Source: a virus
Virus record (IMG/VR): IMGVR_UViG_3300046328_000527
Location: 1 to 30,374 of that record
Strand: one strand, 5' to 3'
DNA length: 30,374 nucleotides
This document shows positions 1 through 30,374 of this stretch, piece after piece. The translations under genes were made by a program, and so were the position numbers. The notes beneath the pieces were generated by a model. That model had not been told where the DNA came from, made no database searches, and saw only the letters and a program-made list of their open reading frames with translations. Each line of letters starts with the position of its first letter. The first letter of the stretch is position 1.

Positions 1-124
1 TGCTACTGTAAATAATGTGCTGTTGCAAACACAAATAACAGATCTAAGAAATGTTCCGATTAATTGGTATTATCGAATTATAGATTTAGCAAATCAAAAA
101 AAACCGGAGGAGTCTAATGAATAA
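1..124 (+). CDS. 3' end of an unknown gene (partial)
   Basis: An open frame runs from position 2 to a TAA at 122-124 and gives the last 40 residues of a protein cut by the window edge, ending in NQKKPEESNE. It overlaps the start of the exonuclease gene by 8 nt, and that gene's GGAGGAG ribosome site lies inside its final codons, so the two are probably translationally coupled. In phage recombination modules the gene before a YqaJ-type exonuclease is often a single-strand annealing protein. That is only a positional guess here, because no recognisable motif lies in the visible 40 residues. Confidence 0.55.
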   Translation, partial: ATVNNVLLQTQITDLRNVPINWYYRIIDLANQKKPEESNE

Positions 125-995
125 CCAATTAACACAAGGGACTTTAGAGTGGCTTAAAATGAGGAAAAATTATATTGGTGCAAGTGATTCACCAGTAATT
201 CTTAGTTTAGCAAAATGGAAATTACGTGATGGAAGAATAAAAACTCCATATATACTATGGCAAGAAAAGCTAGGATTAATAGAACCAAATTCTAAATCTT
301 TAGCAACTGACTATGGTACAGGTATGGAAGCACAAGCTAGAAATTCGTATGAAACAATGACGGGTGATTTAGTAGCCCCTGATATTATTTTTCATAAAGA
401 CATTCCTTACATGATGGCTAGCTTAGATGGGCTTACCATTGATAAGAAGCTTGCTGTTGAGATTAAATGTATTAATAGAGAAGATCATGAACTTGCAAAA
501 AAAGGTATCATACCTGAAGTTTATATGCCTCAGTTACAACATCAATTGATGTGTTTAGGTCATGACATGATGCATTATTTTTCTTATAACTCTGGAGAAG
601 GAGTTTTAGTTGAAGTAAGAAAGGATGAAAAGTATCAAGATATGCTAAAAGAAAAATTAGCTGCTTTTTGGAATTGTATTATTTCATTTACACCACCAGC
701 ATTAACTAATGATGATTACGTAGAAAAAGGTGAAACTTGGGATGCTATTGCTAATGATCTATTTAAAGTAAAAGAAATTATTAAAAATTATACTTTACAA
801 AAAGAATTGTTAGAAGAAAAGTTAAAAGAACTTTCTGAAGGAATCAATTGTATTTCTAAAAATTATAAATATTCAAAAATAATCAAGAAAGGATGTATAG
901 ACTATAGCAGTATACCAGAACTTTTTGAAGTTGATCTTGAACAATATAGAAAGCAGCCTAGTGTGGCTTGGACTTTATATTCTAGAAAACTTTAA
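117..995 (+). CDS. YqaJ-type phage recombination exonuclease
   Basis: A 292-aa protein of the YqaJ/lambda-exonuclease nuclease family, expected to resect double-stranded DNA ends and supply 3' strands to an annealing protein. Visible family features are IGASDSPVIL near residues 20-29, a conserved Glu in GTGMEAQAR (E71), Asp in MASLDGL (D104) and the E-x-K of AVEIKC (E115, K117). Together these form the metal-binding PD-(D/E)XK site. Residues after about 205 form a Lys/Glu-rich helical extension with likely coiled coil (210-245). The start follows GGAGGAG with good spacing. It is transcribed rightward and converges on the next gene with a 4-nt overlap of stop codons, leaving no room for a terminator. 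Family assignment is confident; the exact substrate role is inferred. Confidence 0.9.
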   Translation: MNNQLTQGTLEWLKMRKNYIGASDSPVILSLAKWKLRDGRIKTPYILWQEKLGLIEPNSKSLATDYGTGMEAQARNSYETMTGDLVAPDIIFHKDIPYMMASLDGLTIDKKLAVEIKCINREDHELAKKGIIPEVYMPQLQHQLMCLGHDMMHYFSYNSGEGVLVEVRKDEKYQDMLKEKLAAFWNCIISFTPPALTNDDYVEKGETWDAIANDLFKVKEIIKNYTLQKELLEEKLKELSEGINCISKNYKYSKIIKKGCIDYSSIPELFEVDLEQYRKQPSVAWTLYSRKL

Positions 996-1378
996 ATCAT
1001 TTTCATTACTGGTTTCATTCGATTTCTAATTCGCAATACATCTTCTATGATTCCTAAAGTTATAGGAGATGGAGGGCTCTCATCGTTTTTAATTACCCTT
1101 TTTTTCAACAGCATGAGAGCTTCTTTTTGACCAGCTTCTATCTCGTCTTCTTCCATATTATCAATAATTTTTCCAAGATTTGAAATACACCTTGTCATTG
1201 CTTCACGTGTATTTTGTGCTTTACTTGAGTCAAAAACTTCTACTTCTCCAGTATGTCTTACATAGACATGAGTTTTAGGTGAATGTTTTTTTCCTTTCCA
1301 ACAGCAACAATTACAAGAATCATTTAAGTTTAGTACTAAATCTCTTGCAGTTGTTTGTATGCTTAAATCTCCTGTCAT
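992..1378 (-). CDS. Unknown Cys-rich 128-aa protein, last gene of the fibre operon
   Basis: I do not recognise this gene. It is the promoter-distal end of the leftward fibre array, 18 nt after the last fibre gene. A conspicuous SCNCCCWKGKKH segment (about residues 21-32) carries four cysteines within five positions followed by basic residues. This could bind metal, but no complete zinc-finger pattern (two spaced CxxC/H pairs) is visible. The remainder is helical and charged (NMEEDEIEAGQKEALMLLKKR). An ATG start is preceded by a TAGGAG ribosome site. Position alone would fit a fibre chaperone, lysis or host-interaction gene; none is supported by a motif. Confidence 0.7.
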   Translation of the reverse strand: MTGDLSIQTTARDLVLNLNDSCNCCCWKGKKHSPKTHVYVRHTGEVEVFDSSKAQNTREAMTRCISNLGKIIDNMEEDEIEAGQKEALMLLKKRVIKNDESPPSPITLGIIEDVLRIRNRMKPVMKMI

Positions 1379-1396
1379 GTTTTTCTCCTAAAAAAG

Positions 1397-2062
1397 TTAT
1401 GCTACTGTATAGTATCCACTAAATCTTAATACTGAACCATCTGATAAATTTGACATAGTTAAATTATTTACTAAAGCACTGCTTGTGATAGTTTGTAAAT
1501 TTTTATTTCCTTCAGTATCAAATACTACTAATGCATATCTTCCAATTCCATTTGAACCTGTAAAATTTACAAGCGAAAGATAAGGAGTAAAGCAAGAGGT
1601 AGAAATTGAAGTAAAAAATGGAAAAGGTGGTAAAGTAATATTAAAACCTGATGTAGCAGTACCTTTAGAAGATATAATAATATGTGCACTATAAAAAACT
1701 TGATTAGCTATAACACTATAAAAACCCTCATTAATCGTATAGATAATTGTATTCGAATTTGTAGCTACAATAACAGGCGTATATGCAGTTTTTTGTATAA
1801 ATCTATTTATTGTATTTGTGCCATCATCAAAAGATAAACTATTTGCATAGATATTATTCCATGAATTTGTTGTATTTCCTAAATTATTAATTCTATCTGT
1901 TGAAGGTACTACAGACGATGCTGTTACTACAACATCCCCTGTTCCAGAAGGTGATAAAGTAAGATCAGTATTACTAGTCGTAGTAGAAATAGTAGATCCA
2001 GATAAATTTATTGCTGAAACTTGTAAATCTGAAACAGTATTATTAATTGAATTTTTTGTCAT
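1397..2062 (-). CDS. Fibre-like protein, array member 13 (paralogue trio)
   Basis: A 221-aa protein in two parts. The N-terminal ~95 residues carry the array signature (MTKNSINNTVSDLQV), a beta-strand repeat SNTDLTLSPSGTGDVVV, then DRINNLGNTTNSWNNIYANS. The last resembles the SWxxIY module found before chaperone or receptor-binding domains of phage fibres. The C-terminal ~120 residues are divergent, starting near SFDDGTNTINRFIQKTAYTPVI. The N-terminal part is almost identical to the two preceding genes at the DNA level, while the C-terminal domain differs. This is the usual pattern of receptor-binding proteins with a fixed attachment part and a variable tip. Function as a virion adhesin is inferred from composition and context; no enzyme motif is seen. 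Confidence 0.7.
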   Translation of the reverse strand: MTKNSINNTVSDLQVSAINLSGSTISTTTSNTDLTLSPSGTGDVVVTASSVVPSTDRINNLGNTTNSWNNIYANSLSFDDGTNTINRFIQKTAYTPVIVATNSNTIIYTINEGFYSVIANQVFYSAHIIISSKGTATSGFNITLPPFPFFTSISTSCFTPYLSLVNFTGSNGIGRYALVVFDTEGNKNLQTITSSALVNNLTMSNLSDGSVLRFSGYYTVA

Positions 2063-2079
2063 ATTTTATCCCTTTTATA

Positions 2080-2736
2080 TTATACCCAATAAAACCCATT
2101 TCCTGAAATATAAGTCCCATCTACAAAATTTGCATCTGTTAAATTTATTGGAGTAGAATTATCTCTAATTCCAATAATATCTGCTGAACCTGAAGTAATC
2201 GATCCTAAATCTAAAACTGTGTAATTATATGTTATTCCAGTACTCAATTGTAAAATTAAATTACATGTAGGATTAACTGCTGAAGATGTAATTGAGGTTG
2301 GTAAAGAAATTCTTGCTTGCCCAGTAGAACTACCTTTTGTAACTAATAAAAAAATAAAATTATAAATAATAATATCATTCAATCTAATAAATTGTCCTGT
2401 TTGGTTAAGATAAGTTATACCAGTAGTACCGCCCCCAAAAGAAATTGAAGGTGTATAGCTAGACTGTCCTGTATAAGTACTTAATGTATTTATACCATCA
2501 TCAAAACTGATGCCATTTGTATAAATATTATTCCATGAATTTGTTGCACTTCCTAAATTATCATTTCTATCTGTTGTTGGTACTATAGACGATGCTGTTA
2601 CTACAACATCCCCTGTTCCAGAAGGTGATAAAGTAAGATCAGTATTACTAGTCGTAGTAGAAATAGTAGATCCAGATAAATTTATTGCTGAAACTTGTAA
2701 GTCTGATGCACTATTATTTATACTATTTTTTGTCAT
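2080..2736 (-). CDS. Fibre-like protein, array member 12 (paralogue trio)
   Basis: A 218-aa sister of its two neighbours. Plus-strand bases 2625-2702 repeat those at 1950-2027 without a difference I could find. The C-terminal domain begins with SSYTPSISFGGGTTGITYL and continues as a Gly/Ser/Thr-rich beta structure (VTKGSSTGQARISLPTS). This matches a widespread phage fibre tip with the layout YTPxxxxGG...G.Y...xxxxxFxxxxxxxSKGSSTGxxxIxLP. The tip start is shared at DNA level with the 2755-3408 gene, whereas the N-terminal module is closer to the 1397-2062 gene, so this gene looks like a recombinant of the two. It starts 18 nt after the stop of its upstream neighbour. Confidence 0.7.
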   Translation of the reverse strand: MTKNSINNSASDLQVSAINLSGSTISTTTSNTDLTLSPSGTGDVVVTASSIVPTTDRNDNLGSATNSWNNIYTNGISFDDGINTLSTYTGQSSYTPSISFGGGTTGITYLNQTGQFIRLNDIIIYNFIFLLVTKGSSTGQARISLPTSITSSAVNPTCNLILQLSTGITYNYTVLDLGSITSGSADIIGIRDNSTPINLTDANFVDGTYISGNGFYWV

Positions 2737-2754
2737 ACTTTTTCCTTTTTAAAT

Positions 2755-3408
2755 TTATATATAATAAAATGCAGAACCAAAAAAAGTTGATGTATTTGTA
2801 CATGAAGTATTAGTAACAGTACTTATACCACTAGGACTACAAAACCTAATTACTGCACGACTTGAACCAATATTAACCATATCAATATATACAAATGTAT
2901 TTGCTGCAAGTACAGTATTTTCAAATCTTATAGTAAATAAAGCATTATTAAATGAAGTAACTGAGCTAAAAGGAAGTGTTATTTCTAAATTTCCTGTAGA
3001 TGATCCTTTTGAAGTAAGCCTTACAGCAAAACTAAAAAAAATTAAATTATTAATTTTAAAGTATTCGCCTTCTCTTAGTAGATAAGTTATACCAGTAGTA
3101 CCGCCCCCAAAAGAAATTGAAGGTGTATAACTAGACTGCCCTATATATGAAGTTAACGAATTTGTGCCATCATCAAAAGATAAACTATTTGCATAGATAT
3201 TATTCCATGAATTTGTTGTATTTCCTAAATTATCAATTCTATCCGTTGTTGGTATTATAGATGATGCTGTTACAGATACATTCCCTGATCCAGAAGGTGA
3301 TAATATCAAGTCTGTATCAGTAGTCGTTGTAGAAATAGTGGATCCAGACAAATTTATTGCTGAAACTTGTAAATCTGAAGCAATATTGTTTATTGAATTT
3401 TTTGTCAT
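2755..3408 (-). CDS. Fibre-like protein, array member 11 (paralogue trio)
   Basis: A 217-aa protein with the same N-terminal module (MTKNSINNIASDLQV, then DRIDNLGNTTNSWNNIYANS) and a tip starting SSYTPSISFGGGTTGITYL, as in the next gene, before diverging. Bases 3177-3232 in the SWNNIY region match 1831-1886 in the 1397-2062 gene. Each member of the trio therefore shares a different block with a different sister. It is the first gene after a strong hairpin at 3437-3456, which may separate it from the upstream transcript. Small beta-rich proteins of this layout usually trimerise in phage tails; trimerisation here is inferred. Confidence 0.7.
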   Translation of the reverse strand: MTKNSINNIASDLQVSAINLSGSTISTTTTDTDLILSPSGSGNVSVTASSIIPTTDRIDNLGNTTNSWNNIYANSLSFDDGTNSLTSYIGQSSYTPSISFGGGTTGITYLLREGEYFKINNLIFFSFAVRLTSKGSSTGNLEITLPFSSVTSFNNALFTIRFENTVLAANTFVYIDMVNIGSSRAVIRFCSPSGISTVTNTSCTNTSTFFGSAFYYI

Positions 3409-3436
3409 ATTTTCCTAACTCTTTTTTTATATATAC

Positions 3437-3456
3437 CAGGGAGATTTCTCTCCCTG
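3437..3456 (-). terminator. GAAA-tetraloop hairpin between fibre genes (possible terminator or processing site)
   Basis: On the minus strand this reads as an 8-bp perfect stem (CAGGGAGA / TCTCCCTG) closed by a GAAA tetraloop. It lies in the only sizeable gap of the fibre array (3409-3469). The base run after it on the minus strand is A-rich rather than U-rich, so it is not a classical intrinsic terminator in that direction. Transcript stabilisation, RNase processing or attenuation are alternatives. A second hairpin of the same design occurs at 19802-19819. Confidence 0.45.
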
Positions 3457-3469
3457 ATATAATTTTATA

Positions 3470-4048
3470 TTATACTACTGTAATATTTCCTTGCTGTACA
3501 GAACATAGCCAGGTTGTTGATGCTCCACCCACAAAGCAGATAAAACGAAGCCAGTCACCTCTAGCAGTTGATGCTAGTGAACCTCCAGTCCCGACAGTTG
3601 TTGAAGTATTTCCTATGACTATTGATTGGCCTGCCGATTGGAGTACTGAAAATCCAAAAGATGCATTTCCAGCAATCAGTTCAAATTCGTCACCTACTGC
3701 AGCTGACGCAGGTAATGTAAATGCTAAAACTTGAGAACCATTATTTGCAATGTATCCATTTTCTACAACAACTGTTTGAGTTGTTCCAGTAAGAACAGTC
3801 CAAGGAAAAGATCCTGCTTCATCATCTTCCCATGTAATCACTCCAGCTCCATCAGTTTTCATGACTTGACCGGCTGTACCATCAGCTACAGGGAATGAAT
3901 ATGCTCCATAAAAGCCAATTGTTCCAGTACCATTTGGTACAAAAAGAATATTTCCGTTTGTGTCTGATGATGAAATTGTATTGACAGCAAGTCCTAGGTT
4001 ACCTATAGCCATTGAACTAGCTGTGTTATTAATATTGTTAATTGTCAT
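3470..4048 (-). CDS. Fibre-like protein, array member 10, with tip related to a long fibre
   Basis: A 192-aa protein. Its N-terminus (MTINNINNTASSMAIGNL) is a divergent form of the array module, followed by PVADGTAGQVMKTDGAGVITWEDD, a linker type common in phage tail fibres. Its last ~95 residues (TLPASAAVGDEFELIAGN, GQSIVIGNTSTTVGTGGSL, SVQQGNITVV) align with the C-terminus of the 334-aa fibre at 9055-10059 (SLPTSAAVGDTYQVYAMN, GQSIRIGTTVTTVTSGTL, SVKQGNLTST). The two genes thus share a tip domain but not an N-terminus, which points to domain shuffling within the array. It is followed by the 3437-3456 hairpin. Confidence 0.7.
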   Translation of the reverse strand: MTINNINNTASSMAIGNLGLAVNTISSSDTNGNILFVPNGTGTIGFYGAYSFPVADGTAGQVMKTDGAGVITWEDDEAGSFPWTVLTGTTQTVVVENGYIANNGSQVLAFTLPASAAVGDEFELIAGNASFGFSVLQSAGQSIVIGNTSTTVGTGGSLASTARGDWLRFICFVGGASTTWLCSVQQGNITVV

Positions 4049-4049
4049 G

Positions 4050-4343
4050 TTACTCTCCGTTTGTTAATCTTGTTTTTTTATCTGCATAATCTTTACAATC
4101 AAAGACTATTTCGCAGAACTTTTCTTCATCCAAAGGAATAGTTCTTTTTCCTAATTCCTTTAACTTAGGTTCCCACTCTTGCCTAATTCTTTTTACACAG
4201 CCTTGATACTTTTCCATAAGGATAAACTTTAGTCTTCTAGCAATATCCTCTTCAAATATATCTGAAGAAATGTCATGCATAAGTATTTTTACCTGTGTTT
4301 GTGATAATGTTAAAATTACCTTATTATCTATTTTAATTTCCAT
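4050..4343 (-). CDS. Small charged protein A, paralogue of 6224-6520 (candidate fibre assembly factor)
   Basis: A 97-aa protein of unknown family. I chose the internal ATG at 4343 because CAGGAGAAAA lies directly before it and because the protein then starts MEIKIDNKVILTLSQ, matching the sister's MEIKLDDEVILKLSE. An upstream in-frame start at 4382 would overlap the previous gene and lacks this support. Both proteins share HDISSD/NDISSD, DIARRLKFI/DIARRLKYI, EWxPKxKELGK and KFCExVF-C. They are soluble, helical and charged, quite unlike the beta-rich fibres around them. Interleaving with fibre genes suggests a fibre chaperone or a regulator of the array, but no known chaperone motif is visible. 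Confidence 0.75.
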   Translation of the reverse strand: MEIKIDNKVILTLSQTQVKILMHDISSDIFEEDIARRLKFILMEKYQGCVKRIRQEWEPKLKELGKRTIPLDEEKFCEIVFDCKDYADKKTRLTNGE

Positions 4344-4360
4344 TTTTCTCCTGTTTTCTC

Positions 4361-4984
4361 CTAAGACATTAGCTGGCCACAAAAAAATGTTACTAATTCT
4401 GATCCACCAACAATATCAGCTGTATTTCCTGCTCCGTTGCTAATTTGTAAATATACCTGAGCTGTATCACCTGCTGTCATATTAATATTTGAACAAAGAT
4501 TTATTGTTCCATTAGTCCCTGCTGCTGAATTATTGTAAGGATTAAATCTTCTATCTATAGGTATACTATTTATATTTATTTTTAAACGACAAGTAGTCAT
4601 AGCAGAAGATAACCCTGTATAGGTTACATTTGCAATTAATAAGTATCTACCTGTAATAGGTGCTGTAAAAGTATCAGTAGAAAAGTAACCACCAATGTTA
4701 TAAACAGTTGTATTAAAAGGAATTAAGTAATCAGCAGCATTACCTGTTATATCTGTTAACGTTGCATTTGCATAAACCAAAAAACCAGGTTGTAAAGGAT
4801 TTGTTTTATATCCAGTTGATGTAATATTAAAAATAGTATTTGTACCGTTTGTAAAAGTAATGTCATCAGTACTATTACTTTTTAAAACCATACCAGCAGA
4901 ACTAGAAGCAATGGTGCCTCCACTAATCGATAAGCTATCGACTGTCAATCCTTCAGAAGTTCTATTGATTGAATTTTGTTCCAT
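4361..4984 (-). CDS. C1q-like fibre head protein, array member 9
   Basis: A 207-aa protein representative of the C1q-like group. Residues 1-60 hold the shared attachment module (NSINRTSEGLTVDSLSISG, then TNTIFNITSTG). From about residue 66 the pattern fits a C1q/TNF-like jelly roll: PGFLVYAN (first strand), FTAPITGRYLL at 106-116 (equivalent to the F-x-x-P-x-x-G-x-Y-x-F signature), MTAGDTAQVYLQ at 169-180 (the L-x-x-GD-x-V strand) and a terminal TFFCGQLM (equivalent to the F-S-G-F-L ending). C1q domains form compact trimers and are used as binding tips in several phage fibres. Receptor binding is inferred. Confidence 0.75.
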   Translation of the reverse strand: MEQNSINRTSEGLTVDSLSISGGTIASSSAGMVLKSNSTDDITFTNGTNTIFNITSTGYKTNPLQPGFLVYANATLTDITGNAADYLIPFNTTVYNIGGYFSTDTFTAPITGRYLLIANVTYTGLSSAMTTCRLKININSIPIDRRFNPYNNSAAGTNGTINLCSNINMTAGDTAQVYLQISNGAGNTADIVGGSELVTFFCGQLMS

Positions 4985-4990
4985 AGTTTC

Positions 4991-5584
4991 CTAATAAATT
5001 AAATGCCCTGAAAAATAGGTTGAATAAGTAGAAGCTGTTCCTTGTAAATCTGCAGTATTAGATGCACCACCATATATAATAAAAGTTATATATGCTGTAT
5101 CTGCTGAGTCCATATCTGTAACACAAGAAAAATTTATTGATCCACTAGTTCCTGCTGCACTAGATAACCATGGGTTATTAAATACTTGGTAAGCTTGATT
5201 TGATGTATTTAATTTTAAAGATAACCCAACCATAAGAGACGTAAGTCCAGTAATAGGAGCTGTAAATGTGTTGCTTGCATAGTTATTAGTTATATCGTAC
5301 TTTTCTGTATTATATCCTACGGTCACCTCAACTCCTGCACCTGTTACGTTACCAACAGCTGCATTAGCATAAGCAAAAAAAGAAGGTTGATTTGGCATAG
5401 ATACTGCACCTGAAGAAAAAAAATCAACATAAGTAGATCCACCTACTTGTAATTTTAACTCATTTGTGCCATCTGTTGCTAAAATTAAATCACCAGTAAC
5501 TGCTTGAATTTCATTATCCGTCAGCATCAAGTTATCTAAATCTAAGTCAGTTGCAATTTTATTTATTCTATTTTGTTGTGCCAT
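4991..5584 (-). CDS. C1q-like fibre head protein, array member 8
   Basis: A 197-aa member, the shortest of the C1q group. Its N-terminal module is modified (NRINKIATDLDLDNLMLTDNEI) and the middle reads LILATDGTNELKLQVGGSTYVDF. The head shows PSFFAYANAAVGNVTGAGVEV, FTAPITGLTSLMVGLSLK, MDSADTAYITFIIYGGA and a final STYFSGHLIY, close to the canonical C1q ending. The G-x-Y position of the central signature is G-L-T here, so that aromatic residue is missing. Only 6 nt separate it from the next gene and the ribosome site overlaps the stop of the preceding one, consistent with coupled translation. Confidence 0.72.
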   Translation of the reverse strand: MAQQNRINKIATDLDLDNLMLTDNEIQAVTGDLILATDGTNELKLQVGGSTYVDFFSSGAVSMPNQPSFFAYANAAVGNVTGAGVEVTVGYNTEKYDITNNYASNTFTAPITGLTSLMVGLSLKLNTSNQAYQVFNNPWLSSAAGTSGSINFSCVTDMDSADTAYITFIIYGGASNTADLQGTASTYSTYFSGHLIY

Positions 5585-5590
5585 ATATTC

Positions 5591-6220
5591 CTAAGAAATC
5601 AATACTCCGTTAAAAAAAGTTGTAATAACTATTAAAAAACTTCTTAGATCTGCTGTCTTTGTTCCTCCTGATATGGAAATTTCCATTGAAGCTGTATCTC
5701 CAGATTCCATATCTGCTATTGCATTAAGCAAAATTGTACCTGTATTTGCTGTGGATGCTGCTTCAAGTGATAAAGGATTCCCATATTTAGTATATGTCCG
5801 ATTTGATGTTATCAGCTTTGTATATCCAGTTGTCATACCTGCGGAAAGTCCAAGAAAAGTATAGGAAAGTGAAAAATAATATTTTCCTGTGACAGGAGCA
5901 GTAAATGTTGGATCGGAAAAATTTCCTGCTGTATCAAATCGTTCAGCTGTCCAAGTAGGCGAAAGAGCTGTTCCGTCACCAGTTATATCAGTCTGGTTAG
6001 CTGTTCTTCTTGCAACAAACCCAGGATTATTATTAATGGTTTGTAATCCACTAGAATTTATTGTTAAAAGAGTAGTAGCCCCATTTTTCATAGTAATAGA
6101 ATTACTTGCATTACCATTAAGAATGAAATCTCCAGTAATACATGACATTGTATTAGTTCCAATAGACAAATTTCCTACTGTCAACCCATTAGAAGTATTA
6201 TTAATACTATTTTGCGGCAT
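5591..6220 (-). CDS. C1q-like fibre head protein, array member 7
   Basis: A 209-aa member with N-terminus NSINNTSNGLTVGNLSIGTNT and the repeat-like FILNGNASNSITMKNGATTLLTI. The head starts PGFVARRTANQTDITGDGT, contains FTAPVTGKYYFSLSYTFLGL, MESGDTASMEISISGGTKTADL and ends TTFFNGVLIS. Its start and end (ARRTANQTDITGDGT, SGGTKTADLR, FNGVLI) resemble the gene at 7772-8395 more than its immediate neighbours, so the C1q group has at least two subtypes that alternate in order. It follows the second small charged gene by 3 nt. Confidence 0.74.
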   Translation of the reverse strand: MPQNSINNTSNGLTVGNLSIGTNTMSCITGDFILNGNASNSITMKNGATTLLTINSSGLQTINNNPGFVARRTANQTDITGDGTALSPTWTAERFDTAGNFSDPTFTAPVTGKYYFSLSYTFLGLSAGMTTGYTKLITSNRTYTKYGNPLSLEAASTANTGTILLNAIADMESGDTASMEISISGGTKTADLRSFLIVITTFFNGVLIS

Positions 6221-6223
6221 TTA

Positions 6224-6520
6224 CTACTCTTGATTTTTTAACATTCTTTTTTTCTTACACTCATAACTTTCACAAGCAAATACCTCTTCACAAAACTTAG
6301 TATCATCTACTGGAATTGAATCTTTACCTAATTCTTTAAATTTTGGCATCCATTCTTTCTTAAGTCTTTTAAGGCATTCTGCATGTTTATGCATAATAAT
6401 ATACTTCAACCTTCTAGCAATGTCTGACTTTAATTCATCACTTGAAATATCATTCATTAAAGTTTTTAATTCAACTTCTGATAATTTTAATATTACTTCA
6501 TCGTCTAATTTAATTTCCAT
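6224..6520 (-). CDS. Small charged protein B, paralogue of 4050-4343
   Basis: A 98-aa protein starting MEIKLDDEVILKLSE after a GGTGAGGAAAA ribosome site. About half of its residues match protein A by eye, including LMNDISSD, DIARRLKYIIMHKH, LKRLKKEW, PKFKELGK and DTKFCEEVFACESYECKKKR. Three cysteines near the C-terminus (FCEEVFACESYEC) are partly shared with the sister. It lies between two C1q-like genes with 3-6 nt gaps. Retention of two diverged copies at comparable positions in the array argues for a function tied to sets of fibres, such as assembly, stoichiometry or regulation. The family is unknown to me. Confidence 0.75.
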   Translation of the reverse strand: MEIKLDDEVILKLSEVELKTLMNDISSDELKSDIARRLKYIIMHKHAECLKRLKKEWMPKFKELGKDSIPVDDTKFCEEVFACESYECKKKRMLKNQE

Positions 6521-6526
6521 TTTTCC

Positions 6527-7153
6527 TCACCCTAATAATTTTCCATAAAAATACGTTTCTAAATCACCACTACCATTTATATCAGCTGTATCACTAGCAC
6601 CATTAGAAATACGAAAAAATACTTGTGCAGTATCTCCTATATCCATATTACAGCTGAAATTTAAACTTATGCTTCCTAGTGCACCACCATTTGTCATTGC
6701 AAATGCATTGGCAAAAACCTCAAAAGTACTATTAGAAGTTACTACAGAAAGTCTACATGAGGTCATGGCAGCTGAGAGATTTGTAAACGTTACATTTGTT
6801 CCAAGCATATATTTTCCTGTAATTGGTGCTGTAAATAAATTAGAAGAACTAAAGTTATTACCAATATCAAATTCTTCTATATTAAAATTTACGACTACTT
6901 CAGTGCCACTACCTGTTACTGAAGTCACAGAAATATTGGCATAAGCTAAAAATGCTGGTTGTAAAGGTGTAGTAAATTGACCATTTGGAGTTATATTTAC
7001 TAATATATCTGTACCATCTGTAAATTGTATTTCATCACTATTTAATGTATCTAAAACAATTGTACCACTTGATGTTGTGATGGTGTTATTGTTGATTTGC
7101 AAAGTATCTATTTCAATGCTTGATGAGGTTTTATTAATGGAATTTTGTGTCAT
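6527..7153 (-). CDS. C1q-like fibre head protein, array member 6
   Basis: A 208-aa member. Its N-terminal module is NSINKTSSSIEIDTLQINNNTITT, followed by LDTLNSDEIQFTDGTDILVNITPNG. The head includes PAFLAYANISVTSVTGSGTEV, LFTAPITGKYMLGTNVTFTNL, MDIGDTAQVFFRISNGASDTADI and the ending ETYFYGKLLG. It closely resembles the 4361-4984 protein (AYAN, AMTSCRL, SNGA-NTADI/SDTADI), suggesting duplication across the small gene between them. Its start codon overlaps the stop of the preceding fibre gene by 4 nt (7150-7153), an arrangement typical of coupled translation. Confidence 0.74.
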   Translation of the reverse strand: MTQNSINKTSSSIEIDTLQINNNTITTSSGTIVLDTLNSDEIQFTDGTDILVNITPNGQFTTPLQPAFLAYANISVTSVTGSGTEVVVNFNIEEFDIGNNFSSSNLFTAPITGKYMLGTNVTFTNLSAAMTSCRLSVVTSNSTFEVFANAFAMTNGGALGSISLNFSCNMDIGDTAQVFFRISNGASDTADINGSGDLETYFYGKLLG

Positions 7154-7770
7154 GCGATTCTATGCCCACTAAAAAAGGTTCTTAATGTTGCAGCCCCCTG
7201 CATATCAGCTGTTGCCGTGCCACCGCTTACGGTTACTTCTATACTACAAACATCGGCTGCATCCATTTGTGTGATAATATTTGCATGAATAGAAGATTGG
7301 CTACCAACTGTAGAAATACCATATGCATTGGTAAAAGAATTGTATGTTTGATTAGAAGTGGTAAGATTTAATCTTAAACTTGTCATTCCTGCAGATAACC
7401 CATTTAAAACACAGGAACAAGAAAAATAATATAAACCAGTTACAGGTGCAATAAAATACTGATCATCGAAATGACCTCCAATATCGTATTTAGTTGTATC
7501 AAAATATACGACATAAGGACCTCCGCTACCAGTTACATTATCTTGTGTTACAGATGCATAGGATAGAAAACTAATTTGATAAGGATTTGTTAACTGACCA
7601 TTAGAAGTTAAATCAAATAACGTATTTGATGAGTTTTGAAAAAGAATAGCATCCATATTATCAGTAGATAAAATTAAATCAGTAGCAGAAGAAATAGTAT
7701 TTCCTGAAAAACTTATGTCATTAACTTGCAGCTGCTCTGAGATATTGTTAATTTTATTTTGTTCTGCCAT
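7150..7770 (-). CDS. C1q-like fibre head protein, array member 5
   Basis: A 206-aa member with N-terminus NKINNISEQLQVNDISFSGNT and ATDLILSTDNMDAILFQNSSN. The head shows ISFLSYASVTQDNVTGSGG, FIAPVTGLYYFSCSCVLNGL, MDAADVCSIEVTVSGGTATADM and a terminal RTFFSGHRIA. Two adjacent cysteines in the YYFSCSC strand are unusual within the group. It starts directly after the stop of the upstream gene (1-nt gap). Confidence 0.73.
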   Translation of the reverse strand: MAEQNKINNISEQLQVNDISFSGNTISSATDLILSTDNMDAILFQNSSNTLFDLTSNGQLTNPYQISFLSYASVTQDNVTGSGGPYVVYFDTTKYDIGGHFDDQYFIAPVTGLYYFSCSCVLNGLSAGMTSLRLNLTTSNQTYNSFTNAYGISTVGSQSSIHANIITQMDAADVCSIEVTVSGGTATADMQGAATLRTFFSGHRIA

Positions 7771-7771
7771 A

Positions 7772-8395
7772 TTATCCTAAGAGAACTCCGTTAAAGTATG
7801 AGGCTGTATTTATTGCAAAGTTTCTTAAGTCTGCTGTTTTTGTTCCTCCAGAAATAGATGATTCTATAAAAGCTGTATCACCTGCTGTCATTTGTGTAAT
7901 TACTGATAGCCGACATGTTGAAGAAAGTGTTCCTGAAAAATTATTAAAAGGATTCCAATACTTTAAAAAAGTTCTACTGGTTGTAACTATTTTTACATAG
8001 CCAGTAGTCATTGCAGAAGAAACGTTCAAATAGGTACATGAAGCACATAAAAAATAAATTCCAGTTACTGGTGCTGTAAATGTTGGATCAACATAATTGG
8101 TTCCAACATTAAAAAGATCTACATCTAGTGAGGGTGTGTAAACGGTTCCGTCACCAGTTACGTCTATTAATAAGTCTGTTCTTTTAGCTACAAAGCATGG
8201 TTGTAAAGGAATAGATTGATCTCCAGCATTAGACATTTCATAAAGAAGAGTAGCACCATCTTTGATTTGAATAGGATTAGTACCATCTGTTTTTATAACC
8301 AAATTTCCAGCAGTAGAAGAAATAGCATTATTTTGTATTAATAAATTGTCAACTGTAAGCCCATCAGAAATTTCATTAATACTATTTATTGTCAT
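7772..8395 (-). CDS. C1q-like fibre head protein, array member 4
   Basis: A 207-aa member. Its N-terminus is NSINEISDGLTVDNLLIQNNA with LVIKTDGTNPIQIKDGATLLYEM. The head has PCFVAKRTDLLIDVTGDGTVY, FTAPVTGIYFLCASCTYLNV, MTAGDTAFIESSISGGTKTADLRNF and the ending ASYFNGVLLG. With the 5591-6220 gene it forms the subtype whose head starts with a basic KRT/RRT motif and ends FNGVL. It is separated from both neighbours by only 1-2 nt. Confidence 0.74.
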   Translation of the reverse strand: MTINSINEISDGLTVDNLLIQNNAISSTAGNLVIKTDGTNPIQIKDGATLLYEMSNAGDQSIPLQPCFVAKRTDLLIDVTGDGTVYTPSLDVDLFNVGTNYVDPTFTAPVTGIYFLCASCTYLNVSSAMTTGYVKIVTTSRTFLKYWNPFNNFSGTLSSTCRLSVITQMTAGDTAFIESSISGGTKTADLRNFAINTASYFNGVLLG

Positions 8396-8397
8396 TT

Positions 8398-9045
8398 TTA
8401 TCCTAAATAGTTTCCTTGAAAATATGTGCTTGGTGAAATAGTACTATTAATTAAATTTATGTCCTTTGCTCCACCAAAAGCATAATATACCGCCTTTACT
8501 GTGTCTGCTGTATCAAGTGTTACTAAACAAGATAATTGCAAACTAAATGATGTATTTGTCATATCACTATTTGAATGAAAATTTATATCTCCTAAAGTAG
8601 GCCTAGTACATTCAATATATAAAACTTCACTAGTACTAGTTCCTTTATTGATTCTATCACATACAACATAAAAAGAATATGTACCTGCAATAGGTGCTGT
8701 AAAAGTGTGTGTTGTAGTATTAAAACTTGATGAGTGATTAAATAATGTGCTATTAAAAGCAAGTGTATATGCACTTCCATCGCCGCTAATATTACTAAAA
8801 TTAACATTTGACTGTGCAAAAAAAGCTGGTTGTTTATTATTTTTTAAATAACCATCTGATGTTACTTGCGGACCAACATGATTTATTAAACTAGTTCCAT
8901 TATAAACTACAATTCCATTTGCAGAAGATGTAAATGAACTAGCATTTGTTCCACCATATGCAATTGGAGTTATACCTCCTGTAAAAACATCATTTTCAAA
9001 AATAACTGAACCTGCTGTTGTTACGTTTATTACGTTAACTGACAT
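8398..9045 (-). CDS. C1q-like fibre head protein with a different N-terminus, array member 3
   Basis: A 215-aa protein whose C-terminal ~150 residues fit the C1q-like head: PAFFAQSNVNFSNISGDGSAY, FTAPIAGTYSFYVVCDRI, LDTADTVKAVYYAFGGAKDINL and a terminal STYFQGNYLG. Unlike the next genes it lacks the NSINxTS module. It carries instead MSVNVINVTTAGSVIFEN and then GGITPIAYGGTNASSF, the AYGGTN motif common in phage tail-fibre shafts. It is the first C1q-type gene after the two long fibres, so it may be a hybrid joining a long-fibre type shaft to a C1q tip. Confidence 0.72.
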   Translation of the reverse strand: MSVNVINVTTAGSVIFENDVFTGGITPIAYGGTNASSFTSSANGIVVYNGTSLINHVGPQVTSDGYLKNNKQPAFFAQSNVNFSNISGDGSAYTLAFNSTLFNHSSSFNTTTHTFTAPIAGTYSFYVVCDRINKGTSTSEVLYIECTRPTLGDINFHSNSDMTNTSFSLQLSCLVTLDTADTVKAVYYAFGGAKDINLINSTISPSTYFQGNYLG

Positions 9046-9054
9046 AAATTGTCC

Positions 9055-10059
9055 TTATGTTGAGGTTAGATTACCTTGCTTAACAGAAGCAATGAACCCA
9101 GTATCAGCCACATTACAAATAATTTCAACAAAATCCCCGATATTCACTGAAGATAATGTTCCACTTGTAACGGTTGTTACTGTTGTTCCTATACGAATGC
9201 TTTGTCCTGTACCATAGTTGATTACAAATCCACCAGCATTCATGGCATATACTTGATATGTATCACCTACCGCAGCTGATGTAGGTAGACTTACAGTAAC
9301 TCCAGCACCTCTATTACAAAAAATACCCTCTCCAGCAGCAAGGGTTGCAGTTGCAGCAGTAACAACACTCCAAGTTAATCCTGCTCCACCGACTGCTTCT
9401 AAGTTAATACTTCCAGCACCTTGAGTAATAGTAACTGAACCACCAGTTGATGTTAGAGATGCAGCAACAGGGGTTGCACCAGTTGATCCTATAAGCAATT
9501 GACCATTTGTAAGAGGACCCACTTCATTTAAAGCACCACTTGCTCCATATACAGGAACTGCATGTTGTGTTGCATATTCAATAGTTACTTTTCCTGTTCC
9601 ATTGGGTTCAAGTCGTATATTAGTATTAGAAGTGGTACTTGTAATATAGTTTGTTGCAACATTGATTAAACCAAGTTGTGCTGAAGTAACGTTAATATTT
9701 GTTGCTAAGTTGATAGTAATAGTCCCAGGAGATGATGATCCTTCTGTACTAATATTAGAACCACCAGCAATAATAATATTTTCTAAAGTAGGAACAATTG
9801 CTCCACCAGTATCACCTTCTAGTGTCGCAAGATCACCTGTATTAGTAGAAGAAAGTGCCCAAATAGCTAGATTGCTAGAGTCAATACCCCCAAAGATATA
9901 TACTTGTCGTGCATCACCGTTTCTATAGATCCATAATTGTCCAACATCAAATGATTTGTCCGCAGTTGTAGGTACTCTTGTTTCATACAATGGAAAAGGA
10001 AAAACGTCAATTAGTGGTACATTTAATCCATATGCTTTATTTCTTGATGGCTTAGCCAT
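9055..10059 (-). CDS. Long tail-fibre-like protein, array member 2
   Basis: A 334-aa protein. Residues 1-~110 (MAKPSRNKAYGLNVPLIDVF, GQLWIYRNGDARQVYIFGG, LEGDTGGAIVPTLENIIIAG) are shared with the upstream gene and probably form the virion-anchoring end. The middle is Thr/Ser/Gly-rich beta repeat (TSNTNIRLEPNGTGKVTI, PLTNGQLLIGSTGATPVAAS), typical of fibre shafts. The C-terminal ~95 residues (SLPTSAAVGDTYQVYAMN to SVKQGNLTST) recur in the short fibre at 3470-4048. Host adhesion is inferred from this domain layout and from its place at the end of the late region. Confidence 0.75.
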   Translation of the reverse strand: MAKPSRNKAYGLNVPLIDVFPFPLYETRVPTTADKSFDVGQLWIYRNGDARQVYIFGGIDSSNLAIWALSSTNTGDLATLEGDTGGAIVPTLENIIIAGGSNISTEGSSSPGTITINLATNINVTSAQLGLINVATNYITSTTSNTNIRLEPNGTGKVTIEYATQHAVPVYGASGALNEVGPLTNGQLLIGSTGATPVAASLTSTGGSVTITQGAGSINLEAVGGAGLTWSVVTAATATLAAGEGIFCNRGAGVTVSLPTSAAVGDTYQVYAMNAGGFVINYGTGQSIRIGTTVTTVTSGTLSSVNIGDFVEIICNVADTGFIASVKQGNLTST

Positions 10060-10069
10060 TATTTATCTC

Positions 10070-11122
10070 CTAGTTTTGTTTGACTATAAAGTATTCAATT
10101 TGGGATTCATCACCAGTTTCAGTTGTTCCTGGACTTGCTGTTCTTCTGGCAGTAATTACAAAATTTACTCCAGTAGTAATTGTATAGATAAGTTCTCCCA
10201 ATGCTGAAGAACCTAACGGACTTTTTCTTTGAAGAAAAATTTTATGAGTAGAATTATCTATATTGGTATTTAAAATTGTAACTGTACCATTAACTAAAGT
10301 CGCTTGTCCAATAAAGTCAGTAGCAGCGCCACCATTCATTTCTAAACTAGTTCCAGCAGTTGTAAGGCTTAAATTTCCTGCAACACTAACAGTAGGAGCA
10401 GTTAATGTAAGCGATGTTCCAGATGTCATTGTAACATTACCAGTATTACTATTACCAAATATTAAAATATGATTTCCTGTTCCATTTCCTATACGTACAG
10501 TTTTTCCAACTGTTCCTGCACCTATTGTAATTGTACCAAGAGCATTTGTGATCCCGATATTTGTAACTTCACCTGTTAGATTAATTGTATCTGAAGCTAC
10601 AACAATTAAATCTCCAGCAGAACTATCTCTAATAGCAAAAATCTGACTACCTTGATCGTCTCCAAGAGTAACAATCACATCTTGATCTGTTGCTGCTGTA
10701 ATTCTTAAGTCAGTGCTAATAGGTGCAGTATATAGAGGAGAAGTTACAGATGTCGCTAAAGAAATTGCTGGATCTAAATTTATAGTAATTGTACCAGCTG
10801 TACCAACTGTTGTTAAGTTAGTACCACCAGCAAGTACAATTTCTTCATTAACAGGGGATATTTGACCACCACTATCACCTTGTAAAAATTCAATATCTCC
10901 TACACCTGATGCAGAAGTTTGCCAGATTGCATCACCTGCAGCTGTTAAACCACAAAAGTTATATACCGTTCTTGCATCTCCATTTTTATATACCCAAACT
11001 TGTCCTATTTCAAATGCAACATCACTAGTAGTAGGTGCAGAAGTTTTAAATATAGGAAAAGGAAATACATCTATCAGTGCTGTTGTTAGAGAGTATGCTT
11101 TATTTCTAGTAGGTTTGACCAT
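10070..11122 (-). CDS. Long tail-fibre-like protein, first gene of the fibre array
   Basis: A 350-aa protein if translation starts at the ATG at 11122. I prefer this over the ATG 12 nt upstream because GAGA lies just before it and because the protein then begins MVKPTRNKAYSLTTALIDVF, parallel to its sister's MAKPSRNKAYG. The N-terminal ~115 residues are homologous to the 9055-10059 protein (GQVWVYKNGDARTVYNFCG, LQGDSGGQISPVNEEIVLAG). The body is a beta-repeat shaft (GTITIGAGTVGKTVRIGNG). The C-terminus differs from the sister (ends DESQIEYFIVKQN) and is preceded by KIFLQRKSPLGSSALGELIY. It is the promoter-proximal gene of the array and diverges from the small regulator at 11261. Confidence 0.74.
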   Translation of the reverse strand: MVKPTRNKAYSLTTALIDVFPFPIFKTSAPTTSDVAFEIGQVWVYKNGDARTVYNFCGLTAAGDAIWQTSASGVGDIEFLQGDSGGQISPVNEEIVLAGGTNLTTVGTAGTITINLDPAISLATSVTSPLYTAPISTDLRITAATDQDVIVTLGDDQGSQIFAIRDSSAGDLIVVASDTINLTGEVTNIGITNALGTITIGAGTVGKTVRIGNGTGNHILIFGNSNTGNVTMTSGTSLTLTAPTVSVAGNLSLTTAGTSLEMNGGAATDFIGQATLVNGTVTILNTNIDNSTHKIFLQRKSPLGSSALGELIYTITTGVNFVITARRTASPGTTETGDESQIEYFIVKQN

Positions 11123-11205
11123 ATTTGATCTCATGTTTTTGTTAATTTAACCTTACTTTTACACATTAAATTTTATAATGCAAATAAAATCAAATATAAT
11201 GTATC

Positions 11206-11225
11206 ATTGTATATATAAAAATACA
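11206..11225 (+). promoter_or_regulatory. 20-bp element with inverted repeat TGTAT-N8-ATACA, upstream of regulator and fibre array
   Basis: The plus strand reads ATTGTATATATAAAAATACA, 36 nt before the TTG start of the ribbon-helix-helix gene and about 84 nt before the first fibre gene on the other strand. The same 20-mer with one change lies at 25930-25949 in reverse orientation. A second TTGTAT follows 22 bp later (11229-11234) and overlaps a TATAAT at 11232-11237. An operator for the adjacent regulator, or a phage promoter element, is inferred; the shared sequence itself is seen directly. Confidence 0.45.
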
Positions 11226-11260
11226 CATTTGTATAATTAATTTACCAAATAGGGATAACT

Positions 11261-11419
11261 TTGAAAAACAGATCTACACCAGAAAAAAAACTAAAAATAA
11301 CTGTAATAAGAACTACACAAGATGAGCATTCTTTTATAAAAATTAAAGCTGCGGAAAGAGGTATTTCTATATCTAGGATGGTCTTAGAGGCAATTAGATC
11401 GTATCTTAAGGATAGTTAG
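11261..11419 (+). CDS. Ribbon-helix-helix (Arc/MetJ-like) DNA-binding protein, 52 aa, TTG start
   Basis: A small plus-strand gene inside the leftward late region. The TTG start is preceded by AGGG with suitable spacing. The protein has a basic N-terminus and then the strand-helix-helix pattern of RHH regulators: KLKITVIRTT (DNA-contacting strand), QDEHSFIKIKAAERG (helix 1), ISISRMVLEAIRSYL (helix 2, with the G-x-S turn between them). The family binds DNA as tandem dimers at short repeated operators and often represses its own promoter. It is divergent from the fibre operon and convergent with the 1044-aa gene, so local control of the fibre array is a reasonable inference. Alternatives are a toxin-less antitoxin or a general late regulator. 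Confidence 0.72.
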   Translation: MKNRSTPEKKLKITVIRTTQDEHSFIKIKAAERGISISRMVLEAIRSYLKDS

Positions 11420-11444
11420 ACTAATTTTTTTTATTCCATTAGTA

Positions 11445-14400
11445 CTAAGTATATCTTAGATCTTCTATTTGCTTACGTCTTTTTGGAGCAATATTTTTTT
11501 GATTCATTTCACGGTAAACTCTTTCTCTTTCTACTGGTGTTTTAGCTTTTTTTAGTTTTGTAGCAAAGTCTTTATCTTCTTTTTCTTTTGAACGTGTATT
11601 TAAAAATTTAGTTATAGCAGTTAAAGTAGAAATTGATCCGCCTATTGCTCCTACTTTTGACCAACCGTTTCCAGAACCGCTAGATCTAGGAATACCAAGA
11701 GTAGAATTTGGTAAATTAATACCAAAAAACTTTTTAGCTGCTAACTTAATAGAAAAACCAAGAGCACTTCTTGCAAATCTATTTTTAAGAATACCTAGCC
11801 ATTCCAAGTAGTCTTTAAACGAGTCAAAAGCAGACTTAACTTCAGGTCCCACATTTTCTTTTCCATCAGTTTTTGACTGAGATTTTTGTGATTGTTCTTT
11901 TTCTATTGCTTTAATAATGAGCTCACCATGTCGATTAGTATCTTTTAAAATAGTTTTTAAATCATTCAGTGGTATAGAAGTAATATTGCTTGCTTCTTGT
12001 AAATCACCACTCTCTAGTGCTTTCATCAAGTCTTGCTGACCTTTAGTTGTAGAAAGTCTTTCCATAGCTGCTTTTTGAGTCTTAGATTCAATTAAATTTT
12101 GTACTTTGGATACTTTTACAAAATCCTTTTGAAAAGAGTCTATATCTTTTCTAAGATCTTTAAGATTTTGTTTAATTAATGCACCTTTTGCACCTTCAAG
12201 ATTAGCAAGAACATTCGCTTTATCCTTACGTAATTGTATTTTAGCATCATTAACTTTCATATTTTTTTCAAGAAGGTTCTTATAAGCAGTGAGATTGGCT
12301 ACTTCTTTTTGTGGTGCTGTAATTAAATTTTCTTCTACTTTTTTAAGCATATCCTGATATTTATCTTGATACGTTTGAAGTTGCTTAATACCAAAGTCAG
12401 TAGCTTTTTTAAGAGGAAGATCGCCTTTGTCAACAATTTTTGAAAGATCATTAATATACTTTTCATCTCTAGCTAAATCCTTAGATGTCTTTTCGCCTGA
12501 AACTGTGTTTGGCTTTAAAGCATCTTCTAGTAATTGTGCAACCCGCTTATCTGCTGCTGCTTCTGTTTCTGCTTGAGTAGCTCTTTTTTGACCTGTCCTT
12601 GCAATGTCTTGTGCTTGCTTAAGGTTGCTTTCAATGGTTTTTATTTGATTTTCTAACTCTGATTTTTTTATGTCATATGAATTTTTAAGTTTCTTAGAAA
12701 GTCCTTTTATTTCTAAATTACTTTTTATATCTTCTAAGTCAGACTTAACTATTTTTAAATCTTTCGCTAGTTGATCCGCTGTTTCTTTAGCTAGCTCTCT
12801 TTTAGCTTGCTCACGTGCGGTTAGGTTAGCTTCTTTGGTTGCTTTATCAAGTTCAAAATCAATGTATTCTTTTACAGGACGATTTGCAATATTTTGAGAA
12901 ATTTCTGATATACTTTGCGAATCCTGTTTGGGATTAAAAACAGATTTTTCAGTACCTTTAACTTTTTTTATTTCTTCTTTTACCGGAGCAGGAGTTTTTG
13001 GACTTCTAGCTTTAGTTACAGGCAACTGTCTTTCAACAATTTGTTGAGGCTGCACTTGAGGTTTAGACTGTACTTCTATGCCATTGGCTTGTTGTAAGGG
13101 CTGGCTCATTTGTACAGGGGCAACAGGTGCTTGAGCAGCTTGTTGTTGTGCTTGTTGTTGTCTTACTTGAGCAAGTGCTAATTGTCTTTGAGAAATTGGT
13201 TGTGATTGAGCTGGTTGTTGCTGAGCAGTATTAAAGACAAATTTATTGATATTATCTTTTACTTTCATCATGTCAGAAGGATTTACAGGATTTAATCCAC
13301 TTGCTTGCATATTTGTTGCTATATTTTGAGCGGCTTGTTGTGGAGAAACACCAGCTTTTTTTAAATTATTATAAAAAGATTTAAATTTATTAGTGCCTAT
13401 ATTAAATATTTTAAATCCAACAAGATTAGTAAGAGTATTTTGGTATTCTTCCATACTAGGAAACTCACCTTTAGCAGCTGATTTTGCTGTACTTACAATT
13501 CCAGCTTGTGTGCCTACTTCAATAAATTCTTTTGCAACTTTTCCACCTTTTAAATTAAGTAATTTTTGCACAGCTGGTACTTTATCAAGTTTAAATTTTG
13601 ATACTAGTCCTAAAAGAGCTCCTGCTCCTCCAGCTTGTCCAGTTCTTACACCAACCTCAGAAGCTGATTTTAAAAAGTCTCCAAAAGTTAAAGCACCACC
13701 TTTATCAGTATACTTCATGTACTCATCAAGAGATGACCGTAATAGCTCAGGAATTGCTTGAGATGCTGCCCCTCCACCAACTACACCACCAACAGTAGAA
13801 CCAACAGGACCTAATGGAGCTCCTAAAGCTGCACCAGCTGCGGAACCAATGCCAAATGAAGGTCCTATTATAGGCAGATCACCTGCAATTTGTCCTATAT
13901 CAAAAGCTAACTTTTTAGCCCAATTTTTACCTTTTATTTCTGAGTTTTTAATAAATTCTTCATATCCAATACCTTGAGAAGCAGCTCTAGCTTGAGCACC
14001 TATACTAGATTTAAAACCTTTTTTACCTGCTCCTAAAATAGAATCATTATCAGGAGTAGATTGACTGTTAGAAACAGTATTGCCAGTTAGTAATCCAAAA
14101 ATAGTAGAAGCAGCAGAAGGATTCTGTTTTAATGTATTCATTAAAGTAGAAATATTATCAACAGATTCTTTATTTGGTCCGGTAAATGATGCCTTAAATT
14201 TTTCAAAAGGTGATAAAGCGTTGAACTCTTCTTGCTGTGCTTGCTGTTCTTGTTGCTGTTGTTCTTGTCTATGTTGCGCTAAAGCTAGCTCAAATGCTTG
14301 TGCTGGAGTCGCAGATTGGCTATATATCTCTCTAAGTTGTTGTAATCGGTTTAAGTCTTCATCTTGATAAGACTGTATCTGCTCGTTACTTAATCCCCAG

Positions 14401-14579
14401 TTTTTCATATCGGAAACAAGTTTAAATCGATCTGGTAGCTTTATTGGTTCAGCAATAGGAGCAGGTTGATTATATTGAGCTATTCCTTGCCCTAAAACAC
14501 TAGCTAAAGCACTTAGTGAATCTGTTAATCCTTGGTTTGGATTTGATACTAATACATTTCCTACATTACGTAATGCCAT
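11445..14579 (-). CDS. Large internal/ejection-type virion protein
   Basis: A 1044-aa protein, the largest in the window. Its N-terminal part has Gln-rich stretches (104-117). A Gly/Ala-rich hydrophobic segment at about 228-275 (PIIGPSFGIGSAAGAALG, VGSTVGGVVGGGAASQ) could insert in a membrane. A second Gln/Pro-rich linker covers about 450-535. Residues ~565-910 are Lys/Glu/Leu-rich heptad-type coiled coil, and the C-terminus is basic. This layout and the position after the nozzle and fibre genes match ejection proteins of short-tailed phages (T7 gp15/gp16 or P22 gp16 class), which leave the virion and form a channel across the host envelope. No peptidoglycan hydrolase motif is visible. A tape-measure role is less likely because tail sheath and tube genes are absent. 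Confidence 0.65.
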   Translation of the reverse strand: MALRNVGNVLVSNPNQGLTDSLSALASVLGQGIAQYNQPAPIAEPIKLPDRFKLVSDMKNWGLSNEQIQSYQDEDLNRLQQLREIYSQSATPAQAFELALAQHRQEQQQQEQQAQQEEFNALSPFEKFKASFTGPNKESVDNISTLMNTLKQNPSAASTIFGLLTGNTVSNSQSTPDNDSILGAGKKGFKSSIGAQARAASQGIGYEEFIKNSEIKGKNWAKKLAFDIGQIAGDLPIIGPSFGIGSAAGAALGAPLGPVGSTVGGVVGGGAASQAIPELLRSSLDEYMKYTDKGGALTFGDFLKSASEVGVRTGQAGGAGALLGLVSKFKLDKVPAVQKLLNLKGGKVAKEFIEVGTQAGIVSTAKSAAKGEFPSMEEYQNTLTNLVGFKIFNIGTNKFKSFYNNLKKAGVSPQQAAQNIATNMQASGLNPVNPSDMMKVKDNINKFVFNTAQQQPAQSQPISQRQLALAQVRQQQAQQQAAQAPVAPVQMSQPLQQANGIEVQSKPQVQPQQIVERQLPVTKARSPKTPAPVKEEIKKVKGTEKSVFNPKQDSQSISEISQNIANRPVKEYIDFELDKATKEANLTAREQAKRELAKETADQLAKDLKIVKSDLEDIKSNLEIKGLSKKLKNSYDIKKSELENQIKTIESNLKQAQDIARTGQKRATQAETEAAADKRVAQLLEDALKPNTVSGEKTSKDLARDEKYINDLSKIVDKGDLPLKKATDFGIKQLQTYQDKYQDMLKKVEENLITAPQKEVANLTAYKNLLEKNMKVNDAKIQLRKDKANVLANLEGAKGALIKQNLKDLRKDIDSFQKDFVKVSKVQNLIESKTQKAAMERLSTTKGQQDLMKALESGDLQEASNITSIPLNDLKTILKDTNRHGELIIKAIEKEQSQKSQSKTDGKENVGPEVKSAFDSFKDYLEWLGILKNRFARSALGFSIKLAAKKFFGINLPNSTLGIPRSSGSGNGWSKVGAIGGSISTLTAITKFLNTRSKEKEDKDFATKLKKAKTPVERERVYREMNQKNIAPKRRKQIEDLRYT

Positions 14580-14602
14580 TTTTTCCTCTTACTATAGTTA
14601 AA

Positions 14603-15043
14603 CTACTTAGCTCCTAAAAACGATTTCCCGCCCGCAGCAAGAATAGATAAAATATCACTTAACCAACCGTTATTTTCTTGTATCATAGGTTGAAAAGCTT
14701 TTATTCCTAAGCCTTGTATACCCTGATTTGTTTGTGTATTGTATTGATTTAGCTTTTGTGTTCCAAGCATGGTTCCAATATCTGTTGCAGATTGAGCAAG
14801 AGCTTGATTAAGTGCACTTGAACCTGAAGAATCATTACCTAAAAAACTTTCTTTAATTCCTGGAATAATTTGCCTATTTAAAGTTTGTTGAGCAGGAGTA
14901 ACAAATGAATCTTGAAACATTTGATTAAATTGATTAGGATCATTTGACCTACTCAAAATTTGAGAAAGAAATTGTTGTTGTTCTGGATTTAATAAATCAA
15001 CATTACCCGCATTTTGTACACTACCCATCATTGTAGCACCCAT
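14603..15043 (-). CDS. Small Gln/Asn-rich virion protein, probable ejection component
   Basis: A 146-aa protein. The N-terminal half is Gln/Asn-rich and helical (LNPEQQQFLSQILSR, DPNQFNQMFQDSFV). A middle segment around NDSSGSSALNQALAQSATDIG follows, and the C-terminus ends with a short hydrophobic Gly/Ala segment (SDILSILAAGGKSFLGAK). The FVTPAQQTLNRQIIPGIKESF section, followed by a GSSALNQAL helix, resembles small proteins often found directly before large internal virion proteins in short-tailed phages. It lies 23 nt ahead of the 1044-aa gene. The start codon choice is not certain: an internal ATG five codons in is also possible. Confidence 0.6.
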   Translation of the reverse strand: MGATMMGSVQNAGNVDLLNPEQQQFLSQILSRSNDPNQFNQMFQDSFVTPAQQTLNRQIIPGIKESFLGNDSSGSSALNQALAQSATDIGTMLGTQKLNQYNTQTNQGIQGLGIKAFQPMIQENNGWLSDILSILAAGGKSFLGAK

Positions 15044-15044
15044 T

Positions 15045-15542
15045 TTAATTCTCCTTTATAACTTCGTTGTCATCACTTTTAAGTTTTTTTTCATCCATAC
15101 AATACTCCATAAGAACAGACTTTGACTTTTTAAATCCGTGTCTTTGAGAATGCCTAGGAAAATTTGTTACCCAATATATTTTCTTTAAATTTGCTTTAAA
15201 AGCTATATCTTTTATTAGAATACATAATTTTTCTACTGATCCACCTTCTTTGGAATATTCCTTATCTACCGAGTATGTCTGTATAATAATATCTTTAGTC
15301 AGCGGATCTACACAAAACCAAAGAATTCCTTTAATTAAGTTATCTTCATTAGCTAAGTAGTAAAGATGTGAAAAAGGATTTAGTACTTTACCTTGATCGG
15401 TGCTAATAAAAGCAGTATTTATTTGATATTTTATAAAATCATCTACTGTATATTCTTTATGCTTTACCTGCTCAAGCAAATATCTTGGTATAAGCTCTGG
15501 GCTTGTGCTTCTTATCCATCTCAAAGTATCTATTTTACGCAT
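15045..15542 (-). CDS. GNAT-fold protein, T7 gp13-like (internal virion class)
   Basis: A 165-aa protein that reads as a GNAT (N-acetyltransferase) fold. A strand pair is formed by HLYYLANEDNLIKGILWFCV and TKDIIIQTYSVDKEY. A helix SVEKLCILIKDIAFKANLKK follows, then strand KIYWVTN, then a C-terminal RHGFKKSKSVLMEY element like the usual GF motif. No clear acetyl-CoA loop (R/Q-x-x-G-x-G/A) is seen, so catalysis is doubtful. T7 gp13 is a small virion protein with a degenerate fold of this class located before the large internal proteins, and gene order here fits. It overlaps the preceding gene by 8 nt. Confidence 0.55.
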   Translation of the reverse strand: MRKIDTLRWIRSTSPELIPRYLLEQVKHKEYTVDDFIKYQINTAFISTDQGKVLNPFSHLYYLANEDNLIKGILWFCVDPLTKDIIIQTYSVDKEYSKEGGSVEKLCILIKDIAFKANLKKIYWVTNFPRHSQRHGFKKSKSVLMEYCMDEKKLKSDDNEVIKEN

Positions 15543-16077
15543 TTGAATCCCCGATATATCTTAAGTGGTAGGTAAGTGAACCTGAAGCTGGAACATTTAA
15601 AATTGCAGACGATATTGACGTTCCATAAGTTTTAATATGAGCATAGTAAGTACTTTGTATAGCTTCAATGTTGCAGGCAGTGCCTGAAGCAAAAGTTATA
15701 CCAGATGGTGTACATGTACCTACAAAAGATAGAAGAGAATTGTTTGGTATTACTTTATAAGGTAAGTCTACTTGAAAGGTTCCAGAAGCAGTTGTTGAAG
15801 ACCAAGAAACAAACCCCCAGACATCTACCATAATCCCCTGTACAAAAGACCAACCAAGTTGTTGTGTATAGGTAAATGAACCTGCTGTAGAGCCTGATAA
15901 TGTTGGTATCCATTTTGTCCCATCCATTTCAGCTTCGTTTCTAAATGAACCATTTACAGAATTTGCTATATCTTCATACATTTCTTGAATTCTAGTAACA
16001 AGCACATCAATATAGTCTTGTGGATCTGTTGAAAAGTCCTCAGGTTCTGGCAAAATGATTTCAGTAGAGAGTGTCAT
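15535..16077 (-). CDS. Fibre-like structural protein with helical N-terminus
   Basis: A 180-aa protein. Residues 1-~45 include an acidic start (LPEPEDFSTDPQDYID) and the helix VLVTRIQEMYEDIANSVNG, a motif that recurs in short-tailed phage tail proteins and probably docks to the tail. Residues ~52-180 are a beta-rich domain (TKWIPTLSGSTAGSFTY, WGFVSWSSTTASGTFQVDLP) ending LTYHLRYIGDSNA, typical of a small trimeric fibre tip. It lies 12 nt downstream of the nozzle gene. A minor tail fibre or tail-needle type role is inferred. Confidence 0.6.
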   Translation of the reverse strand: MTLSTEIILPEPEDFSTDPQDYIDVLVTRIQEMYEDIANSVNGSFRNEAEMDGTKWIPTLSGSTAGSFTYTQQLGWSFVQGIMVDVWGFVSWSSTTASGTFQVDLPYKVIPNNSLLSFVGTCTPSGITFASGTACNIEAIQSTYYAHIKTYGTSISSAILNVPASGSLTYHLRYIGDSNA

Positions 16078-16089
16078 AATTTCCTATTG

Positions 16090-17988
16090 TTAAGTGATAC
16101 ATCTATTTCCTCTTTTTCTAAAACTAGGCTTTAAAGCATGAAAGCGAAATGGCTTTTCACCACCATTAAGGCTTACTTTGATCCAATGAGTATAACCAAT
16201 ACCGCCACCATATACTCTTATCCAAGCTTTAGTTTGATAAAATTCTTTCAAATAAACATTACCTCCACCCTCCCATACTCCATAGGCTGTTGAGTCAATA
16301 CCATTTAAGGAAAATGAAGAAGAATTAATTACTGTAACCGTGTAACCAGATGAATTTAATTCTTGCATACCAGTAGCTCCATAGATAAAAATTTCTTGAC
16401 CAGTTACAAGACCATGATTAGGTGAAAAAATTACACAAGGATTAGAATTTGAAACACTTGTAATTGCTGCTACAAAATCTAAATTAGGTAAAAAATTTAT
16501 AGATTGGGTAGTATAAGGATTTGGTTGATCATTTATATAAAATTCTACTGTACCATTTGTTTTTTTATCTGTATCAACATAAAAATCAATGTAAGGCATT
16601 TGAGATTGTATCCCTTCTTTTATATAAGGATTCCATGCGGCAGTTGTAAAGCTTGCATTAATATTAGTATTTGCATCTTCTGAACCTATTTCCATTTGAT
16701 AAATATTACCTAAGATATCTCCACCAAGTAAAATATCTTCTCCGCCATCAAAACCCCAATCTATAAGGGTATCTTCCCCCATTTCATCTAAACTAAAATC
16801 TAAATTATTAACAGCTGTAAAGTCTGACAATGCATAAGAAAAAGAAGTATTACCATAACCTAAACAATTTAATGATATGTCATATGTTGTAAAGGCTTTA
16901 GATTCATCATCATAAATAAGAGCTTGGTTATTTTCTGTAGAGTCATTGTAAGGATATAAAGTCCACCATCTTTGTGTTTGATAACTTCGGAAACAAAATA
17001 ATTTTTTTATTTGATTTATGTTAATGTTATTGGCTGTAAAGTCTACAATTCTATCATCAATTCTTTCAGTTTGTGTACCATCTGTTGCAGTTATTCCTCG
17101 TGTTCCAATTCCAATTGCAATCTTATCATAAGCTACAGATCCCATTATTCCATCGCATGCTCTATAGTTATTTAGTCTACTCCATCTAAACGCAGGATTT
17201 GGTAAGCCAGTTGGCTGTAATGACCATACAGAATTTGTAAAAAATACAATTATTTGGTTTTTAAGAGCTTGTGCTGAAACAATTTGATCACCTGTTGCTG
17301 CATCTTCATATCCACCGCCACCAGCCACAACGTCATTCCAATTGTCAGGATTTTGTTTTGCACACCATCTTGCTCTTTGTGGAAACTCTTGAGTAATAGT
17401 AGTATCATTTTCATATGTGTATAAAATAATAAGTCTTTGTCCAATAGTAAATAGTAATTTACCACCATAAAGTTTTCTTAATACAGTCACATTACTAAGT
17501 TCAGGAGTAAAAAGTACAGTAGAAGTTGCCGAAGCAGAAGAGTAATATCTTATACCGTTTAGTGAGTTTGGGTCAGTAAGACCATTCCAAGCTTTTCCAT
17601 TACTAAAATAAAGTCTATTTAAAAGATTGGAACTTTGCCAATTTACTGCATTTATATAATCATACTCACCAGAATCAAAAATTGGTGCTGCACTATCCAG
17701 CATTGTAAAGGTATTTGTACTTAAGCTTAAAATATATCCATTTAAAGTATCGAAAGCTAAAACTCTTTTTTGACCATCAGCTTCTAAATATCTAGTTATT
17801 CCCATTACTCTTTCTCCATGGGATAAACTAGAAAATTCATAATATCCACTTCGTTTTTCTAAATAACCATGGTGAACATGAATATTACTAGTTTGCCGAA
17901 AAGAATCAGGAGGAGCAATCCATCTTTCAATATCTGTATCTAAACCAGTTTTAAAAGGAGCTATCATCATACTGTTAATCTGAGTCAT
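16090..17988 (-). CDS. Tail nozzle/stabilisation protein (P22 gp10-like beta-propeller)
   Basis: A 632-aa protein with a repeated strand layout and the RARWCAKQNPDNWNDV motif (about residues 204-219) found in phage tail nozzle propellers. An early NIHVHHGYLEKRSGYYEF segment matches their common N-terminus, which includes a self-describing K-R-x-G-Y. A distinct module at about residues 505-577 (ITSVSNSNPCVIFSPNHGL, GATGMQELN, SSSFSLNGIDSTAYGVW) has the pattern of the small beta module, resembling the FCCH domain of ubiquitin E1 enzymes, that recurs in phage tail proteins. In P22, gp10 closes the portal-adaptor channel and supports the tailspikes, and gene order adaptor-then-nozzle agrees. The C-terminus is basic (SFRKRGNRCIT). 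Confidence 0.75.
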   Translation of the reverse strand: MTQINSMMIAPFKTGLDTDIERWIAPPDSFRQTSNIHVHHGYLEKRSGYYEFSSLSHGERVMGITRYLEADGQKRVLAFDTLNGYILSLSTNTFTMLDSAAPIFDSGEYDYINAVNWQSSNLLNRLYFSNGKAWNGLTDPNSLNGIRYYSSASATSTVLFTPELSNVTVLRKLYGGKLLFTIGQRLIILYTYENDTTITQEFPQRARWCAKQNPDNWNDVVAGGGGYEDAATGDQIVSAQALKNQIIVFFTNSVWSLQPTGLPNPAFRWSRLNNYRACDGIMGSVAYDKIAIGIGTRGITATDGTQTERIDDRIVDFTANNININQIKKLFCFRSYQTQRWWTLYPYNDSTENNQALIYDDESKAFTTYDISLNCLGYGNTSFSYALSDFTAVNNLDFSLDEMGEDTLIDWGFDGGEDILLGGDILGNIYQMEIGSEDANTNINASFTTAAWNPYIKEGIQSQMPYIDFYVDTDKKTNGTVEFYINDQPNPYTTQSINFLPNLDFVAAITSVSNSNPCVIFSPNHGLVTGQEIFIYGATGMQELNSSGYTVTVINSSSFSLNGIDSTAYGVWEGGGNVYLKEFYQTKAWIRVYGGGIGYTHWIKVSLNGGEKPFRFHALKPSFRKRGNRCIT

Positions 17989-18519
17989 CTAATAACCTAA
18001 AGCTAAATATGTGTATGTTCCTGCAATTGAGGTAGTAACTGAAAAACCTGTATTAGATTCAGATACTATAGAAAAATTATAACGAGTACTGGTTCCATTA
18101 CCAGAAATAAAAACTGCAATTGTATTAGTAGGAAAAGCAGAACTATATGTAAATGCCGTAGTGGCAGTACTTGCTGTAGAAATAGTTCCCCATTTTAACA
18201 ATAAACCACCTGGAATAAAAGTGCTACCGCTTAGTCCAATAGTTGGTAAACCATTAGTAAGTTGAGTAACATTGCTATTTGCGTTAATCCCAAAAAGCTC
18301 AGGGACTCCAGTTAAAGAGTCAGGTTTACTAAAAATAATATATGATCCTGTATTAGCAACTGGAGTTACAGGAGATATAGAATTACGATTAAGAAGATTA
18401 ATTGATTGTGGTCTAAAAGAAATATCACCTTCCTCAATAGCCTCCCAATTTGGACGTATAACTGTTCCAAGATTACGTATTTTTGTATCATCTGCAGGTA
18501 AAGTTGGATCCCATGTCAT
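17989..18519 (-). CDS. Tail fibre protein with gp53-like C-terminal domain
   Basis: A 176-aa protein. The N-terminus (TWDPTLPADDTKIRNLGTVI, NWEAIEEGD) is a widespread attachment motif of short-tailed phage fibre proteins. The middle includes YIIFSKPDSLTGVPELFGIN and VTQLTNG. The C-terminal ~75 residues (GLLLKWGTISTASTATTAF, SSAFPTNTIAVFISG, SESNTGFSVTTS, TYLALGY) fit the gp53-like tail-fibre tip, whose hallmarks are an LKWG/IQWG strand, a tGF strand and a final aIGY. The gene begins one codon boundary before the nozzle start, with no gap, so it is probably translated together with it. The role as an additional virion adhesin is inferred. Confidence 0.72.
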   Translation of the reverse strand: MTWDPTLPADDTKIRNLGTVIRPNWEAIEEGDISFRPQSINLLNRNSISPVTPVANTGSYIIFSKPDSLTGVPELFGINANSNVTQLTNGLPTIGLSGSTFIPGGLLLKWGTISTASTATTAFTYSSAFPTNTIAVFISGNGTSTRYNFSIVSESNTGFSVTTSIAGTYTYLALGY

Positions 18520-18528
18520 AAAATCTCC

Positions 18529-19425
18529 TTAAAATTCTGGATTTGCTCTTATATTTAATAAATTTTGGTTTGTTCTTTTTAATACATATGCTATTTGCTC
18601 TTTATACAAAGCCGTTATTTCACTATATCCATCCATTTCTCCAGCGTCTGCAAGTAAATCTCTTGCTGTGCCATACACAATACATCTACCCCATTCGCTT
18701 AAACCTGGTGTATCTGTAGCATTTTCTAAAGGCTCTACTACACTATATGCTTTCATAAGAATCTTATAGGCTTGGTCAGGTGTAGGCCATAAAGTAAATT
18801 GATTGTCATATAAAAGTATAGATTGAGGGCGATTTGCTGCAAAAACTATATAGTTTAAATTAATAACTGTACCATTTAAAGGAGCTGTAGAAAATGTAAC
18901 TGTAATTACACCTGTAGAGTAGTTCACAGTACAAGTACCTCCTAATGAACCATCAATTATTACATTGCTAGTTGTCCAAGTAGTATTTGTATCTTCAAAA
19001 AGTTCTACACCGTCATAAATTGTTAAAGAGCTTGGAGCTATTGGAAAACCTGTTATGGTTGTAGTAAAAACTGAAGTACTTCCATCTCCTGTCCATGGAG
19101 TAAGAAAAGTATATTGTTGATCATTCTCAAGTTTAAAACGTATTGGGTCTTGATACCAAAACATATCAAGTTTATTGCATAGTGCAGGAGGCTCAAAGTT
19201 TGTATAAGTTGTAAGAGGGATATCATAGACAGCTTGATTAGCACTTGTAGTAAACTCATAGTATACATGCTTTAGCTCCAATTTGACTTCAGAAGGAAAA
19301 ATTAAAGTATAGTATTGATTAATACGTTTTTTTAACTCAGCATTTGAAATATCAGCAGGAGAAAATCTACCTGTAACTTTTCTTATGGCTTGTTGTATAT
19401 CTGAAAGTGTCCATATAGCAGTCAT
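18529..19425 (-). CDS. Head-tail adaptor (P22 gp4 / T7 gp11 class)
   Basis: A 298-aa protein. The N-terminal helical region (TLSDIQQAIRKVTGRFSPAD, ELKKRINQYYTLIFP) and the C-terminal helix (CIVYGTARDLLADAGEMDGY, ITALYKEQIAYVLKRTNQ) follow the adaptor pattern of phage tail tubular A proteins. These form a ring below the portal. Between them, residues ~112-190 hold an inserted beta module (GDGSTSVFTTTITGFPIAPS, TVNYSTGVITVTF) of a type seen in many tail proteins. The gene lies downstream of the capsid genes and upstream of the nozzle, as expected for the portal-adaptor-nozzle stack. A 2-nt gap separates it from the upstream gene. Confidence 0.75.
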   Translation of the reverse strand: MTAIWTLSDIQQAIRKVTGRFSPADISNAELKKRINQYYTLIFPSEVKLELKHVYYEFTTSANQAVYDIPLTTYTNFEPPALCNKLDMFWYQDPIRFKLENDQQYTFLTPWTGDGSTSVFTTTITGFPIAPSSLTIYDGVELFEDTNTTWTTSNVIIDGSLGGTCTVNYSTGVITVTFSTAPLNGTVINLNYIVFAANRPQSILLYDNQFTLWPTPDQAYKILMKAYSVVEPLENATDTPGLSEWGRCIVYGTARDLLADAGEMDGYSEITALYKEQIAYVLKRTNQNLLNIRANPEF

Positions 19426-19427
19426 AC

Positions 19428-19784
19428 TTATCCTTTGCTAAAAACTTGTTTCATTTGAAAACGTGGTTGTCTTCCAATTTCTTGTGTGATTATACCACCC
19501 ATACCATCTGGACGCCTGTCATAAATTGGTGTAGAGCAATTCTCAATATGTCTAGCTAGAAATCTTGGAAATTTATAAGTTGCTCCATGCATAAGTAAAA
19601 GATTTACATGATTTTTTGCTCCACCGTACATAAAAGGTAGATTTACTCCACTTTCTTCTAAATTTTGGAAAACGTACTCTCCAACTTCTCTTAAAAACTT
19701 TTCTTCTTTTTCTGAACTTGGTTTTTCTCCAAGAATTGGTAAAGACTCAAGTTTTTTTAAATTTTCATTATCATATTTTGTCAT
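19428..19784 (-). CDS. Unknown small protein between decoration and adaptor genes
   Basis: A 118-aa protein I do not recognise. It is mainly helical with a charged N-terminus (NENLKKLESLPILGEKPSSE) and conserved-looking segments FMYGGAKNHVNLLLMHGATY and RFLARHIENCSTPIYDRRPDG. Its position between the head accessory protein and the adaptor suggests a head-completion or virion component. It starts after the hairpin at 19802-19819. A single cysteine and no metal site or enzyme motif are visible. Confidence 0.65.
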   Translation of the reverse strand: MTKYDNENLKKLESLPILGEKPSSEKEEKFLREVGEYVFQNLEESGVNLPFMYGGAKNHVNLLLMHGATYKFPRFLARHIENCSTPIYDRRPDGMGGIITQEIGRQPRFQMKQVFSKG

Positions 19785-19801
19785 TATTATCCTTATATTA
19801 A

Positions 19802-19819
19802 AGGGGGATTTCTCCCCCT
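19802..19819 (-). terminator. GAAA-tetraloop hairpin after the capsid/decoration genes (probable partial terminator)
   Basis: On the minus strand a 7-bp stem (AGGGGGA / TCCCCCT) closes a GAAA loop and is followed by TTTAATAT. It lies in the 41-nt gap after the decoration gene. Partial termination or processing at this point would give more transcript for the capsid and decoration genes than for the tail genes. Loop and GGGA/TCCC closure are the same as in the 3437-3456 hairpin. Confidence 0.55.
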
Positions 19820-19825
19820 AAGTTA

Positions 19826-20422
19826 TTAAACTACTGGGTTTTGACCTTCAAAAATTGCAACCATAGATGCACCATTTGCACCTACCATACCAGTTCCTAA
19901 AATTCCTCCTTCTACAGCTACGTTTACAGTTGGGTACGGCACGCCCGATGCATTAGATATCTGGGATAAGAATCCTCCAGATACATAAGCACTAAAGCCA
20001 GATGCCGTACTTTCTGAGCAAGTAATTGCTGTAGCTGATACTGAAAGAACAGTATAATCAGCATTTAGCGTAAGACCTGTACCATCATCAGCAATAGCAG
20101 TAGCTTTTACTCTATCTCCCACTGCAAATGAAAACTGATCTAAAAATGAGCAAGTAAATACTGTATCTGCTGCTCTGGTTACTGCTGTAATTGGTGCTGC
20201 AAATAAAACTTGCTGTGCTAATGGTGTAAAACCGTTAGTTAAAGTTACTGCAGATGTTGCTACGTTCATATGTGAAGCGTTTGGCATTCCATATACCCAT
20301 AATTGGTTAGCACCGTTAGTTACGTCAATAACTTGTACTCTTGCGACAGCAAAGCCTACAGATACATTGCGAGCAACGGCTGTAGCTGGGTTTGTCCAAG
20401 AGACTGTTTTTAATTGTGACAT
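19826..20422 (-). CDS. Probable head decoration/accessory capsid protein
   Basis: A 198-aa beta-rich, Ala/Val/Thr-rich protein with few charges. The N-terminal part (TVSWTNPATAVARNVSVGFA, NQLWVYGMPNASHMN) and C-terminal part (VPYPTVNVAVEGGILGTGMV, GASMVAIFEGQNPV) flank an inserted segment at about 82-145. That segment reads FSFAVGDRVKATAIADDGTG, ADYTVLSVSATAITCSE and looks like a separate small beta domain. The gene lies 22 nt downstream of the major capsid gene and is followed by a hairpin, which suggests high expression with the capsid. Decoration is inferred from position and composition; a minor head protein is the alternative. Confidence 0.6.
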   Translation of the reverse strand: MSQLKTVSWTNPATAVARNVSVGFAVARVQVIDVTNGANQLWVYGMPNASHMNVATSAVTLTNGFTPLAQQVLFAAPITAVTRAADTVFTCSFLDQFSFAVGDRVKATAIADDGTGLTLNADYTVLSVSATAITCSESTASGFSAYVSGGFLSQISNASGVPYPTVNVAVEGGILGTGMVGANGASMVAIFEGQNPVV

Positions 20423-20444
20423 TTTTTTCTCCTATTATTTTTGG

Positions 20445-21098
20445 TTATGAATGGGTAGCTTGTAAGTTTACCATAAAGGAATCATTAAGAATCCTTGCAA
20501 CAAAGGGAAGTTGCCAGCCTACCGATCCTCTTTGATTCAACGGATCGGCTGATCCAGCAGAACCTAAAGGTTTCACATAAAACTCACCATTTTCTGAACC
20601 TAGATTTACAACACCATACGCTTCTTGAGCAAGAATAAAGTTATTATACACTGGTGTTGCAGCAGCGCTTACACTTCCAACAGTTGAGTAAGACCATCTA
20701 ACGTTAGATGTTGCTCCCCACTCTGATTCCATTACTGTAGCAAGTTCAGAACCTGGGTAGTTAGCAGTTGCTACAAAGTTAGTACATGCTTCAAGATCAT
20801 CTAATAGTTGAACTGGTAGAAGTCCCATAAAAGCAGGTCTAATTGGAGTTGTTGCAAACTGATCAGAACCTTTAATTACTCTAGAAAGCATTTTAGCATC
20901 GTTACTTAGTAGCAATTTAGTAGCTACATCGATATCTGCTTTTGTAATTTCTGTGGGTGTACCACCATTCACTCCATTTTGACATGCAAGTACAGATGAT
21001 GTACTAGCAAGAACATCTCTTACAACTTGGTCAACAGTTTGACCTAAGTTTTGTGCTAAAAGATCAGCTGATTCATTTAAGCATTCTGTTACTTTCGG
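20445..21098 (-). CDS. Major capsid protein, exon 2 (N4-gp56 family)
   Basis: The C-terminal ~217 residues of the capsid protein, starting near PKVTECLNESADLLAQNLG. This is the segment that in N4-gp56-type capsid proteins directly follows the TVEDPV motif. Further features are QTVDQVVRDVLASTSSV, the helix-loop DVATKLLLSNDAKMLSRVIK, the TPIRPAFMGLLPVQLLDDL domain junction and WSYSTVGSVSAAATPVYN. The reading frame stays open upstream into the intron, but that part (positions 21099-21803) matches intron and antisense endonuclease sequence, not capsid. The exact first codon depends on the 3' splice site. An end after CAG at 21099 gives this boundary; an end after CCG at 21096 would remove one residue. 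Spliced to exon 1 it gives about 323 aa. Confidence 0.85.
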   Translation of the reverse strand, partial: PKVTECLNESADLLAQNLGQTVDQVVRDVLASTSSVLACQNGVNGGTPTEITKADIDVATKLLLSNDAKMLSRVIKGSDQFATTPIRPAFMGLLPVQLLDDLEACTNFVATANYPGSELATVMESEWGATSNVRWSYSTVGSVSAAATPVYNNFILAQEAYGVVNLGSENGEFYVKPLGSAGSADPLNQRGSVGWQLPFVARILNDSFMVNLQATHS

Positions 21099-21881
21099 CT
21101 GAGCTTTGCCTACTGACCATATTTTTATGGCGGGGTGAGTTCTTCGACTCTCCCTCACTACCTTTCGTGTAGTGTTCAGACTATCGCATCCCTTTCGGGT
21201 TTCTTCACTTAGTCGTTTAGCGTGGTAAATATTGTTATCTTCGTTTATACTATATGTGTATTTAACGAAAGGATTTTTATGCCCAAACTCAAACCCTATG
21301 ATCTTTCTAAAGTCACACCATTGGATTTGGCTTATTTGGCTGGATTCATTGATGGTGAAGGCTGTTTTTTTATTGGCCATCACATTAATATTTCTAAATG
21401 TACTGGTAATAAATATCCCAATTACCATACATGCCTTAAAATCTCTAACAATTGTTTGGAAGTACTTGAATGGATTCTTAAAACATTTGGTGGACGCATT
21501 ACTAAATATAATAAAAATCGCATGAAAGATAGAAATTTTTTTACATACGAGATTTATTTTACTGGCAATTTGCTGACGGATATTTCCGAGTTGCTTTTGC
21601 CATATCTTAAAGTAAAACGGCTCCAAGCTGAAGTTATGTTGGAAATGCGCAAAACATTCTCTCGAACAGGAAGTTGTGGACCAGTTAAACAACCGGAACA
21701 TATTCTCGAAGTTCGAGGAAAACTCAGACATCAAATGACTCAACTTAACTCTAGATTTAAAAACCATATTTATACTAACCATTTTTAATTTACCTTCGCC
21801 CATGTTTCCTTATTAAGCAGCTTCCTGGTTAAAGTAGGGGTCCATGTCAATCAGAAGAAATTTATACAGGGCCTGTGTGTT
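21099..21881 (-). ncRNA. Group I intron in the major capsid gene, with an antisense endonuclease in its P6 loop
   Basis: Group I core elements read directly on the minus strand. P1: exon ACAGGGTT (21889-21882) pairs with the guide GGCCCTGT (21873-21866) through six Watson-Crick pairs and two U-G pairs, across loop AACACACA. This places the 5' splice site after the U at 21882. P6a: GGTAAAT (21794-21788) pairs with ATTTACC (21230-21224). P7: GACTA (21214-21210) pairs with TAGTC (21183-21179). P8 is CCCGAAAGGG (21199-21190) and P9 is CACTAC/GTAGTG (21174-21156). The GACTA...TAGTC pair with a P8 hairpin between them is the hallmark of the group I catalytic core. Intron length is about 783 nt. The 3' end must follow a G; CAG at 21099 or CCG at 21096 keep the frame. 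Group II is unlikely: there is no GTGYG start. Confidence 0.85.
21279..21788 (+). CDS. LAGLIDADG homing endonuclease, antisense inside the intron
   Basis: A 169-aa protein from the ATG at 21279, chosen because AAAGGA lies 5 nt before it; an upstream in-frame start (21222) would begin within intron core helices. The single LAGLIDADG motif (LAYLAGFIDGEGCF, residues 17-30) contains the catalytic acidic residue (D25 or E27). One motif per chain means the enzyme should work as a homodimer on a near-palindromic site. Downstream strands LEVLEWILKTFGGRITKYNK and a basic C-terminus are typical of the family. Its stop codon abuts the P6a stem, so the whole gene fits in the P6 loop without disturbing the ribozyme. 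A TATACT at 21246-21251 may be its -10 box. Coding on the strand opposite to intron and capsid is unusual. Confidence 0.88.
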   Translation: MPKLKPYDLSKVTPLDLAYLAGFIDGEGCFFIGHHINISKCTGNKYPNYHTCLKISNNCLEVLEWILKTFGGRITKYNKNRMKDRNFFTYEIYFTGNLLTDISELLLPYLKVKRLQAEVMLEMRKTFSRTGSCGPVKQPEHILEVRGKLRHQMTQLNSRFKNHIYTNHF

Positions 21882-22199
21882 AACCCTGTCCTCAACGGTA
21901 AGTTGCACTTCATTAGTAATCGTAATAAAATTTCCATAAAATGAAACTCTTGCTTTTAAGTCAGTTACAGAAAGTACTGTTCCTGGTGGAGTAATACCAT
22001 CTCGTAATGGAATAGGCACAGTATTTAGTTTTGCATAGCGTCTAAATACTACTGTATCACCACTTTTCTTTGGCAGTGTTCTTCTTTGAGCAAATTTTCC
22101 ATATACTAAGTATGGGAAAGCTGTCATAAGAAGCATTCTATCATAATACTCACGCACTGCTGGCGGAAGTATTGCTGTTGTTGTTAACGAACTTGACAT
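21882..22199 (-). CDS. Major capsid protein, exon 1 (N4-gp56 family)
   Basis: The N-terminal 106 residues of the capsid protein, from ATG at 22199 to the GTT codon that forms the 5' splice site. Features are AVREYYDRMLLMTAFPYLVY (helix), the KFAQRRTLPKKSGDTVVFRR strand region, PIPLRDGITPPGTVLSV and YGNFITITNEVQLTVEDRV. The last is the conserved E-loop-end motif that in homologues continues as xxTE. Unspliced reading continues 22 codons into the intron to a TAA at 21813, giving a 128-aa product that lacks most of the capsid fold. It lies 14 nt downstream of the scaffold gene. The intron interrupts a conserved motif, as expected for a homing site. Confidence 0.87.
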
Positions 22200-22213
22200 A
22201 TATATCCTTTTTT

Positions 22214-22870
22214 TTATGCCCTATTTCTTCGCATTAAACTTTCAAATTCAGCATTACTCATGTCTTTATATCTCTTAGCTTGGCTCACAGGAGTTGAAGC
22301 ACCTACACTTGATAGCCCACCACTACTTTGAGAATTTTTTAAAATTCTTTCAGCATCGGGATTAACTTTAGTTTGAGAGTTTCTATAACCTTCGGAGTTC
22401 TTTGCTAGGTAATAAGCCAATTCATAATCTTGAGTTTTTTGTAAAGTATCTCTAAGATTAGGGTTTGTTTTAATAACTTCTGGTAAATATTTGGTTATAA
22501 CCTCTTGATAATCAGGATATTTTTGCGCCATTTGTATTTCAACAAGTGAAGACTTAAATTGGTTTGACATTTTAGTAGAAAGATTTTTAAATTCTTTTAC
22601 TGTTAAAATATCATCGTCATTCATCTCCTCAAGATCATTTTTAGGTGGTGCTGGAGGTGGTTGTCTATCTTGTGCAGCTTTTAATAACGCTAAATTTTCT
22701 TTCATCAAGCGATTTTCTTCTTCTAGACGTTGCCGAGTTGCTCTTTCACTTTGTAATGCGTCCAGGGGAACGGTACGCGGTTTATTTTCTATGATAGCTT
22801 CCGGTTCTTGGTCATGATCAGCGGCGACCTGATAATCTTCTTCGCCCGATGTGTGTAGTTCTTCGCTCAC
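22214..22870 (-). CDS. Scaffolding protein (GTG start)
   Basis: A 218-aa highly charged protein with the layout of phage scaffolds. It has an acidic N-terminus (SEELHTSGEEDYQVAADHDQ), a predicted coiled coil at about residues 39-68 (LQSERATRQRLEEENRLMKE), a Pro-rich break (DRQPPPAPPKND) and helical regions. It ends in a basic tail, FESLMRRNRA, which in P22-type scaffolds contacts the coat. The start is GTG at 22870, preceded by GAGGAG at suitable distance; no ATG matches the length. It lies directly before the major capsid gene, the usual position. It would assemble inside the procapsid and leave or be degraded before packaging. The 5' end of the gene is clearly more GC-rich than its surroundings. 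Confidence 0.78.
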   Translation of the reverse strand: MSEELHTSGEEDYQVAADHDQEPEAIIENKPRTVPLDALQSERATRQRLEEENRLMKENLALLKAAQDRQPPPAPPKNDLEEMNDDDILTVKEFKNLSTKMSNQFKSSLVEIQMAQKYPDYQEVITKYLPEVIKTNPNLRDTLQKTQDYELAYYLAKNSEGYRNSQTKVNPDAERILKNSQSSGGLSSVGASTPVSQAKRYKDMSNAEFESLMRRNRA

Positions 22871-22906
22871 GCGTTGTTCTCCTCTCGCCCGTAAGTCGGC
22901 GGCACT

Positions 22907-23272
22907 TTATGTAATATAAGCATGTGGAATAGTAGTTGTCTCAACGACAAGTTCTCCTCCGCTTATATGTTGTACCTTTGGTAATCCGTCATAATCAAAT
23001 GGCACATCAGGGAGATTTACTTCCCATTGAATGGTACCTTTTGAGTTATCAACTTCAGCAATAATTTGCCCTACCAATGAAGGTGGTTTTGTTCTATAAG
23101 GTTTTATGTGTTGCATGAGGGTAAGTTTTCCGTCTACATGACTTCTTGAAGGCTTTGCGCAAACAACAATCCAATACAGTTCTGTCACATGCTGATTAGC
23201 ATTGACTATATCTTCAATGAGTTTGCTATTGTCACTTAAGATGGCATCGCGTGTTTCACCTGTTTCTTGCAT
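22907..23272 (-). CDS. Unknown 121-aa protein upstream of scaffold
   Basis: I do not recognise this protein. The N-terminal ~35 residues are polar and helical, followed by the strand ELYWIVVCAKPSRSHVDG. The C-terminal half looks beta-rich: PSLVGQIIAEVDNSKGTIQW, LPDVPFDYDGLPKVQHISGG, ELVVETTTIPHAYIT. No enzyme motif is visible. The position between portal and scaffold suggests a minor head protein. A 36-nt spacer separates it from the GTG of the scaffold gene. Confidence 0.65.
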   Translation of the reverse strand: MQETGETRDAILSDNSKLIEDIVNANQHVTELYWIVVCAKPSRSHVDGKLTLMQHIKPYRTKPPSLVGQIIAEVDNSKGTIQWEVNLPDVPFDYDGLPKVQHISGGELVVETTTIPHAYIT

Positions 23273-23279
23273 TTATTTC

Positions 23280-23456
23280 CTAAGGTGTATTTGCACAGTT
23301 AGGATTGATAGATTTTACCATTCCAGACTGTTGGTTATCTTCTAAACTGAAAGTAGCAAAATTATTATTAGGCTTAAGTAGCATCATACTTTTTTTGCTA
23401 GGCATTGAGCTTTTTTTGCCCATGCCTTTCATTCCTTTCATTGGTTTTTTATACAT
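23280..23456 (-). CDS. Lys/Met-rich small protein (58 aa)
   Basis: A very basic small protein starting MYKKPMKGMKGMGKKSSMPS. I prefer the ATG at 23456 because GGAG stands 6 nt before it; the ATG at 23468 would place that ribosome site inside the gene. Its N-terminal half has about 11 Lys and 8 Met in 30 residues, and the C-terminal half is neutral (NNNFATFSLEDNQQSGMVKS). A DNA-binding head protein is conceivable, but composition alone cannot show it. It starts 14 nt after the portal stop. Confidence 0.55.
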   Translation of the reverse strand: MYKKPMKGMKGMGKKSSMPSKKSMMLLKPNNNFATFSLEDNQQSGMVKSINPNCANTP

Positions 23457-23470
23457 TTTCTTCTCCATAT

Positions 23471-25609
23471 TTAAACTGGTGGCTGTCCCATGTTTTGATT
23501 AGGTGCTCCTTGTGGAACACTCACTTCTTGCTGAACTTGATTAGTAATATTTTGTTCTTGATTCCATACCTTTTCAGCTATTGCTTCTCTATCTATAATC
23601 TCTTGTTTTTCTAACATATTTACAAAGTCCCATACTTTATAAATTCTTTCATCACTAAGATTAGATATTTCTACCATTGTTTTTGCTCTATCAAGTGCTG
23701 CTTGCGCGCGATTTTGTTCAGATTCTGAAATTCTTTCTGTAGCAAGTGCTAGATCACTTTGTGTTCTACTTCTTCTTTCTGTAGCTCCAGCAAGTTTCTC
23801 AATTGTTGATGCTTTAGTATTCTGTACTTGTGCATCCACTGCCTCAACTTGTTTCTGTAGCATCTGCATTTGTTGTTGTTGTGCTTGTTGTTGTGCTTGT
23901 TGCTGCATCTTCTCATTCTCATCAATTTGAGCAAGTATTGTAGATTTAGACTGTATAGGAGCATTCTGTACAAGCATCCTAGGAGTAATAGGGCTAACTC
24001 CTGCCCCACCAGAAACTGTGTAAATATCAACAAGTTGTTTAAAGAATGTCTGCTTCTGTGTATCTGTTAATGGCCCTTCAGTAATTGCAATGTCATATTC
24101 AATAAATTCTTTAGAATAAAACTGTTCAGTAGGTTTTCTACCTAAAATCTTTTCTACCTTTTGCGGAGTCCATGTCTGCAATAGTTTAAGAATTTTTTTG
24201 GTTAAATGTTTTTGTGCATATCGTAAGTTATCAAATACACATTGTAGATTAGTAATAGCAGCACCTTGTCTAAGCATCATCATAATACCCGACTCATTAC
24301 CTGAATCTGGTATACCAAAAGCAGCGTCATTAACACCAAGAATCTCGCTCATAGACTTAGCATAAAGATCTTGTAACTGAAACATGGATGGTGGAATTTG
24401 TGCAGCTTGTATTCTTTCTATAGCTCCTGGTTTGGCAGATTCATTTCTCCAAATTACTTTACCTTGACCAGTCTGGTAAAGACTTCGTGGGTTAATCACT
24501 GAGTTTTCATCAGCAATCCATCCAGAATTAATTTGTGATTCAACAAGGTCAGTCATTTGAGATAAGCGTCTATTGCTTTCTCTTTGTGGGTCTACCATAC
24601 ACCTAGTTAATGATTGTAGTTTTATAGACCACTCTTCACATTCTGGCTCAAATGTACCTACAAATGGAACAAATGGAAACTCATCAAGACCAAACTGGTT
24701 TTCCACTGTTTTAAAATAGACTTCATTTAAAATAATATGGCAAACAATTTTTTTCTTTTGTTTATTGATTTTTTTAAGTTGAGGATAATTCTCTAACATG
24801 AATTTCAATGATTTTTTATCACCATCCCATTCCATGTGTTCACCAGTATTTTGATCTACTAAAATTGGAACTGTATCCCATTCTTGCTTGTAATATTCAG
24901 TATATGCAATGTAATTAAGCCCTTCAGCCTCTGACTGATATGGCAACCATGTAAACTTATCATCACGTGACCAACCTTGTCTATATACTTCCCAAACTTT
25001 ATCTTCCATACCAGGAAGTAATGAGGCTGCTTGTGATGGGCTCAAGTACTTTCTTCTTATGACATATCCACAGTCACTAAAGTCTAGTTTAGTAAAGAAA
25101 GGGTCTGTAATGAATCCAGAGTAAGGCTCACGTCCAAATTTGATATCACCATTTACAGGGTCAGCAGTATAGTCCATATAAACAGTGCAAAGATTCCATC
25201 CAGTTTTAATAGCTCCTGAAAAAGAATCAGATATAGCCTTGTATCCATCACCATTTTGTAATACATACTGAAGTAGATCAGATAAATCATCTGCTCCTTG
25301 TTGGTCTTTTTCTTGTTGAGGAACTATTACGGAGCTTAGTCTATGGCTGCGTTGGTACCCATCTACCATATTGATGTTTTTACGGATTAAATTAAAAACC
25401 CAAGCATTTCTACCTTCTTGAAAAAGTTTTTGTCTTTCACCTTCATCCCATTGATTGCCTAAGTACATGCGAAGATCGATATTAGCTAGTGGATAGAAAG
25501 GGTTCCAAGCATTCCAAGCAGACTCATAGTCAGAATCATAATGTTTAAGAATATCATCAGCATTACGAGGTTCTACTTTTGTATCATCAACATAGTTATA
25601 GTAGTCCAA
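23471..25609 (-). CDS. Portal protein, P22 gp1-like, TTG start
   Basis: A 712-aa portal, close to the 725 aa of P22 gp1, forming the dodecameric DNA channel at one capsid vertex. I place the start at TTG (25609) because GGAGG lies exactly 6 nt upstream. The longer frame to 25651 would add MPILPLLLTCRRIS without a ribosome site. Family features are NPFYPLANIDLRMYLGNQWD, NAWVFNLIRKNINMVDGYQR, LQYVLQNGDGYKAISDSF, the PECEEWSIKL region and SEILGVNDAAFGIPDSGNES. The C-terminal ~130 residues are Gln-rich helix (about 565-590) and coiled coil, corresponding to the helical barrel of P22-type portals. The first 14 nt overlap the end of a small upstream frame. Confidence 0.85.
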   Translation of the reverse strand: MDYYNYVDDTKVEPRNADDILKHYDSDYESAWNAWNPFYPLANIDLRMYLGNQWDEGERQKLFQEGRNAWVFNLIRKNINMVDGYQRSHRLSSVIVPQQEKDQQGADDLSDLLQYVLQNGDGYKAISDSFSGAIKTGWNLCTVYMDYTADPVNGDIKFGREPYSGFITDPFFTKLDFSDCGYVIRRKYLSPSQAASLLPGMEDKVWEVYRQGWSRDDKFTWLPYQSEAEGLNYIAYTEYYKQEWDTVPILVDQNTGEHMEWDGDKKSLKFMLENYPQLKKINKQKKKIVCHIILNEVYFKTVENQFGLDEFPFVPFVGTFEPECEEWSIKLQSLTRCMVDPQRESNRRLSQMTDLVESQINSGWIADENSVINPRSLYQTGQGKVIWRNESAKPGAIERIQAAQIPPSMFQLQDLYAKSMSEILGVNDAAFGIPDSGNESGIMMMLRQGAAITNLQCVFDNLRYAQKHLTKKILKLLQTWTPQKVEKILGRKPTEQFYSKEFIEYDIAITEGPLTDTQKQTFFKQLVDIYTVSGGAGVSPITPRMLVQNAPIQSKSTILAQIDENEKMQQQAQQQAQQQQMQMLQKQVEAVDAQVQNTKASTIEKLAGATERRSRTQSDLALATERISESEQNRAQAALDRAKTMVEISNLSDERIYKVWDFVNMLEKQEIIDREAIAEKVWNQEQNITNQVQQEVSVPQGAPNQNMGQPPV

Positions 25610-25799
25610 GGAAATCCTCCGACAGGTAAGTAAAAGGGGTAAAATGGGCATTCTTCGTTAAATCATCAAAAGATGTATATATATTCGGGAAGTTGCCCTT
25701 TAGTACCCCACCACCTTCTCGAGTCACAAAAGATTTCTTTACACCTAAAGGACTAGGATACGAGATAGTGGATTTGATAAGTACATAGATTGCTTTCAT
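25596..25799 (-). CDS. Possible small gene overlapping the portal start
   Basis: A 67-aa frame from an ATG at 25799 (AAGGG just before it) to a TAA 14 nt inside the portal gene. It could be extended to a TTG at 25892, without a ribosome site. It starts MKAIYVLIKSTISYPSPLG, and the rest includes VTREGGGVLKGNFPNIYTSF. I recognise no family. Its support is that the portal's GGAGG site lies in its last codons, as in coupled gene pairs. Against it are its length and that it lies in the only poorly packed stretch of the head module. Confidence 0.3.
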   Translation of the reverse strand: MKAIYVLIKSTISYPSPLGVKKSFVTREGGGVLKGNFPNIYTSFDDLTKNAHFTPFTYLSEDFLGLL

Positions 25800-25929
25800 A
25801 AACCCTTTTTTAGATACTTCATATGAAAAATGATTATATCTAGGATTAAGTTTTAATTCTATATATCTAAAGAGTTTCTTATTATTTTGCAAATTAAAAT
25901 ATTTATTAAATTTTATTTAATCTATATAA

Positions 25930-25949
25930 TGTATTTTTAGATATACAAT
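25930..25949 (-). promoter_or_regulatory. Second copy of the TGTAT-N8-ATACA element, in the terminase-portal gap
   Basis: The minus strand reads ATTGTATATCTAAAAATACA, identical to 11206-11225 except for one base. The 374-nt stretch between the terminase stop and the portal TTG (25610-25983) is otherwise very AT-rich and holds only the doubtful 67-aa frame. The element points toward the portal gene, as the other copy points toward the regulator gene. A shared phage promoter or operator is inferred. Confidence 0.45.
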
Positions 25950-25983
25950 ATAAAATAGCAAGTTGTTATATTTTAATGAATTA

Positions 25984-27231
25984 TTAATAATTCCAGTCGT
26001 ATTCTCTTTCTAGACGTGAAATATCATCTTGGGTCATGCCTTTTCCTGTTTTTCGAAAGAAGTGAGTAAAAAGTGCGTACCTTAGAGAATCTAAACAATG
26101 GTCAGATTGCTTAATAGGCTTATCTTCTCCTCTCATTGATGCTTTAGTATCCCAGACATAAGTAGAGAATTCTTTAATTAAATTATCACATGATTTACAT
26201 ATTTTAAGCGTACCATTTGTCATTAGCTGCCCAACATATCGAATTCCAGGCACAACATCGTTAACAGCATCTAATAGACCTTTTATGCCATTTCTGTACA
26301 TCTCTTGCTTTAAAGATGCAGCAGATGGATCAATATATGTATTCTTTATATAATATCCACGAACAAAATTTTGATAATCGATAACGTAGTCATAATCAGA
26401 TTTTTGCCTTAACTCTTTTTTAGAGTCAAAGTAATATTCTTTTTCTACCCACATATTTGGATAAGATTGTGAGTTATATCCTATCATAGTAAAAACACAC
26501 GGATTGGTTGTTCCGTAATCTATACCAACTATATAATATTCCGCTGGTGACTCTGCATATGGAATAACATGAATAGACTCATCAAAAAAGTCGTATACAG
26601 CACCGTCAGCAATTACCCATTCACCTAAAATAAAACGTTTATACCAAAGACCTCTATACTCTGATGAAATATCTTTTATATACTTTTCTGTTAGTGATGG
26701 ATTGTCATGGATATTAAATTTAAAAGTTTTTATATCAAGCTCATCGTCTCTATCAATAAAATCTCTTTTAAGCCAATGAAATGGTGAGTCGGGGTTTGTA
26801 GATGCAAAAAGACAAGCTCCTGGTATTGATAGACGTGACAATAGCATCTTAAAAAAATTCTCAGGCATAAGAGTTGCTTCGTCGATCAAAGCACCTACAA
26901 ACTGAGATCCTCGAATTTTGTTTTCCGCTCTATCGTCATGGCTACTAATTACATACATAGTCCGATTATAGAATTGTACTTCACCTTTACCTGCTTTATA
27001 AACAAGTGCATTACCAACAATATTTTGAAGAGGCATTATTATATTTCTTTTAATTGTTTTATCAGTTTTACCACACAAAACAAGCGGACCATCAGGTCCA
27101 TTTATACAAAAATCAATCCATCGAAGTAGGCATGCGAAAGACTTTCCAGATCTAACCGCGCCTTGGAGGATATTGATCCTAGCTGTGGAGTTGATAAACG
27201 CATTATATTGAGTTTTACTCAGTTGTTTCAT
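25984..27231 (-). CDS. terL: Terminase large subunit
   Basis: A 415-aa packaging motor with both domains. ATPase: Walker A GAVRSGKS (24-31), Walker B VGALIDEA (112-119, D117/E118) and coupling motif STN (144-146). RNase H-type nuclease: GIDYG (D238), YIDPSA (D301) and the C-terminal DHCLDSLRYAL (D377, D381), the expected acidic residues for two metals. The size and motif spacing fit the PBSX-like terminase group used by several short-tailed phages. It drives DNA through the portal and cuts concatemers. It overlaps the small subunit gene by 17 nt. The C-terminus ends DISRLEREYDWNY. Confidence 0.95.
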   Translation of the reverse strand: MKQLSKTQYNAFINSTARINILQGAVRSGKSFACLLRWIDFCINGPDGPLVLCGKTDKTIKRNIIMPLQNIVGNALVYKAGKGEVQFYNRTMYVISSHDDRAENKIRGSQFVGALIDEATLMPENFFKMLLSRLSIPGACLFASTNPDSPFHWLKRDFIDRDDELDIKTFKFNIHDNPSLTEKYIKDISSEYRGLWYKRFILGEWVIADGAVYDFFDESIHVIPYAESPAEYYIVGIDYGTTNPCVFTMIGYNSQSYPNMWVEKEYYFDSKKELRQKSDYDYVIDYQNFVRGYYIKNTYIDPSAASLKQEMYRNGIKGLLDAVNDVVPGIRYVGQLMTNGTLKICKSCDNLIKEFSTYVWDTKASMRGEDKPIKQSDHCLDSLRYALFTHFFRKTGKGMTQDDISRLEREYDWNY

Positions 27232-27673
27232 TTTTTACTTCTTTTTTATAATTTTCATCTATTACTAGCTCATGGGTCTTGCTATCAATAGTAATTTGAC
27301 CAGGACCACTAGCTTTTAATAGATCAACAAATTCTTTAATTTCATCCGGTATTTCTTTTTTTTGTTCTGGAGTTTCTTTTTGACCTAGACGCTGCTTACC
27401 AAGCCAGAGTAACATTACCCTATCACCTTCAAGAGCTTGCTTAAACTGCTGAACCTTTAAAAGGGAATTTCCTTTTTCATAGTAAATTTTAGAAAAGTAA
27501 GACCAAGCTTGATTTCTATCGTCAGCGCATCTGACATAGAGTTGGTGGGGAGTAATCCCAAAGTGTGCTGCTATTTCAGTGCCGTTGCAGCCAGCCATTG
27601 CAAGCTCTTCAATTTGACTCCAGTCAACTAAAACTCGAAATCCTCTGGGCTTTTTTTCTTTTTTTTTACTCAT
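27215..27673 (-). CDS. terS: Terminase small subunit
   Basis: A 152-aa protein. After a Lys-rich start (MSKKKEKKPRGFR) residues 18-52 form a helix-turn-helix (IEELAMAGCNGTEIAAHFGI, TPHQLYVRC) typical of the DNA-recognition domain of small terminases. The central helix (LLKVQQFKQALEGDRVMLLW, LGKQRLGQKE) is the usual oligomerisation segment and the acidic C-terminus probably contacts the large subunit. It overlaps the large subunit gene by 17 nt. No Shine-Dalgarno is seen before its ATG, which instead overlaps (ATGA) the stop of a short upstream frame. Confidence 0.88.
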   Translation of the reverse strand: MSKKKEKKPRGFRVLVDWSQIEELAMAGCNGTEIAAHFGITPHQLYVRCADDRNQAWSYFSKIYYEKGNSLLKVQQFKQALEGDRVMLLWLGKQRLGQKETPEQKKEIPDEIKEFVDLLKASGPGQITIDSKTHELVIDENYKKEVKNETTE

Positions 27674-27813
27674 TTTTTTAATTTTTGTGTATTTTCATTA
27701 ATAGCACTTTCAATTTGTTCTATCAAAAAAGAAATGTGATGTAAAGTTCTTAAAAGTTGACATCTTAGAAGTCTAAGACGAAGAAGGTACTTCAGAACTT
27801 GAGTTTTCTTCAA
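27670..27813 (-). CDS. Possible 47-aa gene coupled to terS (TTG start)
   Basis: A frame from TTG at 27813 (AGAGGAAGA upstream) to a TGA that overlaps the terS ATG as ATGA. The protein is basic then amphipathic: KKTQVLKYLLRLRLLRCQLL, then RTLHHISFLIEQIESAINEN and TQKLKK. It overlaps the 3' end of the upstream gene by 41 nt in another frame. It would explain how terS, which lacks a ribosome site of its own, is translated, and it fills an otherwise empty 99-nt gap. Length and overlap leave it uncertain. Confidence 0.35.
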   Translation of the reverse strand: MKKTQVLKYLLRLRLLRCQLLRTLHHISFLIEQIESAINENTQKLKK

Positions 27814-28006
27814 TTTTTTCTTCCTCTTTTAAAATATGAATATATCTTATATCAGAAAGATTTGTCCAAAATCCATTTTTACCTTCTTTAGACCAAAATA
27901 TCTTTTGAGCAGATAAAGCTTGAAATAAAGATTTGCAATCTTCTTCATCAACTGTCAAATTTAAAGTTACATTATCTTTATAAGTAATTTTTGTAATATA
28001 CATCAT
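27773..28006 (-). CDS. Unknown 77-aa protein with acidic Ser-rich tail
   Basis: A small protein with a beta-type N-terminal part (MYITKITYKDNVTLNLTVDE), an aromatic segment FWSKEGKNGFWTNLSDIRYI and an acidic serine-rich C-terminus (EEEKIEENSSSEVPSSS). I recognise no family. The ATG overlaps the preceding stop as ATGA, after a GAGG ribosome site, so it belongs to the compact four-gene unit leading to terS. Confidence 0.65.
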   Translation of the reverse strand: MMYITKITYKDNVTLNLTVDEEDCKSLFQALSAQKIFWSKEGKNGFWTNLSDIRYIHILKEEEKIEENSSSEVPSSS

Positions 28007-28221
28007 TTATCCTCTTTTTTATATTTAGGTCCTTCTTTCCAAGGTCTCCAAGCAACTATTCTTCCTATTTGAGATTCTTTAGGTTCAGGAATAAAAGTAT
28101 ATAGCTCGTCAGATGGCACATAGTGGCCTTTGCACATAATTTCTAGCTTATACTCTACTGACTGTTCAGGTGTAGGTTTTTTTTTTGCAAAAGATGTCCA
28201 AACTAATTCTTTACTTTTCAA
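28003..28221 (-). CDS. Unknown 72-aa protein, possibly DUF551-like (TTG start)
   Basis: A small protein starting at TTG (28221), which overlaps the stop of the preceding gene as TTGA; a GAGGAG lies 11 nt upstream. The C-terminal IGRIVAWRPWKEGPKYKK and the early VWTSFAKKKPTPEQ are faintly reminiscent of DUF551 proteins (a W near the start and a W-x-P-x-P ending). The similarity is weak and read by eye only. No catalytic motif is visible. Coupling through TTGA and ATGA at both ends supports it as a real gene. Confidence 0.6.
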   Translation of the reverse strand: MKSKELVWTSFAKKKPTPEQSVEYKLEIMCKGHYVPSDELYTFIPEPKESQIGRIVAWRPWKEGPKYKKEDK

Positions 28222-28571
28222 AATGGGAGGGTCTCCTCTTCTTTAAAATCTTTTACAAAAGTACGATATCTTTCTTCATTGTATTGAGTACGTTTTTCTA
28301 ATGGTTGTGAAATTGAAGGACTGATAGAATCGATTACTGATCGCTGAAAATCTTGTTCAATTTCTATTGAAGAAAATTTTACATATGAAAAATATGATTT
28401 CTTACCATCTTTTTCATACTCACGAGAAGGATAACTAAGCCACTGACTACCTTCTTTATTAAATAATTTAATATCTCTAATTTCTATTCCCCAATCTGGA
28501 ACAGTAACATCTAAACTAGCTTCTAGAAAACCTTTTTTTATAACTTTATAATTTGAAATTATTACTCTCAA
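28218..28571 (-). CDS. SpoVG-like phage protein (TTG start)
   Basis: A 117-aa protein from TTG at 28571, preceded by AGAGG. The pattern KGFLEASLDVTVPDWGIEIR, DIKLFNKEGSQWLSYPSREY, EKDGKKSYFSYVKF and a following helix EQDFQRSVIDSI corresponds to the SpoVG fold: a beta sheet with A-x-x-x-V, an I-x-D-I-x-L strand, a PSR motif and a final helix. SpoVG-type proteins bind nucleic acid; phage versions often lie in replication or early-late transition modules. It follows the RusA-type gene by 34 nt. The family call rests on motif order read by eye. Confidence 0.55.
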   Translation of the reverse strand: MRVIISNYKVIKKGFLEASLDVTVPDWGIEIRDIKLFNKEGSQWLSYPSREYEKDGKKSYFSYVKFSSIEIEQDFQRSVIDSISPSISQPLEKRTQYNEERYRTFVKDFKEEETLPF

Positions 28572-28605
28572 CTTTATCCTCTTAAGTTTAAAGTTGAATT
28601 GTATA

Positions 28606-29214
28606 TTAATATGCTATTTTTTGAAAAGAAGCCTTTTTCTTTATTTCATCACACTCAAAATATAAATGCTTTTCACCATTCTCTTCTTCTACTATGTATG
28701 TACGATGGATATCTCGCCCTGCATACCCCAATTGATTTGCTTTTCTAGTAATGTACTCTAGATCTTCTATATTTAATTCTTTTTTATAACATAGTATATG
28801 CTCTGTAACCATACTCTCTCCTTTTTTACTTAAAATTATCTTTGTAACTCCTTCAGCTGCATAAACTTTTTGAGCTACTACTTTCACTATCAAGGAGTCA
28901 TCCTTATACACAACCCCAAGCAATAGATCAAGATAAAATTTTAGTAGATTATCAATATCCGGTCGTGTAAAATATTGTTGATTGTAATTTTTCTTTATAA
29001 AGGCTTTGGTTGCACTCTTAGCAAAAGGAAAGTAAAAGATCACTTCAACATAAAGAGGACATTCTAGAGGTTTTAAGCCTTTTACTTGATCTCTTAAAAG
29101 AGAAAGAAGATCTTTTTTTTGTTTAGCACAAGGATCATAAACCACTCCTCTTGCAAATCTTGGTCTACCTTGAGAAATAGGAATTCCATCAAGTTTTATA
29201 TAAATCTTTTTCAT
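28606..29214 (-). CDS. RusA-type Holliday junction resolvase with C-terminal extension
   Basis: A 202-aa protein whose first ~130 residues match RusA: GIPISQGRPRFARGVVYDP, then RPDIDNLLKFYLDLLLGVVY and KDDSLIVKVVAQKVYA. Asp86, Asp88 and Asp105/106 correspond to the catalytic acidic residues of RusA, and Lys92 to its conserved lysine. It resolves branched DNA during recombination or before packaging. Typical RusA is about 120 aa. Here ~70 further residues (ESMVTEHILCYKKELNIEDL through KHLYFECDEIKKKASFQK) form an extra domain I do not recognise. The start is fixed by the family N-terminus, yet no Shine-Dalgarno precedes it. Confidence 0.85.
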   Translation of the reverse strand: MKKIYIKLDGIPISQGRPRFARGVVYDPCAKQKKDLLSLLRDQVKGLKPLECPLYVEVIFYFPFAKSATKAFIKKNYNQQYFTRPDIDNLLKFYLDLLLGVVYKDDSLIVKVVAQKVYAAEGVTKIILSKKGESMVTEHILCYKKELNIEDLEYITRKANQLGYAGRDIHRTYIVEEENGEKHLYFECDEIKKKASFQKIAY

Positions 29215-29220
29215 ATATAT

Positions 29221-29249
29221 AGTATACTATTTTTTTTATAATAATACAA
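29221..29249 (-). promoter_or_regulatory. Candidate promoter for the leftward late operon
   Basis: On the minus strand TTGTAT (29249-29244), a 17-nt spacer and TATACT (29226-29221) lie just before the resolvase ATG. The -10 box is good and the -35 box matches only three consensus bases. The expected transcript start falls at or next to the ATG, so the mRNA could be leaderless, which would agree with the missing ribosome site. Confidence 0.4.
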
Positions 29250-29269
29250 ATTGATTAAATTCTTATTTC

Positions 29270-29297
29270 TTGACATAAATCTTAAATACGATATACT
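29270..29297 (+). promoter_or_regulatory. Strong sigma70-type promoter for the rightward genes
   Basis: A perfect TTGACA (29270-29275) is followed after 16 nt by TATACT (29292-29297). The transcript would start near 29304, about 28 nt before the ATG at 29332, leaving room for the AAGGAG ribosome site. It is the best host-type promoter I found in the window and fits early expression by the host polymerase. Confidence 0.7.
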
Positions 29298-29331
29298 TAT
29301 ATCAAATTTAACACAATTGAAGGAGAATCAA

Positions 29332-29559
29332 ATGACACTAAAACAAGAACAAATACAGTATTTAATCGATCATGTAATCGGAGAAATCGTTAGCATACTT
29401 CAAGATCACCAAGAAATATGCGGTTACTCTTATCAACCAAAGTATGTTAATTATTTAGATGATACAATTTTTTATTTGCAAGACATGATGAGTATATTAG
29501 AGGATAAGATCAGCATTATTAAACATTTACAAAGCCAATACATAAGTGTTATTGAATAA
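29332..29559 (+). CDS. Unknown 75-aa helical protein, first gene of the rightward module
   Basis: Start at ATG 29332, with AAGGAG 8 nt upstream. The in-frame start at 29251 lies before the promoter -10 box and is rejected. The protein (TLKQEQIQYLIDHVIGEIVS, DTIFYLQDMMSILEDKISII) is almost entirely helical and acidic, with a short aromatic middle (EICGYSYQPKYVNYLDD). No DNA-binding motif is apparent. As the first product of a strong early-type promoter it may act on the host or on early regulation; this is inference. Confidence 0.7.
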   Translation: MTLKQEQIQYLIDHVIGEIVSILQDHQEICGYSYQPKYVNYLDDTIFYLQDMMSILEDKISIIKHLQSQYISVIE

Positions 29560-29588
29560 AAGATTAAAAAATATTGAAGGAGAAAAAG

Positions 29589-30374
29589 ATGAATTTAGAT
29601 AAAATTTTAAAAGTAGAGATTTCTATAAACTTAGGATGCGGTCGTGGAATCCATTTTGATATAGTTGATCAATTATATGGTAAACCGCAATTTAAAAGAT
29701 CAGATTTTGTATATCCTGACTATGAATTCAGCATTGAAAAAGTAAAAGCAATTGTTGGAATTTTAAAAGAAAATGATTTTTCTAAAGATTACGGTTTGAA
29801 AATGTATGATTTTAATGTTTCTTTGTACATCTTAACCGATGAAAAAGATTTAAAAGTTAGTTCTTTAAGTAAAGAAGAAATTAGAAATTATATTGAAATT
29901 GCAGATACAAGAAAAAAAAGTGACTATGAAAGGTGGCTAAAAGAGTATATCGCTTTAGGCGACTCTAAAAATGCCGAAAGAATGGAATATTATCTAAAAA
30001 ATTTAAATTTTGATTCGCTAAAAATTAAAGACGAAAAAGCTCTAGAACTTTTAAAAGAACTTGATCTACAAAATGTTGAAGAATTCAAATTTAATGTACT
30101 TGGGGAATATAATTTATTAAATAAAATAGTTTTTTATGGAGGTATTTATGAACCTGAAATTGAAAGTGAGCTTAAAAAACTTGGAGCAAAGTGGTGTCCA
30201 GCTTTTTCTAATAATATGTTTATAGAGTTACCTACAGAAAAAAAAGTTTCAGAAGTTGTTGAGTATATGAAAAAAACCCCGGAACTTTCTATGTACCTAT
30301 TTCCTTATGGAGGAAATTATTGGAACCAAAGAGTAATTTCATCAGAAATAAATTCATACTGTTTAGATATGGAT
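29589..30374 (+). CDS. Unknown rightward gene, 5' part only (262 codons, runs off the window)
   Basis: An open frame from ATG 29589 (GAAGGAGAAAAAG upstream) reaches the window end without a stop. The visible part starts MNLDKILKVEISINLGCGRG. It is mixed alpha/beta, includes a helical linker DYERWLKEYIALGDSKNAER, and then a segment VFYGGIYEPEIESELKKLGA followed by KWCPAFSNNMFIEL. The last resembles small domains that compare observed and expected residues around a K-W-x-P motif. I cannot name a family. It is co-transcribed with the preceding gene (29-nt gap). Confidence 0.65.
   Translation, partial: MNLDKILKVEISINLGCGRGIHFDIVDQLYGKPQFKRSDFVYPDYEFSIEKVKAIVGILKENDFSKDYGLKMYDFNVSLYILTDEKDLKVSSLSKEEIRNYIEIADTRKKSDYERWLKEYIALGDSKNAERMEYYLKNLNFDSLKIKDEKALELLKELDLQNVEEFKFNVLGEYNLLNKIVFYGGIYEPEIESELKKLGAKWCPAFSNNMFIELPTEKKVSEVVEYMKKTPELSMYLFPYGGNYWNQRVISSEINSYCLDMD

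Follow-up and report, generated by a model that had tools for sequence, protein, structure and literature searches.

The major capsid gene on the minus strand of the window (the whole stretch of viral DNA analysed here, 30,374 nt) is almost certainly interrupted by a group I intron with definable splice sites, in whose P6 loop a LAGLIDADG homing endonuclease gene is encoded on the opposite strand. This backwards arrangement is the rule in a large clade of such endonucleases, and not the oddity of a single phage. In nearly all members of the clade the capsid-sense RNA opposite the endonuclease codons is free of stop codons, and as an account of the whole, a mobile intron with an antisense endonuclease, whose opposed frame may be kept open by run-through translation, is probably the best explanation of the sequences. 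What had been a remark on one mycobacteriophage thus becomes a widespread architecture, that of small group I introns missed by Rfam. The earlier note on this DNA, written from the letters alone, is partly supported: it had the anatomy right, overstated the uniqueness and did not mention the codon constraint.

A group I intron in the major capsid gene

Two minus-strand reading frames, 22199-21813 and the distal part of 21803-20445, match consecutive stretches (21-137 and 132-343) of the profile PHROG 1357, 'major head protein', and represent the two halves of the capsid protein; the window is a bacterial virus, a phage with a P22-like portal and a split major capsid gene. Exon 1 (21883-22199) comprises 105 codons plus 2 nt, and exon 2 (20445-21081) includes the stop codon. 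The reading frame of exon 1 runs on into the intron as far as a TAA at 21815-21813, inside the P5 loop, and where relatives have a long open exon-1 frame the corresponding stop mostly lies 21-36 nt past the core motif. Two relatives, L012 and L013, have an uninterrupted capsid gene that is 97% and 96% identical to the window in the exon 1 protein sequence and 92-98% identical in exon 2, and reads ...VEDRVLNES or ...VEDHVLNES across the insertion site. Because these intronless alleles fix the splice sites, the intron can be bounded at 21882-21082 on the minus strand (801 nt): exon 1 ends in GACAGGGU, the intron begins with U and ends in GUAACAGAAUG, and exon 2 begins with CUUAAAUGAA. Joining GACAGGGU to CUUAAAUGAA restores R-V-L-N-E, as in L012 and L013, and gives an open coding sequence of 954 nt for a capsid protein of 317 amino acids, where the earlier note had expected a spliced product of about 323 codons. 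Candidate 3' splice sites after CTCAG or CGAAAG were dropped, as the intronless relatives place the site immediately after AACAGAATG.

Three kinds of allele are found at this one site, namely intronless (L012, L013), with an ORF-less intron (L016) and with an endonuclease-bearing intron (L004-L010), and one further allele (L011/L017) retains remnants of the endonuclease gene. The same capsid gene is hit at many insertion sites, with intron ends alike. The capsid gene of L005 (minus strand) contains three introns of this family, two of them ORF-less and one with an antisense endonuclease, and its exon junctions restore the capsid protein. The capsid genes of L261 and L272 are still more crowded, with four to five intron 3' parts, recognised by the covariance model R1 described below, within about 3.5 kb on one strand. 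In L009, whose antisense endonuclease gene has an in-frame stop, a second and different intron-like insertion (about 3812-4748) lies near codon 36 of the same capsid gene and holds a sense ORF of 257 codons resembling a two-motif LAGLIDADG enzyme.

Structure and covariation of the ribozyme core

P1 is formed by exon ACAGGGU (21889-21883) and GCCCUGU (21872-21866) and closes with a U.G pair at the 5' splice site; this arrangement, and a G as the last intron base (G21082), recur in other introns of the family, for example those of L005. The 5' part of the core (21801-21860, placed by alignment and covariation) contains the 5' strand of P3 (21860-21854), P4 (21846-21843/21804-21801) and P5 (21838-21836/21810-21808). 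The 5' strand of P6/P6a (21786-21800) has its 3' partner at 21233-21219, with the endonuclease cassette in the loop between them, and P6 covaries (GGCG/CGCU as compared with GCGC/GCGU, GGGC/GCCU and GCGG/CCGU). The 3' part of the core (21116-21219) rests on alignment, covariation and a covariance model, and houses P7 (21214-21210/21183-21179), the 3' strand of P3 (21206-21200), P8 (21199-21190), P9 (21174-21156), P9.1 (21154-21133) and P9.2 (21131-21116). With P9.0 the set of helices P1, P3-P5, P6/P6a, P7, P8, P9, P9.1 and P9.2 is complete, all in the sense of the capsid gene as had been proposed for P1, P6a, P7, P8 and P9, and P7 is pseudoknotted across P3/P8 as in the conserved group I core.

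The covariation was assessed in an alignment of 34 ORF-less relatives, collected by a 3'-end motif search of viral contigs, together with the window core minus the endonuclease gene. From these 35 introns RNAalifold recovered P3, P4, P5, P6, P8, P9, P9.1 and P9.2, and 37 of the 46 pairs in that fold had changed on both sides; when P7 and P9.0 were added by hand, 37 of 48 pairs covaried two-sidedly and 98.2% of the pair cells were standard. This level was reached by none of 500 shuffles, and slid versions came nowhere near it either. R1, a covariance model of the 3' third of the intron built without the window, matched the window at 21189-21082 on the minus strand with 91.6 bits (E 4e-20).

The Rfam model Intron_gpI, from which the earlier note had anticipated a minus-strand match, gave none in the window or its sub-stretches, even at E 10, and none in the ORF-less relatives tested. 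A weak match (E 1.3e-4) was obtained in one member of the family, L165, where it lies on the strand of the R1 match and overlaps its start. Because the covariation evidence is direct, the Rfam miss is read as a limit of that model for this family. As far as sequence can tell, the group I intron in the capsid gene is established by the alleles, the splice sites and the compensatory changes, and the claim that a minus-strand intron splits this gene is upheld. In L165 itself (8564-9286 of a 128-kb phage contig) family introns are neighbours, one ORF-less and one with a long sense VSR-like ORF, and these are the only members of the family with a weak Intron_gpI match nearby.

The endonuclease gene

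The endonuclease gene (21279-21788, plus strand, 169 amino acids) lies wholly within the P6 loop, antisense to both intron and capsid gene, the P6/P6a strands flanking it just as had been claimed. Its product matches PF00961 (LAGLIDADG_1) at E 2.8e-7 and contains the motif LAYLAGFIDGEGCF, with its acidic residue, and the fold region of the family. The family profile matches the PDB structures of I-MsoI and I-CreI, which are single-motif LAGLIDADG homodimers. Those two enzymes come from algal chloroplast introns, unlike the window enzyme, whose target would be a phage capsid gene. Among relatives for which it could be calculated, pairwise dN/dS on the plus frame was 0.05-0.25, indicating purifying selection.

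The AAAGGA site (21268-21273) and the possible -10 box (TATACT, 21246-21251) pointed out in the earlier note are both present upstream, and both are enriched among 73 relatives: a Shine-Dalgarno (SD) sequence precedes the endonuclease start in 58 (7.6 expected), and a -10-like hexamer, matching TATAAT in at least five of six positions, in 63 (40.7 expected; maximum of 200 shuffles 49). A -35 box was looked for upstream of the window gene and none was recognised. The plus strand is without a gene of note from 995 to 21222, and a promoter of its own is accordingly likely for the endonuclease gene. Between the window and intronless L013 there are 15 differences in the 63 nt that adjoin the insertion site on its 5' side, as against 7 in the preceding 254 nt, a tract which is suggestive, though only suggestive, of co-conversion of flanking DNA at homing. 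The nearest PHROG to this endonuclease, phrog_5046, is labelled HNH endonuclease, as is gp14 of Mycobacterium phage LittleE; both carry a LAGLIDADG domain, and the labels look wrong.

An antisense clade and its precedents

To gauge how far this layout extends, the 80 best viral relatives of the endonuclease were scanned with R1. The model matched on the strand opposite the endonuclease, at most 300 nt upstream of the endonuclease match, in 78 of 79 testable relatives, and on the endonuclease strand in none of the 80; one of the two non-matching loci begins at a contig end. Sixty-six of the 78 also have the 5' core motif on that opposite strand, beyond the endonuclease. A single homology cluster takes in the downstream exons of 66 loci, which encode a capsid protein of the same kind. 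Most insertions lie close to codon 98, 106 or 123 of the window capsid. In a maximum-likelihood tree of the endonucleases the antisense clade holds together (98/95), and clades within it track the three insertion sites, with 3 changes as against 24.4 when labels are shuffled. Sense endonucleases do occur in the same intron family (L113, L125, L175 and L165), and those of L113, L125 and L175, which were inspected, extend through P7-P3-P8 to a UGA in P7. Unrelated two-motif endonucleases are also found antisense (L146, L178). P22-like podoviruses thus carry this intron family in their major capsid gene, inserted at several positions close together and with the endonuclease backwards; viral-metagenome annotation overlooks these introns and calls such capsid genes as two broken ORFs.

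The earlier note had held that intron endonucleases of phages are normally encoded on the intron strand. Reviews do describe phage group I introns with sense endonucleases and timed expression (PMC2988022, PMC3073962), but the generalisation does not extend to the present clade, nor to the one published phage precedent found in the literature searched, the bottom-strand LAGLIDADG gene gp14 in the intron of LittleE capsid gene gp13 (Pope et al. 2013, PMC3706429; JF937101). As in the window, a major capsid gene is interrupted by a group I-type intron of about 0.8 kb with the LAGLIDADG gene opposite the capsid strand, and for LittleE splicing was shown by RT-PCR and N-terminal protein sequencing (PMC3706429). 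A search of LittleE 7500-11500 with R1 gave no match, and membership in the same intron family was rejected. The LittleE intron has its own weak match to RF00028 (30.7 bits at 1359-1562); its endonuclease lies 3' of the matched core instead of in P6, belongs to LAGLIDADG_3, and is about 23% identical over 104 amino acids to that of the window. It was published as a single case, and the accessible part of that report describes no stop-free sense frame (PMC3706429). The literature searched, which had most subscription journals outside its reach, yielded no report of a widespread family of phage introns with antisense endonucleases, nor of a stop-free frame opposite a homing endonuclease gene.

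Other systems share single features. The note's statement that antisense homing genes are known from group I introns of nuclear rDNA holds good: His-Cys genes of this kind are found in Didymium S956-2 and D. squamulosum L2066 (PMC3679873, PMC9548176). They too lie antisense in a peripheral loop of the ribozyme and have their own transcript, but they differ in their nuclear rDNA host, their His-Cys box family, their spliceosomal introns and, for L2066, their position in P9 (PMC3679873, PMC9548176). Because the rDNA transcript is not translated, no constraint on the sense frame would be expected there. The T4 td intron with I-TevI resembles the window in having the endonuclease in the P6 loop of a group I intron in a phage protein gene, and the two share the need to keep translation and ribozyme folding apart; in td, however, the endonuclease is on the intron strand and overlaps P6a/P7, and the conflict is resolved through late promoters and sequestration of the ribosome site instead of opposite coding (PMC2988022, PMC3073962). 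Hidden HNH insertions of the ShiLan type in phage methylases likewise leave the host frame free of stops with the endonuclease in another frame, but there the frame is on the same strand, the enzyme is HNH, an intron was not found, and the open frame is read as part of the host protein (PMC11855218).

A stop-free frame opposite the endonuclease

The codons TTA, CTA and TCA are the complements of the stop codons. None occurs among the 20 leucine and 7 serine codons of the window endonuclease, whereas in 30 other window genes TTA and CTA make up 60% of leucine codons and TCA 30% of serine codons; the chance of finding none is about 9e-10. The three codons stand at 0.00 of leucine or serine codons in 71 of 76 antisense endonuclease loci, as against 0.26, 0.12 and 0.24 (TTA, CTA, TCA) in the capsid exons of the same loci. 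In the directly opposed frame of the capsid strand there are 0.0008 stops per codon, and in the other frames 0.063 and 0.105. Synonymous shuffles are uninformative on whether such openness could arise by chance, the avoided codons being simply absent, so codon usage was instead compared with background and with controls. To our knowledge, a frame kept open for run-through opposite an antisense gene would be a type of constraint not known before. Run-through translation of the loop on unspliced capsid mRNA is put forward tentatively as the possible cause, and three other explanations of the open frame have to be weighed against it.

In the window the opposed frame is part of a stop-free ORF of 452 codons (20445-21803, minus strand) that continues in register into exon 2. 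On the capsid strand the exon-1 TAA is followed by an SD sequence AAGGA (21811-21807) and then by the ATG (21803-21801). The start of the sense ORF is preceded by an SD sequence in 47 of 66 loci (20.9 expected), part of the signal being supplied by the conserved GAAGG of P6, and in L234, L258, L291 and L292 the exon-1 stop and the sense start nearly touch (TAATATG). Such a start and ribosome site in many loci, and openness over the whole of the endonuclease gene, are what a real overlapping gene would show, its protein being for example a maturase, an endonuclease inhibitor or a small membrane protein. This is nevertheless unlikely. Between distant pairs the sense proteins are no more similar than when the endonuclease codons are synonymously shuffled (z 0.2-0.4), four sense ORFs gave no match in a PHROG search, and the end of the frame varies freely, falling before P7 in 18 loci, in P7-P8 in 20, in P9 in 9 and, counting the window, beyond the 3' splice site in 19. 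A conserved sense protein was rejected on the first two grounds. Since, in addition, the synonymous divergence of the endonuclease gene is close to that of capsid exon 1, it is the openness of the frame that is selected, and not its product.

In the window and in 19 further loci the frame crosses the 3' splice site and stays in register with exon 2, which might also mean that unspliced mRNA yields a fusion of loop residues to the capsid C-terminus, as a minor virion or scaffold product. We regard this as decidedly improbable, for only 20 of 77 loci cross the splice site and only 39 of 77 are in register with exon 2 at all, and the other constrained loci end earlier, many of them where the conserved core supplies a UGA triplet. 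A point against run-through translation itself is that the sense frame extends into the ribozyme core or beyond in about two thirds of the constrained loci, which should hinder folding.

The avoidance coincides exactly with the endonuclease coding region, whose codons are those counted, and it could accordingly be a codon preference for translation of the endonuclease itself, through tRNA supply or foreign origin, with the opposite strand irrelevant. This is highly improbable on several counts. The avoided leucine and serine codons are exactly the stop complements, while other A-ending codons (ATA, ACA, GCA, CCA, GGA and CGA) are normal in the antisense endonucleases; a general strand or third-base skew was likewise rejected by the codon-usage analysis. 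All 57 homologues outside introns, from bacterial genomes, use TTA, CTA and TCA freely, none being without them, and the sense endonucleases of L113, L125 and L165 in the same intron family contain 14, 10 and 16 such codons. Antisense L109 has none, and opposite the unrelated two-motif antisense genes of L146 and L178 the sense ORF stays open except at the extreme end of the gene. Five antisense loci use the three codons freely and fall on the tree as three separate losses of stop avoidance (L265; L241 with L285; L242 with L246), so avoidance is not essential everywhere; no other open sense frame was found in any of the five, which are useful natural controls.

A model for maintenance of the open frame

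The following sequence of events can be proposed. The ribozyme core (P3-P9) would excise itself from capsid mRNA by two transesterifications, after U21883 and at the terminal G21082, restoring the 317-residue capsid protein, while the endonuclease would be transcribed from its own plus-strand signals. Opposite coding might, as the earlier note suggested, allow the endonuclease to be made early, and its mRNA might act as an antisense RNA on splicing. The I-MsoI/I-CreI-like enzyme, probably a homodimer, would cut intronless capsid alleles between VEDRV and LNE and so spread the intron in co-infections. The antisense layout spares the ribozyme core from endonuclease codons, which in the sense genes of L113, L125 and L175 run across P7-P3-P8. 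It also means that a very abundant late capsid mRNA contains some 500 nt of foreign RNA. Selection has kept one frame of this loop RNA free of stops, often with a ribosome site beside the end of exon-1 translation; on the run-through reading, ribosomes loading at or near the exon-1 stop would translate the complement of the endonuclease gene and thereby cover the loop of the capsid pre-mRNA. Translation itself would matter and its product would be irrelevant, so that only the absence of stops would count. Its purpose can only be guessed at: among other possibilities, it could guard against Rho-dependent termination or RNase attack, keep loop and core from mispairing, or stop the loop and the endonuclease mRNA from pairing with the core.

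That there is no self-splicing intron, the capsid gene being split or broken and the endonuclease a free-standing insertion, can be dismissed: the Rfam result would fit, but the complete core with compensatory changes, the exact splice sites, the ORF-less and intronless alleles and the many sites in one gene with identical ends do not.

The stop-free complementary frame makes testable an old question, how a nested gene on the wrong strand spares its host transcript, and run-through translation, if true, may hold generally for mobile genes that lie backwards within bacterial transcripts.

Elsewhere in the window (1397-9045, minus strand) there is a tandem array of about ten similar ORFs of around 200 codons (M..NSIN..S.L.V..L.....ISS..), which are probably repeated paralogues of a tail-fibre or receptor-binding protein with diverging C-termini.
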